64,000 nucleotides of DNA from Abyssogena phaseoliformis symbiont OG214 (GTDB lineage Bacteria > Pseudomonadota > Gammaproteobacteria > PS1 > Pseudothioglobaceae), in contig NZ_AP012977.1 of the NCBI RefSeq assembly GCF_016592595.1, positions 682,001 through 746,000 on the forward strand. Direction: 5' to 3'. Of this stretch, positions 1 through 64,000 are shown piece by piece. The translations under genes were made by a program, and so were the position numbers. The notes beneath the pieces were generated by a model that saw only the letters and a program-made list of their open reading frames with translations, was not told where the DNA came from and made no database searches. The number at the start of each line of letters is the position of its first letter. Within the stretch, counting starts at the first letter, position 1.

Positions 1-1540
1 AATCATTTTTATCATCTGAATCAAAATTAGGCAGTGCACTTTGGTCTTTTTTAGGTGTGTAATTGTAAGCCAGTCTTGGGGTTAAGGTTTGGGTTAAATT
101 TGTACCAAATAAGGATATTTTCCTTTCTAAAAATAATTTAGAATCAAGATTAAAACTAGCAATATTACGTTTTTGATTAGCAACATCATCCATCGTGTAA
201 TCGGTTGTTGATAAATTCAAACTTGGGGTGAGGGAGTAGTTATTAGTCTTTATTGAGCGGCTAAATTTTGCTTGTGCGTAAGTACGCATTCCAGTTTTAT
301 TGGTTATGGTATTTGAGTTTTTGTGTGTAAATTTGGTACTAACCAATGATAAATTAACATGACGCCCGCTCAAGCCTCCTTTATAGCCCTTGTTAATAGA
401 TAATTCTGGTGCGCGCGTGTACGAGGCACTACCATTATTAATGAGTTGTTCCGACTCGGCAAATAAAAACATGGTTAAATTTTGCTTTTGATCTTTATAA
501 GACAAATCAATATGAGATTGTAATTCTGAATCTGAAGTGTTGCTATGAACAATTTCTTTAAAATAATCTGAATCTGACACTCGATTGGTAACAATACTTA
601 AATCAGTTTTGGCATTAAGTGATAAATCTAATTTTGAATTTAATAGCCAGCGCCTATTGTTGGTAATTTTATCTTTATTTAAATAATGACCTTCAATTTC
701 AAAATGCCCATCATCCAAGTACTTATTATTAATAAGTTGACGATATTTGCCCTCAAGTACACTGCCGCGACTTGACAGCTGGTTAAGTGTTAAAAGAAAA
801 TCACGATCAGGGGCAATATTAAAGTAATAAGGAATTCTAACTTGGTAGTTGTTGCCCTTGTCAGTGTCTGATTCATTATAACCACCAAATGCTGGCGCTA
901 AAAATCCAGAGCCACGACCTTCCAACACCCATTCATGATGGGGAGAATAAAAAATAGGCACACCTAAAAACTCAATAGTAACATCTTCTGCCACACCCTT
1001 ATTTGTTGAAGAATTTAATGTAATTTTGTCAGCCTTCATTTGCCAGTCAGAATTACCAAGTGGGCATAAACTATAGCTACCTGAGCTAAATACTTGCTTA
1101 GTACCATCATTAGTTACAACTTTAGCGCGACCATTTATCCTTGAATTAGGGTAGTGAAATTTGACCTGATTTAATGTTGAGAGAGTCACTTCGCCTTGTT
1201 TTTTAACCACAGCCTTATCACCAGTCAGCATAAGCTCGTTATCTTGAAATTTAACATGACCAGTTGCTATAGATGCTTTACTGGACTTGTTAATACTGAT
1301 TTCATCAGCACCTAAAAAATAAGTACTTGAATTTAATGAAACATTACCTTTTAAGAGGTAATTACCATCTTTAATAACTTCACTATAATCCGCCTGAACA
1401 TCGAGATCTTTGGTCTTGTCTGAAAGGATTTGTTTCGGGAAAAGTAAGGCATTGTTTTGACAATTTAATACTAAGCTTTCGGAGTTAATAGTACTAGATA
1501 GTAGGGTAAATAATGAATAAAGAGCTAATTGCTTTTTCAT
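1..1540 (-). CDS. lptD: LPS-assembly protein LptD (3' end outside window)
   Basis: Outer-membrane beta-barrel that, with LptE, inserts lipopolysaccharide into the outer leaflet. An open frame of 513 codons runs off the left edge, so the C-terminal barrel is missing. Residues 1-20 are a signal peptide starting MKKQLALYSL. An OstA/LptA-like domain follows, then barrel sequence. Cys27 and Cys159 match the two N-terminal cysteines that form disulfides in the E. coli protein. Near the edge, RLAYNYTPKKDQSALPNFD matches the conserved LptD barrel motif of the type YxYxPYRDQSxLPxFD. It is divergent from hflK across about 140 bp. The family call is firm; only the length is unknown. Confidence 0.93.
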   Translation of the reverse strand, partial: MKKQLALYSLFTLLSSTINSESLVLNCQNNALLFPKQILSDKTKDLDVQADYSEVIKDGNYLLKGNVSLNSSTYFLGADEISINKSSKASIATGHVKFQDNELMLTGDKAVVKKQGEVTLSTLNQVKFHYPNSRINGRAKVVTNDGTKQVFSSGSYSLCPLGNSDWQMKADKITLNSSTNKGVAEDVTIEFLGVPIFYSPHHEWVLEGRGSGFLAPAFGGYNESDTDKGNNYQVRIPYYFNIAPDRDFLLTLNQLSSRGSVLEGKYRQLINNKYLDDGHFEIEGHYLNKDKITNNRRWLLNSKLDLSLNAKTDLSIVTNRVSDSDYFKEIVHSNTSDSELQSHIDLSYKDQKQNLTMFLFAESEQLINNGSASYTRAPELSINKGYKGGLSGRHVNLSLVSTKFTHKNSNTITNKTGMRTYAQAKFSRSIKTNNYSLTPSLNLSTTDYTMDDVANQKRNIASFNLDSKLFLERKISLFGTNLTQTLTPRLAYNYTPKKDQSALPNFDSDDKND

Positions 1541-1681
1541 GGTGGTTGTGTATTTTCTTAAATTTTGCCATTTTAACATTATATACCGCAATAATAGATT
1601 GCTTATTAATTACATAAGCTTGCTTTAGTTTGGGTAAAATAAACTCTGATTTTCATTATAATTTGGACACACGTAAATAAA
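1541..1681. promoter_or_regulatory. Divergent lptD/hflK intergenic region with a possible hflK -10 box
   Basis: AT-rich spacer between divergent genes. TATAAT at 1657-1662 lies 19 bp before the hflK start and is a good -10 candidate. No -35 hexamer sits at the ideal 17-bp distance; the nearest TTTGGG is about 22 bp away, so the promoter is only tentative. Confidence 0.35.
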
Positions 1682-2836
1682 ATGGCTTGGAATGACAACA
1701 ACAATAAAAACCCTTGGGCTGGTAGTAATCAAACACCACCAGAATTAGAGGAAGTGATTAAAGATTTTAAAAATAAATTTGATGGTTTCTTTAATAATAA
1801 AAAATCATCGGGTGCTGGCGCATCTAAAATACCCTCAAGTGGTGGTTTTAAATATATATTAATTTTGGTTTTATTAGTCTGGCTGTTGTCAGGTATTTAT
1901 ATTATCGATCCAGCTGAAAAAGGCGTTGTGTTACGCTTTGGTGCATTCCAAGAAGAAACCTCTCAAGGGCCTCATTGGCACATTCCCTATCCGATTGAAA
2001 CTTTAAATAGAATTAATGTTGAACAGATTAGAACAGCTGAGATTGGTTATCGTAATGTGATTAACGGCAATCGACGCTTTGGCGGCAACGTTTCATCCGA
2101 ATCTTTAATGCTGACTAAAGATGAAAATATGATTGAAGCTAAGTTTGCAGTTCAATATAAAATTAATGATGTTCAGGCTTATTTATTTAATGTTGCCAAT
2201 CCAGATACAACACTTCGTCACGTCGCTGAAAGTGCTATTCGACAAGTTGTTGGCCAAAATACTATGGACTTCATCTTAACTGAAGGTCGAGTTAGTATCG
2301 CTGATGATATTAAAGAAAAATCTCAAAGTTTACTCAATAGATATAAGACTGGCTTGTTAATAACAACGGTTAACATGCAAGATGCACAGCCACCAGAACA
2401 GGTGCAATCTGCCTTTTCTGATGCGGTTAAAGCTCGTGAAGACAAGCAACGTTTGATTAACGAAGCACAAACTTATGCCAATGATATTTTGCCAAAATCT
2501 CGTGGTAAGGCTGCGCGCATGCTTGAGGAATCAAAAGCTTATAAATCTGAAGTGGTTTCTAAATCAGAAGGTGAGGCGTCGCGCTTTAAGCAAATTTTAG
2601 CCGAGTATGAAAAAGCACCTAAAGTTACAAGGGAGCGCTTATATCGAGAAACAATGGAAAATGTACTGGCCACTACCAGTAAGGTAGTGGTCGATTCTAA
2701 GGCTAATAGTATGATGTACTTGCCTATTGACAAACTGATTAATGCCAGACAGGCAAATACCCAAGAATCATCAACACAACAAAACAATCAAGGTGGTAAT
2801 GTTAGAGACATTTTCCGCAATAGAGGAGGTAGATAA
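1682..2836 (+). CDS. hflK: FtsH protease modulator HflK
   Basis: SPFH/band-7 membrane protein that, with HflC, surrounds the FtsH protease and limits degradation of membrane proteins. The protein has 384 residues. The N-terminus is rich in Asn, Gly and Pro (NKNPWAGSNQTPPELEE), as usual for HflK. One membrane segment lies near residues 57-76, followed by the band-7 domain starting at PAEKGVVLRFGAF and a long charged helical region. The C-terminal tail is Gln/Asn-rich. The TAA stop shares its last A with the hflC ATG, implying translational coupling. The hflK-hflC-(hisZ)-purA order is common in gammaproteobacteria. Confidence 0.95.
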   Translation: MAWNDNNNKNPWAGSNQTPPELEEVIKDFKNKFDGFFNNKKSSGAGASKIPSSGGFKYILILVLLVWLLSGIYIIDPAEKGVVLRFGAFQEETSQGPHWHIPYPIETLNRINVEQIRTAEIGYRNVINGNRRFGGNVSSESLMLTKDENMIEAKFAVQYKINDVQAYLFNVANPDTTLRHVAESAIRQVVGQNTMDFILTEGRVSIADDIKEKSQSLLNRYKTGLLITTVNMQDAQPPEQVQSAFSDAVKAREDKQRLINEAQTYANDILPKSRGKAARMLEESKAYKSEVVSKSEGEASRFKQILAEYEKAPKVTRERLYRETMENVLATTSKVVVDSKANSMMYLPIDKLINARQANTQESSTQQNNQGGNVRDIFRNRGGR

Positions 2837-3693
2837 TGCAAAAAATAGGTTTAGCAATAATTGCTGTTTTATTCTTAGTATTGAGTTCAACACTTTACAC
2901 AGTTAACGAAACCCAAACCGTTATTAAATTGCGTTTAGGTGAAATTGTCACTGTTGAGGAATCTCCAGGCCTTAAATTCAAAATGCCGTTTGTTAATAAC
3001 ATTGTAAAATTTGACAATCGTATTCAAACTTTAGATACACCAGCCGAGCGGTTTTTAACAGGCGAGAAGAAAAATGTAATTGTTGATTCTTACGTCAAAT
3101 GGCGCATTACTGATGCTGAGCAGTTCTACAAATCAACAGGCGGTAATATAGCAAGAACCAATAATCGTCTAACACAGATTATTAAAACTGGTCTTAAAAG
3201 TGAATTTTCAAAACGCACGATTGCCGATGTAGTTTCTGGCGAGCGTAGTGAAATTATGTCCAATATTGTCAGGCTTGCTGAAAAAGACATCGCTCAATTT
3301 GGTATTGAAATTATTGATGTGCGCATTAAACGCATTGATTTGTCACAAGAGGTGTCTAATTCAGTTTATCGTCGTATGCAAGCAGAGCGCCAACGAGTGG
3401 CCAAGGAGTTTAGATCCAAAGGCGCAGAAGAGGCTGAAATCATCAGAGCGGCAGCTGACAAAGAACGTACCATTATTTTGGCAAATGCTTATCGAGATTC
3501 TGAGAAAATTCGAGGTGAAGGTGATGCAGTTAGTACAAATAACTATGCACAAGCTTATAATAAGAATGCAGATTTTTATGCTTTTTATCGTGCGCTAGAA
3601 TCATACAAAAAGTCATTTTCTAATCAAAACAATATTTTAGTACTTAATCCAAATACGAAATTTTTCCGTTACTTCAATCCGCAAATTAAATAA
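2836..3693 (+). CDS. hflC: FtsH protease modulator HflC
   Basis: Partner of HflK in the periplasm-facing complex around FtsH. The 285-residue protein has an N-terminal membrane anchor (about residues 4-20) and a band-7 domain (VNETQTVIKLRLGEIV onward). The helical region contains the characteristic IDVRIKRIDLSQEVSNSVY and MQAERQRVAKEFRSKG segments. It overlaps hflK by one base (TAATG) and is followed after 5 bp by hisZ, so the three are probably co-transcribed. Confidence 0.95.
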   Translation: MQKIGLAIIAVLFLVLSSTLYTVNETQTVIKLRLGEIVTVEESPGLKFKMPFVNNIVKFDNRIQTLDTPAERFLTGEKKNVIVDSYVKWRITDAEQFYKSTGGNIARTNNRLTQIIKTGLKSEFSKRTIADVVSGERSEIMSNIVRLAEKDIAQFGIEIIDVRIKRIDLSQEVSNSVYRRMQAERQRVAKEFRSKGAEEAEIIRAAADKERTIILANAYRDSEKIRGEGDAVSTNNYAQAYNKNADFYAFYRALESYKKSFSNQNNILVLNPNTKFFRYFNPQIK

Positions 3694-3698
3694 TTAAA

Positions 3699-4655
3699 AT
3701 GGGGGCATGGCAACTACCTGAAGGTATAGATGAACTCACTAACGATCAAGCATTAGTTTTTGAGTCTCTGCGCCGTCAGCTTTTAGACTTATATGCTGAC
3801 AAAGGTTTTGGTTTGGTTATTCCACCTATGGTTGAGCATGTTAATTCACTACTACTGACCAGTGATGCTATTGATGAGAAAACCTTTAAATTATTAGACC
3901 CTATCAGTGGTAAAATGCTAGGTGTGCATGCTGATATTACCCCACAGATTGCACGAATTGATGCCAAACGTGACAGTGATTCAGTTGAAAAATATTGCTA
4001 TATTAATTCAATTCTAAAAACCAAGGCGGATGATTTTTATGCCTCACGCTCTCCCATTCAAGCAGGGGCTGAGTTATATGGCTCAAATGAAATTAATGCT
4101 GATGTTGAAGTGATTGAGTTGATGCTGGAAAGCTTAAAGTTGTTATCAATTAGTCCAATCGTGCTTAGTTTGAGCAATGTTGCAATTTTTGATGCATTGA
4201 TAACACAAGAAGACATTTCAATACAAACCATCATACAATTGCGAGCAATTTTCTCGCGTCGTTCAACCCCAGATTTGGCAGTATTTTTAAATAATAACGC
4301 ACTTAAAAATACTGATTTATTTACTCGTTTGATAAAACTAGAAGGAGGAGCAGATATTTTAAGCGAGGCATTGACAATATTTAGCTACCTTGATCAAGCC
4401 AAGGTAGCCATTGAAGATTTAATTATCATTGATAAACAACTTAATGCCAAAGGCATTAAAGCCATTTTTGACCTTAGTGAATTGCAAGTTCATGAGTATC
4501 ACACCGGTATTGTATTTTCAGCTTATAACGAAAACTACTCCAAAGCATTAGCACAAGGTGGTCGTTATAATGGTATTGGCAAGTCTTTTGGCAAATCAAG
4601 AGCAGCTACTGGTTTTTCATTTGATTTGAAATTTTTATCTCAACGTCATTTTTAG
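3699..4655 (+). CDS. hisZ: ATP phosphoribosyltransferase regulatory subunit HisZ
   Basis: Catalytically inactive relative of histidyl-tRNA synthetase that binds short-form HisG and allows histidine feedback control of the first step of histidine synthesis. The 318 residues cover the class II synthetase core: an N-terminal LPEGIDELTNDQA region, a motif 1-like helix, the VHADITPQIAR segment typical of HisZ, and the C-terminal GGRYNGIGKSFG loop. It is shorter than many HisZ proteins (about 380-400 residues) and lacks a separate anticodon-binding domain, as expected. The hflC-hisZ-purA setting is the usual one and supports HisZ over HisS. Confidence 0.9.
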   Translation: MGAWQLPEGIDELTNDQALVFESLRRQLLDLYADKGFGLVIPPMVEHVNSLLLTSDAIDEKTFKLLDPISGKMLGVHADITPQIARIDAKRDSDSVEKYCYINSILKTKADDFYASRSPIQAGAELYGSNEINADVEVIELMLESLKLLSISPIVLSLSNVAIFDALITQEDISIQTIIQLRAIFSRRSTPDLAVFLNNNALKNTDLFTRLIKLEGGADILSEALTIFSYLDQAKVAIEDLIIIDKQLNAKGIKAIFDLSELQVHEYHTGIVFSAYNENYSKALAQGGRYNGIGKSFGKSRAATGFSFDLKFLSQRHF

Positions 4656-4697
4656 TCAATGATTTTAAGCAAATATTTTTTTAAAAACATTAAATAG

Positions 4698-6026
<1,329 letters not shown>

Positions 6027-6030
6027 TTAA

Positions 6031-8148
6031 ATGTCAGATCCCCATTATAAAAGAGAGTCAGAAAAATACGATAGCCCAATTCCTTCAAGAGAGTATATCC
6101 TTAGTTTTTTTGAAAAAAAATCACATAAATTACATGAATTATGCGATTTGTTGGCCATTGATCATCATCAAAAAAAATCCTTAACGCACCGCCTTAAGGC
6201 TATGGTTCGTGATCAACAGCTAAATTGTGATCAGCGTGGCGTGTATCAAAAATTTAGTGCAAAAAGTGGGGTGATGACTGGCACAGTAATTTCCAATCCA
6301 AAAGGCTTTGGTTTTATTGCACTAGATGAAGGTGGTAAAGATTTAAGACTATCATCAAAGCAAATGCAATTGGTTTTTCATGGCGACCGAGTCAAAGTAC
6401 GCTTGCTTAACCAGCGCGGTGATGCACAAATTATTAAAGTTATCAAAAGTATTGAAACTATAGTAGGGCGCCTACATCTTGAAAAAGAAGAGGCTTATGT
6501 TGTGGTTGACGACAAGCGTATTAAGCATAATATTAGCATTTTAAAGATTAATAAAGAACATCTTGATGAGCAAGTTGTGATTGTTAAAATCACCAAATCC
6601 CCAACCCTAGAAAGCCAAGCAGTGGGTGAAATTGTCCAAATTTTAGGCAGTTACATGGATGAAGGTGTAGAAACAGATTCCGCCCTTTATCGCAATGGTA
6701 TTCCAGTTGATTTTTCACCCGAAGCGCTCTCACAAACCGATAAATTACCAAGCGTAGTAACCGATAGCGATAAAAAAAGTCGAATTGACATCACTAAAAT
6801 GAAATTAGTGACGATTGATGGTGAAGATTCTCGCGATTTTGACGATGCCGTTTACGCACAAGCCACCAGCAAGGGCTGGAAATTAGTTGTTGCTATTGCC
6901 GATGTATCGCATTACGTAAAAGAAGGCTCAGACTTAGACAAAGATGCCACAGATCGTGGCAATTCGGTATATTTTCCACGTCGCGTTGTACCAATGTTGC
7001 CTGAGGCTTTGTCGAACGGCTTATGTTCAATTAACCTTGATGTTGAGCGCTTATGTATGTCTTGTGAGATGAATATTGATACTCATGGTAATTTATTGGA
7101 TTATAAGTTTTATCCTGCTGTTATGTTCTCACACGCGCGATTAACCTACACCAAGGTGAGCCAAATTTTAGAACACCACGATGTCGATCTGATTCAACAG
7201 TACGCATCAGTGATGGATAATTTAAATGCACTGTATGATTTATACAAAGCCCTTAAACACGCCAGAATTAAGCGCGGGGTGATGGATTTTGACCGCATCG
7301 AATCACAAATTTTATTTAATGATAACGGCAAAATTGACAACATCATTGCTCGCTCTCACAACGATGCCCACAAGCTGATTGAAGAATGCATGTTAATGGC
7401 TAATCAAGCAAGTGCTAAATTTTTAAATCATCATAATGAGGATTTTTTATACCGAATTCATCCCAAACCCACAGCAGAAAAAGTAGAAGTTACTCGCCAG
7501 TTTTTAACTGCCATTGGCTTAACGCTTGAAGGTGGCGCACAACCAGATTCTAAAGACTTTGCTAAAGTGCTTGAAAGCGCCAAAGGTAGAGACGATGAAA
7601 ACATCATTAAAACCGTTGTTTTACGCACCATGAAACAAGCCGTTTACACCCCTGCCAACGAAGGCCACTTTGGCTTAGCATTTGAAGACTATACCCATTT
7701 CACCTCACCCATTAGGCGCTATCCTGATCTTTTGGTACATCGCGCCATTAAACGCGTTTTAGACAAAAAGAGCAGAAAACCCAGCAAAAAAATGCTTGAA
7801 ATTGGCGCACACTTATCCATGACCGAGCGCCGAGCAGACGACGCCTCACGCGATGTTGAACAATGGCTAAAATGCGAATACATGCGCGATAAAGTAGGAG
7901 ATACTTTTAATGGTGTTATTTCTGGTGTTGCTGGTTTTGGTATTTTTATCGAACTCACCGACGTATTTGTCGAAGGCATGATTGCCATGCGTGACATGAA
8001 AGATGACTATTATATTTTCGATGATATTCACCATCAGCTCAAAGGCGAACGCGCTGGCAAGGTTTATCAACTAGGCGACACCATTACAATTCAAGTCGCT
8101 TCTGTTAATCTTGACGATAGACAGATGGTATTTGTGCCAGCTAAATAA
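6031..8148 (+). CDS. rnr: Ribonuclease R
   Basis: Processive 3'-5' exoribonuclease that degrades structured RNA. The 705-residue protein has an N-terminal winged-helix segment, two cold-shock domains (TGTVISNPKGFGFIALDEGG near residue 80), and the RNB catalytic domain. DSRDFDDAV at about 266-274 holds the metal-binding aspartates. A C-terminal S1 domain starts at about residue 630 (VISGVAGFGIFIEL). The long Lys-rich tail of E. coli RNase R is absent, so the protein ends soon after S1. This is at the short end of the family, but the architecture marks RNase R rather than RNase II. Confidence 0.95.
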   Translation: MSDPHYKRESEKYDSPIPSREYILSFFEKKSHKLHELCDLLAIDHHQKKSLTHRLKAMVRDQQLNCDQRGVYQKFSAKSGVMTGTVISNPKGFGFIALDEGGKDLRLSSKQMQLVFHGDRVKVRLLNQRGDAQIIKVIKSIETIVGRLHLEKEEAYVVVDDKRIKHNISILKINKEHLDEQVVIVKITKSPTLESQAVGEIVQILGSYMDEGVETDSALYRNGIPVDFSPEALSQTDKLPSVVTDSDKKSRIDITKMKLVTIDGEDSRDFDDAVYAQATSKGWKLVVAIADVSHYVKEGSDLDKDATDRGNSVYFPRRVVPMLPEALSNGLCSINLDVERLCMSCEMNIDTHGNLLDYKFYPAVMFSHARLTYTKVSQILEHHDVDLIQQYASVMDNLNALYDLYKALKHARIKRGVMDFDRIESQILFNDNGKIDNIIARSHNDAHKLIEECMLMANQASAKFLNHHNEDFLYRIHPKPTAEKVEVTRQFLTAIGLTLEGGAQPDSKDFAKVLESAKGRDDENIIKTVVLRTMKQAVYTPANEGHFGLAFEDYTHFTSPIRRYPDLLVHRAIKRVLDKKSRKPSKKMLEIGAHLSMTERRADDASRDVEQWLKCEYMRDKVGDTFNGVISGVAGFGIFIELTDVFVEGMIAMRDMKDDYYIFDDIHHQLKGERAGKVYQLGDTITIQVASVNLDDRQMVFVPAK

Positions 8149-8220
8149 GGTGCTATAATTTGCCCAGTAAAACGATTAAAAACTGAATTTTTATAGTAAT
8201 ATTTTTTTCATTATAAGCAT

Positions 8221-8251
8221 ATAAGATAAAAAATAGTATTTTTTATCTTAA
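8221..8251. terminator. AT-rich hairpin downstream of rnr
   Basis: An inverted repeat of the form AAGATAAAAAATA-gta-TTTTTTATCTT lies about 75 bp after the rnr stop. It could act as a weak terminator in either direction, but it has no GC stem, so activity is uncertain. Confidence 0.4.
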
Positions 8252-8266
8252 ACAGAGGTGAAAGCC

Positions 8267-8302
8267 GTTATTTTTAATAGAGTATGTCCTTATACTAATA
8301 GA
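8267..8302 (+). repeat. Short dispersed repeat, copy A
   Basis: About 36 bp starting GTTATTTTTAATAGAGTATG, matched by copy B at 57756-57802. B has about 11 extra bases in the middle. Both contain ATGTCCTTATA within small inverted repeats, and both sit directly upstream of unrecognised, foreign-looking genes. It could be a shared promoter, a small mobile-element end, or a scar. Confidence 0.55.
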
Positions 8303-8370
8303 TAGGTGTTCCTCCTATCTCCATCTTTACTGTTAAACTTTTGTTAAAAGAGGTATTTAGAAATATTGGA

Positions 8371-8670
8371 ATGAAAAATGTATTATTAATGGATTTTATT
8401 ATTTTACTTTCAGGGCACCCATACAAGATTATTGGTTAGCAACAGTTGGTAGTCGCGCTGATGGTATGGTTTCTGTTGTCCGTGATTATAAAAAATGGAA
8501 AGATAAATTGGATGATGTAGAGGCATCAAAACTTGCAAAAGAAAAATGTGGTTTAGGGGCGGAATTATTTAGTAGGGCCAAGTAACAGTCGTGTTCATAT
8601 TGGGACCCATTTAGAGGCTGGAATGGGGCGTATAAGATATACTTTTGAGGCTAAATTTCAATGTTTGTAA
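8371..8670 (+). pseudogene. Frameshifted remnant of an unrecognised gene
   Basis: No function is recognised. A start at 8371 gives a hydrophobic, signal-like stretch (MKNVLLMDFIILLSG). The coherent coding then moves to another frame (DYWLATVGSRADGMVSVV, then DYKKWKDKLDDVEASKLAKEKCG). It shifts again near 8575, where NSRVHIGTHLEAGMGRIRYT reads on to a stop at 8668-8670. Two frame changes within 300 bp suggest a decayed gene for a small exported protein. Both changes should be checked in raw reads. Confidence 0.5.
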
Positions 8671-8694
8671 AAACCAAACGAATAGGAGGAAATC

Positions 8695-8995
8695 ATAAAA
8701 AAAAGTAATTCGTATATTAGAGAAAAACTCAGTTATGCAGTATATTGTTTAGCCACAATGGAAAGAGATGTTCGTGAAAGATTGTTAACTGCGTATGACG
8801 AACCTAGTACCCTTGCAAAAGAAGATTTTCCTGATGATTTATAGAAAGATTGGGGCTATGTAATACAACAACTAAGCAAGAGGTGGCAGTATTGAAGACA
8901 TAATGAGAGAAATAAGAAATAAAATAGGAAGTGCAATAGCTGAAAAAATTTATAGTTTAAACCAAGAAATGCATAATAAAAATAAATACTCCTAA
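8695..8995 (+). pseudogene. Remnant of a small unrecognised gene with a lost start codon
   Basis: A perfect AGGAGG ribosome site at 8684-8689 is followed, at ideal spacing, by ATA instead of ATG. The frame then reads KKSNSYIREKLSYAVYCLAT and MERDVRERLLTAYDEPSTL up to DFPDDL and an in-frame TAG at about 8842. Reading resumes (KDWGYVIQQLSKR), shifts frame, and ends EDIMREIRNKIGSAIAEKIY ... NKNKYS at 8995. The original protein was probably about 100 residues, helical and charged. I do not recognise the family. Confidence 0.55.
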
Positions 8996-9010
8996 TAAAT
9001 CATTCCTAAT

Positions 9011-9047
9011 TAAAGGGGGTAGTAAGGGGACGCTACCCTTTTATTTT
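9011..9047 (+). terminator. Rho-independent terminator after the decayed genes
   Basis: AAAGGGGGTAG, a loop of about 10 bases, then CTACCCTTTTATTTT: a GC-containing stem with a T-rich tail. It lies 16 bp after the remnant ending at 8995 and faces ilvD on the other strand, so it may serve both directions. Confidence 0.65.
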
Positions 9048-9112
9048 GCAAAGGTTTGATGTGAGATTTACACCAATGACACTTAACTGAGTATGATTTT
9101 AGAGTTAAGCGA

Positions 9113-10777
9113 CTAATCAGTCACTGCGCCTGCAGAGGCAGATTTAGCTAACTTTGCAAACTTAGCCAATACACCTTTGGTGTAGTTTGGTTTGGGTTGT
9201 GTCCAATTAGATAGGCGTTTATCGATAATTGCTTGTTCAATTAACAGTTCTAAAATGTTGTTTTTTGCATCAATTAAGATTTCATCGCCATCTTCAACCA
9301 CAGCCAGTACGCCACCTTTAAAGGCTTCAGGGGTGATGTGGCCGACTACAAACCCATGTGTACCGCCAGAGAAGCGACCATCGGTAATAAGGGCAACCTT
9401 GCCACCTAAGCCTTTGCCCATAACTGCAGAAGTAGGGGCAAGCATTTCGCGCATACCAGGACCACCGACAGGGCCTTCATAGCGAATAACAATCACATCA
9501 CCTGCTGTTATTTGGTCATTTAGGATGGCTTCAAGCGCATCCTCTTCGCGAGAAAAACATTTTGCACTACCTTTAAAACTCAAACCTTCTTTGCCAGTGA
9601 TTTTTGCTACAGCACCATCGGTTGCAAGATTGCCACGTAAAATTCTAAGGTGTGAATCTTTTTTTATTGGGTTGTCTAATGCTCTAATGATTTCTTGGGA
9701 ATCGGCGTATGGCTGAACATTTTCTAAATTTTCAGCTAGAGTTTTACCTGTTACTGTTAGGCAGTCTCCATGCAATAGTCCTGCATCAAGTAGCATTTTC
9801 ATTAGTGGCAATGTACCGCCAATTTCAACCAATTCACTCATCATGTATTTGCCTGATGGTTTAAGGTCGGCAATAACAGGCACTTTTTTGCCAATACGGG
9901 TAAAGTCATCAATTTTAAGATTAACCTCAGCAGCACTTGCCATGGCAATTAAATGCAAGACAGCATTGGTTGAGCCGCCCAGTGCAATAATCACGGTAAT
10001 GGCATTCTCAAATGCTTTCATGGTCATAATGTCACGAGGTTTAATGTCTTTGTTTAATAAGTTAAGGACAGCTTGTCCAGCTTGAACGCAGTCGTTATTT
10101 TTATCATCTGAAATAGCGTCTTGTGCACTAGAATTTGGCAAACTCATGCCCAACGCCTCAATTGCTGATGCCATAGTGTTGGCTGTGTACATGCCGCCAC
10201 AAGAGCCTGGGCCAGGAATGGCTGTTTTTTCAATGTTTTCCAGTTCAATTGCATCGATTGCATGATTGGCAAATTGGCCAACTGCCTCAAAAACACTCAC
10301 CACATCTGTATGATTTTTACCCGGCTGAATGGTACCGCCATAAACAAAAACACTAGGACGGTTAAGACGTGCCAAGCCAATAATACAACCAGGCATATTT
10401 TTATCACAACCACCAATGGCAATCACACCATCAAAACCTTGACAGCCAACAACAGTTTCAATTGAATCGGCAATGACTTCACGTGAGACTAAAGAGTACT
10501 TCATGCCTTCAGAGCCCATAGAAATACCATCTGAAATGGTGATGGTGTTAAAAATAACAGCTTTGCCACCTGTGGCATTGACTCCTTTTGATGCCTCATC
10601 AGCCAATTTATTAATGTGCATATTGCACGGTGTTACCATTGACCAAGTGCTTGCTATACCAACTTGAGGTTTGTTAAAATCCTCTTTTGTAAAACCAACC
10701 GGATAAAGCATGGCACGACTTGGTGCGCGCTTAAACCCGTCAACAACTTGTGAGGAATATTTTCTTGGGTTGTACAT
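9113..10777 (-). CDS. ilvD: Dihydroxy-acid dehydratase
   Basis: Iron-sulfur enzyme that dehydrates 2,3-dihydroxy-isovalerate and -methylvalerate to 2-oxo acids, the third common step of valine and isoleucine synthesis. The 554 residues match the usual length. Cluster-binding cysteines are visible in [22 protein letters not shown] and [14 protein letters not shown]. The C-terminal block [19 protein letters not shown] is a family signature. It stands alone on the minus strand, divergent from the GNAT gene. Confidence 0.97.
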
Positions 10778-10853
10778 AAAATTTTTCTTCGCATAATAAA
10801 AGATTAGATTTTAGACTAAAATAGGTGTTTCATTAAACATTTGAGCCATCAGT

Positions 10854-11279
10854 TTGATTAAAGCCGAACAAATTCTAACCCTAATCAAGCCTTTTGTTAA
10901 GGAGGGTAAAATATTGCCCAAAACCAAGGCGCAAATCAATGAAAATATTGGGGATTTTGTTTATTTGATGGACGACAATCAATTACTTGCTTGTGCAGGT
11001 CTTAAAGACTGTAAGGAGGGTGGTGTAGGGGAGATTTATTCATTGGCAGTGTCTAAAAAAGCGCAAAAAATAGGGCTTTCATTAAAACTGCTTGACAAAA
11101 TTATGAAAAAGGCAAAATCTGAAAATTTTTCCAAGGTTTTTGCATTGACCAAATACGGCACAGATTGGTTTATTAAAAATGGCTTTACCCAAATGAAAAT
11201 TACTGATTTACCCCAAAAACGCCAAGCCTTATTTAATCAAGATCGCAACTCATCAATTTTTTTTAAAGATGTTAATTAA
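10854..11279 (+). CDS. GNAT N-acetyltransferase, possibly a short N-acetylglutamate synthase
   Basis: A 141-residue single-domain acetyl-CoA-dependent acetyltransferase. EIYSLAVSKKAQKIGLSLKL fits GNAT motif A (acetyl-CoA loop, with the usual glycine pattern weakened), and DWFIKNGFTQ is the C-terminal GNAT block. The pattern (ACAGLKDCKEGGVGEIYSLAV, FALTKYGTDWF, KNGF) resembles the acetyltransferase half of ArgA and stand-alone N-acetylglutamate synthases, so arginine synthesis is a reasonable but unproven role. The start is TTG; no in-frame ATG is available near the N-terminus. Its end overlaps RNase T by 11 bp. Confidence 0.75.
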   Translation: MIKAEQILTLIKPFVKEGKILPKTKAQINENIGDFVYLMDDNQLLACAGLKDCKEGGVGEIYSLAVSKKAQKIGLSLKLLDKIMKKAKSENFSKVFALTKYGTDWFIKNGFTQMKITDLPQKRQALFNQDRNSSIFFKDVN

Positions 11280-11856
11280 AGACAGAATTCGTGGCTATTT
11301 GCCAGTAGTTATTGATATTGAAACGGGTGGTTTTAACGAAAAAACTGATGCCATGCTGGAGATTTGCGCCATTGTGATTGGTGTTGATAAAGTGGGTAAT
11401 TTATACCCAAAAGAACCGCAACATTTTCACATTGAACCTTTTAAAGGTAGTATACTAGAACCTAGTGCGCTAAAGTTTAATGGCATTGATGTTGACAATC
11501 CATTTAGAATGGCAATTAAGGAAGTTAACGCCATTAAGCGGATTTACACCAAGGTGTATACAGAGCTTAAACAAGAAAACTGTACTCGTGCTATCTTGAT
11601 AGGGCATAATGCTTTTTTTGATTTGGGTTTTTTGCGTGCTGCAACTGACAGGTGTAAACTTAAAAGTCCATTTCATCAGTTTTCAACCCTAGATACCGTT
11701 AGTTTATCCGCCTTACATTATGGTGAAACCGTACTGGCTAAAGCTATGCGTAAAGCTGATATTGAGTGGGATGATGCTTGTGCACATTCTGCGTTATACG
11801 ATACACAAAAAACGGCTGAATTATTTTGTAAAATTTTTAATACCAAGCCAATTTAA
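11269..11856 (+). CDS. rnt: Ribonuclease T
   Basis: DEDDh 3'-5' exoribonuclease that trims tRNA and stable RNA ends. The 195-residue protein has VVIDIETGGFN (Exo I, Asp and Glu) near residue 15, HNAFFDLGFL (Exo II) and HSALYDTQKTAELF (Exo III, catalytic His and Asp). Length and the ALHYGETVLAKAM segment fit RNase T rather than the DnaQ epsilon subunit. It overlaps the upstream acetyltransferase by 11 bp, so translation is probably coupled. Confidence 0.93.
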   Translation: MLIKDRIRGYLPVVIDIETGGFNEKTDAMLEICAIVIGVDKVGNLYPKEPQHFHIEPFKGSILEPSALKFNGIDVDNPFRMAIKEVNAIKRIYTKVYTELKQENCTRAILIGHNAFFDLGFLRAATDRCKLKSPFHQFSTLDTVSLSALHYGETVLAKAMRKADIEWDDACAHSALYDTQKTAELFCKIFNTKPI

Positions 11857-11950
11857 ATTTCTAAATAAACTTAGGGTTAATCCTTATCTATTTCTTAAAA
11901 TCTAGAAACGATTCATAAATAAGCAAGGTTACCTTATAGCAATAAAAAAT

Positions 11951-12859
11951 CTAATGTTTAATGTTAAAAAATTGATTAAACACAACTCTTTCTTCTTGTG
12001 CTTCATTAATATTGATTAATTCAAATCTAAGATGGGCATTCGGTTGTTTTTGTGCAAGCTTGGCTAAGTCTAGTGAAAATACGGTGCCAATTTTCGGATA
12101 GCCACCAATGGTTGGTGCATCTTTTAATAGAATAATTGGTAAGCCATCTGTGGCAATTTCCACACTACCGTAACTCATGCCTTCAGAAATTATTTTGGTT
12201 TGTTTTAAGTCAATAGGCGCGCCTTGCAAACGACAGCCTGTTCTATCGCTGGCGTTGGTAATTTGATAAGTTTGATTAAAAAATAAATCACGTTGACTAA
12301 TGCTAAATTCACTAAATTGATAACTGGGTAATAAGCGCAAAGTAATGTCTTTGTTGTAATTTGGGATGTATTGAATGGGTATTAAACGCTCGCTTATTCC
12401 AAAAGATTCAACATAATCCAATGGTTCACTTTGGCTTATTTTTGTGCCAATATGTTCACGCAGGTTGACTGATTTTGAGCCAAACAACACCTTAGTATTA
12501 AATCCGTTTTTAACGGCTAAATAAGCCCGTATGCCACTTTTTTGAGCACCCCAACTGAGTATATCACCTTTATGTACTTGTACACTGTGCCACATTGTTG
12601 CTGATTTTTGGTTAATTTTAAAATCTAAATCTGCACCAGTAACAACAATTAACACATCAAGTTGCGTTTCAAGCTCAACTGCGCCAAAGCTAATTTCTAG
12701 CACTGCATCATCAAATGCATTATTTAATAGATAATTTGTCCAACTGTAAGCATGTTCATCCATTACGCCACAACGACTCATACCGTGTTTGGCATGGTTA
12801 AAACGACCATAATCTTGTATGGTTGCTAAAAATCCTGATTTGATTACTTTAAAACTCAT
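11951..12859 (-). CDS. pxpC: 5-oxoprolinase subunit C (biotin-dependent carboxyltransferase family)
   Basis: Component of ATP-dependent 5-oxoprolinase PxpABC, which opens pyroglutamate to glutamate. The 302-residue protein is related to KipA and to the urea amidolyase C-domain: VIKSGFLATIQDYGRFNHAKHG at the start (first 20 residues shown in part), the CGVMDEHAYSWTNYLL block, and SDRTGCRLQG and GYPKIGTVFSLDL near the end. Its ATG overlaps the pxpB stop (ATGA). The three adjacent genes in order pxpA-pxpB-pxpC strongly support the assignment over a sporulation-kinase-inhibitor role. Confidence 0.92.
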   Translation of the reverse strand: MSFKVIKSGFLATIQDYGRFNHAKHGMSRCGVMDEHAYSWTNYLLNNAFDDAVLEISFGAVELETQLDVLIVVTGADLDFKINQKSATMWHSVQVHKGDILSWGAQKSGIRAYLAVKNGFNTKVLFGSKSVNLREHIGTKISQSEPLDYVESFGISERLIPIQYIPNYNKDITLRLLPSYQFSEFSISQRDLFFNQTYQITNASDRTGCRLQGAPIDLKQTKIISEGMSYGSVEIATDGLPIILLKDAPTIGGYPKIGTVFSLDLAKLAQKQPNAHLRFELININEAQEERVVFNQFFNIKH

Positions 12860-13539
12860 AATTTACCACCGTGCTTAATATACGCATTCTTGCTGATTGA
12901 GCAAAACTTAACTCGATCACCTGTTTTAAATTTATCAATATTATCAGGATTATTTAAAGATAAATCAATAGGTGTGCGCCCAATAATATTCCACCCAGCA
13001 GAGGAGTCAGCAGGGTAGATGGCAGTTTGGCTCTGCGCAATACCAACACTACCTGCAGGAATTTTAATTCTTGGTGTAGCTAACCTTGGTGCGCGAATAC
13101 GACTATCCACCTCGCCTAAAAAAGCAAACACTGGGCTAAAACCAATGGCATAAACTAAATATTCAACAGATGAATGAATGTCAATAAAAGCATTTAAATC
13201 AAGTTGCTTTTCAGATAACAACCTTTCAAGATCAAGCCCAGTTTCAAACCCATAATACACAGGAATGGACAGCAAGGTAGACGCCGCGTGATTAGATTTA
13301 TATTCAAAGGTATTCAGGCATTGCTCTACTTGGTTTACAAATTGTTGATGGGTGGTTAAATTTAAATTATAACTGACTAATAAGGAAGTATAGGAAGGGG
13401 TTAAATCAATGATAAGATTAGGGAATTTAGCAATAAGTTGCTCAGCAAAACTTGCAATATTTTTAGGTAAGTTAGAATCGATTTTATGACCAAAATAAAT
13501 CAATAAGGAGTGCTCACCTGCCAGAATAATTTTATGCAT
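12856..13539 (-). CDS. pxpB: 5-oxoprolinase subunit B
   Basis: Second subunit of PxpABC, related to Bacillus KipI. The 227-residue protein includes IPVYYGFETGLDLERLL and the conserved core YAIGFSPVFAFLGEVDSRI with RLATPRIKIPAGSVGIAQSQ, typical of the carboxyltransferase domain of subunit B. GWNIIGRTPIDLSL follows. It overlaps pxpA by 8 bp and pxpC by 4 bp, so the three are one translationally coupled unit. Confidence 0.93.
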   Translation of the reverse strand: MHKIILAGEHSLLIYFGHKIDSNLPKNIASFAEQLIAKFPNLIIDLTPSYTSLLVSYNLNLTTHQQFVNQVEQCLNTFEYKSNHAASTLLSIPVYYGFETGLDLERLLSEKQLDLNAFIDIHSSVEYLVYAIGFSPVFAFLGEVDSRIRAPRLATPRIKIPAGSVGIAQSQTAIYPADSSAGWNIIGRTPIDLSLNNPDNIDKFKTGDRVKFCSISKNAYIKHGGKL

Positions 13540-14230
13540 TTTTTAGTATTTTTAAAGCCTCTATGGAGGCTATATTATCACTATGGAAGCAAATTATGTC
13601 TATTTTGAAGGATTTTTTAAATAAAAAATCTTGATATTGTTTAACAATGGCATGCGCATTATCCAAAACAGCCCCTTTCTCACCCCTAGGAATGATGTGT
13701 GTGCTATGATAACCACGGTCAGCAAATACCTCATGCAATAATTGAATTTTTGTGTTTGTTTCAATGTGCTTAAAATGATTCTCGTTACCCGCTTGCACAA
13801 CAAGACTTAAGTTCTGATTAATTGCCTTAATAACATCACACATAGTATGTAGCACAAATTGCTTGTGTGTCATATCATGGTACAGTGCGCCATGTGGTTT
13901 TATATAGTTAAGCTGTGCACCATGTTCAGTGCACAAATGTTGAAAGTGTAGAACCTGATTGTAAATCAAATCAAACAACTCATTTTTATTTAAATCATAA
14001 CTCAAACGACCAAAATTCTCCTTATCAAGATAACTAGGATGCACACCAATTGTGACGCTATTTTGCATGGCAAGCTGAATAGTTTGAACCATACTTTTAT
14101 CATTACCTGCATGCCCGCCACAAGCAATATTTGCCATATCAATAAGTGGCATAATGTGTGTATCAGGATTGGGTGTTAAGCACTCGCCCAAATCACAGTT
14201 AATTAATTTTTTACTTGCTAAGTGTTGCAT
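13532..14230 (-). CDS. pxpA: 5-oxoprolinase subunit A (LamB/YcsF family)
   Basis: Third subunit of ATP-dependent 5-oxoprolinase; with PxpBC it recycles the damaged glutamine product pyroglutamate. The 232 residues begin with INCDLGECLTPNPDTHIMPL and contain NIACGGHAGN, VTIGVHPSYLDKENFGR and YIKPHGALYHDM, the signature blocks of the family. EVFADRGYHSTHIIPRGEKGA is slightly variant near the C-terminus. First gene of the pxpABC operon, divergent from the dUTPase gene with a 42-bp spacer. Confidence 0.94.
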   Translation of the reverse strand: MQHLASKKLINCDLGECLTPNPDTHIMPLIDMANIACGGHAGNDKSMVQTIQLAMQNSVTIGVHPSYLDKENFGRLSYDLNKNELFDLIYNQVLHFQHLCTEHGAQLNYIKPHGALYHDMTHKQFVLHTMCDVIKAINQNLSLVVQAGNENHFKHIETNTKIQLLHEVFADRGYHSTHIIPRGEKGAVLDNAHAIVKQYQDFLFKKSFKIDIICFHSDNIASIEALKILKNA

Positions 14231-14272
14231 TATAATTCTTGATATTTTTTATATTATTATAAGGGTTTATTA

Positions 14273-14926
14273 ATGAGTCAAATTAAGCAAATGTTTGAAT
14301 TGCAACAGCAATTAAATGACAACACCAATGGTCCTGAGTGGAGTAGTGGCATCACCAAAGATGGGCGTTATATTTCTTGGTTACGTTGTATTTATATGGA
14401 GGCCACTGAGGCGATTGATTCGTTTAACTGGAAACACTGGAAAGATATTGAAGCAGCGCATGATTTAGATAACGCCAAAGTTGAATTGGTGGATATTTGG
14501 CATTTTATTATGTCTGAAGCCATTCATTTTGGCGATACTCAATTTGCTCAGAGTTATGAAAATACAAAGCCAGAAAGGCAGGCAAATCCAGAACTTGTGA
14601 TAGAGATTTTAGAAAAACTGGTGGCTGCAGCAAGTGGTGCCAATGTAGATAAATCTCAAAATGCTTTATATGAAATTACAGGGCTTTTTTTTAAAGCGCT
14701 AGCAACAATGAGTATGGATGTGCCAGAACTTTACAAACGCTATCTTGTTAAAAATCAACTCAATGCCTTTAGACAAAAGCATGGCTATAAAGAAGGCACT
14801 TATATTAAGAATTGGGGTGCGGTGGAGGATAACGTTATTGCCTTTTGTATCATGGAAGAACATCCTGATTTAACACCAGAACAATTATATAAAGAATTAG
14901 AAAAAGAGTACAACTTGGTTATATAA
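14273..14926 (+). CDS. Dimeric dUTP diphosphatase
   Basis: Hydrolyses dUTP to dUMP, keeping uracil out of DNA and feeding dTMP synthesis. The 217-residue all-helical protein has YMEATEAIDSFNWKHWKDIE near residues 42-61 and NAKVELVDIWHFIMSE near residues 71-86. This is the metal-binding E-x(n)-E-x2-D pattern of the dimeric dUTPase family (related to MazG), not the trimeric Dut beta-barrel. The Lys-Trp-x-x-I segment is typical of the Campylobacter and Leishmania type. The gene has its own short upstream region. Confidence 0.85.
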   Translation: MSQIKQMFELQQQLNDNTNGPEWSSGITKDGRYISWLRCIYMEATEAIDSFNWKHWKDIEAAHDLDNAKVELVDIWHFIMSEAIHFGDTQFAQSYENTKPERQANPELVIEILEKLVAAASGANVDKSQNALYEITGLFFKALATMSMDVPELYKRYLVKNQLNAFRQKHGYKEGTYIKNWGAVEDNVIAFCIMEEHPDLTPEQLYKELEKEYNLVI

Positions 14927-15116
14927 CCCCTTGCTTAATAAGTCGTTAAATTGTATACACCTTGTTAAATTAAACCGAAGAATATTAAAATTCATTCTTT
15001 GGGCTAGAATAAACGCAAGTATAGCACGTCAATATTGGCACTATTAATTGCAAAGAATGTACCTGTTTTGGCGTTGCACCCTAGTTTTTACCTAATCAGG
15101 GTATAATTCCTCAGGT

Positions 15117-16166
15117 GTGAACTTATCCAGTCAAACAATTAAACTTACTGAATATAGCCATGGACAAGGTTGTGGTTGTAAAATTTCGCCCAAAATATTA
15201 GATGCTATTTTAATATCCTCATTTGGTGAGTATAAAGATGCCAATCTCTTAGTAGGCAATGATACAAATGATGATGCTGCTGTGTATGATCTTGGTAATG
15301 GCGAAGCAATCATTAGTACAACAGATTTCTTTATGCCAATTGTAGATGATGCTTTTACTTTCGGGCGTATTGCTGCTACTAATGCTATTAGTGATATTTA
15401 TGCAATGGGTGGCACGCCTATTATGGCAATTGCTGTTTTTGGCTGGCCACTAGACAAACTCCCTGTAGAGGCAGGACGACAAGTTATTGATGGCGGTAGA
15501 AGCGTGTGTCATGCTGCTGGTATGGTTCTAGCAGGTGGGCATAGCATTGACTCTCCTGAGCCTATTTTTGGTTTGTGCGTCACAGGACGAGTGAAGACTG
15601 AGCATTTAAAAGAAAATTCAACTGCAAGGATAGGTGATAAAATTTATTTAACCAAGCCTTTGGGTATCGGCATTTTAACCACAGCTCAAAAACAGAAAAA
15701 AATTACACCAGAAGATGAAATTCAAGCAATTAAGACCATGTGCCAGTTAAATGATATTGGTGCTGATTTTGCAAAAATTGATGGCGTCAACGCAATGACT
15801 GATGTGACTGGTTTTGGTTTGGGCGGTCATTTATCTGAGGTATGCATAGGTTCCAATGTGGCAGCAAAAATTGATTATAGCAAAGTACTTATTCTGCCTA
15901 ATATTAAAGACTATCTAGCTAAGGGCTGTTCTCCAGGAGGAGCGCAGCGTAACTTTGAAAGTTATGGGCATCATTTAAGCCAAATGAATGATGAGATGCA
16001 ATCAATTATTTGTGATCCACAAACCAGTGGTGGTTTATTGGTTATGGTTTCTAATAGCGCACAAGCACAATTTGACAAGGTTATGCGTTCTGCCGATCTT
16101 AATTTGGAAGCAATTGGTGAAATTGTTAAATCAAACCCTGATCAACCGATTATTCAAATGACATGA
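15117..16166 (+). CDS. selD: Selenide, water dikinase
   Basis: Makes selenophosphate from selenide and ATP, the selenium donor for tRNA selenouridine and for selenocysteine. The 349-residue protein has the N-terminal [11 protein letters not shown] motif, with Cys19 as the catalytic residue (Cys17 in E. coli, never Sec here) and Lys22. Further blocks are [33 protein letters not shown] and [14 protein letters not shown]. The GTG start is chosen because it gives the family N-terminus; TATAAT at 15102-15107 is a likely -10 box but too close unless the start is leaderless. It overlaps mnmH by 4 bp. Confidence 0.95.
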
Positions 16167-17260
16167 GCAGTTTTGCTCAAATAGAAGATTTTAACCAACT
16201 TTTTATTAATGACACGCCATTAATAGATACGCGTGCGCCAGTTGAATTTATACAAGGTGCATTTCCACACACACACAATTTGCCTTTGATGAGTAATGAG
16301 CAGCGAAAGTTAATAGGCACTTGTTATAAAAATAAAGGGCAAGGAGAGGCTATTAAGCTTGGGCATGAGTTAATACAAGACGAGGTTAAAAACACTAGAA
16401 TAAAGGCATGGCTTGAATTTATTAAAAGCAATCCAAATGGTGCGCTTTACTGCTTTCGTGGTGGCTTGCGTTCACAAATTACACAAAGATGGATTTTTGA
16501 AACTTCTGGTATTGAATATCCGCGTATTAATGGAGGGTTTAAAGCGTTACGTCGATTTTTAATTGATGAGAGCGGTCGTATTATGAGTGCGACAACGCCC
16601 ATAGTTATTGGCGGACAAACAGGCTGTGGTAAGACACTATTATTGGATAAAATTAAGGCAAAAATTGATTTAGAAGGCTTGGCCAATCATCGAGGTTCAG
16701 CTTTTGGCAATACCACAACAAGCCAACCTAGCCAAATTAATTTTGAAAATGAACTGGCGATTGAGTTGATTAAAAATCAACATTACACCCATTTAATTTT
16801 TGAAGATGAAGGCTCAAATATAGGTACAGTACATATTCCAATTTGTGTTAAAGATAAAACCTCTCAGGCTGATTTGGTTTTACTCAAAGCCAGTGTACAA
16901 GAGCGCATCATTATTAGTATGGATGCGTACGTAATTAATATGCATCAAGATTTTATTTACCAAGATGTGATTAATGGTTTTAATAATTTTGCTAATTATT
17001 GGCTGGGTAGTTTGCAAAAAATTCAAAAAAGATTAGGTTTAGCGCGTTATAAAGTAATACACAAAATGATTACCAGTGCACTTAGCCAACATCAAACAAA
17101 GAATCAATTTGATGGTTTTTATCCTGTTATTAAAAGTTTGTTCATAGATTATTATGATCCAATGTATAACTACCAAATTAAGAAAAAGAACAAAAGAATT
17201 GTATTTAAAGGCAACGCTAGGGAAGTCTTGGAATATTTAAACACTCGCTTAATCTCTTAA
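16163..17260 (+). CDS. mnmH: tRNA 2-selenouridine synthase
   Basis: Replaces sulfur by selenium at the wobble 2-thiouridine of tRNAs for Lys, Glu and Gln, using selenophosphate from SelD. The 365-residue protein has an N-terminal rhodanese domain ([17 protein letters not shown]) with catalytic Cys97 in [10 protein letters not shown], the same number as in E. coli. The P-loop domain has GGQTGCGKT at residues 150-158. Coupling to selD (ATGA overlap) fits a selenium system devoted to tRNA. No selA or selB is in the window, but they could lie elsewhere. Confidence 0.95.
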
Positions 17261-17512
17261 GCCAATTTTAATATCCGTAACGGGCGTTGCTCTACAAGCT
17301 AAAATTTCCCCTTGTGATAAAGGTACTAGAGAATCCTGATGGATGACATCACCAGATAAAATCTGCAATATGCAACTGCCACAATGCCCTTGACGACAAG
17401 AGTGGTTAATAAGCACATTGTGCTGTTCAAGCTCGGCAAGAATGGAGCGGTCTCCGTAGACATATAATAACTCAGTTTTGCCATTAATGTTATCAACCTC
17501 TATTCTGAACAT
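17249..17512 (-). CDS. 2Fe-2S ferredoxin linked to ribonucleotide reductase (YfaE-like)
   Basis: An 87-residue plant-type ferredoxin with Cys39, Cys44, Cys47 (SCRQGHCGSC) and Cys73 as cluster ligands. Size, sequence type and position 8 bp after nrdB match YfaE, which keeps the NrdB diferric-tyrosyl radical active by supplying electrons. Its 3' end overlaps the convergent mnmH gene by 12 bp. Confidence 0.9.
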   Translation of the reverse strand: MFRIEVDNINGKTELLYVYGDRSILAELEQHNVLINHSCRQGHCGSCILQILSGDVIHQDSLVPLSQGEILACRATPVTDIKIGLRD

Positions 17513-17520
17513 TTAGTTAA

Positions 17521-18657
17521 CTACAATTCAAAGCCGTTAAAATCAGAGTCCTGCTCATCCAAAGTATTATCAATAGCACTGACCAAATAAGAGGTAATTT
17601 CAGTTTCTTGTGGTGCAACTTGCACATTATCGGAATCTAGCCAGTGGTTAATCCAAGGTAGTGGATTGGTGCATTCATCAAATATGGGGCTTAGATTTAA
17701 AGCTTTCATACGTACGTTGGTGATGTATTCTAAATATTGTTTTAAAATCTGTGCATTTAAGCCAATCATAGAGCCATCACGAAACAAGTATTCTGCCCAG
17801 TTTTTTTCTTGCTCACAAGCCTCTCTAAACATGGTAATTACTTCATTTTGACACTCTTTGGCAATTTTTTGCATATCAAGGTCGTCTTTGCCATTGCTCA
17901 TCAAATTAAGCATATGTTGGGTGCCTGTTAAATGGAGCGCTTCATCGCGAGCAATCATTTTGATAATCTTGGCATTGCCCTCCATAACCTTGCGTTCAGC
18001 AAAAGCAAATGAACAAGCAAAACTAACGTAGAATCGCACCGCCTCAAGAATATTGACCGACATAATCGTAAGATAAAGTTGCCTTTTCAAACAGTACAAG
18101 TCAATTGACACTTCTTTCTCTTGAACCTTAATCTTGCCTGTACCATGTAGCAAATAGGCCTGAGTGCATTTAATTAGCGCGTCATAATGTTTGGAGACAC
18201 TTTCAGCACGTTGAATAATTTCATCTGTTTTCATGATATCGTCAAATACCACACCTGGTTCATTAACAATAGCGCGAATAATATGCGTATAAGAGCGTGA
18301 ATGAATGGTTTCAGAAAATGACCAAGTTTCAATCCAATTTTCCAACTCTGGCAGTGACACAATTGGCAAAAAAGCAATATTAGGAGCGCGCCCTTGCACT
18401 GAATCTAGCAAAATTTGGTATTGTAGATTGGAGATAAAAATATGCTTTTCATTAGGCAATAATTTAGCAAAATCTATTTTATCTTTGGAAACATCAATTT
18501 CTTCTGGGCGCCAAAAGAATGAAAGTTGTTTTTCGGTGAGTTTTTCAAATATCTCAAATTTTTGCTTATCAAAGCGTGCAACATTCACACTGTCGCCAAA
18601 AAACATAGGCTGGGTTAGTGTATCACTAATTTTTTTGTTAAAAATACTGTATGACAT
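17521..18657 (-). CDS. nrdB: Class Ia ribonucleotide reductase, beta subunit
   Basis: Radical-generating subunit of aerobic ribonucleotide reductase. The 378 residues contain [17 protein letters not shown], where Tyr123 matches the radical Tyr122 of E. coli R2. Iron ligands are in SETIH and in [13 protein letters not shown], with Glu-rich helices between. The last residues ([10 protein letters not shown]) form the acidic tail that docks on NrdA. It lies between nrdA (69 bp upstream) and the ferredoxin gene. Confidence 0.96.
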
Positions 18658-18726
18658 AATATAACTCCTTTATTTGATTCCCAAGCAAAGCTTTTAATCT
18701 TTTATTTAAGATTTGATGTTGATGGT

Positions 18727-21000
18727 TTATAGTTTACAAACACCATCTGCACATGCGTTACCATCTTCTTTTTCTTGCCATTCATCGCCACCATCGCGAG
18801 TTGTGTGATAATAAAGCGTTTTAATGCCGTATTTATATGCCTTTAACAAATCCATTAAAAACAACTTCATCGGCACTCTATTGCCTTTAAATTGTGAAGG
18901 GTCATAATGTGTATTGGTAGAAATAGATTGATCCACAAATTTTTGCATAATCCCACAGAGTTGTAGATAGCCTTCGTTATCTTTAATGTCCCAAAGCAAT
19001 TCATATTGATTTTTTAATCTTTCATACTCAGGCACAATTTGTTTTAAAATGCCGTCTTTAGATTGTTTAATAGACACAAATCCTCTAGGTGGTTCGATAC
19101 CATTGGTTGAATTGGAGATTTGTGACGAACTTTCACATGGCATGAGTGCTGTTAAAGTTGAGTTTCTAAGCCCTGTTGATTTAATATCTTGGCGCAGCGT
19201 ATCCCAATCAAGCTCTAACTTGCATTCACAGAATGTGTCAATGTCTTTTTTATAAGAATCAATGGGCATAATGCCTTGTGAATATTGGGTTTGAGAAAAT
19301 AATGGACAAGCGCCCAATTCTTTTGCCAATGTATTTGAAGCCTTTAATGAATAATATTGCAATGCTTCAAAGGTTTTGTGAATAAGCTGATTGCCTGATC
19401 CATCAGAGTATTTTGCACCATTTTTGGCTAAATAATAAGCAAGATTGGTGACACCAATACCAAGTGTACGACGGTTCTTGCTAGTAAGTTCAGCTGCTTT
19501 AATTGGATAATCTTGATAATCAAGCAAACAATCTAATGAGCGTACAATAATATCAGTTAGTGCCTCCATCTCGTCTAGAGAGTCTAATGCACCAAGATTG
19601 ACTGCTGATAACGTACAAAGCGCCACTTCACCTTGTTCGTCTTGAACTGAGTACAAAGGCTTGGTTGGTAGGGTAATTTCCATACAAAGATTGGATTGTT
19701 TAATAGGGGCTTGTTTGGCATCAAAGGCACTGTGGGTATTACAATGATCAACATTTTGTAAATAAATACGGCCTGTATTGGCGCGTTCTTGCATAAATTT
19801 GGCAAACAGCTCTCTGGCCTTAATGGTTTGTTTTCTAATTGAATCGTATTGTTCGTATTGTTCGTACAAGCGTTTAAATTCCTCTTGGTCGGCAAAAAAG
19901 GCATCATACAAACCAGGCACGTCATGCGGTGAAAATAAAGTAATATTACCATCTTTTAGAAAGCGTTGATACATTAGTCCGTTAAATTGCACGCCATAAT
20001 CAAGATGGCGAATGCGGTTTTCATCCGTACCTGTGTTATTTTTAAGCACCAACAAGCTTTCAACTTCCAAGTGCCACAAAGGATAAAACAAAGTGGCTGC
20101 ACCACCACGTACGCCTCCTTGGGAGCAAGATTTAACCGCAGTGTGAAAGTGTTTATAAAAAGGGATGCAGCCTGTATGTGTTGCCTCGCCACCACGAATA
20201 GGGCTGCCAATTGCACGAATTTTGCCACCATTAATACCAATGCCGGCACGCTGAGAAACATACTTTACAATAGCACCAGCAGCAGCACTGATTGAGTCTA
20301 AATCATCATCTACCTCAATTAATACACAAGATGAAAACTGGCGTGTGGGGGTTCTAACACCCGCCATAATAGGCGTAGGAAGAGAGATTTTAAATAAACT
20401 TACTGCGTCATAAAAGCGCTTCACAATATCCATACGTACGCTGGCCTCATATTCTTGGAATAGACACATACCCACCAATACATAAAGCAATTGTGGAGAT
20501 TCGTAAATTTCGCCAGTGACACGATTTTGAACTAGGTATTTACCTTCTAATTGCTTAACTGCAGCATAAGAAAACTTCATATCACGCCAATGGTCAATAT
20601 AAGCATCTAGAGTTTCAATTTCTTCTTTTGAGTATTTATCAAGAATGTCTTTGTCATAAATACCCAAATCTGTAATTTTTTTAATATGTTCAAAAAGTGG
20701 GGGTGGGGTAAAGGACTTAAATGCCTTTTTACGCAAATGAAAAATAGCTAAACGTGCCGCTAAATATTGATAATCTGGCACCTCTATTGAGATTAAATCT
20801 GCTGCTGATTTAATAATGGTTTCATGAATATCTGCCGTCTTAATGCCGTCAAAAAATGCTAACTGAGCATTGATTTCAACTTGACTTACACTCACACCTT
20901 TTAAATCTTGTGAAGCCCAGTGCACAACCCTATGAATTTTCTCCATATCAATGGATTCTTGTTGTCCGTTGCGCTTGGTGACTTTAATGTCTTGGTTCAT
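18727..21000 (-). CDS. nrdA: Class Ia ribonucleotide reductase, alpha subunit
   Basis: Catalytic subunit that reduces ribonucleoside diphosphates to deoxyribonucleotides. The 757 residues start with an ATP-cone domain (VTKRNGQQESIDMEKIHRVV) that senses ATP/dATP. Active-site cysteines are seen in FSSCVLIE, QSNLCMEITLP (thiyl-radical Cys) and VALCTLSAVNLG. The C-terminal pair in CADGVCKL takes electrons from thioredoxin or glutaredoxin. It is led by a promoter carrying two NrdR boxes and heads the nrdA-nrdB-ferredoxin unit. Confidence 0.97.
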   Translation of the reverse strand: MNQDIKVTKRNGQQESIDMEKIHRVVHWASQDLKGVSVSQVEINAQLAFFDGIKTADIHETIIKSAADLISIEVPDYQYLAARLAIFHLRKKAFKSFTPPPLFEHIKKITDLGIYDKDILDKYSKEEIETLDAYIDHWRDMKFSYAAVKQLEGKYLVQNRVTGEIYESPQLLYVLVGMCLFQEYEASVRMDIVKRFYDAVSLFKISLPTPIMAGVRTPTRQFSSCVLIEVDDDLDSISAAAGAIVKYVSQRAGIGINGGKIRAIGSPIRGGEATHTGCIPFYKHFHTAVKSCSQGGVRGGAATLFYPLWHLEVESLLVLKNNTGTDENRIRHLDYGVQFNGLMYQRFLKDGNITLFSPHDVPGLYDAFFADQEEFKRLYEQYEQYDSIRKQTIKARELFAKFMQERANTGRIYLQNVDHCNTHSAFDAKQAPIKQSNLCMEITLPTKPLYSVQDEQGEVALCTLSAVNLGALDSLDEMEALTDIIVRSLDCLLDYQDYPIKAAELTSKNRRTLGIGVTNLAYYLAKNGAKYSDGSGNQLIHKTFEALQYYSLKASNTLAKELGACPLFSQTQYSQGIMPIDSYKKDIDTFCECKLELDWDTLRQDIKSTGLRNSTLTALMPCESSSQISNSTNGIEPPRGFVSIKQSKDGILKQIVPEYERLKNQYELLWDIKDNEGYLQLCGIMQKFVDQSISTNTHYDPSQFKGNRVPMKLFLMDLLKAYKYGIKTLYYHTTRDGGDEWQEKEDGNACADGVCKL

Positions 21001-21018
21001 TAGTGCTCTTAGTAAAAA

Positions 21019-21034
21019 ACACTACATATAGTGT
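21019..21034 (-). promoter_or_regulatory. NrdR box 1
   Basis: The 16-bp near-palindrome ACACTACATATAGTGT matches the NrdR box consensus (ACACwATATATwGTGT) at nearly all positions. It lies 19 bp upstream of the nrdA start. Its start is 32 bp from that of box 2, about three helical turns, as usual for paired NrdR sites. Confidence 0.85.
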
Positions 21035-21050
21035 TAGTAAAAGTTAATTG

Positions 21051-21085
21051 CAACTAAATATAGTGTATTTGAATTATTTTTGCAA
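21051..21085 (-). promoter_or_regulatory. nrdA promoter with NrdR box 2 over the -10
   Basis: Read on the minus strand, TTGCAA (21080-21085) and TATATT (21057-21062) are separated by exactly 17 bp, a good sigma-70 pair. The second NrdR box (21051-21066, ACACTATATTTAGTTG on the minus strand) covers the -10, so NrdR bound with dATP should block RNA polymerase. Confidence 0.75.
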
Positions 21086-21300
21086 GTGCTAAATTTTGCA
21101 ATTTATGGGAAAAAATGCTTAAAATATTGCTATGAAAGGGATTGCTAGATTGAAAAAAAAATAAAAAAAATTTAGCATGATTTTTGACAAAAATATTACC
21201 GATTTATAATGTATTTTGGTTGCAAAAAGCATAAAGCTTGGCGTGACAATCTTTTTAGAGGCTAATGTTTTAATTTTTTTTGATTAGTTTTTGACCTTGC
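21086..21300. other. AT-rich spacer between nrdA promoter and fadD 3' end
   Basis: No open frame or RNA gene is seen. It contains long A and T runs and no clear GC-rich terminator for the fadD operon, whose genes run toward this spacer from the right. Confidence 0.5.
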
Positions 21301-22899
21301 TTAGTCCGTTAATTTTCTTTTAAGAATTTTTCCAATATTGGATTTTGGCAATGAGTCAACCCACTGAATTTTTCTTGGAATTTTATAATGAGCCAAATGC
21401 TTTTTACAATAATCAATCAATACTTGTTTTTCCAACCTTGAACTGGTTTGTTTCACCACAAATGCTTTGACAATTTGACCACTTATTTCATGCTCAATGC
21501 CGATACAAGCAGATTCTACAACGTCAGGATGTTGATTAAGCACTTGCTCTATCTCGCAAGGATAAACATTAAACCCTGATACGATAAGCATATCTTTAAG
21601 CCGATCAACAATAAATATTCGCCCCTGTTTATCCACATAGCCCATATCACCACTAAGAAAATATCCATCTTGGGTAAATACCTGTTGATTTAGGGCTTGT
21701 TTATGCCAATAAGAGGCCATCACCTGAGGGCCTTTAATGCTTATTTCACCAACTTCATTTGTTTTTAGTGCTTGGTGAGATTTATCTAAAATTTTGATTT
21801 TTGTTTCTATTAAAGGCTTACCAACAGAGCCACTAAATTTATTGGTTTGATACCCTTCAGCACTAACCACAGGTGAGCATTCAGTTAATCCATAGCCTTG
21901 TATAATTGGCTTTCCAGTGATTGATTGCCATTGGTCTGAGATATTTTTATCCAGTGACATGCCACCTGAAATGGCTATTTTTAATGTTGACCAGTTTAGA
22001 TTTTTAAAATCCTTGTGCTTAACCAATGCGCCAAACAAAGTATTAACACCAGTAATCACACCAATATGATATTTTTTTAAAGGTGTTATTAATTGCTTTA
22101 TTTCTCTAGGATTAAGTACCAAAATATTATTACCTTTAATATAAACAAATAATAAGCAATTAATCGTTAATGCAAAAATATGATAAAGCGGTAGGGCGGT
22201 TAAAATCAGGCTATTCTGATTAATACTTTTAGGCAACCAGTGCTCTAATTGGTGAATATTTGCTAAAATATTTTTATGCTCAAGCGTGGCTGCTTTTAAC
22301 ACACCACTAGTGCCGCCCGTGTATTGCAACAATGCCACTGTATTTTGAAAGGTTTTCTGATTTGGGACAGCTGATGTGTTGTTTAAAATTTCATGTAGTG
22401 TGGTGTGGTGGATATTTTTGTTTTTTTTGATAAAAAATACATTGCGTTTAATGCAGGTGATTAAATTAAGCGCATAACGTTTTATTAAAGGCTGTAAGTC
22501 GCCTATTTCAACAGTAATGACTTGCCATATGTCGGTGTTTTTAAGAATAGGCTTGAGTGTTTTATAGAAAATTTTAGCAATGATAATAGTTTTGACTTGC
22601 GCATCTAAGCATTGTTTTAAAACTTCATCATTGGTGTAGAGCGGGTTAATCAACGTTATAGTTCTATCGCTATACCAGATGCCAAACAAACTCACTGGAA
22701 AGGATAAAAGGTTGGGCATCATGATTGCCACTGTGCCATTATCAGTATGATTTGATAAATAATTGGCTAGTCTGACACTATGTTGATAAAGTTTTTTATA
22801 ACTGATTGATGTGCCTAGACCTACAAATGCTTGATGACTAGGCGCGGTATTTTTAGCGTTATCAAGTAGCTGAGTTAAGTGATTGATATTAGGTTGCAT
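21301..22899 (-). CDS. fadD: Long-chain fatty acid-CoA ligase (AMP-forming)
   Basis: Activates fatty acids to acyl-CoA. From the ATG at 22899 it has 532 residues; a longer frame exists to 22968, but the shorter start gives the family-like N-terminus and an 11-bp overlap with the upstream lipase. ANL-family motifs are LQYTGGTSGVLKAATLEH (phosphate loop), IQGYGLTECSPVVS, YFLSGDMGYVDKQGRIFIVD, DMLIVSGFNVYPCEIE and the C-terminal KSNIGKILKRKL with the adenylation Lys. The usual KGA of the P-loop is KAA, a mild change. Last gene of the beta-oxidation operon. Confidence 0.9.
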   Translation of the reverse strand: MQPNINHLTQLLDNAKNTAPSHQAFVGLGTSISYKKLYQHSVRLANYLSNHTDNGTVAIMMPNLLSFPVSLFGIWYSDRTITLINPLYTNDEVLKQCLDAQVKTIIIAKIFYKTLKPILKNTDIWQVITVEIGDLQPLIKRYALNLITCIKRNVFFIKKNKNIHHTTLHEILNNTSAVPNQKTFQNTVALLQYTGGTSGVLKAATLEHKNILANIHQLEHWLPKSINQNSLILTALPLYHIFALTINCLLFVYIKGNNILVLNPREIKQLITPLKKYHIGVITGVNTLFGALVKHKDFKNLNWSTLKIAISGGMSLDKNISDQWQSITGKPIIQGYGLTECSPVVSAEGYQTNKFSGSVGKPLIETKIKILDKSHQALKTNEVGEISIKGPQVMASYWHKQALNQQVFTQDGYFLSGDMGYVDKQGRIFIVDRLKDMLIVSGFNVYPCEIEQVLNQHPDVVESACIGIEHEISGQIVKAFVVKQTSSRLEKQVLIDYCKKHLAHYKIPRKIQWVDSLPKSNIGKILKRKLTD

Positions 22900-23917
22900 G
22901 ATTTTCAACCAATTGACTGGCAAAATGGTTGAGCGATTTTTGATTAAACACAATTGCTTGTCTGCCAAGCTGATAAAGAAAATCTAAGTATTCACCATCG
23001 CTATTATCAATATTTGCCGAATGTGATGGCTTAATAAAAGGATTAATTCTAAAATAGTTTGAATCCTTACCATAAACAGTATTTAGTTGATAATCACAAA
23101 CTTCTGATAAAGAAGTGGTGACTAAATTACTACCGACATCACGCCATTCAACCGCCCCCCAATGCTTAATAGCATCACAATCTAAGTGCGTGTCTTGCCT
23201 GCCTGTGCCGAGTGATAATAACATTGTATTTACAAAGTAAAGATTGGGATTGAGGCGCCTAAATTCCGCATAAGCAGAAAGGGCAGGGTTGACAGCAAAA
23301 ATACCACCATCAATAAAACAATGCTGATTTAAACCATCCACTGTTGTAATATTAGCAGGTGGAAAATAGGTAATGGCAGAAGTAGCAGCGCGCATAGCAT
23401 CTTTTAAATAGTAGTTGTGCTTTTCGTTTACAACCGCTTTATGTTGCCGAAAAAAATAATTTTCTCCTTGAATTAAGTCATAAACTGGAATTAAACAAGG
23501 TTTTAGTAATTCTTTTAGCGTTTGATTGGCAAAGTACTGCTGGTAAACAAGATTAATACCCTTTACGTCATACTTCACATCTAGTAGTCCTGAGGCGGAC
23601 TTAACTTCTTGTATAAAAGAGGATTGAAAGATTGTTTTAGAATGCTCTAAGTACAATTGTACAATATCATTTGCGGTATATTTTGGCCTGCCACTTTCAT
23701 CAGGGGTTAGCAAGCCAGCAATAATTAAGCCCCCTGTGGAAGTGCCTGCAAATAAATCAAAATAATCAGCAAGTCGAGCGCCAGCATTGCTACTTAATTG
23801 TTGTATTTTTTCTTCCAGATAAGATAAGATAACCGCAGGCACAATGCCTCTTACCCCACCACCATCAATCGAAAGAATACGTGTGTGAATGTTGGGTTTT
23901 TTATCAGTAGTTTTCAA
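22889..23917 (-). CDS. Patatin-like phospholipase
   Basis: Serine lipid acyl hydrolase with a Ser-Asp dyad. SIDGGGVRGIVPAVIL forms the oxyanion hole, GTSTGG carries the nucleophile Ser, and FIDGGIFAVNP has the catalytic Asp. The start is taken as TTG at 23917, 14 bp inside the end of fadA, because a longer frame to 23968 would lie over thiolase coding sequence. The protein then has 342 residues with no clear signal peptide, suggesting action on cytoplasmic-side lipids. Its place between fadA and fadD suggests it releases fatty acids for FadD and the beta-oxidation enzymes. Confidence 0.88.
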   Translation of the reverse strand: MKTTDKKPNIHTRILSIDGGGVRGIVPAVILSYLEEKIQQLSSNAGARLADYFDLFAGTSTGGLIIAGLLTPDESGRPKYTANDIVQLYLEHSKTIFQSSFIQEVKSASGLLDVKYDVKGINLVYQQYFANQTLKELLKPCLIPVYDLIQGENYFFRQHKAVVNEKHNYYLKDAMRAATSAITYFPPANITTVDGLNQHCFIDGGIFAVNPALSAYAEFRRLNPNLYFVNTMLLSLGTGRQDTHLDCDAIKHWGAVEWRDVGSNLVTTSLSEVCDYQLNTVYGKDSNYFRINPFIKPSHSANIDNSDGEYLDFLYQLGRQAIVFNQKSLNHFASQLVENHAT

Positions 23918-25088
23918 AAACACCTGCTGCTCCCATACCGCCACCAATACACATTGTGACCATGCCATAACGTGAATGGATTCTATTTAAATGATGTAGT
24001 AAAGTTGAGGTTCTAATACTACCCGTTGCCCCCAAAGGATGGCCCAGTGCAATCGCACCACCTAATGGATTAATAATATCAGGGTTAAGGTCTAATTCTT
24101 GAATAACTGCAAGGCTTTGTGCTGCAAATGCTTCATTTAATTCAATGTGATTAATTTCAGATAAGTTGATATGACATTGTTTTAATACCTTAGGAATGGC
24201 TAAAACTGGTCCAATACCCATGATTTTTGGGTCAACGCCGCTCACAGCAAAGCCCATAAAACGAGCCATTGGTTTTAAATTAAACAATTTTAATGCTTTT
24301 TCACTGCAAAGCATCACAGCAGATGCGCCATCGCTCATTTGTGAACTGTTTCCAGCAGTGACTGAGCCATTGGCATGAAAAGCGCCTTTGAGTTTGGATA
24401 ATTGCTCTATAGAGGTGTCAAATCGAACACCCTCATCCTCAGAAACAACATTTAAAGTTTGCGTTGTTTCTTTTATGCCCAAGTCATAAGTTTTGCTGAT
24501 AACCTTATAAGGCTTAATTTCGTCTTCAAAATAATTTTGATTAATAGCATGAATGGCTTTTTGATGAGATTCGAATGAAAATTGGTCTTGGGCATCTCGG
24601 CTGATTTTATATTTTGCCACCACTTGTTCTGCGGTTGTGCCCATGCCGTAAGCAATGCCTAAATTATCACTCTTAAATACTTTAATATTAAAAGCAGGCT
24701 GATGTCCCATCATTGGAATCATGCTCATGGATTCAACACCGCCCGCCACCATAACATCCGCCTCGCCTAGGCGAATTTTATCTGCTGCATAGGCAATAGA
24801 TTGTAAGCCTGAGGCGCAAAAACGATTAACTGTTACCCCAGATACAGAATTAGGATAATGAGCAAGCAAAGCGGATATTCGAGCGATATTAAGCCCTTGT
24901 TGCGCCTCAGGCATTGCACAGCCAATCACAACATCATCAATCATGCTGGGGTCAATACTAGGATTATCCAACAATAGAGCTTTTAAAATAAAACTTAATA
25001 AATCATCAGGACGAACTCGGTTAAATACACCACCTGCCTTACTAACAGGTGTTCTGATACTGCTAACAATATAGGCATCTTGTGTCAT
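23904..25088 (-). CDS. fadA: Acetyl-CoA acyltransferase (3-ketoacyl-CoA thiolase)
   Basis: Thiolytic cleavage step of beta-oxidation. The 394 residues contain VTVNRFCASGLQSIAYAAD with the acyl-accepting Cys near residue 90, NEAFAAQSLAV, the His-bearing GGAIALGHPLGATG and the second Cys in VTMCIGGGMGAAGV. It starts 1 bp after the fadB-type gene ends and overlaps the lipase gene at its own end, so it belongs to a tightly packed operon. Confidence 0.95.
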   Translation of the reverse strand: MTQDAYIVSSIRTPVSKAGGVFNRVRPDDLLSFILKALLLDNPSIDPSMIDDVVIGCAMPEAQQGLNIARISALLAHYPNSVSGVTVNRFCASGLQSIAYAADKIRLGEADVMVAGGVESMSMIPMMGHQPAFNIKVFKSDNLGIAYGMGTTAEQVVAKYKISRDAQDQFSFESHQKAIHAINQNYFEDEIKPYKVISKTYDLGIKETTQTLNVVSEDEGVRFDTSIEQLSKLKGAFHANGSVTAGNSSQMSDGASAVMLCSEKALKLFNLKPMARFMGFAVSGVDPKIMGIGPVLAIPKVLKQCHINLSEINHIELNEAFAAQSLAVIQELDLNPDIINPLGGAIALGHPLGATGSIRTSTLLHHLNRIHSRYGMVTMCIGGGMGAAGVFENY

Positions 25089-25089
25089 T

Positions 25090-27474
25090 TTAGTTCCTCA
25101 GTGGCTTGTGTTTAATCAGCATGTGTTCAATTCTATCTTGAGTTTTATCTTCTTTTAATAGTTCAATAAAATGCGTTTTCTCTAAATTTAATAAATATTG
25201 ACTATCGACTTTAGTTTCAGACTCCAGCTCACCACCACAAAGCGTATCTGCAATTTTTTGAGCAATAAGCTCATCATACTCAGAGATAAACTTGCCAGTT
25301 CTCATATTAACCAATTGTGCCAATAAGTTGGCTTTTGCCGTAGCACCTCCTATTTTAAAACTTTGGTTTGAATTTTTTGGACGGTAATGCTGTTTAATCA
25401 TTAGTTGAGCTTGTTGTTTGGCAAAATAAAGCAACTCAAGTCTTTGGTTGATGATTAAATCTCCCTCATCCAAATACCCCATATCAACGGCTTGTTTTGC
25501 ACTTGTTGATACTTTTGCCAACCCAATTTGCTCAAAATATTGAGCCAATTTTGGAAAAATATCTTTATGCTGTGCAGCACGTCTTGCCATTTCCTTGCAG
25601 CCACCACCAGCAGGCAATAAGCCAACACCTGCTTCTACTAAGCCAATATAACTTTCTACATAAGCCACACGCTTATCGCAATGCATCATCATTTCACAAC
25701 CACCACCCAACACCAAGCCTTCGATAGCAGCAATACTTGGAACTTTGCTGTATTTGAGCGCCGTTAATGTTTGTTGAAGTTGTTCAATCACTTCATTAAT
25801 AGGTTTTAAATTTTCAATATCAGGCAAGTTTGGTTTAAATAATTGCCAGGCTTTTTTCTTGGCTTTGGTGAATAGATTTTGATTCTCAATCATGCCTAAT
25901 TTTGCACCTGCAACAATCTCATAAAGATTAGCACCTGCACAAAATGGTGCACTATTTTGCCAAAGAATGATTGCTTTAAAATTTTGCTCAGCAATTTCAA
26001 TGGCTTGTTTTAATGAATTAATGGCTTCTAAATTAAGTGTGTGTAATTTGGTTTTTAAACTAAAGATGCTAATACCATCATTTTCGTGGAAAAATCTAGC
26101 TGAATCATTTTCAAAAATCGTTTGACCTTGTGGCTTAATACACTCATCCATTAGGATAGGGCGGTGAAGCTGGCGGCGATAAACAGAATGATTGGAATAA
26201 GTTATATAGGATTTTTCTATAGGTGAATAAGCGCCTTTATCAATATAAAAATGAGCAACATTATTAAGCCAATCTGGGTTTATTACGTGCTCGTCATCTT
26301 CTAAAAATAAAGCCAATGATTGCTTGACATTATTAGAGTGCCAAAATTCAAAAATCCCCAATGCCCAACCAAACCCCCAACGCAACGCCCAATCAACATC
26401 TCGAACAGAGCAAGCAATATTTTGAAGATGGTAAGCGCTATAAAGACAAGTGTCTTTAATAATAGAATACAAAAATTGTGCTTGAGGATGTGGGTTGTTT
26501 TTAAGCAGAGCAATCTGTTGTGAGGTATCTTTTTTAAAAATCGCTTCAACGGAGGCGTCTATGTCATAATCAGCCTCAAGATAAGTTTGACCTTCAATTT
26601 GGTAAGCTTTGATCACCCCTTGTTCTTTTTTGTAAAATCCAGCCTTGGTTTTTTCACCTAAAAGGTGGTTTTCTACCATGGCACCCAACCAAGTAGGTGT
26701 TTTAAAATAATGACGCCAAGGGTCGTTTGGATGTGCATGATAAAATTGCTCAAACACATGTTTTAAAACATCCAAACCAACTAAATCAGCGGTTCTGAAA
26801 GTAGCACTTTTAGGCCGTTTGAGGCGCTTGCCTGTAAGCGCATCAACTGTATCAAAACTTAACGATAAACGTTGGGCGTGATAAAGACACGCAGCGATTG
26901 AAAACACCCCGATTCGATTAGCAATAAAGCCGGAAGTATCCTTGGCATGTAAAATATTTTTACCCAATTCTGAGGTAAAAAACTCCTCTAAAGTGTCTAG
27001 GATTCTCTTGTCTGTTTGTGCGCTAGGAATGAGTTCAATGAGTGACATATAGCGTGGTGGATTAAAAAAATGAATGCCACAAAATCGAGATTGAAACTTA
27101 CCCAAATTTTCTCCAATCTGGTTAATGCTTAAACTTGAAGTATTGCTTGCTAGAATAACTTGGCTAGACAAATAAGGCGTTATTTTTTTAAGCAATGTTT
27201 GTTTGAGGTCAAGGCTTTCAACAATCACCTCAATGACTAAATCACAAGCCAATAACTGCTTTAAGTTACTCTCAAAACTAACAGGTGTGATCCAAGATTG
27301 TTGCTGAGGATGTGTGAGCGCCTCAGGTTTAAAATGACCAATACTGTCTAAATCTTGTTTAACATGGTCTTGATGACCAAATAACAACGTAGGAATGTTG
27401 GCATTTGCAAATACACCTGCAATTTGAACACCCATCACACCACTACCTAAAATGCCAACTTGGTTAATTTTCAT
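25090..27474 (-). CDS. 3-hydroxyacyl-CoA dehydrogenase / enoyl-CoA hydratase, FadN-like domain order
   Basis: Bifunctional beta-oxidation enzyme of about 794 residues. The NAD-binding dehydrogenase comes first (VGILGSGVMGVQIAGVFA at residues 5-22; SNTSSLSINQIG; FCGIHFFNPPRYMSLIELIP). The hydratase/isomerase domain is C-terminal (AIEGLVLGGGCEMMMHCD, VGLVEAGVGLLPAGGG). This order matches Bacillus FadN, not E. coli FadB, where the hydratase is N-terminal. ATG at 27474 is preferred over 27480 because AAAGGTGG is better spaced. It overlaps fadE by 11 bp. Confidence 0.92.
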   Translation of the reverse strand: MKINQVGILGSGVMGVQIAGVFANANIPTLLFGHQDHVKQDLDSIGHFKPEALTHPQQQSWITPVSFESNLKQLLACDLVIEVIVESLDLKQTLLKKITPYLSSQVILASNTSSLSINQIGENLGKFQSRFCGIHFFNPPRYMSLIELIPSAQTDKRILDTLEEFFTSELGKNILHAKDTSGFIANRIGVFSIAACLYHAQRLSLSFDTVDALTGKRLKRPKSATFRTADLVGLDVLKHVFEQFYHAHPNDPWRHYFKTPTWLGAMVENHLLGEKTKAGFYKKEQGVIKAYQIEGQTYLEADYDIDASVEAIFKKDTSQQIALLKNNPHPQAQFLYSIIKDTCLYSAYHLQNIACSVRDVDWALRWGFGWALGIFEFWHSNNVKQSLALFLEDDEHVINPDWLNNVAHFYIDKGAYSPIEKSYITYSNHSVYRRQLHRPILMDECIKPQGQTIFENDSARFFHENDGISIFSLKTKLHTLNLEAINSLKQAIEIAEQNFKAIILWQNSAPFCAGANLYEIVAGAKLGMIENQNLFTKAKKKAWQLFKPNLPDIENLKPINEVIEQLQQTLTALKYSKVPSIAAIEGLVLGGGCEMMMHCDKRVAYVESYIGLVEAGVGLLPAGGGCKEMARRAAQHKDIFPKLAQYFEQIGLAKVSTSAKQAVDMGYLDEGDLIINQRLELLYFAKQQAQLMIKQHYRPKNSNQSFKIGGATAKANLLAQLVNMRTGKFISEYDELIAQKIADTLCGGELESETKVDSQYLLNLEKTHFIELLKEDKTQDRIEHMLIKHKPLRN

Positions 27475-29803
27475 AATCATCCACCTTTAAAATTTGACGC
27501 CTTAATTGAGTTAAATTAGACAAAACTTGGTGCTTTTGACTGGTTATTTTCTCTTGATTTAGCAATGCATCAATTGCTTCAGGCGTATCTATATGTTTAA
27601 CATTTTTGTATATTTCTTCAGCTTTTAACGCAAGTTTGTAAGTTTGTTCTAGTTCATCAAGTGGTGTGTCTTTGATAAGCAAAACATCATTAGTTAAATC
27701 TTCTTTAAGATTTTCATCATGAATAAGTTGGTTAATAATTTTATTTTGCAAATCAATAGAAGGCTTGGTTTGATTAACGCCTCTTGGTAAAACCAGCCAT
27801 TTAAAAGCCCAAGTATATTTGAATTGATCACAAATTTCTTTTAATAATAATTGCGACTCATAGACATGGCTTTGTGCTGTCCATTTGAGTAAATCATTAA
27901 AATGACTATCTAGTGTTTCTGCGTACTTCAACAAAGTAGAAATGCCATACATCTTAATCAGTAAATCAGCAAATAACCCATTCATACTTTCTTGAAATTT
28001 AATGTTTGAGCCGTGTTTGATTAATGCCATTTCAACCAAAAAAGCAAAGCTTGCACTTATACTGCTAAGTTGCTGATAATAAGGCTTAGTAATGCTTTTT
28101 GTATTTTTTGGGGCAATGGCAACTTTGCCATTGCTTAGTGCAAAAATAAAGCTTTTAGCCTTAACAGTAGATAAATAAGCAAGGTGCTTACCCAGCGTTT
28201 TATTAAATGAAACATAATCTTTATTTTCTAAACTTGTTAGTTCGTCTTTTAAAAAAGGATGGCAACGCATTAATCCTTGACCAAATATAATCATTGATCT
28301 AGTTAAAATATTTGCTCCTTCAACCACAATAGCAATTGGAATACTTTGGTAAATGTTGGCCAGGTAGTTACGTTTACCAAGCATGACTGTTTTGCCACCA
28401 TGAATGTCCATGGCTCGATTAACATTAACCCTTAATAATTCAGTATGATGATATTTTAAAATCGCAGAACTGATAGATGGATTAAACCCCTGGTCAAGCA
28501 AACTTAAATGAAAATCACTCATGGCTTTCATGACGAGCACATCCGCTGCCATAGGTACAATTTTCTCAGCCACACCTTGAAAATGATACAAAGACTGTTT
28601 AAATTGTTTTCTAATTAACGCATATTCAATTGAAGTTTTAAGGCTTAATTGAGCGCCAGATAATGACAAAGAGGGGAGTGACACGCCTCTGCCTAATGAC
28701 AATGACTCCATTAACATCACCCAACCTTGTCCAATCATTGCTTGACCGCCAATCAAAGCAGACATTGGGATAAACACATCCCTACCTTGATGCGGACCAT
28801 TGCTAAATTCTGAACCAATAGGGTGATGGTATCGACCAATACTAATACCTGCCAAGACACTATCAACCAAAGCACAAGTAATGCCTAGATTGACTTTTTT
28901 GCCAATTAACCCATCAGGGTCATACGTTTTAAAAGCGAGTCCAATTAAAGTTGCTATTGGCGCAAGCGTGGTATAACGTTTATCCCAATTTAGCAAAATA
29001 CCCAAAGTTTTCTCACCTTGATGGCTTTGATAACAAACCACACCAGAATCTGTCATTGCGCCCGCATCTGAACCCGCTTCAGTTGAAGTTAATGCAAAGC
29101 AAGGAATGTGCTCGCCTGTTGCTAATTTTGGCAATAAATTTTGTTTTTGTTGGTCTGTGCCATAATGCGAAATTAACTCTGCAGGTCCTAATGAGTTCGG
29201 CACCATAACCGTAACTGCTAACGACACATCGCAACTAGAAAGTTGGGTTAAAATTTTTGCATGTGCTTTTGCTGAAAATGCCAAACCGCCATATTTTTTA
29301 GGAATGTTAAGCGCCCAAAACCCTTTTGATTTGATTTGGCTTAGGGTTTTATCTGTTAACCCAAATTGGTTAAAAGTGTCACATAGTGCACTCACTTGAT
29401 CATCAATAAACGCTTGCTCTTGATTAGATAACGGTTTACTTTTAACAGACAACAATTCATTCCAATCAAGCTGATTACTAAATAATTGCGACTCCCAATG
29501 GGTATTGCCACTTTCCATGGCAACTTTTTCACTATCGCCAATCAAAGATTTTTTATGATTAAATAACTTAACAACAATGGGTCTAATGAAAAGCAATCTA
29601 AAAGATGGAATAAATAATATCAGATTAGCCAACAATAAAAATAGCCCGACCCCCCATATAATCAACAAATTTAACCGAAAAGCAACAAGAAAATAAAGAC
29701 TAACAAAAGAAAGAGTGAGCGCAAAGAATACAAAATACCGCTCAATTCTAGCAAATAAGGCAGTGATTACAATAACTAATATCAGGTAATACAATATAAG
29801 CAT
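27464..29803 (-). CDS. fadE: Acyl-CoA dehydrogenase, FadE type
   Basis: First oxidation step of beta-oxidation. The 779 residues match the large membrane-associated FadE of E. coli rather than the usual 380-residue enzymes. The N-terminus has two or three hydrophobic segments (about residues 1-70), then the flavin domain (FALTSTEAGSDAGAMTD, GRDVFIPMSALIGGQAMIGQ, QFKQSLYHFQGV, DIHGGKTVMLGKRNYLANIY) and a long C-terminal extension of the DUF1974 type. First gene of the fadE-fadN-fadA-lipase-fadD operon. Confidence 0.93.
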   Translation of the reverse strand: MLILYYLILVIVITALFARIERYFVFFALTLSFVSLYFLVAFRLNLLIIWGVGLFLLLANLILFIPSFRLLFIRPIVVKLFNHKKSLIGDSEKVAMESGNTHWESQLFSNQLDWNELLSVKSKPLSNQEQAFIDDQVSALCDTFNQFGLTDKTLSQIKSKGFWALNIPKKYGGLAFSAKAHAKILTQLSSCDVSLAVTVMVPNSLGPAELISHYGTDQQKQNLLPKLATGEHIPCFALTSTEAGSDAGAMTDSGVVCYQSHQGEKTLGILLNWDKRYTTLAPIATLIGLAFKTYDPDGLIGKKVNLGITCALVDSVLAGISIGRYHHPIGSEFSNGPHQGRDVFIPMSALIGGQAMIGQGWVMLMESLSLGRGVSLPSLSLSGAQLSLKTSIEYALIRKQFKQSLYHFQGVAEKIVPMAADVLVMKAMSDFHLSLLDQGFNPSISSAILKYHHTELLRVNVNRAMDIHGGKTVMLGKRNYLANIYQSIPIAIVVEGANILTRSMIIFGQGLMRCHPFLKDELTSLENKDYVSFNKTLGKHLAYLSTVKAKSFIFALSNGKVAIAPKNTKSITKPYYQQLSSISASFAFLVEMALIKHGSNIKFQESMNGLFADLLIKMYGISTLLKYAETLDSHFNDLLKWTAQSHVYESQLLLKEICDQFKYTWAFKWLVLPRGVNQTKPSIDLQNKIINQLIHDENLKEDLTNDVLLIKDTPLDELEQTYKLALKAEEIYKNVKHIDTPEAIDALLNQEKITSQKHQVLSNLTQLRRQILKVDDYEN

Positions 29804-29869
29804 AAGCCTATCATAACCTTTTTTTACAAGTAGTGTTATTGAAAAACCAATTAAATTGGTAGGGAAATC

Positions 29870-30826
29870 AGTTGAGATTCATCCAATCCCCATTTTCAAG
29901 CAACAGTTCACTTAAGTGAATTAACACCTCAGACTGGTTAACAATCGACAAATCTAGCGTGCTAAAAATTTGTTTTGCTACTTTTTTTGATAACGGTCAA
30001 ACTCACAAGCAATAGAATGATACGTATATTTATCTATCATTGTTTGCCAAAATTTTGCATGATTGTCTAAATAAGGCGCTGATTCAGTAGCAGGGTAAGC
30101 CCAATAAAAATTCATTAGGTTGAGCATTTGCAGCAAAAAAGCGTGTTCAACTAAACTTCTAATTGAAGCAAAACCACCATCCCAAGCGATAAACAACATA
30201 GGCAATGCTGAAAAAGCCTCTTTAAGAACAAAGTTGCCTTTAGGTCCTTTTAAGGCAACTTTACTTTTAACCTTAAGTGATTTGTTAAAAATCGTTCGTG
30301 CAAAAGTATCGGGCTTGTTGTTACGAATGTAAAATTCAAGTGCCATACCCATGACACGAACAAGAGGCTAGGGGATACCTAGAAACGCTTCCTTGAAAGG
30401 ATAAATTCAACATCTTGACCCACTATAAATTGCAAGGTTTTTGATCTAGACGTCCTTAAAGCAAGAATTGCCATGCCATCATTAATGAAATGAATGCTTT
30501 TAACCTTTGTATCAATATTTTGAATGGCAATTGATTTCACATCATCAATCAAATCTAGCTTAACTTCAATATCTGACGCAACAGAATTGCAACACATTAA
30601 GAATTCAGTTCATTTCATCTTGCGATAAGGCAAAATCATGATGTTTAATTTTCTTAATAACCGTCACCCAAAAGCTCGGCTTTGCAAGCACCACAAGTAC
30701 CATTACTGCATTTATAATGCATAGCCTCAAACCATGATGAAGCCCACTTTCAAGTAAAGAATCGTTTGATGAGCACTCATAGTTTTTATTTTGAGCACTT
30801 AACCTAACATTAAATAAATTAGGCAT
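29870..30826 (-). pseudogene. Ferredoxin-FNR type reductase, decayed
   Basis: Remnant of a flavin reductase with an N-terminal plant-type 2Fe-2S domain. From 30826 the frame reads NVRLSAQNKNYECSSNDSLL; the cluster motif YKCSNGTCGACKAEL then appears in another frame near 30700, with a following stop. The FAD/NAD part is split over further pieces: DIEVKLDLIDDVKSIAIQNI at 30379-30597, then KSKVALKGPKGNFVLKEAF and LFIAWDGGFASIRSLVEHAF at 29978-30352. A last shift near 29985 leads to KQIFSTLDLSIVNQSEVL. At least four frame breaks make it non-functional. Domain order matches CDP-4-dehydro-6-deoxyglucose-reductase-like proteins; the substrate is unknown. Confidence 0.75.
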
Positions 30827-30923
30827 AATTTGATGAAAAATTCAATAGGGTGATTATGTCAAAATCTTGTAAAGTTTGATTTGAAAATATATAATTTAAC
30901 ATAATATAAATTATGCGAAGTTG

Positions 30924-31898
30924 TTATAAATGAGTGGAAATTAAATCGATGAGCATCTTTATGTGGTTGTCTCTGTCATTTAATGCAGGAATGTAGCTAA
31001 ACTGGCGACCACCAGCTTGGATAAAATAATCACGATTTTCACATTCAATCTCTTCTAAAGTCTCCAAGCAATCGGCTGCAAACCCTGGACAAATAACTTG
31101 AATATGTGCAACACCATTACTGGCTAATGTTTCTAATCTTTCTTTGGTTTGTGGCTTAGTCCACGGCTCTCGTCCGAAAATAGATTGGAAGCTGAATAAA
31201 TAGTTGCTTTCATCCAAATCTAGCTTTTTAGCGAGTAATTTGGCTGTGCCAATGCAATGATCATAATATACATCGCCATTATCGACATATCGTTGAGGAA
31301 TACCGTGAAATGAGATCATTAATTTATCCGGCTTCCCGTGCTTGGCTTGATGCTCTAACACCGAATTAGCGAGAGATTGAAGATAGCCTTTATTGCCGTA
31401 ATAATACTCAATAAAGGCTATTTGGGGCTTTTGAGTCCAAGAGTCCAATGTTTGGTTAATGGCATCTAATGTTGAAAGTGTCGTTGTGTTTGAATATTGA
31501 GGATAAAGTGGCAGGACAATGATTTTTTCACAATCTTGAGCGCGTAACTTATCCAAAGCTGATGGAATAGAAGGATTTCCATAACGCATACCTATTTCAA
31601 ATACTAAGTTTTCATGCTGTTTAAGCAATGTTTTTTTAACGCCTTGTAATTGCAACTTGGCGATGCTTAATAATGGAGATCCAGTGCCAATTTTGTCCCA
31701 AATTTTGGCGTAATTTTTGGCTAATTTTTTAGGCCTGATATTAAGAATAACAACATTTAATGCCAGCCACCATATTAATTTATTAGGCGGGTCGACTACT
31801 CTAGGGTCTGACAAAAATTCAGACAAATATCGTCTTAAAGCACTCTTTGTAGGCGTATCTGGCGTACCAAGATTGGTTAGTAAAATACCTATTTTCAT
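30924..31898 (-). CDS. hemH: Ferrochelatase
   Basis: Inserts Fe2+ into protoporphyrin IX, the last step of protohaem synthesis. The 324 residues are full length: LLTNLGTPDTPTKSALRRYL at the N-terminus, YPQYSNTTTLSTLD, the metal-site His in LMISFHGIPQRYVDNGD, FQSIFGREPWTKP, and VICPGFAADCLETLEEIE with the second key Glu. Its ATG overlaps the stop of the upstream thioredoxin remnant by 4 bp, so translation was once coupled. Confidence 0.96.
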   Translation of the reverse strand: MKIGILLTNLGTPDTPTKSALRRYLSEFLSDPRVVDPPNKLIWWLALNVVILNIRPKKLAKNYAKIWDKIGTGSPLLSIAKLQLQGVKKTLLKQHENLVFEIGMRYGNPSIPSALDKLRAQDCEKIIVLPLYPQYSNTTTLSTLDAINQTLDSWTQKPQIAFIEYYYGNKGYLQSLANSVLEHQAKHGKPDKLMISFHGIPQRYVDNGDVYYDHCIGTAKLLAKKLDLDESNYLFSFQSIFGREPWTKPQTKERLETLASNGVAHIQVICPGFAADCLETLEEIECENRDYFIQAGGRQFSYIPALNDRDNHIKMLIDLISTHL

Positions 31899-32240
31899 TT
31901 AAATTTAGCTAAATTTTTGTCAATAAAATGACGAATAAAATCGTGCGATTGTACCGAGTGGAAACGATCAATCTCTTCACCCTTAATAAAAGCGATAACA
32001 GTTGGAAACCCACGCGTATGATAACGACCAGCAATTTTCATATTCTCGTCTTCAGCCTCTAGTTTTGTTAATAAAAAATCACGCTCATTATGCTCATTAA
32101 CAACTGATTTAATCATGGGCTCTAAAACCCTTACAAGACCCACATCACTGCGCTGAAATATCTAATGCTACCAAGCGCTTGTGAGATTCATCAGGTACTA
32201 AATTTTGAAAGGTATCAATTGAAGCATCAGTATAGGACAT
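31895..32240 (-). pseudogene. Thioredoxin-family protein, broken at the active site
   Basis: The frame from the ATG at 32240 reads MSYTDASIDTFQNLV ... KRLVALDIS and then hits TGA directly before the codons for CGSC, where thioredoxins have Trp. One extra G in AAGGG a few codons later shifts the frame; after it, VLEPMIKSVVNEHNERDF, YHTRGFPTVIAFIKGEEIDR and a normal C-terminus follow. The CGSC active site and the cis-Pro block (GFPTV) identify the family. Nonsense plus frameshift within 20 bp indicates recent inactivation, or sequencing error for the G run. Confidence 0.75.
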
Positions 32241-32413
32241 ATTGTTAACTTGTTATTTTTGATAACGGCCAAAATAATGTATAGTATAAGCAAAAATTCA
32301 AGAAAAAACAAAAAAACAAGTGAAATTTTTATAAAAATTATTAAAAATCAATAGCTTTTAAAAATTAGAATTTAGAGCTAAGGACTAAAAAAGGTTTTAG
32401 CTAAAATTTACAC
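32144..32413. other. AT-rich spacer left of the thioredoxin remnant
   Basis: Apart from the 5' part of the thioredoxin remnant (to 32240), I see no gene. The 32260-32400 stretch is very A-rich with no hairpin that stands out. Confidence 0.4.
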
Positions 32414-32836
32414 TTATATCGCATTTACATTAACAAACTGTTTGGTGAGCCTATATTTTTGTTTCGGGCTTTTGGGTTTTTCTGGAATGGTTCGCTCAAA
32501 AAAGCCGTATTCAAGTAGCGGATTTAAAATATCATTTTTGAATCTTGTCTTGTGTGTCCTTTTTAGAATTTTCATCAATTCGTCAGCACTACTTTCAGCA
32601 CTATATTTTTTTAAAATTTTGACTTGGTCTGGGCTTATTTCTGCATAATTCAAACTTAGTCCTTTCTTAGGACAAAGTGTATCTAAATCACTACTTATAA
32701 CAATGTTTTCTTTAAAATTAAATCCTTGTTGTTCTGCAACATTTTTTAATGCATTATTGCGTTTTAAATCTTTACACCAGTCCTGATTTTTATTAAACTT
32801 TTGTGTGCGTTTTTTGTATTTACTGAATAAGCCCAT
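32414..32836 (-). CDS. Small protein with a C-terminal winged-helix-like segment
   Basis: A 140-residue basic protein with no signal peptide. The C-terminal part (LKRTHKTRFKNDILNPLLEY, then GFFERTIPEKPKSPKQKYRL) closely follows the winged-helix tail found at the C-terminus of Fic-family and AlbA_2-type ATP-binding regulator proteins. The N-terminal 70 residues are not recognised. It could be a stand-alone DNA-binding protein or the surviving end of a larger gene; neighbouring genes are decaying, so the latter is likely. No clear ribosome site precedes the ATG. Confidence 0.5.
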   Translation of the reverse strand: MGLFSKYKKRTQKFNKNQDWCKDLKRNNALKNVAEQQGFNFKENIVISSDLDTLCPKKGLSLNYAEISPDQVKILKKYSAESSADELMKILKRTHKTRFKNDILNPLLEYGFFERTIPEKPKSPKQKYRLTKQFVNVNAI

Positions 32837-32914
32837 TGTTAGATAAATTAGTTTAAAGACAATAAGAATAGTTTACCAAAAACCAAAGTTTGAATAAATA
32901 TTTCAAAATAGGCG

Positions 32915-33107
32915 TTATTGGGTTAATATTTGATTTAAAAACAGGCGTAATCTGTCTGATTCTGGATTGTTAAAGAAGGTATCTGGCTCATTCTGTCCAA
33001 TGATTTGCCCCTCATCCATAAAAATAATGCGGTCTGCTACTTTTTTAGCAAATCCTATTTCATGAGTAACACAAAGCATGGTAGTCCCCTCTTTAGCAAG
33101 TTCTACC
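32915..33107 (-). pseudogene. AapP/BztD ATP-binding subunit, 3' remnant only
   Basis: C-terminal end of the ATPase of a general L-amino-acid ABC transporter: VELAKEGTTMLCVTHEIGF (H-loop region), AKKVADRIIFMDEGQIIGQN and FFNNPESDRLRLFLNQIL. The Walker A, signature and Walker B regions are missing. It is joined in one frame to permease sequence by a deletion, so no ATPase can be made. Confidence 0.85.
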
Positions 33108-33888
33108 AATGATAAACACCAAGGCCGTATTTTTAAACAGTGCAATAAATGAGAGCTAACAATATTAGGAATGGATATTTTGAGTGCTTGAGGCAATATA
33201 ACAAGCACCGTTTTTTGAGTAAAACTAAGCCCATCTGCATCTGTAGCCTCATATTGTCCTTTATGTACGGCTTGCAATCCACCTAGAATAACCTCAGCGA
33301 TATAGGCAGCTTGTCAAAATCAATCCCTTCAGCAAAGAAAAGTGGCAGCATATAACCGACACCATAAATAAAATAGTAATCAAAGGAATGCACGAATAAT
33401 TTCAATATAAGCAATGCTTAGAAATTGAATGGTTTTCATCTTAGATTGCCTGCCTAATGCCAAGGAAAATACCAATAGGAAATGAAGCCGCCAAAATGGT
33501 TAACATTAAACTACTCCCCATTGATTAGTTTCAACAACTTTTATACCTAAAAAATCATTGCCATAAAGCAAGAAAAAAGCAATCAGTGGATAAATAATAA
33601 AAAGCATTAGTGTTGCTTTATTTTTATAAACTTGATATTTTAAAAAACGCACAATGAAAACAAAAGCCAACATAATGGCAAGTAATAAATTAGGTCGCCA
33701 ATATTCCTCTGATGGATATATACCATACATAAATAGGCTCATTTTTTCGTCAATATAGGACAGCAAGCCACTTCTCTAGTGCGTTCAGCATTAATTTTTG
33801 AAGAAAATAAATGTTTTACTGTCCAACCTAAAACACCCGTCTGTGTCTTAGGTGCTGGTCTGGATTACTTGAGGGTAAAAATACTCAT
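33108..33888 (-). pseudogene. AapM/BztC permease, decayed
   Basis: Inner-membrane permease of the same transporter. The ATG at 33888 overlaps the aapQ stop (ATGA). Pieces in different frames include EEYWRPNLLLAIMLAFVFIV, a hydrophobic stretch ending GVV at 33506-33766, and IAEVILGGLQAVHKGQYEAT, the EAA loop of the permease. LFKNTALVFIIG is seen in another frame just before the deletion joint near 33107. Several stops and shifts and a loss of sequence at the 3' end make it inactive. Confidence 0.8.
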
Positions 33889-34753
33889 TCGTTCAAACCC
33901 TTAATGCGTATTTTGTGATTAACAAGATTAAGTTCTAATGAAATAAGCAGTGACAAAGTTAAATAAACCGCCATGGTCATTAAGATAATCTCAATCGCTT
34001 GACCCCCGCCTGATTAAGCACTGTGCCTGAAAAAATATCCACCAAATCAGCATAACCAATAGCTACAGCTAGGGAGGGGTTCTTGGTGAGATTAAGGTAT
34101 TGATTAATAATAGGAGGTATGGCAAACTCTCAAAGCTTTTGGCAATAGCACAAATTTAAGTGTTTGTGCTTGTGTTAAGCCCTATTTTGCAAGGGCTGTT
34201 TCTTTTTGCCCCTTATTAACGGGATTCTATGCCTGCACGAAAATCGCCTCACTAATATAAATAGCTGTGTAAATACTCAATGTAAGCACAAGTGCTAAAA
34301 ATTCAGGTGAAAAGGACAAACCCGCCTCTAAAATTAAACCCTTGAGGGCTTGGGGGTCAAAATGTATGGACGAACCTAATATGAAATAAAGCCCCAATGG
34401 AAAAGCCCTAATAAGCTTAATAAATGATAGTCCCCTGTTCGTTGTTTGATGCCTGTTGAGTCATGTTTTTTATTAAAAAACCGTTTAATAAAAAAAGAGA
34501 TAAAAGCACCCAGAAAAAAGCCGCCATTACCCAAGAAAACCCAGACTCAAAAATAGGTTTGGGCAGATAAATCCCTCCCCCTAAGATTGAAAAAGATAAC
34601 GTTAAAAAATTCAAAACCACTGCGAATACCCAAACGATCAATGTTGCAATTTAAATTACTAACAGCATAATAAGCAACAAGGGCAACAATCAATACTGCA
34701 ATAATTTGAAATAAAATAAACCTAGTTTTGTTGTTGTTTTAAAAACCAAACAT
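33885..34753 (-). pseudogene. AapQ/BztB permease, decayed
   Basis: First permease of the transporter. Readable fragments are QIIAVLIVALVAYYAVSNLN at the start, LSFSILGGGIYLPKPIFESG at 34417-34641, and the strongly conserved C-terminal part PPIINQYLNLTKNPSLAVAI-GYADLVDIFSGTVLNQAG near 34000-34120. Multiple frame changes and stops separate them. The remaining 869 bp is shorter than the usual 1.2 kb, so internal DNA is lost as well. Confidence 0.8.
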
Positions 34754-34782
34754 GGTAATCTTTGAACACGTAGTGTAAATTA

Positions 34783-34815
34783 AAAAAACCAGTCTTAATT
34801 TAAGACTGGTTTTTA
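34783..34815. terminator. Strong hairpin between the binding-protein and permease remnants
   Basis: A perfect inverted repeat AACCAGTCTTAA/TTAAGACTGGTT with A-run and T-run flanks. Such attenuators commonly lie after the periplasmic binding-protein gene of ABC operons and give more binding protein than permease; this one has outlived the genes. Confidence 0.75.
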
Positions 34816-34820
34816 AGGGC

Positions 34821-35641
34821 TTATCTAAATGGCGGTGAATATAAAATTCCGCCATCTTTCCATAAGGCATTTAAGCCTCTAGTAATATTAAATTAATTGG
34901 CGTATTAACACCAATATTACGCTCAAAGCTTTCAGAATAATTACCAACTTGTTTGATAATGTTATACGATCATTTCCTATCCAAACCTAGGTATTCCACC
35001 CATAGTGCCAGAGTTACCCAATAAGCGATTAACCTCAGAATTGCTACTTGGCTTATCTACCGCAGCATTGGTAACACCTAACTCTCCAGCAGTAATCATA
35101 GCATTAAGCGTCCACCAACGCACAATATTAAACCATTTATCATCCTCTTTTGGTGCACCACAGGACCTAGTGGCTCTTTAAAGATAACATTTGGCAACAC
35201 AATGGCAGAAGACGGGTCTTTCAGTGTGGTTCTTAAAGCGTATAGACGCGATTGATCAGTGGTTAAAGCATCACAACACCCTGCTTCAAGGTTTAACTTG
35301 GTTTGTGCAATGTGGTGTCTGTCATCGAGGTGTTAATGTCCAGTTTGTTACTCTTGACAAGACATCAATTTCGCCACTTTGGAGTGCAGTAAAACGCTCT
35401 TTTGCAGTCAGTGGAATGTATTTAACTTTTTCGCTATCACCCAAAGTTGCAGTAGCAACTGCACGACAAAGATCCACATCCAGTCCCGCTCATTTATGAC
35501 GCTTATCAACTGCTGAAAAGCCAGCTAAACCCGTTGTTACACCACAATTTAAGCTGCCACATTGCTCAGTGTATCAGCTTGAACACTAAGGCCACCAATG
35601 ACTAGTAATGATGCCATAGAAAGTTTTAATAACTTATTCAT
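34821..35641 (-). pseudogene. AapJ/BztA amino-acid-binding protein, decayed
   Basis: Periplasmic binding protein of a general L-amino-acid ABC transporter. The ATG at 35641 opens a good signal peptide (MNKLLKLSMASLLVIGGLSVQA) cut after about residue 22 (written as one short peptide). The C-terminus VGNYSESFERNIGVNTPINL, then IRGLNALWKDGGILYSPPFR and stop, is the AapJ hallmark. Between them are several frame changes and stops. First gene of an aapJ-Q-M-P operon in which every gene is broken. Confidence 0.82.
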
Positions 35642-35820
35642 CAGCCTTCCCCCTATATAGAATATAAAAAATACAATTTGATTCAAAATTGTGTTGAAGA
35701 AGTTTAACAGCGAATGTTATTACGTGGGATGTTTGTATTGAAATCAAAGAACTACAATAATAGTAGCAAAATTAACCAAATACAGAGAACGGGGTGTCTT
35801 CTGTCTTTTAGAGTTATTGT

Positions 35821-36178
35821 CTAATGTATGGTTGTGTTTATTAATTGGGTGATGATTGATTGTGTGGAGCTGGAGTTATTCAGTGATGCTCTGGCGTACC
35901 ATTTGTTGGCTTTTTGCTCGTTCATTTGTGTGCCTTCGCCATTTAAATAAGCGTACCAAACATTAAATTGAGCAGCTAAGTTGCCTTGTTGAGCTGCTCT
36001 TCTATACCAATAAAAAAGCATTTACATAATTTTGAGCAAAAACACCCTTACCTTTTTGGAAAATATCAGCCAATTGGTACTGTGCCTCAGCATTGCCTAA
36101 ATAGGCTTGATGTTGAATTTCAACAGCCTCAATACTCAAGCTTGATTCTGCTAATAAGTGTTTGTGAATTTGGCTCAT
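35821..36178 (-). pseudogene. Sel1-repeat protein with one frameshift
   Basis: Short solenoid-type protein of about 118 residues. From the ATG at 36178 one repeat reads AYLGNAEAQYQLADIFQKGK-GVFAQNY. The frame is then lost in a run of six A (36012-36017, plus strand), and the next repeat continues in a new frame as FYWYRRAAQQGNLAAQFNVW-YAYLNGEG. Nothing else is damaged, so this could be a one-base homopolymer sequencing error in an intact gene. Sel1 proteins usually mediate protein contacts; the partner is unknown. Confidence 0.7.
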
Positions 36179-36393
36179 TAATCACCTCTTATTTGTTATT
36201 TATTTAAATGCAATATACCGCCAATTTTTATGCTTGTAAAGTAAATAAATTATTATTATAAATCAATAACTTATATAGTATTTATGGTATTTTTTACTAT
36301 CACTGGTATTTTTTAACTAATTTAATGACCAAGTATGGGTAGTAAAAATTAACTATAATAGGTAAAAATTACATTGAAATTAAGGTGCAAACA

Positions 36394-38274
36394 ATGGCAA
36401 ATAAAACCAAGAACTATCTGGCTAAAGTGCGCAAGAAAACTGGCTTTTCGGATTATAAAATATCACAAGAATATTCAATTAATCAATCCAATTTAAGCAA
36501 ATATAAATCAGGAAAAGCCGCCCTTTCTGAAACCCATGCTTGGCTATTTGCCAATATTTTAGGCATCAATCCTGCAGAAGTTGTTGCTCACACCAAACTT
36601 GAACATGCAAAAATTACTGGCAGTAAATCAAAGGCTATATTTTGGCAAGAGCAACTAGAAAAACTTGCAAACAACTCTAAGGCCATCAAAATAGATATTG
36701 CACAAATTAACCCTATTGTTGGCGATTTAGATGGAAACTCTCAAAAAATTATCAAGTTAACTAAAGAGGCACATGTTCAAGGTTGTGATTTATTGATTTT
36801 CCCAGAATTATCACTGATTGGCTACCCTCCTGAAGACTTACTACTACGTGAGGGCTTTATTCAACAAGTCCAAGATAAAGTAACCTTGATCAGCCAAACC
36901 ATCTCTAAAGATATTTCTATTATATTTGGCGCACCTTCCAAACAAGATGGCGTTTTATACAACGGTGCTTATCTTGTTCAAAATTCGCAACTGCGGGTTT
37001 ATCACAAGCAAAACCTTCCGAACTATGGCGTGTTTGATGAAAAGCGTTATTTTGAATCGGGTCATGAAGCTTTTATTTTTGAATGCCAAGGTAAAAGAAT
37101 TGGCTTGGTCATTTGTGAAGATGCTTGGACACCAAGGGTTGTCTCTACCACAGCTAATCAGGGTGCACAAATCATCATCAGTATTAACGCCTCCCCGTTC
37201 CAAGTTGGTAAACACTCACAACGCATTGAACAAATTAAACAGCGTGTATTAGCAACTAAAACTGATTTTATTTACGTTAATATGGTTGGTGCACAAGATG
37301 AATTGGTATTTGATGGCGCATCTTTTGCTATGAATTCAAATGCCGACATCACTTTGCAATTGCCCTTATTTAAAGAAACAGTTCAAAGCGTTAGCTTTAC
37401 CCCCCCTACTACACTGCCTGACACCGACCCTATTGAAAAAACCATTTACAATGCCTTGGTGCTCGCCACCAAAGACTACATTGAGAAAAATGGGGTTTTT
37501 AATGGCGTGGTTATTGGCTTATCTGGCGGTATCGATTCTGCACTGACCCTTGCCATTGCTGCTGATGCCATCGGTACTGAGAACATTAAAGCCATTATGA
37601 TGCCCTATGAATACACTTCAAACATGAGCCTTGAAGATGCCAAAATGCAAGCCACAGCAATGAATGTTGATTATCATGAAATCAGCATTCACACTATGGT
37701 GGATAGCTTTAACACGCAACTTAACACATTATTTAACGGCATGGAAGCTGACACCACCGAGGAAAACCTACAGGCTCGTGTACGTGGCACGCTACTAATG
37801 GCAATCTCTAATAAATTAGGCAAAATCGTACTCACCACAGGCAATAAATCTGAAATGGCAGTGGGCTACGCCACCCTATATGGAGATATGTCAGGCGGTT
37901 TTGCCCCTCTTAAAGACGTTAGCAAAACCTTAGTTTACCAACTGGCAAAATACAGAAATACCCTATCAACCATCATCCCAGGGCGCGTTATTGACAGAGC
38001 ACCCTCCGCCGAACTTGCCCCTAATCAAATTGACCAAGACTCCCTACCTCCTTATGACGAACTGGATGCAATTCTAGCATTATTTATCGAACAAAAATAT
38101 TCCGTTAAATACATCATTAAACAAGGCTTTAACGAGCAAACCGTTAAATGCACCGCCCAAATGGTACTTAACAACGAATACAAGCGTAGACAAAGTGCAC
38201 CCGGCCCTAAGATTAGCCAAAATGCCTTTGGCAAAGAGCGTCGCTACCCCATGACATCAAAATTTAAACCTTAA
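36394..38274 (+). CDS. nadE: Glutamine-dependent NAD synthetase with an N-terminal helix-turn-helix domain
   Basis: Makes NAD from nicotinate adenine dinucleotide, ATP and glutamine-derived ammonia. Domains: residues 1 to about 85 form a Cro/CI-like helix-turn-helix (YKISQEYSINQSNLSKYKSG) ending in a phage-regulator-like tail (IFWQEQLEKLA). From about residue 94 (IKIDIAQINPIVGDLDG) a nitrilase-type glutaminase follows with Glu in FPELSLIGYPPEDLL, Lys in YHKQNLPNYG and Cys in LVICEDAWTP. The synthetase part has the P-loop SGGIDSA near residue 377. ATG 36394 has AAGG at good spacing; GTG 36385 is an alternative. No ATG, GTG or TTG lies at the usual NadE start, so the fusion appears genuine. Confidence 0.88.
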   Translation: MANKTKNYLAKVRKKTGFSDYKISQEYSINQSNLSKYKSGKAALSETHAWLFANILGINPAEVVAHTKLEHAKITGSKSKAIFWQEQLEKLANNSKAIKIDIAQINPIVGDLDGNSQKIIKLTKEAHVQGCDLLIFPELSLIGYPPEDLLLREGFIQQVQDKVTLISQTISKDISIIFGAPSKQDGVLYNGAYLVQNSQLRVYHKQNLPNYGVFDEKRYFESGHEAFIFECQGKRIGLVICEDAWTPRVVSTTANQGAQIIISINASPFQVGKHSQRIEQIKQRVLATKTDFIYVNMVGAQDELVFDGASFAMNSNADITLQLPLFKETVQSVSFTPPTTLPDTDPIEKTIYNALVLATKDYIEKNGVFNGVVIGLSGGIDSALTLAIAADAIGTENIKAIMMPYEYTSNMSLEDAKMQATAMNVDYHEISIHTMVDSFNTQLNTLFNGMEADTTEENLQARVRGTLLMAISNKLGKIVLTTGNKSEMAVGYATLYGDMSGGFAPLKDVSKTLVYQLAKYRNTLSTIIPGRVIDRAPSAELAPNQIDQDSLPPYDELDAILALFIEQKYSVKYIIKQGFNEQTVKCTAQMVLNNEYKRRQSAPGPKISQNAFGKERRYPMTSKFKP

Positions 38275-38300
38275 TAGTTATTGAAAAAAATGCAAAAATA

Positions 38301-39057
38301 TCAATTAAATTTTTCAATTATTCCTGTAATAACACCACCATCAATGTCCCAGATAGCGCCCGTTATCCAGCTGGCTTTTTCACTCAATAAAAAGCTAATG
38401 GTTATGACAATATCTTCTGGAGTGCCAATTCTACCAATTGGATGAAAACTATTAAAGGCTGCTAACGCTTTATCTAATTCGCTTGGATTGATAAATGATT
38501 CATAAATTGGTGTTTTCACAACTGCTGTAGAAACAGGATTAACTCGAATATTATACTCAGCTAATTCCATTGCCATATGTTGTGTTAGTGCATGCAAACC
38601 CATAGAATAAGCAGAAGATAGCGTTGCCTTGATGGCTTGTTTTGCCCACATTGATCTAATATTAACATATAGAGCTGCCGCCATTTTTTATCATATTGTT
38701 GGACTCTGCTTGAGAGATAAAAAATATAGCATTATTCAAACCCATACAAGCTTCATAGTCTTCTTGTTTATGTTCTAAAAATGGTGTAGGACTAAAATAT
38801 CCAGCAGCATTTACTAAATATTTAATGTGGTACTCACTATTATTAATGGTATGTTACACATTATCTGCTTTATATAAATCAGCTTGCAAAGTTTCGACAA
38901 CAACTAAAGTTGATAGTTCTTGTTTAGCTGCATCTAATTTTTGTTGTGACCTGCCTATAATGATGACACCATTACCTTGCTCTAGTTGTTATTTTGCTGT
39001 TGCAAGTCCCATGCTACTAGATCCGCCTACAATTAAAGTAAAAATATTGTTATTCAT
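38301..39057 (-). pseudogene. Short-chain dehydrogenase/reductase, decayed
   Basis: From the ATG at 39057 the Rossmann start reads MNNNIFTLIVGGSSSMGLAT and then meets a stop; GNGVIIIGRSQQKLDAAKQE follows, then another stop near DNV. The middle (YLVNAAGYFSPTPFLEHKQE) and the C-terminal half at 38301-38684 (SAYSMGLHALTQHMAMELAE, VKTPIYESF, WITGAIWDIDGG) are in shifted frames. The YxxxK is altered by a small deletion (SAYSM-GLHAL). Convergent with nadE and divergent from an HxlR-type regulator remnant, a common regulator-target pairing. Confidence 0.85.
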
Positions 39058-39159
39058 ATTCATCTCCGTTATTAAAAAGAAATGACACTTTAACGTAAAA
39101 TATAATAAAACGTAAGTAAGCACAAATCAGTTTAATAGGCACTTTTAGGTATAATTTTT

Positions 39160-39502
39160 TGAAAAATAACGAAAAGAAAAGTCCCGCCAAAAAATTCTTC
39201 CAGAATGGTTGAAACAATTTATGGTTGTAAATAGTCATTAAGTGTTTTTTCAACTATTAAACAGTGGCATAAATCGTCCTGGAAAAATGTTGAGTAATAT
39301 TGAGGGTTTGACAGCAAAAGTATTGAATGATTGTTTAAGAAAAAACATTGAGTTTGATATTGTAAAGCGTATTTCTTTTAATGAAATACCTCCACGTGTT
39401 GAATATGAAATCACACCATTTGGACGTCGGTTTATACAAATTTTAGACAGTCTTGAAAAATTACAAGCCGAAATAGAAAAAAAATATAGCAAGTCATTCT
39501 AG
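39160..39502 (+). pseudogene. HxlR-family transcriptional regulator, N-terminus damaged
   Basis: Winged-helix regulator of the HxlR type. The surviving frame from 39242 has FQLLNSGINRPGKMLSNIEG-LTAKVLNDCLRKN and the family signature PPRVEYEITPFGRRFIQIL. The upstream part, where a Cys and the KWSL helix are expected (IYGCK-SLSVF is visible near 39222-39245), is broken by stops and shifts. It probably regulated the divergent SDR gene, which is also dead. Confidence 0.75.
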
Positions 39503-39532
39503 AAATAAGGGGGTGCCCTCCTTTTATTTTTA
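39503..39532 (+). terminator. Hairpin after the HxlR remnant
   Basis: AAATAAGGGGGTGCCCTCCTTTTATTTTT: a short GC stem (AGGGgg/CCCTcc) with a strong T tail directly after the regulator stop. Confidence 0.55.
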
Positions 39533-39564
39533 ATATTTAAACAATGGCTAGTGACTATAAAAAT

Positions 39565-39608
39565 CCCTAATAAAGCACTCCACCTGACCGCTGACGCGTT
39601 AGGTGGAT
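39565..39608 (+). other. attC-like recombination site (degenerate)
   Basis: CCTAATAA (R''-like), the arms CCACCT and AGGTGG around a short loop, and GCGTTAGGT, which contains GTTAGGT fitting the R' consensus GTTRRRY. Sequence closely resembles the site at 40225-40277 and the better site at 58367-58423. The R'' side has lost the AAC. It marks the left end of the HicBA cassette. Confidence 0.55.
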
Positions 39609-39818
39609 AATATGAACAATCATGAAAGGAGTATATTCAGTGCTGTATTATTAGATAATGACTAAAAGTTGGAATTACTGAGGGAGTCAAAATTACCTTA
39701 TATGATGACATGTTTTGCAGGGGGTAATGAAGGCATTAGATGGCAAGCATTTTTTGAATACACATTAAGCAATATTGACAAAACTATCAATTACAAAGTG
39801 TAGTTAAATGATAAAATT
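39609..39818 (+). other. Short cassette debris before hicB
   Basis: Small broken reading frames: an ATG at 39612 runs only 17 codons, then VGITEGVKITLYDDMFC-like and GNEGIRWQAFFEYTLSNIDK segments appear in different frames. It seems to be what is left of a small cassette gene of unknown type. Confidence 0.35.
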
Positions 39819-40001
39819 TTGAGTATCGAATTTGACATAAATAAATTGTTGAAAACAATTATTGAAAAAGATGGTGATGGTTATTTAGCCCAAGTAGAAG
39901 GACATCAGAATTTATTTGCATTCGCCTATTCTGAGAAAGAAGCAATTATAGAATCAAAAAACGTTGTTGAAATGATGAAAGAATTATCAGGAGCGAATTA
40001 A
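39819..40001 (+). CDS. HicB-like antitoxin
   Basis: A 60-residue protein of the short HicB type: IIEKDGDGYLAQVEGHQNLF matches the HicB N-terminal fold (EKDxDGYxAxxPx...), and AYSEKEAIIESKNVVEMM gives the following helix. It lacks the C-terminal DNA-binding domain of longer HicB proteins. ATG at 39831 is out of frame, so the start is a non-ATG codon or a little further on; the track start at 39819 is kept. It lies 19 bp before the HicA toxin gene, the normal order for antitoxin-first pairs, and would neutralise it by direct binding. Confidence 0.72.
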   Translation: MSIEFDINKLLKTIIEKDGDGYLAQVEGHQNLFAFAYSEKEAIIESKNVVEMMKELSGAN

Positions 40002-40019
40002 CTCATGCGGTAGAAAAAT

Positions 40020-40229
40020 ATGCCGTTCAAGTATAGAGAATTTGAAAGAAAATTAACAAAATCTGGATACAGGGTTGTGCATCAAAAAGGTTCGCATGTT
40101 ATACTTTCAGACGGTACAAATATTTTTCCAATGCCAAATCATGCCTCAAAAGATATTTCTCCTGGCGTTGAAAGGCAACTATTAAAAATACTAGATTTAA
40201 CAATCAATGAATTTAGAAAAATCAAGTAA
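40020..40229 (+). CDS. HicA-like mRNA interferase toxin
   Basis: A 69-residue double-stranded-RNA-binding-fold toxin. The family core is plain: KLTKSGYRVVHQKGSHVILS with catalytic His in KGSH, then PNHASKDISPGVERQLLKIL. HicA cleaves mRNAs when free of HicB. Its TAA stop lies inside the R''-like side of the next attC-like site, the usual layout of an integron gene cassette. HicBA pairs are frequent cassette cargo. Both genes look intact. Confidence 0.82.
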   Translation: MPFKYREFERKLTKSGYRVVHQKGSHVILSDGTNIFPMPNHASKDISPGVERQLLKILDLTINEFRKIK

Positions 40230-40277
40230 AGCACTCCAGCCGACCGCTAACGCATTGGCTGAATTCAAGCGTTAAGC
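40225..40277 (+). other. attC-like recombination site
   Basis: The arms CCAGCC and GGCTG surround GACCGCTAACGCATT, followed by AAGCGTTAAGC, where GTTAAGC (40271-40277) fits GTTRRRY exactly. The R'' side (AAGTAAAGC) is decayed. The hicA stop is embedded in the left end. Length about 53 bp, within the attC range. Confidence 0.65.
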
Positions 40278-40310
40278 ATTACCACAGGTAAGTAAAAGAA
40301 TACACTAACA

Positions 40311-40946
40311 ATGGTATTAGAAGAAACATCAAACCTGATATATAATTTATATTGGATTACTCTATTAGCCGTCATCACATCTTCGGCGTCAGGCGTATTA
40401 AAGGCTGGCGTTAAGCAATTTGATTTATTTGGCGTTATTATCATTGCAATAGCTACAGGCTTGGGTGGTGGTTCTTTGCGAGATATGCTACTTGATCAGC
40501 CGGTATTTTGGATTCAAGATCAAATATTTTTTATAGCCTCAATGGTCAGTGCTTTGGTCATATTTTTTGCAGCAAGGTTGTTAAAAATATCGTCAAAGTA
40601 TTTTCTAATCGCTGACGCTGCAGGCCTAGCAACTTTTGGCATAGCGGGTACTTTGGTTTCTCTTGCTGCTGGCGCACCTGTGTTAATCGCTAGTTTTATG
40701 GGTGTCATGACAGGCACAATGGGTGGCATATTCCGAGATGTGCTTTGCAATGAACAACCAGTGGTGTTTTCAAGCTTTCTGTATGCGACGGTTTCTTGGG
40801 CGGGCTCTTTAATGTTTATAGGCTTACTTTATTTACATGTAGATATAACGCTTTCAGCTATAGTTGCTGGTTTAAGTATATTTGTATCAAGATTATTAGC
40901 TATTTATTACAATATTAGTCTACCGAAATTTAGGTTTAAGTTATAA
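40311..40946 (+). CDS. UPF0126 / TRIC-type membrane channel protein
   Basis: A 211-residue inner-membrane protein with about seven hydrophobic segments in two repeats. Each repeat holds a glycine-rich signature: AIATGLGGGSLRDMLLDQPV and GVMTGTMGGIFRDVLCNEQP. These are the marks of the UPF0126 (YicG) family, bacterial relatives of trimeric intracellular cation channels. It follows an attC-like site by 33 bp and so may be cassette cargo, although the gene is also common outside integrons. It appears intact. Confidence 0.9.
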   Translation: MVLEETSNLIYNLYWITLLAVITSSASGVLKAGVKQFDLFGVIIIAIATGLGGGSLRDMLLDQPVFWIQDQIFFIASMVSALVIFFAARLLKISSKYFLIADAAGLATFGIAGTLVSLAAGAPVLIASFMGVMTGTMGGIFRDVLCNEQPVVFSSFLYATVSWAGSLMFIGLLYLHVDITLSAIVAGLSIFVSRLLAIYYNISLPKFRFKL

Positions 40947-41046
40947 AACTCATAAAGCACCTAATAATAACCTCCACCTCTTATCCGTCGTTGTGTCTGT
41001 ATAATCCATACCAACACCTATCAACGAGCATTTTCAAGCAAACCAA
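40947..41046 (+). other. Possible attC remnant after the channel gene
   Basis: AAAGCACCTAATAATAACCTCCACCT at about 40955-40980 (26 bp) resembles the left half of the site at 39565, with no matching right arm. It is too decayed to be sure. Confidence 0.25.
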
Positions 41047-41827
41047 ATGAAAGACTCTTTAAGCCATTTACCCAGCAACAAGCAACCCACGTAAGGTAAA
41101 TTGTCCAAGTGATTCGTGAGGAGTTTGATGGGGTTGTGAAGCACACTTCAGGCAAGAGAAAAATAGGTAAGTTAGTTAAGGTTATTCTTTACGGCTCACA
41201 CGGCAACGGGTAAATAAGCCACATACTGGTTATATTAGTGATTATGATATTTTTAGTGATTGTTAATCAATTTGACTTAGGCACAAAGTATGATTTGTGG
41301 GATACGATTGAGGATAAGGTTAGAATTTTTTTTGCCACCGCTTTTAAGCTAGAGTGCAATTTAATTGTGCATACTTCAGATGAGGTAAATAGCGCACTTA
41401 AAGAAGAGCAATACTTCTTTACTGATATTATAAAACCAAGGAGTTGTGTTTTATAAAAATGATAAACAGTATTACAAAAAAGCAGTCTTTATACTTTACC
41501 AAGCAACTGAACACTATTATTCTTGTCTTTCCTTTAGTACTGACCCAATACAAACCTTATACCCATAACTTACAACAACTTGGCTCAATGGCCGTTCATC
41601 AAGATGAGTCATTAATTGATATTTTTCCACAAGACAGTATAGGCTTAAACGCCGCTGCTTTCAACTACTCAAACAAGCCTATGTTAAAGCACGCTATTCT
41701 AGGCATTATAAAATCACAGAAGAAGAATTAAACTATTTAGGTGAAAGAGTAACTTGCTTACTTGCAAACCCTAACCGAATAGCCTTTGTAAAGAAAAGAT
41801 TAAATCGTTTAGTTAGTGTACACTAAC
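41047..41827 (+). pseudogene. Nucleotidyltransferase-HEPN protein, decayed copy 1
   Basis: Remnant of a protein with an N-terminal MNT-type nucleotidyltransferase and a C-terminal HEPN domain. The start MKDSLSHLPSNKQ is followed by stops; VIREEFDGVVKHTSGKRK, then KLVKVILYGSHGNG (nucleotidyltransferase GS motif) and SDYDIF (Asp pair) are in shifting frames. CNLIVHTSDEVNSALKEE-QYFFTDI is readable at 41238-41456. The HEPN part (YKKAVFILYQATEHYYSCLS, KARYSRHYKITEEELNYLGE) lacks about 55 residues compared with copy 2. MNT-HEPN proteins often act as toxin-antitoxin or defence modules. Confidence 0.75.
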
Positions 41828-41828
41828 T
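41811..41828. repeat. Perfect 18-bp palindrome
   Basis: AGTTAGTGTACACTAACT lies at the point where the two nucleotidyltransferase-HEPN copies stop matching. Its halves resemble an R' site (GTTAGTG) joined to its complement, so it could be a recombination scar. Confidence 0.45.
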
Positions 41829-41876
41829 CCTATATATCCTAATAATTATAATTTTGAATAAGCAAGCCAAGGCGTT

Positions 41877-42101
41877 ATGATGAACATAAAAGAGCTGGAA
41901 AAAAATTGGGCTGACAGAGATTTTTCATTTGACATAGGCACCATAAAATCTGGTGATACTGTTGATGAGGCTGTTCACAATGATAAAGATGAACTGGTCC
42001 TCATGGAGGCCAGGAAATACGAATTTATTATTGACAATAAATCATTTCTGCAAGACGGCGGTGTTGAAATTATTATTCCAGCAAGGATTACACACCATTA
42101 A
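41877..42101 (+). CDS. Small unrecognised protein in cassette-like DNA
   Basis: A 74-residue acidic protein, MMNIKELEKNWADRDFSFDI onward, with no signal peptide or known motif. Its ATG overlaps GGCGTTATG, a sequence like the right end of an attC site, and a second weak attC-like sequence (TATAGCA ... GTTATAC) follows at about 42138-42192. That placement suggests a one-gene cassette. It may be expressed, but function is unknown. Confidence 0.45.
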   Translation: MMNIKELEKNWADRDFSFDIGTIKSGDTVDEAVHNDKDELVLMEARKYEFIIDNKSFLQDGGVEIIIPARITHH

Positions 42102-42218
42102 AAACATTGGTCCGAATGATTCAAAAATATATTATGGCTATAAGTCAAAAAAACTTATAGCAAGTTGTTTAACTCGTTAGCAAGGTGTTATACAATTAAT
42201 TTAAAATGGAAAAACATT

Positions 42219-42722
42219 ATGCACTTCTTTATTAGTGTTGTACTCTTAGTCGCTGTATTACCAACCATGAGTTATGCAGAGGAAAAGATTAAACACGTAA
42301 AAACCGAAAATATTTCTGAAATTAAAGCACTCCCTGATGATTTACGCAACTTGCTTTCTCAAGAAATGCAAGCATTGCAAAGCGGAATGATGTCCATCAT
42401 TCCTGCATACATTTCTGGAAACTGGGGCGAAATTGAAACCACTGCTGAGAAAATGAAAAGTAGCTATATTTTGAAACAAAGCTTAACAAAAAGCCAAGTA
42501 AAAGAGTTACATTCAGCACTACCACATGAATTTTTTGAAAAAGATCAGAGGTTTCATTATTTAGCAGGCATGCTTGAACATGCTGCAAAAAACAGAAAGT
42601 CAGAGTTAATAAATTTTTATTTTTCTGAAATGAATGAGTCATGTGTTAGTTGTCATATGGTTTTTGCAACACATAAATTTCCAGCATTAATGCCAAAGAC
42701 AAGGAGTAAGCATGTGCATTAA
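42219..42722 (+). CDS. Small periplasmic c-type cytochrome-like protein
   Basis: A 167-residue exported protein. The start is ATG 42219, because it gives a clean signal peptide (MHFFISVVLLVAVLPTMSYA, cut before EEK); an upstream in-frame ATG at 42165 would add charged residues in front. The mature part is helical, with one haem-binding CVSCH followed by MVFATHKFPAL, where a His or Met could be the second ligand. The layout resembles small cytochrome c'-type proteins with a C-terminal CxxCH. Partner and role are unknown. It follows a degenerate attC-like sequence. Confidence 0.7.
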   Translation: MHFFISVVLLVAVLPTMSYAEEKIKHVKTENISEIKALPDDLRNLLSQEMQALQSGMMSIIPAYISGNWGEIETTAEKMKSSYILKQSLTKSQVKELHSALPHEFFEKDQRFHYLAGMLEHAAKNRKSELINFYFSEMNESCVSCHMVFATHKFPALMPKTRSKHVH

Positions 42723-42761
42723 AATATATTAATCGTCAACACGTTGGTTGAATTTAGACGG

Positions 42762-44051
42762 TTATACAAAAATCTGAAGCACGCCCTTGGCTTTGTGCTT
42801 GGTTTCTTGCAATTCTTGTTTGGCAATAGAGTCAAACACAATGCCTGCCCCCGCCCTTAAAGTTAGTAGATTGTCTTGTTTGCTTATGGTACGAATAAGG
42901 ATGTTAAAATCTATTTTTCCGTTACTGCTAATATAACCCAGTGAGCCTGTATAGGCTTGGCGCGGCATCTGTTCTAGTTCTTGAATAATTTGTATACAAC
43001 GAATTTTAGGGCAACCAGTGATGGTACCACCTGGGAATAATGCACTAATTAGGTGCTTAATGGTGGTGTGTGGCTTGATTTTTCCTTTGATGTTTGAAAC
43101 GATATGATGCACAAAGGGATAGCTTTCTAGCCCCATGATTTCATCAACTTTGATACTGCCATATTCGCACACCCTACCCAAATCATTGCGCTCTAAATCA
43201 AGTAGCATAATATGCTCTGCTCGTTCTTTAGGGTGGTTGATGAGTTGTTGTTTAAGGAGCTTGTCTTCACTGCCTGTACCCCGTGGGTGGGTGCCTGCAA
43301 TAGGTCTGGTTTGTATGACGCTACCATCCACGCTAAATAGGCGCTCGGGAGAGGAGGAAATAATACTAAACGTTTGGAATTGTGCCAGTGCGGAGAATGG
43401 CGCAGGATTGGTTTTTTTTAGTGCTTGGTAAATTTGGGTTGGAGCAATATCATTGGTTAAGTGGTATTGCCACTGTCTTGAGAGGTTGACTTGAAAAACA
43501 TCCCCTGCTTTAATGTACTTGCGACTCTTTGCCACACCTGATAAAAATTTAGCCTCGTCTTCAGCGGATAAAACACCTGTTAATTTGTGTTCAGGCACGG
43601 CTTTTAATTGCTCAATATCTGCCAATACTTGGTCTATTCTGTGTTGGTTGGCGAATTGGTCTAATAAATAAGCTTGATGATTGGTATGGTCAATAACAAT
43701 CGCTGTGGGAATTTGCACGGCAATGGCAATAGGTTGATTGCTTGTGTGCATTGTTTGTTTTAAAGTCGGCTCTATTTGCCCAATTAATTCATAAGACAGA
43801 TATACAAACCAACCACCAGTAAAGGGTAAATCGCTATGAATAAGCGGTGTATCAATACTGGCAGTGAGCTTGTCTAAAAAATCAAACCCTTCTAAGTGGC
43901 TTAGTACAATTTGTTTGTCAGGGTGTGCAAATAGTATCGAAAAACGATTACTAGCATTGTGATTAACACTTTCTAGCAAAAATGGATAGCGCACAGGATT
44001 AGCATAAGATAACGCCTCTAAAGCAACATCAGGAATGGGTAGAGCCTTCAC
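42762..44051 (-). CDS. pabB: Aminodeoxychorismate synthase component I
   Basis: Converts chorismate with ammonia from PabA to 4-amino-4-deoxychorismate for folate. The 429-residue chorismate-binding enzyme has SSSPERLFSV, QTRPIAGTHPRGTG, LDLERNDLGRVCEYGSIKVD and FPGGTITGCPKIRCIQIIQE. The lysine of the PGG(T/S)ITGxPK block marks PabB, which adds through an enzyme-bound intermediate, rather than TrpE (PAGTLSGAPK). It starts 1 bp after the cpoB stop region and is the last gene of the tol-pal group. Confidence 0.9.
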   Translation of the reverse strand: MKALPIPDVALEALSYANPVRYPFLLESVNHNASNRFSILFAHPDKQIVLSHLEGFDFLDKLTASIDTPLIHSDLPFTGGWFVYLSYELIGQIEPTLKQTMHTSNQPIAIAVQIPTAIVIDHTNHQAYLLDQFANQHRIDQVLADIEQLKAVPEHKLTGVLSAEDEAKFLSGVAKSRKYIKAGDVFQVNLSRQWQYHLTNDIAPTQIYQALKKTNPAPFSALAQFQTFSIISSSPERLFSVDGSVIQTRPIAGTHPRGTGSEDKLLKQQLINHPKERAEHIMLLDLERNDLGRVCEYGSIKVDEIMGLESYPFVHHIVSNIKGKIKPHTTIKHLISALFPGGTITGCPKIRCIQIIQELEQMPRQAYTGSLGYISSNGKIDFNILIRTISKQDNLLTLRAGAGIVFDSIAKQELQETKHKAKGVLQIFV

Positions 44052-44052
44052 T

Positions 44053-44718
44053 TTAATTGATGGTTAATTTATTTAACTTTGGCTTAGGGGTGATGACTTT
44101 GCTCAGCAGTTGTTTGGCTCTATTAATTGCTTTATGCGAGGGGAATTTAACCAACATTGCGCTTAGCAAGCCACGTGCTTTGTCTTGTTGGTTAAGTTCT
44201 ATGTATACTTTAGCCAACTCAAACAAAGAGTTTGAAAACTTATAGTGCAATGGGTTTTGTTGTTGAAATGCAACAAAAGCATTTCTAGCATTGTAAAAAT
44301 CTTCCTTGGCTAACCAATAGTGCGCATCTGAGGTGTGATTATTATTTGGATAAGTGGCTAAATATTGTTTAAACAAATTAATGACTTGGTCGTATTGATC
44401 CGTCACTAATAAGCTGCGCGCTTTCGTATAAATGCGCTTGGCTTTTTGATCATGCTCTCTGACTCTGAGCGTGGTTTTTACAATGGCGGCACTGGATTTT
44501 TGATAAGTGATTAAGTTAAACAACTCTTTGATTTTCCCAGTGCTTATTTTTTGCTGTTGCTCTAAAAGCTCAATTTTACCCAACAAGGCTTTATTTTTAT
44601 GCACTAAGCACTTTATTTTTTGATTGTGATCCATCACCACTTTGGCTGTATTAATGCCTGCACTGACAGGCTGCCAAGCAAAAATACTTAAAAAAGCAAC
44701 CAAACTAAGGTGATACAT
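44053..44718 (-). CDS. cpoB: Cell-division coordinator CpoB (YbgF)
   Basis: Periplasmic TPR protein that links Tol-Pal with peptidoglycan synthesis during constriction. The 221 residues have a signal peptide (LSLVAFLSIFAWQPVSA), a short coiled-coil (KNKALLGKIELLEQQQK) and C-terminal TPR repeats (AKRIYTKARSLLVTDQYDQV, YPNNNHTSDAHYWLAKEDFY, YIELNQQDKARGLLSAMLVK). TPR spacing and location after pal are those of YbgF/CpoB. The linker is short and not Gln-rich. Confidence 0.88.
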   Translation of the reverse strand: MYHLSLVAFLSIFAWQPVSAGINTAKVVMDHNQKIKCLVHKNKALLGKIELLEQQQKISTGKIKELFNLITYQKSSAAIVKTTLRVREHDQKAKRIYTKARSLLVTDQYDQVINLFKQYLATYPNNNHTSDAHYWLAKEDFYNARNAFVAFQQQNPLHYKFSNSLFELAKVYIELNQQDKARGLLSAMLVKFPSHKAINRAKQLLSKVITPKPKLNKLTIN

Positions 44719-44724
44719 TAAGCT

Positions 44725-45297
44725 TTATTGATAAACAAACTCAACGCGTCTGTTTTTCTGCCATGCATCCTCATCGTGACGCTGTAGTATGGGCTTTTCC
44801 TCGCCAAAACTAATAACTTCAACCCTTAAAGAAAGATCATACAGACCTAATATTTCTTTAACGCTTAAAGCGCGATTTTCACCCAGTGCTAGGTTGTATT
44901 CACGTGTGCCACGCTCATCTGTGTGTCCTTCTAAGCGTAAATTTAGTGCTGGATTGTTACTCATAAAATTTACATGTTTGATGATTTGCTTGGTTGAATC
45001 TTCATCAATCTCAGTACCGTCATAGGAAAAATACAACACAAAACTAACGTCCGTATTTCTAAAATCTGCCACGACAACTGGTTCAACCATGCCTGATGTG
45101 TTTACACTTCTTTTAGAAAACCCTTGCGATTGAAAACTAGACTGATCTACCTCAATAACATTTTCTTGTGTATTCTCCGTCCTATCTTCAATGGTAGCCA
45201 CGCTTGGCTTGGGTAATACTTTTTTATACAAATCATCCACGGATGAACATGATGACAACAGCACTATTGTTGTTGTCACGGACATTATTTTTAACAT
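44725..45297 (-). CDS. pal: Peptidoglycan-associated lipoprotein Pal
   Basis: Outer-membrane lipoprotein that binds peptidoglycan and TolB. The 190-residue protein has a lipobox ending at Cys17 (VLLSSC), a flexible linker, and an OmpA-like domain: VLYFSYDGTEIDEDSTKQI, LRLEGHTDERGTREYNLALG, with NRALSVKEIL and KNRRVEF binding diaminopimelate. It lies 10 bp after tolB. Confidence 0.95.
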   Translation of the reverse strand: MLKIMSVTTTIVLLSSCSSVDDLYKKVLPKPSVATIEDRTENTQENVIEVDQSSFQSQGFSKRSVNTSGMVEPVVVADFRNTDVSFVLYFSYDGTEIDEDSTKQIIKHVNFMSNNPALNLRLEGHTDERGTREYNLALGENRALSVKEILGLYDLSLRVEVISFGEEKPILQRHDEDAWQKNRRVEFVYQ

Positions 45298-45307
45298 TTA
45301 ACGTCTC

Positions 45308-46582
45308 CTATTTTAAATAATGTGACCAATTTGGCTCTCTAACTTCGCCTGCTTTACTAGCCAGCTCGAAAGTTTGACGACCCAATATTGAAACCACAGA
45401 AAGTACACTAGAACTATTTTTATTAGTAGCAAAGATAATCATACCGCCATTGGGTGAAAAAAACGGCGATTCGTCTAATTGATTATTTGTCATAATAGTC
45501 AAATCCTTAGTGGCAATATCCAGTAAAGCAATTCTATAATCTTTACCCACTCTATGCACCATAGCCAAGTTTTTACCATCAGGCGAAAAAACCGCTTTGG
45601 CATTATATCTGCCTTTAAAGGTTGCTCTGTTAATTTTACTGGTTTTTAAATCTTTAATATAAACTTGCACCTGCCCAGAACGATTGGAAGTGAACACAAT
45701 TTTATCACCCTCTGGTGAGTAACTTGCCTCGGTATCGATGCCCACGTCTGTGGTTAGCCTTGTTAGTTTTTTAGAGGCTAATTGATAAGAATAAATATCT
45801 TTATTGCCGTTTTTGGATAGCGTGAGCAAAAGACTTTTGCCATTTGGATGCCAAGATGGTGCTGAGGCAATGCCATCAAAATAAGGCAGTTTTTGTGTTT
45901 TTCGGCGTACAAATGGATATTGGATGAACACTTCTGAACGAGCGTTTCTAAAAGACACGTAAGCAATTTTATTTTGGTCGGGCGACCAAGCGGGTGATAA
46001 AATAGGCTCTTTAGATTTTAAGATGGTTTGTGGATTTTGCGCATCAGAATCTGATATTTCTAAGCGATATTCACGCTCACCTTTGCCTTTATTGGTAACA
46101 GTAATATAAGCTAGGCGCGTATCAAAAGAGCCTTTTTCGCCCAATAAGGCATGATAAATTTGATCAGACAAGTAATGTGCAATTCTTCTGAAACCGCTAT
46201 TGTGCACGGCAAATTTATCTTTATAGAGTGTTTTTTTAGAATAAACATCCAGTAGTTCAATTTCGACATTAAAGACTTTTTTGCTGATTTTTTCTAGCTT
46301 GCCAAGCACAATGGCTTCAATTTTTTTTGTCTTCCATTTATCAAAATTGGGCTTGTTATTAATCACATAATTTGCACTAGAGGCGCTAAATTCGCCTGAT
46401 CGATTAAAGTTATCACGCATAATGTGCGCAATGGTTTTGCCTTGGCTTGTATCACCCACAACAGAAAAATCAGAAATAACAATAGGGAAAGCATTTTCAT
46501 CTTGTTTGAGGATAGTAACTTCTAATACTGCCCAAGTAAGGGTGGTATAAAGTGATAAAGCAAAAACAAGCAGTTGCTTCAT
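45308..46582 (-). CDS. tolB: Tol-Pal system protein TolB
   Basis: Periplasmic beta-propeller that shuttles between Pal and TolA. The start is placed at ATG 46582 (MKQLLVFALSLYTTLTWA, a signal peptide) because it overlaps the iscX stop as ATGA and removes a basic leader; the protein is then 424 residues. The N-terminal domain is followed by propeller repeats: ILSPAWSPDQNKIAYVSFR, IASAPSWHPNGKSLLLTLSK, DTEASYSPEGDKIVFTSNR, AVFSPDGKNLAMVHR. tolQRA are not nearby. Confidence 0.95.
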   Translation of the reverse strand: MKQLLVFALSLYTTLTWAVLEVTILKQDENAFPIVISDFSVVGDTSQGKTIAHIMRDNFNRSGEFSASSANYVINNKPNFDKWKTKKIEAIVLGKLEKISKKVFNVEIELLDVYSKKTLYKDKFAVHNSGFRRIAHYLSDQIYHALLGEKGSFDTRLAYITVTNKGKGEREYRLEISDSDAQNPQTILKSKEPILSPAWSPDQNKIAYVSFRNARSEVFIQYPFVRRKTQKLPYFDGIASAPSWHPNGKSLLLTLSKNGNKDIYSYQLASKKLTRLTTDVGIDTEASYSPEGDKIVFTSNRSGQVQVYIKDLKTSKINRATFKGRYNAKAVFSPDGKNLAMVHRVGKDYRIALLDIATKDLTIMTNNQLDESPFFSPNGGMIIFATNKNSSSVLSVVSILGRQTFELASKAGEVREPNWSHYLK

Positions 46583-46773
46583 TCTTTTTCTTCTATCCAA
46601 TTCGTCTGGATGGCTTCAAGGATTTTTTCGCCTGATTTATTTGCATCATCATCAAATTCATCCAGTGTAATCACCATCTGCTTAAGGTCAACAAAATTAA
46701 CAATACTAGGATCAACCTCTGGATGAGTCTCTTCTAAGGCCATCGCAATATCTAGGGAGTCTGTCCAGTTCAT
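46579..46773 (-). CDS. iscX: Fe-S assembly protein IscX
   Basis: Small acidic adaptor that binds IscS and iron and tunes cluster assembly. The start is ATG 46773, with AAGGTG six bases upstream; a GTG nine bases earlier is less likely. The 64 residues (MNWTDSLDIAMALEETHP onward, FVDLKQMVITLDEFDDDANK, EKILEAIQTNWIEEKE) align end to end with IscX. Its position in front of tolB rather than after the isc cluster is unusual. Confidence 0.93.
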   Translation of the reverse strand: MNWTDSLDIAMALEETHPEVDPSIVNFVDLKQMVITLDEFDDDANKSGEKILEAIQTNWIEEKE

Positions 46774-46802
46774 AAAAAACACCTTGAGTCAAATCTCAAT
46801 TT

Positions 46803-46822
46803 TAACCAAACTAAGGTTTGGC
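46803..46822 (-). terminator. Weak hairpin after spoT
   Basis: CCAAAC-ttag-GTTTGG with an AT-rich tail on the minus strand, about 35 bp beyond the spoT stop. The stem is short, so it is only a candidate. Confidence 0.35.
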
Positions 46823-46852
46823 ATGGGTAAAAATTTAGTCGCTTTTTTTAAA

Positions 46853-48955
46853 TCACACTCTACTCACATCTCGAACAAATTCTAGTGTCTTTAACTGTAC
46901 AAACACCTCATTTAATTGAGTAATATTTGCAACACTGATGACCATATTAAGTGATTTGATAAAATTATCTTTTTCTTGAATCTCTAAGTGTTCAATGTTG
47001 ATGTTCATTTTTGAAATAACACTGGCAATAGAGGCAAGTGTGCCTCTTTGGTTAGCAACATCAACAGCAATCATTGCTTTAAATTCCTCGTCTTTATCTG
47101 CTTGCCAATCAATATTAAGCCATTGTGCATTTTTGTTCTTAGCATGAACCAAGTTAGCACAAATCACCCTGTGAATCACCATGCCTTTAGAAGTGGTTAA
47201 AACACCAGTCACTTTATCACCAGGAATGGGATGGCAACAATGTGCAAAACTAATGGCTTTGCCTTGAGTTTTATGAATGCTAATTTTTTGAGCTGCATAC
47301 TTGGCGTTATCGCCTTGCAATTTGTTCAGTGCAACTGATACTAAAATTTCAGAGAGTCCAATTTTCATGTACATGTCTTCTTTAGAATCACAATTTAACG
47401 CTTTAAGACATGCTAACCACTGAGCTTCATCAATGCCATCTGTGTCTATATTTTGATAATCCAGTGCATTGGTTAATAAATACTCTCCTAATTGGATTAG
47501 TTCAGCAGCAGATTCGTTTTTAAGATACGCTTTAATTGAGGATCTGGCTTTTACAGTAATGGCAATTTGCAACCAAGAAGACCTAGGTGTGGCTCTATCA
47601 TCGGTGATAACTTCAATGGTTTGCCCTGATTTTAATTCGGTGGAAATGGGAGTGTTAACTTGGTCAACCTTGGCTTTAAGGGTGTGATTGCCAATACTGG
47701 TATGCACCATGTAGGCAAAATCAAGCACGGTTGATTTATAAGGCAGCTGAATAATATCCCCTTCAGGGGTAAAAACAAACACCTTGGAAGGGAACAAATC
47801 TGCCTTGGTTTCTTCCAAAAACTCAATAGAAGTACCCGAATTTTGTTGTATATCCAGCAATGAACCTAGCCAGTTATTAGCCAATTCTGATTTATGGTTA
47901 GAGTTACTCTTATAGTGCCAATGTGCAGCAATGCCGTATTCTGAAATAAAATGCATGTCAGATGAGCAAATTTGCACTTCAATAAAAATCTTGTTAGGGC
48001 CAAATAACACCGTATGTAACGACTGATAGCCATTTAATTTGGGTAGTGCTACATAATCTTTAAACTTACCTGGTAGTGGTTTGTATAAATTATGAATAAT
48101 ACCTAGGGCTTGATAGCATTGTGCCACATCAGCCACAATAACTCTAAGCGCATACATATCTAGCACCTGAGAAAATTTCAAATGTTTAATTTTCATTTTT
48201 CTATAAATACTACAAGGTTGCTTTTTGCGACCATTAATATCAGCATTAGGCATGCCTTTTTGATCTAATCGGTTTTTTATTTCAGTTTGAATATGGCTGA
48301 TAATTTTCTTGCGATTGCCGCATTGTTTTTTAATTTGATTAACCAAAACCTTGTTACGAAATGGGTAAATAATGGCAAAACACAAATTATCAAGCTCAAC
48401 CCTAATGCTATTAAGGCCCAAGCGGCGTGCAATAGGTGCATGTATTTCTACCGTTTCTTTAGCAATTCTAAGTTGCTTATCCCGACGCATAGAACCGAGT
48501 GTTCGCATATTGTGCAAACGATCTGCCAATTTGATTATCATAACGCGCATATCATCACTCATGGCTAAGAACAACTTTCTAAAATTTTGTGCTTGCTTGT
48601 CTGTGTTTGAGTGAAATTCTAGCCCAGTTAGTTTGGATACGCCCTCTACAATGTGTGCAATTTCATCACCAAAATCACGCTTAATTTGCTCATAAGTGAC
48701 TGAGGTATCCTCGATACAATCGTGCAATATTGCTGCCACAATACAATAATAGTCTAGTTTTAACTCTGCCAAAATCATAGCGACTGATATGGGGTGAAAC
48801 ACATAAGCCTCGCCCGATTGTCGATATTGCCCATCATGCGCCGTTGCTGCAACAATATAAGCCTGATAAACACCCTCAATCTGCCCTTTAGACATATAAT
48901 TTTCTAGCGTATTACACAATTCGCTAATTAGGATTCTTCTATCAGGTGAATTCAT
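46853..48955 (-). CDS. spoT: (p)ppGpp synthetase/hydrolase SpoT
   Basis: Controls the stringent-response alarmone. The 700-residue protein has an HD hydrolase domain with HDGQYRQSGEAYVFHPISVA and AAILHDCIEDT (metal site intact). The synthetase domain holds YALRVIVADVAQCYQALGII, YKPLPGKFKDYVALPKLNGY and QSLHT. A TGS domain (VFVFTPEGDIIQLPYKSTVL) and a C-terminal ACT domain (NQRGTLASIASVISKMNINI) follow. Both catalytic halves look functional, so this is a bifunctional SpoT/Rel rather than a synthetase-only RelA. Confidence 0.95.
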   Translation of the reverse strand: MNSPDRRILISELCNTLENYMSKGQIEGVYQAYIVAATAHDGQYRQSGEAYVFHPISVAMILAELKLDYYCIVAAILHDCIEDTSVTYEQIKRDFGDEIAHIVEGVSKLTGLEFHSNTDKQAQNFRKLFLAMSDDMRVMIIKLADRLHNMRTLGSMRRDKQLRIAKETVEIHAPIARRLGLNSIRVELDNLCFAIIYPFRNKVLVNQIKKQCGNRKKIISHIQTEIKNRLDQKGMPNADINGRKKQPCSIYRKMKIKHLKFSQVLDMYALRVIVADVAQCYQALGIIHNLYKPLPGKFKDYVALPKLNGYQSLHTVLFGPNKIFIEVQICSSDMHFISEYGIAAHWHYKSNSNHKSELANNWLGSLLDIQQNSGTSIEFLEETKADLFPSKVFVFTPEGDIIQLPYKSTVLDFAYMVHTSIGNHTLKAKVDQVNTPISTELKSGQTIEVITDDRATPRSSWLQIAITVKARSSIKAYLKNESAAELIQLGEYLLTNALDYQNIDTDGIDEAQWLACLKALNCDSKEDMYMKIGLSEILVSVALNKLQGDNAKYAAQKISIHKTQGKAISFAHCCHPIPGDKVTGVLTTSKGMVIHRVICANLVHAKNKNAQWLNIDWQADKDEEFKAMIAVDVANQRGTLASIASVISKMNINIEHLEIQEKDNFIKSLNMVISVANITQLNEVFVQLKTLEFVRDVSRV

Positions 48956-49052
48956 TCAATATAGTTAAATTTAAGGATAAATCTTTGCCATTATAATGCA
49001 ACCACGTCAGTATAATGCCCTCACATATCTGTAATAAACAATACCTTGAGTT

Positions 49053-49820
49053 ATGAAAAAATTATTCATCATCCTGCCTTTTTTAGCATTATTACTTAAT
49101 AGTTGTTTTTGGCAAGAAGAAGCTAAAAGAGAATCTATCGCCAAAGGCTGGTCGCCAAAAACATTCTTTGCTCAAGCTAAAGAAGAGGCCTTATCAGGCT
49201 CAACAGACAAAGCCATTGCGCTTTTTGAACAACTACAAGCAGCCTACCCTGGTTCAAAATATGCACTACAGTCTAAATTAGAAATTGCTTATGTATTGTA
49301 TAAGGGCAAGGACTATGATCAAGCAATTGATCGCTTAAATAACTATATTAAGCTTTATCCAGAGCACTTCTCAACCCCGTATGCTTATTATTTACGTGGT
49401 GTTATTTCACAAGACAAATCTCGCTCGTTTTTGGATGACTACCTTACTGATAGCGCCCAACGTGATGTTAATTCAGTACGTGATGCTTTTAACTACTACC
49501 TAGCATTGATTGATAAATTTCCCAAAACTGAATATGCTGAAGAAGCCAAAACCCATCTAGTTATACTTAGAAATATTTTATCAAGGCATGAACTATTTGT
49601 GGCTATTTACTACACCAAAAGAGGGGCTAATATTGCTGCCATCAATCGCACTAAGTTTATCATTGAAAAATATCCAAACACACCTTCAGTACCTGCAGCA
49701 CTACATTTAATGGCACGTAATTACGACGCTATTAGTGCAAATATACTGGCAAAAGATGCACGCCGCGTACTAAAGAATAGTTATCCTTCGTACACACCAC
49801 ATTACTCTTTAGAAAACTAA
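49053..49820 (+). CDS. bamD: Outer-membrane assembly lipoprotein BamD
   Basis: Essential BAM-complex lipoprotein that helps fold outer-membrane proteins. The 255-residue protein has a signal peptide with lipobox LLNSC (acylated Cys18) and five TPR-like repeats: FFAQAKEEALSGSTDKAIAL, YALQSKLEIAYVLYKGKDYD, SFLDDYLTDSAQRDVNSVRD and the C-terminal IAAINRTKFIIEKYPNTPSV. The DSAQRD stretch between repeats is typical of BamD. It begins a plus-strand group with the MFS gene. Confidence 0.94.
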   Translation: MKKLFIILPFLALLLNSCFWQEEAKRESIAKGWSPKTFFAQAKEEALSGSTDKAIALFEQLQAAYPGSKYALQSKLEIAYVLYKGKDYDQAIDRLNNYIKLYPEHFSTPYAYYLRGVISQDKSRSFLDDYLTDSAQRDVNSVRDAFNYYLALIDKFPKTEYAEEAKTHLVILRNILSRHELFVAIYYTKRGANIAAINRTKFIIEKYPNTPSVPAALHLMARNYDAISANILAKDARRVLKNSYPSYTPHYSLEN

Positions 49821-49838
49821 AATTCTTAATCAGCTCCA

Positions 49839-51014
49839 ATGAATAAACAAGAAAGAGCTTTCGCATTTAAGATTTCTTTAATCATGGCCACGCGCATGCT
49901 GGGCTTGTTTATGATTTTCCCTATATTTTCAGTTTATGCTAGTGAATACACCAGCACCACGCCTTACCTAATAGGCTTGACTATTGGTATTTATGGCTTA
50001 ACTCAAGCATTATTACAAATCCCCTTTGGCTATTTATCAGACAAGTATGGTCGCAAACCCATGCTAATCATTGGTCTTATTATCTTTTTTATTGGCAGTG
50101 TTGTGGCCGCTAACTCAACAGACATCATAGGCATTGTTATTGGTAGAGCCTTGCAGGGTGCGGGTGCTATTTCAGCGGTATTGATGGCATTTTTAGCAGA
50201 TTTTGTTAATGAAAATCAACGTCCCAAAGCCAATGCTTTTGTGGGTGTGCAAATAGGCATAGCCTTTATGTTGGCCTTACTATTAGGTCCTATAATTAGT
50301 GTTAATTTAGGCATATCTGGTTTATTTTGGGTGATTGCTTTGCTTTCTGTTGTTGCACTGATTATTGTTAGCACCCTGCCCAACGCCAAACCTAAAGAGC
50401 AATATGCTTTGTCAATTGCAAACATCAAAAAAGTAATCAATATTGATTTACTACGGCTAGATTTCAGTGTCTTTGCACTACATTTAATTCTAACTTGTGC
50501 TTTTATCGCCATGCCAATTTTTTTAAAAGAAAACAATATTGTTGATATTAAAGACAGTTGGCAAATGTATTTACCTATTATTATCTTGTCCTTTGTTGGT
50601 ATGTTGCCAATGGTTATTCTGGCTTCCAAATATCAAAAAATTAAACCTGTGTTTTTAAGCGCCATTGCACTGCTGATTATCAGTCAAATTTTGTTTTACC
50701 AAATACAACTTACTTACACTTCGTTTTTTATTCTCTTAACTTTATTCTTTATTGCTTTTAATGCATTAGAAGCCATCCTACCCTCGCTCATAGCCTCAAG
50801 TGCAAGCACTGATAAACGTGGCTTAGCAATGGGTTTGTACGCCACATCACAGTTTTTAGGTGCGTTTGTTGGTGGTATTGTTGGCGGATGGATTTACAAC
50901 ATGTCTAATCTAAATAGTGTATTCTTATTCACCACATTTATTGCAATTGTTTGGTGGATAATTATCCTAATAACAAAGCAAAAAACACCCATTAAACGGG
51001 CAACAGAAAATTAA
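49839..51014 (+). CDS. MFS transporter
   Basis: A 391-residue inner-membrane permease with 12 predicted helices. [20 protein letters not shown] is the conserved MFS loop 2-3 motif, and [20 protein letters not shown] fits motif C-like antiporter sequence in helix 5. It is of the drug:H+ antiporter/YajR-like type. The substrate cannot be told from sequence. It starts 18 bp after bamD and ends 14 bp before ssb. Confidence 0.85.
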
Positions 51015-51028
51015 TCGGAGCAAAAAAA

Positions 51029-51520
51029 ATGGCAGGAATCAACAAAGTAATTTTAGTAGGCAATTTAGGTCAAGATGTAGAATTAAAATACACCTCTGAT
51101 GGCAGAGCAATAACCAATTTATCCGTTGCAACCAGTGAAAGTTGGACAGACAAAAATACAGGACAAAAGGTTGATAAAACCGAATGGCACCGCGTTAGTT
51201 TATTTGGAAAATTAGCTGAGATTGCTGGTCAATACCTACACAAAGGCTCCAAGGTTTACGTTGAAGGTAACCTAAGAACACGCAAATGGCAAGACCAAAC
51301 TGGCGCTGACCACTTCACAACTGAAATAGTTGTGTCTGGTTTTAACGGCACATTACAAATGTTAGATCGTCGCGATAATGCTGATATGGGCGGTGCGCCC
51401 CAACCTCAACAATCAGCCCCTTCTGCGCCTGCACCACAGCAACAAGTTACAGCAGCGCCAATCTCAGACCCTATCGCACCTGTTGATAATTCTGGGTTTG
51501 ATGATGATATTCCTTTTTAA
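51029..51520 (+). CDS. ssb: Single-stranded DNA-binding protein
   Basis: Tetrameric protein that coats single-stranded DNA in replication and repair. Of the 163 residues, 1-110 form the OB fold ([59 protein letters not shown]). A Pro/Gln/Ala-rich linker follows, ending in DDDIPF, the acidic tip that recruits other proteins. A clear terminator follows at 51541. Confidence 0.97.
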
Positions 51521-51540
51521 AAGCAACAACATACACCAAT

Positions 51541-51566
51541 AAAAAACCCATTTTCATGGGTTTTTT
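51541..51566. terminator. Bidirectional terminator between ssb and the HIT gene
   Basis: AAAAAACCCAT-tttc-ATGGGTTTTTT: a perfect 11-bp stem with A and T runs, placed between the convergent ssb and HIT genes. Confidence 0.85.
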
Positions 51567-51584
51567 ATTACATGCTCAAATGTG

Positions 51585-51977
51585 TTATTTATCTCGATTA
51601 CTCCAATAATCAGCCTTGTTTGAAATCACCCAGCGTACACCGCCCTTAGGGTTTTCAACATCATCTTTATATCTAGGAATCAAATGCACATGTAAGTGCA
51701 TAATGCTTTGCCCTGCTGCTTTACCATTATTCACACCAATGTTATAACCATCTGGAGAAAACTCCTCATCAAGAATAAGTTTAGCCTTTTGAATAGCTTT
51801 GGCAATCGCATTTTGCTCTTGCTCGGTAATGTCAAAATAAGTAGCAACGTGTCTTTTAGGGATAATCAACACATGCCCAGGAGAGGCAGGATAAGAGTCT
51901 AAAAATGTAATGGTTAAATCACACTGACCAATAATTCTTTCTTCGCGCAATTGACAAAACAAGCAATCTGTATTCAT
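51585..51977 (-). CDS. HIT-family nucleotide hydrolase
   Basis: A 130-residue histidine-triad protein: HLHVHLIPR near residue 98 carries the catalytic His. GHVLIIPKRHVATYFDI and NIGVNNGKAAGQSIMHLHVH are the other family blocks. CLFCQLREERIIG at the start has the two cysteines common in the HINT/Fhit-like group with a zinc site. Likely a purine nucleoside phosphoramidase or dinucleoside polyphosphate hydrolase; the exact substrate is unknown. Confidence 0.88.
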   Translation of the reverse strand: MNTDCLFCQLREERIIGQCDLTITFLDSYPASPGHVLIIPKRHVATYFDITEQEQNAIAKAIQKAKLILDEEFSPDGYNIGVNNGKAAGQSIMHLHVHLIPRYKDDVENPKGGVRWVISNKADYWSNRDK

Positions 51978-52079
51978 TTTTTTATTCCTAGAATAAATGA
52001 TTATTTTGGATGCATATTTTAACCCAAGCCAACATTAATAAGCATAATGCTTTGACCTTAAAAATAGCAAATCAGGCAA

Positions 52080-52112
52080 TAAAAAACCGGCATAAAGCCG
52101 GCTTTACTACGC
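52080..52112 (-). terminator. Terminator of the first sulfur-globule-like gene
   Basis: On the minus strand AGCCGGC, a five-base loop, then GCCGGTTTTTTATTG: GC stem and T tail, 11 bp after the stop at 52123. Confidence 0.8.
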
Positions 52113-52122
52113 AACTTATGAT

Positions 52123-52593
52123 TTATCGAGTATCTTCAGTTGATACTGAAGGCTCATCATTTTCTGTTTCAGCCGTTACTGGAATTGCTTGATTGTAGCC
52201 ATAATTCCAAGGGCTGTTATTCATTGCTCCAAACGAACTAGGGCTGGTATTAAACCCCCAAGGTCTGGTAGTGCCAGTATCAAAACTAAACGGCTGACCA
52301 TTACTATTATTAAAAGGACTGAAGTTGTTATTAGTTCTAAACGGCGTAAAAGAATTATTATTATTCCAAGGATAATTTCCCCAATTGTTACCATTACCCC
52401 AAGGTGAATTGCCATAACTACTGCCGTTCCAAGGTGTATCGTTACCACCCCATGGTGTGTTGTTAACATTGCCATTACTCCAAGGCGTGTTGTTGCCAAA
52501 ATTCATTGGACTGTTGCTATTCCAATTATTGCCCCAATTTGCAGTAACATTAAGTGCCAATGTTAGTAAAGAAATTGTTATTATTTTTTTCAT
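52123..52593 (-). CDS. Secreted Asn/Trp/Pro-rich repeat protein, sulfur-globule-like (1)
   Basis: A 156-residue protein with a signal peptide (MKKIITISLLTLALNVTA) followed by low-complexity repeats of NPWG/TPWN type: NNTPWGGNDTPWNG, SYGNSPWGNGNNWGNYPWN. The composition is dominated by Asn, Gly, Pro, Trp and Ser, with no Cys. This resembles the sulfur-globule envelope proteins (Sgp CV2-like) of sulfur-oxidising gammaproteobacteria, which coat periplasmic sulfur stores. Assignment rests on composition and layout, not on a conserved motif. It has its own terminator and no operon partner. Confidence 0.62.
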   Translation of the reverse strand: MKKIITISLLTLALNVTANWGNNWNSNSPMNFGNNTPWSNGNVNNTPWGGNDTPWNGSSYGNSPWGNGNNWGNYPWNNNNSFTPFRTNNNFSPFNNSNGQPFSFDTGTTRPWGFNTSPSSFGAMNNSPWNYGYNQAIPVTAETENDEPSVSTEDTR

Positions 52594-52655
52594 ACTTTTC
52601 CACTCCTTAATTATTAATTAATCGTCATTATAAACCTAATGTCTTACTTTTAGCG

Positions 52656-52685
52656 AAAAAAAACCAGCAACTAATGCTGGTTTTT
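52656..52685 (-). terminator. Terminator of the second sulfur-globule-like gene
   Basis: AAAAACCAGC-aactaat-GCTGGTTTTT: GC stem with long T tail in minus orientation, 17 bp after the stop at 52702. Confidence 0.85.
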
Positions 52686-52701
52686 AATCATAGCTTTTAT
52701 A

Positions 52702-53070
52702 CTATCTTGCTGTTGGTACTACTGGTGTAGCCATGTTAGGTGCAACGCCAGGTCCCCATGGGGTATTTACATAACTATTGGGTGCAAAACCATAACCATA
52801 ACCATTGCGACCATAACCATAATAGTTATTGTTATTGTTATTCCAACCGTTATTGTCAAACTCATCAAACATATTGCCCATTTCTTCTGGATACCAACGA
52901 GGATCCCAAAAATCGTATGGGTTGTAACCAAACATGCCATTATCTTCTTGATAGCCATAACCATTATGGTTGTTGTAACCATTGCTCCGAGGGGTGTTGT
53001 TGTTCCAAAATGCATTTGCACTTAGAATGAATGCCAATAGCACTATTGCAAAAATCTTTTTCATTGTCAT
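52702..53070 (-). CDS. Secreted Gly/Tyr/Asn-rich protein, sulfur-globule-like (2)
   Basis: A 122-residue exported protein. The N-terminus MTMKKIFAIVLLAFILSANA is the signal peptide (a second Met at position 3 is an alternative start). The mature part has FWNNNTPRSNGYNNHNGYGY, a short acidic stretch (DPRWYPEEMGNMFDEFDN), and a Tyr/Gly repeat (NNNNYYGYGRNGYGYGFAP). The Gly-Tyr repeats and the AFW start after the cleavage site look like Sgp CV1 of Allochromatium-type organisms. Confidence 0.65.
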   Translation of the reverse strand: MTMKKIFAIVLLAFILSANAFWNNNTPRSNGYNNHNGYGYQEDNGMFGYNPYDFWDPRWYPEEMGNMFDEFDNNGWNNNNNNYYGYGRNGYGYGFAPNSYVNTPWGPGVAPNMATPVVPTAR

Positions 53071-53124
53071 ATCTCCATTTAATTAACTTGATTTGTATTA
53101 TATCATAATGATATATTTATGCAA

Positions 53125-53147
53125 ATTAGTCTTTAAGCAAGACTAAT
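53125..53147 (-). terminator. Hairpin after the third sulfur-globule-like gene
   Basis: ATTAGTCTT-taagc-AAGACTAAT: a perfect 9-bp stem just beyond the stop at 53150, with a weak T tail. Confidence 0.5.
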
Positions 53148-53149
53148 AT

Positions 53150-53548
53150 TTAAAAAGAGTGGGAACTGCGTGAATATCGATAGTCAGTATAAGACTTTGG
53201 CGACCCAGAATTGTTCACTACTGGGGTATGATTAGGCGTAGAAAATGACATGGCTGCAGGTGTTTCATATATCAAAGGCGTGGTGTTGTTTTCTGCTTGA
53301 TATGCCTGACTAGGGGTTGGCATTTGATTCATATTAAAGCGTGAGGCGTTGGTATTAAATGCTTGATTGTTATAGGGATAAGGGTAGGGGTAATTATAAC
53401 GACGATTGTTAGTATTATTATCTACCCTTTCCATCCAAACTGGCCAATCGTTATTCTTATAACCAGCACCATAACTGTTAAAGTCTAAAAATGCAGTTGT
53501 ATTTAAACTTATGATTAGCAATCCAAGTAATAATATCTTTTTCACCAC
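53150..53548 (-). CDS. Secreted Asn/Tyr/Pro-rich protein, possibly sulfur-globule-associated (3)
   Basis: A 132-residue exported protein with signal peptide MVKKILLLGLLIISLNTTA. The mature start FLDFNSYGAGYKNNDWPVW and the PYPYPYNNQAFNTN stretch are low-complexity like its two neighbours, but repeats are weaker and the C-terminus (SGSPKSYTDYRYSRSSHSF) is Ser/Tyr-rich. It may be a diverged paralogue. The three genes lie in a row on one strand, each with its own hairpin, so each is probably transcribed separately. Confidence 0.5.
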   Translation of the reverse strand: MVKKILLLGLLIISLNTTAFLDFNSYGAGYKNNDWPVWMERVDNNTNNRRYNYPYPYPYNNQAFNTNASRFNMNQMPTPSQAYQAENNTTPLIYETPAAMSFSTPNHTPVVNNSGSPKSYTDYRYSRSSHSF

Positions 53549-53591
53549 ATCCCCTACACTTTATTACAATTTAGAACTTATTATATACTTG

Positions 53592-53597
53592 TATAAT
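53592..53597 (+). promoter_or_regulatory. metH -10 box overlapping the first ATG
   Basis: TATAAT here overlaps the ATG at 53596. If this is the real -10, transcription starts near 53604 and the second ATG at 53605 (MNTKQILQ) would begin an almost leaderless message. No ribosome site precedes either ATG. It may be chance in AT-rich DNA. Confidence 0.4.
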
Positions 53598-56500
53598 GCC
53601 AACCATGAATACAAAGCAGATATTACAATCTCTTTTAGAACAACGAATTTTAGTACTTGATGGTGCCATGGGCACCATGATTCAAAAGCATAAATTAACC
53701 GAGCAAGACTATCGTGGCGAGCGTTTTAACGATTGGCATGTTTTGGTTCAAGGTAACAACGATTTACTTTCACTGACTCAGCCTCAAATTATTAAAGACA
53801 TTCACAAAGACTACTTAAAAGCAGGTGCTGATATTATTGAAACCAATACCTTTAATGCAACGCGCACTTCCATGTCTGATTATAAAATGGAAGCATTAGC
53901 CTATGAAATTAACCTTGAAAGTGCCAAAATGGCACGCCAAGCAGCAGATGAATTTTCAAGTGCTGAAAAACTAAGATTTGTTGCTGGTGTTATTGGCCCA
54001 ACCTCACGCACTTGTTCACTCTCGCCAGATGTCAACGACCCTGGGTTTAGGAACGTCACCTTTGATGAGTTGGTTGATGTTTATATAGAGTCTACTCGTG
54101 GTTTGATTAAAGGTGGTGCAGATATTATTCTGATTGAAACTATCTTTGATACACTCAACGCAAAAGCTGCTATCTTTGCCGTTGAGCAAGTCTTTGAAGA
54201 TGACGATGTCGAATTGCCAATTATGATTTCTGGCACCATTACTGACGCCTCTGGTCGCACTCTATCTGGGCAAATGACCGAGGCTTTTTATAACTCACTA
54301 CGCCACGCTAAACCAATCTCTATTGGGCTTAATTGTGCATTAGGGCCTGATTTATTACGCCAATATGTGGCTGAAATGTCACGCGTGGCAGACACTTATG
54401 TATCAGCCCATCCAAATGCTGGCTTGCCCAATGAATTTGGCGAATATGACTTAGGCGCCCTAACCATGAGTGAGCAAGTAAGCGAATGGGCAAACTCAGG
54501 CTTGGTGAATATCTTAGGTGGCTGCTGTGGCTCAACGCCTGAACATATTAAAGCCATTGCCAATGCTATTAAAGACATACCACCAAGAAAAATCCCCACC
54601 ATTAAGCCAGAATGTCGCTTGTCAGGGCTTGAAGCCTTTAATATTGGTGATGATTCACTGTTTGTAAATATTGGCGAACGTGCTAATATTACAGGTTCAG
54701 CTAAATTTAAACGCCTCATTCTTAACGAAGAATATGAAGAAGCATTAGACATTTGCCGTACGCAAGTTGAAGAAGGCGCACAAGTGGTTGATATCAATAT
54801 GGACGAAGGCATGCTTGATGGCAAAGCTGCTATGGTTCGTTTTATGAATCTAATCGCCTCAGAACCTGACATTGCTAAAGTGGCACTAATGGTGGACTCT
54901 TCTAAATGGGAGATTATCGAAGCTGGGCTTAAATGCACACAAGGCAAGCCCATTGTTAACTCCATCTCACTCAAGGAAGGCAAGGCAAACTTTATACAAT
55001 ACGCTCGTCTGTGTAAACGCTATGGCGCGGCGATTATCGTTATGGCATTTGATGAAGTCGGGCAAGCAGACACGCAAGCACGCAAAATTGAAATTTGCAC
55101 TAATGCTTACAATATCCTAGTTGATGAGGTTAATTTCCCACCAGAAGACATTATTTTTGACCCCAATATTTTTGCCGTCGCAACAGGTATTGAGGCGCAT
55201 GATAATTATGGGGTAGACTTTATTGAAGCCACACGCATTATTAATAAAAATCTACCTTACGCCAAAATATCTGGTGGTGTATCTAACGTTTCGTTCTCAT
55301 TTAGAGGCAACAATCCAGTACGCGAGGCAATTCACTCGGTATTTTTATACCACGTTATCAAAGCTGGCATGACGATGGGCATCGTCAATGCAGGGCAATT
55401 AGTGGTTTATGATGACATTGACCCTAAACTTAAAAAAGCCGTTGAAGATGTGGTGCTTAATGCTGATAATAAAGCTGGTGAGCGTTTGGTGAATATTGCC
55501 GCTCAATTCTCTGGCTCACTTGAGCAAAAAGACAACAGCAAAGATTTAGAATGGCGTACATGGGCAGTAGAAAAACGCCTAGAACATGCACTAGTCAAAG
55601 GCATTAACAAATATATTAATGAGGATACTCAAGAAGCCTTTGATAAATTAGGTCGTCCTATTCTCGTTATCGAAGGCCCACTTATGAGTGGCATGAATAT
55701 TGTCGGTGATTTGTTTGGTGCGGGCAAAATGTTCTTGCCACAAGTGGTCAAATCCGCCCGCGTGATGAAAAAATCCGTCGCCTACCTAGACCCATTCTTA
55801 GAAGCCGAAAAAGAAGATTGTGCCTCCACTTCACAAGGCAAAATCTTAATGGCAACGGTTAAAGGCGATGTGCACGATATTGGTAAAAATATTGTTGGTG
55901 TGGTGCTTTCTTGTAATAATTATGAGATTATAGATTTAGGCGTGATGGTACCTGCTGAGACCATTTTAGAAACCGCCAGAAAAGAAAATGTCGACATTAT
56001 CGGCCTATCTGGACTCATCACCCCCTCACTAGATGAAATGGTGTTTGTCGCTAAAGAAATGACTCGCCAAGGCTTTAAACTACCCCTAATGATTGGCGGT
56101 GCCACCACCTCTAAAGCGCATACAGCCGTAAAAATTGAGCCAGAATACAATCATGGCGTGTTTTACGTACAAGATGCCTCTAAATCTGTTGGCGTGGCCT
56201 CGAGCCTACTGTCTGAGAAGTTAAAACCAAAACTACTAGCTGACACCCAACAAGAATACGAAATCGTCAGGAAACGCCGTGCCAACAAAGGCAAAAGCAA
56301 ACTCATTTCTTTAGAAAAGGCCAGAGCCAACAAGCCCAATGTCTCTTTTAATGCTATTGTTAAACCTAAAAAATTAGGCATTCATGTTTTTAAAGACTAC
56401 GACTTAGCCGAAATTTTAAAATTTATTGACTGGGTGCCATTTTTCCACACTTGGGAATTAGCCGGAAAATTCCCCGATATCTTAACGGATGAGGTTGTGG

Positions 56501-56868
56501 GTAAATCTGCTAGCGCACTGTTTGATGATGTCAAAGCTTTATTTAAAAAAGTGATTGACGAAAAATTACTCACCGCTAATGCTGTTATCGGCATTTTCCC
56601 AGCCAACAGCATCAATGAAGACATTGAGTTATATGATGAAAACGGTGAAGTACTCATGACCCTTAACCATCTACGCCAACAGTTGGATAAAAAAGGCAAT
56701 ACCCCAAATTTTTGTTTAAGCGACTTCATTGCCCCAAAAGACAGTGATATTCAAGATTATATGGGTGCTTTTGCCGTGACCACTGGCATTAATATCGAAC
56801 CACTCATCAGCGCATTTGAAGCTGATCATGACGATTACAACTCAATTATGATTAAGACTGTGGCTTGA
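53596..56868 (+). CDS. metH: Cobalamin-dependent methionine synthase, main part (end altered by artefact)
   Basis: Transfers the methyl group of 5-methyltetrahydrofolate to homocysteine through cobalamin. Domains: homocysteine-binding (residues 1-330) with zinc cysteines in GLNCALGP and GGCCGSTP; pterin-binding ([20 protein letters not shown], about 350-620); cobalamin cap and B12 domain with [15 protein letters not shown] (Asp-x-His-x-x-Gly, His near residue 760); and the start of the AdoMet activation domain. The frame ends at TGA 56866-56868 only because foreign linker sequence follows codon GCT. The true protein continues at 57364 (ADRLAEAFTELMHFKLRTEL); the intact gene would end at 57756. 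Confidence 0.95.
56408..56865 (+). repeat. Direct repeat, copy 1 (true metH sequence)
   Basis: 458 bp within metH, repeated almost exactly at 56907-57363. This copy keeps the correct reading frame with the rest of metH and is taken as the accurate one. Differences from copy 2 are confined to the first 40 bp and are homopolymer changes (AAA/AA, TTTT/TTT, TTTTT-CC/TTTT-CCC). Confidence 0.95.
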
Positions 56869-56905
56869 TAACTTCGTATAATGTATGCTATACGAAGTTA
56901 TTACG
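56868..56905 (+). other. loxP site plus TACG, matching a 454 paired-end library linker
   Basis: 56868-56901 is the complete 34-bp wild-type loxP: 13-bp arm ATAACTTCGTATA, spacer ATGTATGC, 13-bp arm TATACGAAGTTAT. The next four bases, TACG, also match the Cre-lox linker used in Roche 454 Titanium paired-end libraries as I recall it; the linker's first four bases (TCGT) are not present. Natural loxP occurs in phage P1, and cloned loxP in fosmid/BAC vectors, but nothing of P1 or a vector is nearby. The best reading is a sequencing adaptor left in the assembly. Confidence 0.95.
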
Positions 56906-56906
56906 T

Positions 56907-57363
56907 CCGAATTTAAAATTTAATTGACTGGGTGCCATTTTCCCACACTTGGGAATTAGCCGGAAAATTCCCCGATATCTTAACGGATGAGGTTGTGGGT
57001 AAATCTGCTAGCGCACTGTTTGATGATGTCAAAGCTTTATTTAAAAAAGTGATTGACGAAAAATTACTCACCGCTAATGCTGTTATCGGCATTTTCCCAG
57101 CCAACAGCATCAATGAAGACATTGAGTTATATGATGAAAACGGTGAAGTACTCATGACCCTTAACCATCTACGCCAACAGTTGGATAAAAAAGGCAATAC
57201 CCCAAATTTTTGTTTAAGCGACTTCATTGCCCCAAAAGACAGTGATATTCAAGATTATATGGGTGCTTTTGCCGTGACCACTGGCATTAATATCGAACCA
57301 CTCATCAGCGCATTTGAAGCTGATCATGACGATTACAACTCAATTATGATTAAGACTGTGGCT
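56907..57363 (+). repeat. Direct repeat, copy 2 (artefactual duplicate)
   Basis: 457 bp duplicating 56408-56865, starting at CCGAA just after the linker. Its first 40 bp carry homopolymer-length differences typical of a single low-quality 454 read. From about 56950 on it is identical to copy 1 as far as I can compare by eye. Confidence 0.93.
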
Positions 57364-57756
57364 GACCGCCTAGCCGAAGCCTTCACCGAACTTATGCACT
57401 TTAAACTACGCACCGAACTTTGGAGTTATAGCTCTGAGGCATTTGACAACAACCAACTTATCCAAGAAAAGTTTGACGGCATCCGTCCTGCCCCCGGCTA
57501 TCCATCTTGCCCTGAACATAGCGAAAAAGAAAAGCTCTGGGATTTGCTTAATGTTGAGAAAAACACTGGCATGACCCTTACTAGCTCATTCGCCATGCTA
57601 CCCACTGCTAGCGTCAGTGGCTGGTATTTTGCTAACCCTGATGCCAAATACTTTGGTGTTGCGAAAATCAACCAAGCACAACTAGAAAACTACGCCAAAC
57701 GCAAAGGTATCTCATTAGAACAAGCAGAAAAACTACTTTCACCTAATTTAGAATAG
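57364..57756 (+). CDS. metH: Methionine synthase, C-terminal activation domain (continuation of metH)
   Basis: Continues directly from GCT at 56863-56865 when the linker and duplicate are removed: ADRLAEAFTELMHFKLRTEL, then the AdoMet-binding block GIRPAPGYPSCPEHSEKEKL, and GMTLTSSFAMLPTASVSGWY near the end. These are the family's activation-domain motifs, needed to re-methylate oxidised cobalamin with AdoMet and flavodoxin. In the raw sequence the frame opens within the duplicate (about 56932) and would give a 274-residue fragment, but that protein probably does not exist. The joined gene would be about 1,220 codons, the normal MetH length. Confidence 0.9.
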   Translation, partial: DRLAEAFTELMHFKLRTELWSYSSEAFDNNQLIQEKFDGIRPAPGYPSCPEHSEKEKLWDLLNVEKNTGMTLTSSFAMLPTASVSGWYFANPDAKYFGVAKINQAQLENYAKRKGISLEQAEKLLSPNLE

Positions 57757-57802
57757 TTGTTTTTAATAGAGTATATAAGGGAATATGTCCTTATAATAAT
57801 AG
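57756..57802 (+). repeat. Short dispersed repeat, copy B
   Basis: GTTGTTTTTAATAGAGTAT, then TATAAGGGAATATGTCCTTATA (a hairpin: TATAAGG/CCTTATA), then ATAATAG. Copy A at 8267-8302 shares both flanks but lacks the left hairpin arm. Copy B starts at the last base of the metH stop codon and lies just before the first cassette-like gene, so it could carry its promoter. Confidence 0.55.
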
Positions 57803-57827
57803 TTAACGCAAAAAAAAGAAATATCAC

Positions 57828-58232
57828 ATGTCTGAATTATCAAAGAATATTATAACCGAACAGCACAAGGGTGTTCATAAACAGTTTGACTGCGTGTATG
57901 CAGCAGCACTCGCATATATGTCTTTAAAATATAGTAGAGATTCCCTTGATACGGTACTACGGACACAGCATAAGAAAATTATAAAAAATGAGATTAAACA
58001 ATCAATGAGAAATATTGGATTCAAACCAGATTTTTTATCCTCAGAGCTGGGGTATTATGCATACGAATTCTGGGAAGTAATCGTAAATGAACGGTTTGGA
58101 TCAAATATTTTAGAAGAAAATTTATCTCAATTCACGGATGGTACTCTGCAACAAATGGGCGAATATTTGGACGAGCAATTTCGTAATGAAGGTAGAGCAG
58201 ACTCAATAGGGTTCCTGAAAACTCTGCTTTAA
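57828..58232 (+). CDS. Unrecognised protein, first gene of the cassette island
   Basis: A 134-residue soluble, mostly helical, mildly acidic protein: EQHKGVHKQFDCVYAAALAY, ELGYYAYEFWEVIVNERFGS, QFTDGTLQQMGEYLDEQFRN. No known motif is visible. Its stop overlaps (TAATG) the start of a 26-codon membrane-peptide frame, and both are followed by an attC site at 58367, so they look like the cargo of one integron cassette. No Shine-Dalgarno sequence precedes the ATG. Confidence 0.6.
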   Translation: MSELSKNIITEQHKGVHKQFDCVYAAALAYMSLKYSRDSLDTVLRTQHKKIIKNEIKQSMRNIGFKPDFLSSELGYYAYEFWEVIVNERFGSNILEENLSQFTDGTLQQMGEYLDEQFRNEGRADSIGFLKTLL

Positions 58233-58312
58233 TGCGAAGCAATGTATATAATTTATTAAGGTATTTTGTATTTGGCACGATTTTATTAATTGTAGTGTTG
58301 GTTTGGGAATAA
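58232..58312 (+). CDS. 26-residue membrane peptide coupled to the upstream gene
   Basis: ATG at 58232 overlaps the previous stop as TAATG and reads MRSNVYNLLRYFVFGTILLI-VVLVWE followed by TAA. It is one transmembrane helix with a positively charged N-terminus. Stop-start overlap argues for coupled translation. The form is like small type I toxins or membrane regulators, but such a short frame could be chance. Confidence 0.35.
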   Translation: MRSNVYNLLRYFVFGTILLIVVLVWE

Positions 58313-58366
58313 AGGGATTATCTTTGAAAATTATATTTAAAAACAATAACTTATGATTATAAAAAC

Positions 58367-58423
58367 ACCTAACAAGGCGCTTCACCTGAGCGCTAACGCG
58401 TCAAGTGAGCTTGGTCGTTAGCC
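58367..58423 (+). other. attC recombination site 1
   Basis: 57 bp from ACCTAAC (R'', fits RYYYAAC) to GTTAGCC (58417-58423, R'). The L'' arm GCTTCACCTGA pairs with the L' arm TCAAGTGAGC, leaving one unpaired T on one strand, the extrahelical base that IntI recognises. The R' half shown belongs to the start of the next cassette. Confidence 0.8.
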
Positions 58424-59304
58424 CCATAAAAAACAATGAAAAATATTCTGAAACATTCTGTGAATATGTTAGTACCTTTACTTATCACAATCACAATAGC
58501 AATCTTGATTTTAGCTATATATAATATATTTGGTTTAGCACCAGAGGCTATTATTGGGCAATCTAAAATGTCTAGTTTGCCAGCCATTGCAATTAGCGCT
58601 GGTGTATTAATTGCGTCTATAACATACCTAAGTAATAAATCATCTCAAGCTGTCACACACCAAAGAAAAAGAGATGAACTTTACCTAAGTATTACACGAG
58701 AATCGTTCGATGAAGTGTACGGGCTATTAAAAGACAAAAACAATGATAGGATTGTTTGGGTAAGAGCATCAAGGCTACTACTTAAAACATTGGCAATAAA
58801 ATCAAAAATACAAACACCAGGCATACTTGATGCTTTTAAATTGGCAGAAGAAAGATTAAGAAATGAGTTATATCGGTCGTTGTCTGTAAAATCAGATATA
58901 TTCAGCAGTAGGCAGCCACTCCCGCCACAATTTTTTTACGGAATAGCCGATTGGAAAACAGAAATATCATTAGATGAGGCTGCCAAAAAGAGTAGTAGTA
59001 AAATTGAAGCACATTTAGTTGAAATTGACAAAAACTTACCAGAACCAGAAATGGCTCCGTTATCTGCAAAGACAGTAATTGCAATCTTCGACTTCATGGA
59101 ATTCCCAAAAGACTATGATGACCCTTTACCTAATGTAGAGGAATGGACTGATAATTGGAAAGATACTCATGGGATTGAACAAGGAGCAAAAAGATACATT
59201 GCACATAAAAACTCTCAAAAGGGCTAACAAGTCATTCAACCGGCCGTTTTATATGCCGTTCCGCTTCGCTCTACTCTGTATAAAACGGCCGGTTAACTCA
59301 AACG
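58418..59304 (+). mobile_element. Complete integron gene cassette
   Basis: Runs from TTAGCC at the left recombination point to the G of the right one (59304). The first bases (G)TTAGCC are the exact reverse complement of GGCTAAC (59222-59228), the R'' site of its own attC, as required for a free circular cassette. It holds one promoterless gene whose stop lies in R''. No integrase gene is in the window, so this is part of a cluster without integrase, or an integrase lies outside. Confidence 0.82.
58436..59227 (+). CDS. Cassette-borne membrane-anchored protein of unknown function
   Basis: 263 residues. Two membrane segments lie at about residues 9-32 (NMLVPLLITITIAILILAIY) and 43-63 (SLPAIAISAGVLIASITYL), then a cytoplasmic domain of about 200 residues rich in charged helices (QRKRDELYLSITRESFDEVY, EAAKKSSSKIEAHLVEIDKN). 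No catalytic motif is recognised. The gene starts 13 bp after the attC R' site, has no Shine-Dalgarno sequence, and its TAA lies in the next R'' site, all typical of cassette genes. The frame is intact, suggesting recent arrival or selection. Confidence 0.75.
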   Translation: MKNILKHSVNMLVPLLITITIAILILAIYNIFGLAPEAIIGQSKMSSLPAIAISAGVLIASITYLSNKSSQAVTHQRKRDELYLSITRESFDEVYGLLKDKNNDRIVWVRASRLLLKTLAIKSKIQTPGILDAFKLAEERLRNELYRSLSVKSDIFSSRQPLPPQFFYGIADWKTEISLDEAAKKSSSKIEAHLVEIDKNLPEPEMAPLSAKTVIAIFDFMEFPKDYDDPLPNVEEWTDNWKDTHGIEQGAKRYIAHKNSQKG

Positions 59305-59310
59305 TTAGGT
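59222..59310 (+). other. attC recombination site 2
   Basis: 89 bp from GGCTAAC (R'') to GTTAGGT (59304-59310, R', fits GTTRRRY). Between TTCAA and TTAACTCAAA lies a perfect 16-bp inverted repeat, AACCGGCCGTTTTATA (59238-59253) with its complement at 59279-59294, around a 25-base loop. CAAGTCATTCAA ... TTAACTCAAACG matches the conserved arms of many chromosomal attC sites. The best-preserved site in the window. Confidence 0.9.
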
Positions 59311-59318
59311 GATAAATA

Positions 59319-59634
59319 GTGGTAATTTTTTGGTGGATAGTTTTTTGTATGTGGGCGTCCTTAATTCCAGCTGCATTGCTTAATGGTAGGGCTTTTTTAT
59401 CTGGACTTCCAAATAATTTTTATCTTGGTATTCCTCACGGTATAGTTGGTGCAATCACTGCATTGTTTATTGCATTCGTGCATCAAATAGACTGGTGGCG
59501 GAGTTTTATATTTTTGATTGTTATGTGGTTTTCAGTAACGCTTTCAACAATAATTTCTGCTATGCCTTTTAAACCAGAATGTAACTTGACTGTACATACG
59601 CTAGATGAGGTTAATAATTCGCTTAAAGAAGGAT
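59319..59634 (+). CDS. Cassette membrane protein whose end is fused to a nucleotidyltransferase remnant
   Basis: GTG start 9 bp after attC site 2. Residues 1 to about 84 have three membrane segments (VIFWWIVFCMWASLIPAALL, GIVGAITALFIAFVHQI, SFIFLIVMWFSVTLSTIIS). The rest, KPECNLTVHTLDEVNNSLKE-G, is not membrane protein but the last part of the nucleotidyltransferase domain also seen in copy 1 at 41330-41400. The gene has therefore lost its own end, and probably its attC, by joining to that remnant. A truncated product is possible. Confidence 0.6.
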
Positions 59635-60160
59635 AATACTTCTTTACTGATACAAAGGGATCAGGGAGTTGTGTTGTATGAGTTTAATAGGAAAGAATTG
59701 GCTGTACCGGGGTACTTAACCCAAAAAGCATGCAAGAAAATGGCAATAATAGACTATGAAGAGTGGTTTGGTGGCGCTAATGAACTCTTAATTAGTTATA
59801 AGGCAAATTTTAAGAGAGGAAGTTACAAACTATCTGCGTTTGAACTCCACCAAGCTACTGAATACTATTACTATTACTCTTGCTTGTCTTTGGTGCTAAC
59901 TCAATACAAATCATAATTTACAACAACTTGGCTCAATGGCAGTCCATCAAGATGAAGCATTAATGGCTGTCTTCCCACAAGACAGTAAGTTTATAAACAC
60001 CGTTGTTTTTAACTACTCAAAGAAGCCTATGTTAAAGCACGCTATTCTAGGCATTATAAAATCACCGAAGAAGAGTTAAACTATTTAAGTGAGAGAGTCG
60101 TTCACTTGCAAACTCTAACCAAGCGGCTTTGTGAGGAAAAGATTAAGTCGTTTGGTTAGT
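59570..60160 (+). pseudogene. Nucleotidyltransferase-HEPN protein, decayed copy 2 (5' part lost)
   Basis: Starts in the middle of the nucleotidyltransferase domain (CNLTVHTLDEVNNSLKE-YFFTD, with a TAA where copy 1 has Gln). It continues into VVLYEFNRKELAVPGYLTQK, then the HEPN domain (IDYEEWFGGANELLISYKAN, FKRGSYKLSAFELHQATEYY) and, after a stop, the C-terminal part shared with copy 1 (ARYSRHYKITEEELNYL). The HEPN Arg-x4-6-His motif is not obvious here. The two copies are clear relatives but differ in which parts were lost, so they decayed independently. Confidence 0.75.
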
Positions 60161-60396
60161 GCAAGAACAAATCTAAAAGAAAGTGCTAATTTATAATTAT
60201 GAAAATCATTTTATTTAACTAGGATTTTTTTTAAATGTAGATGGGCTGGTGTGAATTTAAAGAAGAAATATATCATAAACATCTTTAATACTCCAACATC
60301 TTACATTTGAATAATTTACATTTTACTTCTGAAAAAGGTGATATTTTTAATAAGGACTGCAAGGCGATACCTCCTTATAATGGTTGTTTATTGATT
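60161..60396. other. AT-rich spacer before the CDGSH gene
   Basis: No gene or attC site recognised. A frame open upstream from 60307 adds 30 residues to the CDGSH protein, but these look non-coding. Confidence 0.4.
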
Positions 60397-61719
60397 ATGA
60401 GAAAAGCCATGAAAAACCCAGTTATCGCAAATAATAAACCAAAACAAGTCACGCTTAACCAAGGTGAAGAGTACTATTTTTGCAGTTGTGGTAAATCTAG
60501 CAATCAGCCTTTTTGTGATGGCTCTCACGTAGGAACGGACTTTACCCCGATTGCATTCACTGCAGAACAAGACAATGAGGCGCATTTATGCATGTGCAAA
60601 TATAGTACCAATCAGCCTTATTGTGACGGTGCGCATCAACAATTTAGCCAAGCAGATATTGGTCAAGAAATCTCGGTAACAACAAAGAAAAGCAGCGGAA
60701 TGCCAGTTGCAAAAAACTACTGAAGAACCTGCTATAGAATTCATCCATCAGCTTGCTCAAAAAGGATTGTCCAAGCTTGGTCTCATCATGGAAAAATGAC
60801 CTCTATGGATGTGCCACGTAATGTGCTACCACACTGGGATGATATTCAACTAATGATGGCAACCAAGCCATTAATGGAAAACCAACGTGTTGGTACAGAA
60901 TTAGTTATCGGTTCAGAAGCTAAAAAACCTTTGACATTAAAAATACCGTTATTTGTTTCTGATATGAGTTTTGGTGCTTTATCCGAGGAAGCTAAGATTG
61001 CTTTAGCAACAGGCGCAAATCTTGCAGGTACAGGCATTTATTCTGGTGAAGGGGGAATTTTTATGCTACCTGAAGAACAAGCCGCCAATAAACGTTATTT
61101 TTATGAATATACCAGTGCCGGCTTTGGTTATAAAAAGCCGCTCTTAAACAAAAAGGTGCAAGCTTTTCATTTTAAAGGTGGGCAAGGCGCAAAAACAGGC
61201 ACTGGTGGCCATCTTCCCGGTAATAAAAACCAAGGCAAAATATCGCAAGTTCGAGGTATACCAGAAGCTCAGCCCGCTGTTTCTCTGCCGACATTTAAAG
61301 AACTTTCATCAGCATCAGATTTTAAGCGCTTTGCTGATAGAGTAAGAGAAATAACTGGTGGTATTCCTATTGATTTTGTTAAAGCCTTGGCATTAGGCGC
61401 AGATGGTATTGCGCTTTCTAATAGTGCGATGCAAGCAATTGGTTGTGTTGGTGCAAGAATGTGTAATACCAATAATTGCCGAGCAGGTATTGCTACACAA
61501 AAACCAGACCTGCGTCAAAAACTCAATATTAAAACAGCGTCAACATAATTGTATAATTTTTTTGATGCCTCTACTAAATTGATGCAAGGTATGGCGCGCG
61601 CCTGTGGACATGATGATTTAAGCAAGTTTAACAAAAATAATTTAGCCACTTGGTATCAAAAAATGGCCTTGCTTTCAGGTGTGGCTTACTCAGGATTTAT
61701 GGATATATCAAAAAGATAA
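60397..61719 (+). pseudogene. CDGSH iron-sulfur / glutamate-synthase-domain fusion, frameshifted
   Basis: N-terminal part: two CDGSH motifs, CSCGKSSNQPFCDGSH and CMCKYSTNQPYCDGAH, each a 2Fe-2S site (3 Cys, 1 His). The larger part is an FMN-binding glutamate-synthase-like domain with FVSDMSFGALSEEAKIALAT, FKGGQGAKTGTGGHLPG and a 3Fe-4S motif CVGARMCNTNNCRAGIATQK. Breaks: one base in an AAAAAA run (60711-60716), an opposite shift near 60780, and TAA at 61546-61548 where CAA is expected. Coding continues (NFFDASTKLMQGMARACGHD) to TAA at 61719. The two indels lie at homopolymers and might be read errors; the nonsense change is less easily dismissed. Confidence 0.78.
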
Positions 61720-61838
61720 AAAAGTGTAAGTATTAATATCTAACAAGTGCTGTCAGGAGATTACCAACTAAAACTGAGCTTTTTATTGCCAAGATATCAA
61801 AGCATCTTACCTTTGCATCTGCTCTAGACTACCAGGTG

Positions 61839-62264
61839 TTAGCTGCCCAACTCAACCTTTCTAAGTGTTTGAGCCAGTTTATCCAATGAAGCGTTAATAA
61901 GTTTATACGCACCTTCTGCGCCGTATAGTTTTGCCAATTCAAGTGATTCATTAATTACGACTTTATAGGGCACTTCTGGGCTAAATTTAAGCTCAAAAGC
62001 GCCTAGATATAAAATAGCATGCTCAACAGAGCCTAATTGTTCGGTTTCTCGGCTAATGGTAGGTACGATAATCTCATCTAGTAAAGATCTGTTTTTAAGA
62101 ATGTTGATGAATAAATTTGAAAAGAAAACTTTTGAGATTTTACCTTGTTTTTGGTTTAAAAATTGTTGTTCAATTTGTAATACTTCGCCACCTGATACTA
62201 GGTATTGGTATAACGCTTGTACCACGCGTTCTCGGGAGCGTTGTTTTGAGGTTTTAAAAGTCAT
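61839..62264 (-). CDS. nusB: Transcription antitermination factor NusB
   Basis: Helical RNA-binding protein that, with NusE, assembles the rRNA antitermination complex. The 141 residues begin SKQRSRERVVQALYQYLVSG and contain LGAFELKFSPEVPYKVVINE and ELAKLYGAEGAYKLINASLD, the conserved NusB blocks. It starts 2 bp after ribH ends, the common ribH-nusB pairing. Confidence 0.96.
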   Translation of the reverse strand: MTFKTSKQRSRERVVQALYQYLVSGGEVLQIEQQFLNQKQGKISKVFFSNLFINILKNRSLLDEIIVPTISRETEQLGSVEHAILYLGAFELKFSPEVPYKVVINESLELAKLYGAEGAYKLINASLDKLAQTLRKVELGS

Positions 62265-62266
62265 GG

Positions 62267-62770
62267 TTAAAAAGTTTGAGTGTTTGCTTGTTGCATTAAA
62301 TAGAGCATTTCAATCATTGCCATGGTTGCCTCTTCGCCTTTGTTGCCCTTATAGCCACCTGCCCTACCAACGGTTTGTTCCATGTTGTTTGTAGTAAGCA
62401 CACCAAAGGCAGTGGGGATTTCATATTGATAAGAAACATCTGCCACACCACGAGCACATTCGTTACAAACAAACGCAAAATGCGGGGTTTCGCCATTGAT
62501 AACTGCACCTAAAGTCACGATACCATCATATAGATTTTTACCATTTAGTTGCTGGATCGCTAATTTTTTAGCCAATAGTGGGATTTCAAATGCGCCAGGG
62601 GTATAAAACACATTGACATTATTAGTATTGATACCATATTTAGCTAAGGTTTCTTGTGCTGCTGATAATAGCTTGTCGCCAATGTCTTGGTAAAAATAAC
62701 CCACGATAATCGCAACTTTTGATTTTGAAAGAAAATCGCTATTGCTATTTTTATCAAATTTAAATTCCAT
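62267..62770 (-). CDS. ribH: 6,7-dimethyl-8-ribityllumazine synthase
   Basis: Penultimate step of riboflavin synthesis, condensing the RibA/RibD product with dihydroxybutanone phosphate from RibB. The 167 residues have VAIIVGYFYQDIGDKLLSAA, the substrate-site VFYTPGAFEIPLLAKKLA, VTLGAVINGETPHFAFVCNE and VPTAFGVLTTNNMEQ-type sequence (IPTAFGVLTTNNMEQ). The His in ETPHF is catalytic. It sits between ribBA and nusB. Confidence 0.97.
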   Translation of the reverse strand: MEFKFDKNSNSDFLSKSKVAIIVGYFYQDIGDKLLSAAQETLAKYGINTNNVNVFYTPGAFEIPLLAKKLAIQQLNGKNLYDGIVTLGAVINGETPHFAFVCNECARGVADVSYQYEIPTAFGVLTTNNMEQTVGRAGGYKGNKGEEATMAMIEMLYLMQQANTQTF

Positions 62771-62780
62771 TATTGTTCCT

Positions 62781-63854
62781 TTACTTGTTAGTGTCTACGT
62801 ATTCAGTGACTTCTAAGCCAAAGCCTTTTAAGCCATACAACTTTCTAGGACTGCCTAAAATCCTCATTCGTTTAACACCAAGGTCAGATAAGATTTGAGC
62901 ACCAACACCATAGGTTTTAATGTCATCATGAATGTTGCCATTAACGTTGTCAATATTTTCTAAAATACTTTGGTCGGTTTGCATTCTAAGTAGTAACAAA
63001 ACGCCACTATCTGATTTGGCAATATGCTCTAACGCGGCGTTAACGCTAAAACTGTTTGACTTTTCTCGTAACACGTCCTTAAAGGTGTCTTCCATGTGTA
63101 CACGTACGCACGTATCAGTATTACTACTAATTTCACCTTTAACCAAGGCTAGGTGTGTTTCATTGTGAATACTATCAAGAAATGAAATGAGTCTAAAAGT
63201 GGCAAACTCGGTTTTAAACTCACGCTCGTTAATGCGCTCGATGGTTTTTCCATTCTCAACCCGATAAGAAATTAAATCTTCAATCGTGCCTAATTTGATA
63301 TTGTGTTTTTTAGCAAAGATTTCTAAATCGTCACGTCGCGCCATTGAGCCATCCTCATTAAGGATTTCAACAATCACACTAGCTGGTTCAAGTCCTGCAA
63401 GACGTGCTAAATCGCACCCTGCTTCTGTGTGTCCTGCTCGAATTAAAACTCCACCTGGTTGTGCCATGAGCGGGAAAATGTGCCCTGGTTGTACGATATC
63501 AGCAGGTTTGGCATCTTTTGCCACTGCATCAAGTATTGTTTTGGCTCTGTCTGCTGCTGAAATGCCTGTGGTTACCCCTTCTATTGCCTCAATTGAAACG
63601 GTAAAGTTAGTACCATTCGCATCGTTATTTTGCGCCACCATGAGTGGTAAATTAAGCTGTTTACAGCGTTCCTGTGTTAAGGTTAGACAAATCAAACCAC
63701 GTCCATGAGTCGCCATAAAATTAATATCTTCTTTGGTAACAGTTGCAGCAGGGATGATTAAATCACCTTCGTTTTCACGATCTTCATCATCCATTAGGAT
63801 AATCATTTTGCCTTGGCTATAGTCTTTTAAAATTTCTTCAATACTGGATTTCAT
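62781..63854 (-). CDS. ribBA: 3,4-dihydroxy-2-butanone 4-phosphate synthase with degenerate GTP cyclohydrolase II domain
   Basis: The N-terminal RibB domain (residues 1 to about 205) is complete: ILMDDEDRENEGDLIIPAAT (metal-binding acidic loop), THGRGLICLTLT, RAGHTEAGCDLARLAGLEPA. The C-terminal part has the RibA fold (LVKGEISSNTDTCVRVHMED, GVGAQILSDLGVKRMRIL) but lacks the zinc-binding Cys pattern (ExxTGDxxGSxRCDC) of active GTP cyclohydrolase II. Such RibBX hybrids are known in proteobacteria, so a separate RibA is expected elsewhere. Starts 9 bp after ribE. Confidence 0.93.
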   Translation of the reverse strand: MKSSIEEILKDYSQGKMIILMDDEDRENEGDLIIPAATVTKEDINFMATHGRGLICLTLTQERCKQLNLPLMVAQNNDANGTNFTVSIEAIEGVTTGISAADRAKTILDAVAKDAKPADIVQPGHIFPLMAQPGGVLIRAGHTEAGCDLARLAGLEPASVIVEILNEDGSMARRDDLEIFAKKHNIKLGTIEDLISYRVENGKTIERINEREFKTEFATFRLISFLDSIHNETHLALVKGEISSNTDTCVRVHMEDTFKDVLREKSNSFSVNAALEHIAKSDSGVLLLLRMQTDQSILENIDNVNGNIHDDIKTYGVGAQILSDLGVKRMRILGSPRKLYGLKGFGLEVTEYVDTNK

Positions 63855-63863
63855 AACTAATTT

Positions 63864-64000
63864 TTAATACTGTAATAATTGTTCAAGGTGTCTGGCGATA
63901 ATGTCACCTTCAAGGTTAACCTCGCTGTTTATTTCTAATTCGCCCAATGTTGTGGCTTTTAGTGTATGTGGCACAATGTTAATATCAAACACGTAATCGT
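63864..64000 (-). CDS. ribE: Riboflavin synthase alpha chain, 3' end only
   Basis: Dismutates two lumazine molecules to riboflavin. Only the last 45 codons are inside the window: YVFDINIVPHTLKATTLGEL, then EINSEVNLEGDIIARHLEQL-LQY and TAA. PHTxxxTxL and N(x)E(x)D(x)(x)ARY/H are the usual C-terminal marks of the enzyme. It heads ribE-ribBA-ribH-nusB in this segment; upstream members such as ribD would lie to the right. Confidence 0.92.
   Translation of the reverse strand, partial: DYVFDINIVPHTLKATTLGELEINSEVNLEGDIIARHLEQLLQY

Follow-up and report, generated by a model that had tools for sequence, protein, structure and literature searches.

Probable sulfur-globule proteins encoded by a three-gene cluster of a vesicomyid clam symbiont, with relatives of one of them on phage contigs

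What do three neighbouring genes for small secreted proteins of low sequence complexity do in the genome of a clam symbiont? They lie in a stretch of 64,000 nucleotides, called the window here, of Abyssogena phaseoliformis symbiont OG214, whose genome (G000) is one contig of 1,542,177 bases and whose genus is that of the vesicomyid clam symbionts. The initial annotation had likened the three proteins to sulfur-globule coats pointing to periplasmic sulfur storage, each with a signal peptide, repeats and its own terminator. All three open reading frames (ORFs) are borne out as real frames of the minus strand, and the locus is composed as follows.

51585..51977, minus strand: HIT-family gene, a synteny anchor outside the system
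52080..52110, minus strand: intrinsic terminator of P1 (-14.6 kcal/mol, z -3.5, U-rich tail)
52123..52593, minus strand: P1, secreted Asn/Trp/Gly/Pro-rich protein of 156 residues, without the core
52168..52212, minus strand: C-terminal motif of P1, PWNYGYNQAIPVTAE, found by alignment and common to the ends of P2' (P2-prime) proteins, genus g10
52655..52690, minus strand: intrinsic terminator of P2 (-18.7 kcal/mol, z -5.3, U tract)
52702..53070, minus strand: P2, secreted Asn/Gly/Tyr-rich protein of 122 residues, candidate core sulfur-globule protein
52855..52944, minus strand: conserved core of P2, DNGMFGYNPYDFWDPRWYPEEMGNMFDEFD, found by alignment
53097..53125, minus strand: sigma-70-like promoter with extended -10 (TTTGCA-17-TATAAT) upstream of P2, from a consensus scan only, in which promoter-like sites are no more frequent than in shuffles
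53122..53147, minus strand: AU-rich hairpin behind P3 (-8.8 kcal/mol, z -2.5, no U tract), a weak terminator at best
53150..53548, minus strand: P3, secreted Asn/Tyr/Pro-rich protein of 132 residues, GTG start
53423..53452, minus strand: core remnant of P3, NDWPVWMERV, which by alignment misses five residues (TPMYW) of its relatives
53596..56868, plus strand: metH (broken), the synteny anchor on the opposite side, outside the system

Ranking the 64 window ORFs of at least 100 residues by their content of Asn, Gly, Tyr, Trp and Pro after residue 20 puts P1–P3 in the first three places (0.62, 0.56 and 0.42 in order of rank, 0.29 for the next ORF), and shuffling the mononucleotides of the region 500 times never gave three minus-strand ORFs of at least 120 residues. 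Each protein starts with a hydrophobic stretch followed by a signal-peptidase-like site, as read by eye, which agrees with the signal peptides claimed before, and cysteine is absent from the mature sequences. Small size, a Sec-type signal sequence (again by eye) and a low-complexity mature part, the features of sulfur globule proteins, are thus found in all three. The remaining claims stand in part: terminators are present behind P1 and P2, the hairpin behind P3 having no U tract, and repeats are plain in P1 (NTPWGN type), weaker in P2 and less developed in P3, which contains little Gly (0.03 of its mature part). As for the flanking metH, its frame stops at 56868, and a 300-nt direct repeat, 99% identical (56412–56711 and 56910–57209, 498 apart), duplicates the C-terminal portion; the gene is broken or was not found in five congeners (G036, G037, G039, G040, G041) and is intact in Vesicomyosocius and in G043.

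Comparison within the genus, for which 12 congeners including the window genome were sampled, reveals that the three genes are kept very differently. P2 is intact in all 12, including the Vesicomyosocius genomes of about 1.0 Mb, where it alone of the three is kept; its closest relatives belong to the clam symbionts Vesicomyosocius and Ruthia. P1 is full length in four congeners (G000, G039, G043, G044), a remnant in two and not found in six, and P3 has a full frame in two (G000, G039), is broken or partial in six (G034, G035, G036, G040, G041, G043) and was not found in four. P2 is the most indispensable of the three genes, the one that survives genome reduction. Over the 66 within-genus pairs, pN/pS of P2 is highest in the signal sequence (0.49), lower in the mature protein outside the core (0.33) and lowest in the core itself (0.09). 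The AlphaFold model of P2 shows no confident fold (mean pLDDT 49.4).

The core is not confined to P2. A motif W-D/T-P-x-W/Y-W/Y-x-E-E-M is common to relatives of P2 and P3, and P2 and P2' have in common N-P-Y-x-x-x-[DT]-P-x-W-[YF]-x-E-E-M-x-x-M-x-D-E-F-D. Judging from these common core and C-terminal motifs, P1, P2, P2' and P3 would form one paralogous set. In relatives of P3 the core reads NDWPxWTPM[FY]WMEE/K; the residues TPMYW are gone from window P3 and present in its closest orthologue (G039). The suggestion of a different, perhaps new, third protein found no support: the version of the core in its orthologues (NDWPxWTPMYWMEEM) is the most widespread one, occurring in many families of the class, and P3 is instead a decaying paralogue in this genus. 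It is possible, if rather doubtful, that P2 alone works in this genome and that P1 and P3 are left over without a function. Window P3 has indeed lost part of its core, the gene is interrupted by stops, incomplete or absent in ten of the 12 congeners, and full-length P1 is limited to four, whereas in the window both keep an intact frame and signal sequence and, compared with G039, have changed less often by replacement than silently (dN/dS about 0.18 and 0.32, one pair each). We prefer to regard P1 and P3 as dispensable accessory proteins beside P2.

The gene order offers a link to an organism in which globules have been seen. In the free-living 'Ca. Thioglobus autotrophicus' EF1 (G061; genome paper PMC4616170), the order is metH, P3, P2, P2', P1, HIT, a secreted low-complexity gene and ssb, and the metH-[P3-P2-P2'-P1]-HIT neighbourhood is seen again across genera. 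The window locus is orthologous and syntenic to this cluster, of which it has three of the four genes, P2' being absent. According to the accessible portions of Shah et al. 2019 (PMC6509183), EF1 makes periplasmic sulfur globules, visualized by cryo-ET, and has four putative sgp genes, with three Sgp proteins differentially expressed. These putative Sgp would be of the same family as the window proteins, EF1 having a syntenic four-gene cluster between metH and HIT, the agreement between the metH-HIT genes and the sgp genes of that paper being one of number (four) only; the EF1 counterparts of the window genes were probably named already in 2019. Other secreted low-complexity genes lie outside the EF1 cluster. 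Near 135 and 737 kb (L249, L250) it encodes near-identical secreted proteins with WGPF repeats and an alanine-rich C-terminus (AYAKGQADA), and in the gap between HIT and ssb (L251:369-869) a secreted Gln/Met/Pro-rich low-complexity protein that has counterparts in genus g9 (L099, L100, L101) and of which none was seen in the window.

If the proteins serve sulfur storage, their genes should accompany the machinery that consumes the stored sulfur. The reverse Dsr pathway, to be expected alongside sulfur globule proteins, is represented in the window genome by dsrA (483 bits, cut-off 393). Among 83 genomes of the family, from 11 genera, P2 occurs in 48 genomes and nine genera (50 genomes when two extra weak partial matches of the P2 profile, in G068 and G079, are included), P1 in 23, P3 in 29 and dsrA above cut-off in 47. 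The latter is present in 43 of the 48 genomes with P2 and in 4 of the 35 without (Fisher p 4e-13), a co-occurrence that may go back to no more than one or two evolutionary losses because 30 of the 31 double negatives belong to genera g5 (29 genomes) and g2 (one genome). Among the five P2-bearing genomes below the dsrA cut-off, G045, G047, G055 and G080 have lower-scoring dsrA fragments and G074 a weak match only; dsrA without P2 is found in G048, G050, G053 and G079, two of which (G050 and G053) are 98–100% complete. Not only P2 but also P1 and P3 are absent from the 30 genomes of g5 and g2, so that orthologues in organisms without globules, named beforehand as what would speak against a coat function, were not encountered in these two genera, which have no dsrA above the cut-off.

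We further followed the core across the class in a sample of 369 genomes, with dsrA called at E<=1e-60. The P2 profile found matches in 14 genomes, and a core-only profile, built from 22 sequences of which six came from the class search with the P2 profile, found them in 30 (E<=0.05). Nearly all of the core matches that were read are signal-bearing, G/P/Y-rich proteins with either NDWPxWTPMYWMEEM or NPYDxWDPRYWMEEM. Chance likeness of low-complexity sequence was rejected for the shared core because this segment is not itself of low complexity and evolves more slowly than any other part. Present in 117 of the 369 genomes overall, dsrA occurs in 25 of the 30 core-bearing and 92 of the 339 core-less ones (Fisher p 2e-9), the exceptions being G300, G318, G377 and G397, together with G104, whose core match (E 0.035) is spurious. 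After removal of the own family, dsrA is found in 21 of 25 core-bearing genomes at E<=1e-4 (p 2e-8), and in 16 of 20 at E<=0.05 when the six profile-source genomes are removed as well.

These distributions bear on the idea that the three are envelope or matrix proteins (adhesive, S-layer-associated or involved in host interaction) unrelated to sulfur. Secreted low-complexity proteins are common, and the disorder that is all AlphaFold returns would suit such a role as well. We nevertheless consider it unlikely, given that P2 and its core track dsrA in both family and class, that the genes are present in free-living EF1 as well as in symbionts, and that phage relatives, described below, adjoin tusA, dsrC and dsrA. 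A coat for stored sulfur is the reading we retain.

The relation to the sulfur globule proteins already represented in domain databases is one of kind and not of sequence. P1–P3 have no match to the Pfam SGP model PF17228 at E<=1 (gathering score 26.7 bits), nor has any of eight core-type relatives tried, and the Pfam and NCBIfam scans of P1–P3 returned nothing usable; a match of window proteins to DUF4462 (E 0.16) was dismissed as chance. The model itself is working, since it recognizes a protein of phage contig L238 (33.3 bits) and another of genome G299 (28.3 bits). As a different protein of G299 matches and the core-type proteins do not, the core family is separate from PF17228; it is without a model in the libraries tried and probably works like Sgp. 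The statement that two of the window proteins resemble known Sgp types is thus right for composition and does not extend to membership. Proteins matching PF17228 are alike in being secreted and Gly/Asn-rich, their sequence pattern is unlike that of P1–P3 and the core-type relatives, and both families co-occur in G299, where at least five SGP-like genes rich in Gly and Asn (L111, L119, L121, L123, L124), each at a site of its own, were observed besides one core-type gene.

Likened by description, as far as the consulted text of PMC10386293 goes, SgpA–SgpD of Allochromatium vinosum are also small, secreted, low-complexity proteins, several per genome with one redundant paralogue pair, whose stored sulfur is used in an rDsr-dependent manner; their genes are dispersed, according to locus tags, whereas those of the window are clustered. 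The family of G320 (20 genomes, four with the core) gave no sign of A. vinosum, and a photosynthetic reaction centre was found in none of the 55 dsrA-bearing genomes probed. For Beggiatoa, the passages available from PMC7356093 describe a strain with one disrupted sgp gene that accumulates no sulfur. Further globule-related literature, likewise seen as extracts, concerns Thiocapsa (PMC10892978) and Thiobius (PMC10952691), with additional related papers in PMC7580541, PMC13137333, PMC9123188 and PMC11237559.

Relatives of P2 are also found in viruses. The P2 profile identified 21 IMG/VR contigs, a profile of the viral proteins added eight (29) and the core profile three, giving 32. Many of these are near-duplicates (L203–L206 share 12,757 bases, L199 and L200 share 17,203), so the number of independent lineages behind them is much smaller, about a dozen by our reading. 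The P2-type frame is intact in 31 of the 32 contigs, with 83–137 residues and a signal-like start, and broken in L209; each protein has one core, with two in L199/L200 and L212. Asn, Gly, Trp, Tyr and Pro make up 0.31–0.51 of the mature part in the 13 proteins read, against 0.62 in P2. In all 28 viral pairs silent changes per site exceed replacements (pN/pS 0.13–0.67), and AlphaFold gives no confident fold for the phage protein (mean pLDDT 49.8).

In a selection of the 32 contigs compared with PHROGs, the P2 relatives have phage genes as company and no flanking host genes. The L172/L218 contig encodes DNA polymerase, primase-helicase, exonuclease, RNA polymerase and a virion structural protein, and others encode ligase, topoisomerase II, a UvsX-like recombinase, a DnaB-like helicase, PhoH and ribonucleotide reductase. 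Host contamination was rejected as the source of these matches, because 11 other window proteins used as probes match none of the 32 contigs and because most viral rows of the tree fall in two supported groups (98/94 and 100/98) outside the host groups, the branches being long and L162 unplaced. One query each of the plasmid and INPHARED phage records yielded no match. Profiles of P3, P2' and P1 found no relatives in the viral contigs, so that just the P2 type is caught there by these profiles.

The neighbours of the viral genes are informative. In L192, L193 and L198 some 70 bases separate the P2-type gene from a downstream tusA, behind which lies dsrC; in L194–L197 tusA likewise lies just downstream, and L199/L200 carry, in this order, the P2-type gene, a tandem pair of dsrA, tusA and dsrC. 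The tandem dsrA of L199 (9037-10332 and 10418-11716) are 93% and 84% identical to EF1 DsrA; their PHROGs entry, phrog_24411, has no annotated function. Altogether tusA was seen on nine of the 32 contigs (examined stretches), DsrC above the Pfam cut-off on ten (whole records) and either of them on 12, leaving 20 with neither in those same stretches and records. The best viral DsrC proteins keep both C-terminal cysteines, and others are only about 37% identical to EF1 DsrC.

Starting from dsrC, 29 viral contigs have nearby five P2-type genes, three SGP-type genes (with identical proteins) and one WGPF-type gene, and in 20 none of the three globule-protein types occurs within the examined flank; these types are absent from the examined flank even in L222–L224 (one arrangement with the same matches) and L225, which carry dsrA, dsrC and tusA. 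SGP-type proteins were observed on the tusA-dsrC contigs L238, L239 and L242, with the Pfam model tested on L238, whose protein (6963–7433) is encoded 0.6 kb upstream of tusA-dsrC. L248 has the ligase-purM-ORF289 neighbourhood of L199 and L210, and its slot, again upstream of tusA-dsrC, holds a WGPF-type protein that is 48% identical to one of EF1. The strongest sign that this slot concerns globules is its occupation, ahead of tusA-dsrC, by different secreted coat-like proteins.

The same neighbourhood could suggest that the proteins bind metal or sulfide in the periplasm during sulfur oxidation, without coating anything, for instance by handing sulfur to TusA or DsrC. TusA and DsrC are cytosolic. 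Sulfur carriers are the genomic company of the phage relatives and the core is acidic; the mature window proteins, however, offer no cysteine for a persulfide, their signal sequences would direct them away from the compartment of TusA and DsrC, and their composition resembles that of structural coat proteins, which makes such binding very improbable.

We therefore favour, with a probability of about 0.82, the reading that these genes form the sulfur-globule-protein cluster of a sulfur oxidiser of the Thioglobaceae, with P2 as core coat protein and P1 and P3 as dispensable accessory paralogues. Periplasmic sulfur storage, as first proposed, is well supported by comparison, through the co-occurrence with dsrA, the synteny with the cultured globule-former EF1, the presence of P2 in every congener and the phage relatives beside tusA, dsrC and dsrA. 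P1–P3 would be exported by Sec to the periplasm, where their disordered chains rich in Asn, Gly and aromatic residues would coat elemental sulfur formed by sulfide and thiosulfate oxidation; the coated sulfur would be stored and later passed to the reverse Dsr pathway. The accessory proteins would have arisen by duplication, and the short acidic-aromatic core, the most constrained part, is probably an assembly or surface-binding element. We infer the localisation, the coating and the role of the core from the observed frames, core, synteny, dsrA co-occurrence, selection and retention.

As P2 relatives adjoin known sulfur-burning genes in viruses, the phage data suggest that phages of such bacteria tamper with stored sulfur. 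The phage P2-type protein keeps the signal sequence and the core and has lost much of the Asn/Gly/Trp tails; it might insert into the globule coat of the host and loosen or remodel it, and the stored sulfur would then pass to the TusA/DsrC/DsrA relay of the virus and be oxidised to support phage production. In a less radical version the phage protein would add coat and keep storage going. We lean slightly to loosening, because the neighbours in the cassette all drive sulfur out of the store. The proposal as a whole, namely that phages of SUP05-like hosts encode exported globule proteins, with at least three types taking the same slot in different phages, and remodel the coat so that its sulfur feeds viral TusA, DsrC and DsrA, has in our view an even chance of being correct. 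In the portions consulted, Kieft et al. 2021 (PMC8190135) list dsrA, dsrC/tusE, soxC, soxD and soxYZ as auxiliary metabolic genes, with TusA as a common neighbour, and Roux et al. 2014 (PMC4164917) phage phoH, 2OG-Fe(II) oxygenase, tctA and dsrC. The gene company (dsrA, dsrC, TusA, PhoH, 2OG oxygenase) and the SUP05-like hosts are the same, those portions name no globule protein, and the P2-type and SGP-type genes add to the set; nor did our searches of the open-licence PMC literature find a title or abstract that reports a phage-borne globule protein.

The shared core, the sufficiency of one gene in reduced symbionts and, most of all, the relatives in phages lift this locus above the ordinary. 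Little is understood of the coats of sulfur globules, since proteins of such low complexity are difficult to recognise, and the conserved core provides a handle for finding them in many families of the Gammaproteobacteria. The series of symbionts may be read as a natural deletion experiment, in which a single coat gene, P2, would suffice at about 1.0 Mb. The known viral genes act after sulfur has left the globule; if the phage proposal is true, phage proteins would act on the sulfur store itself.
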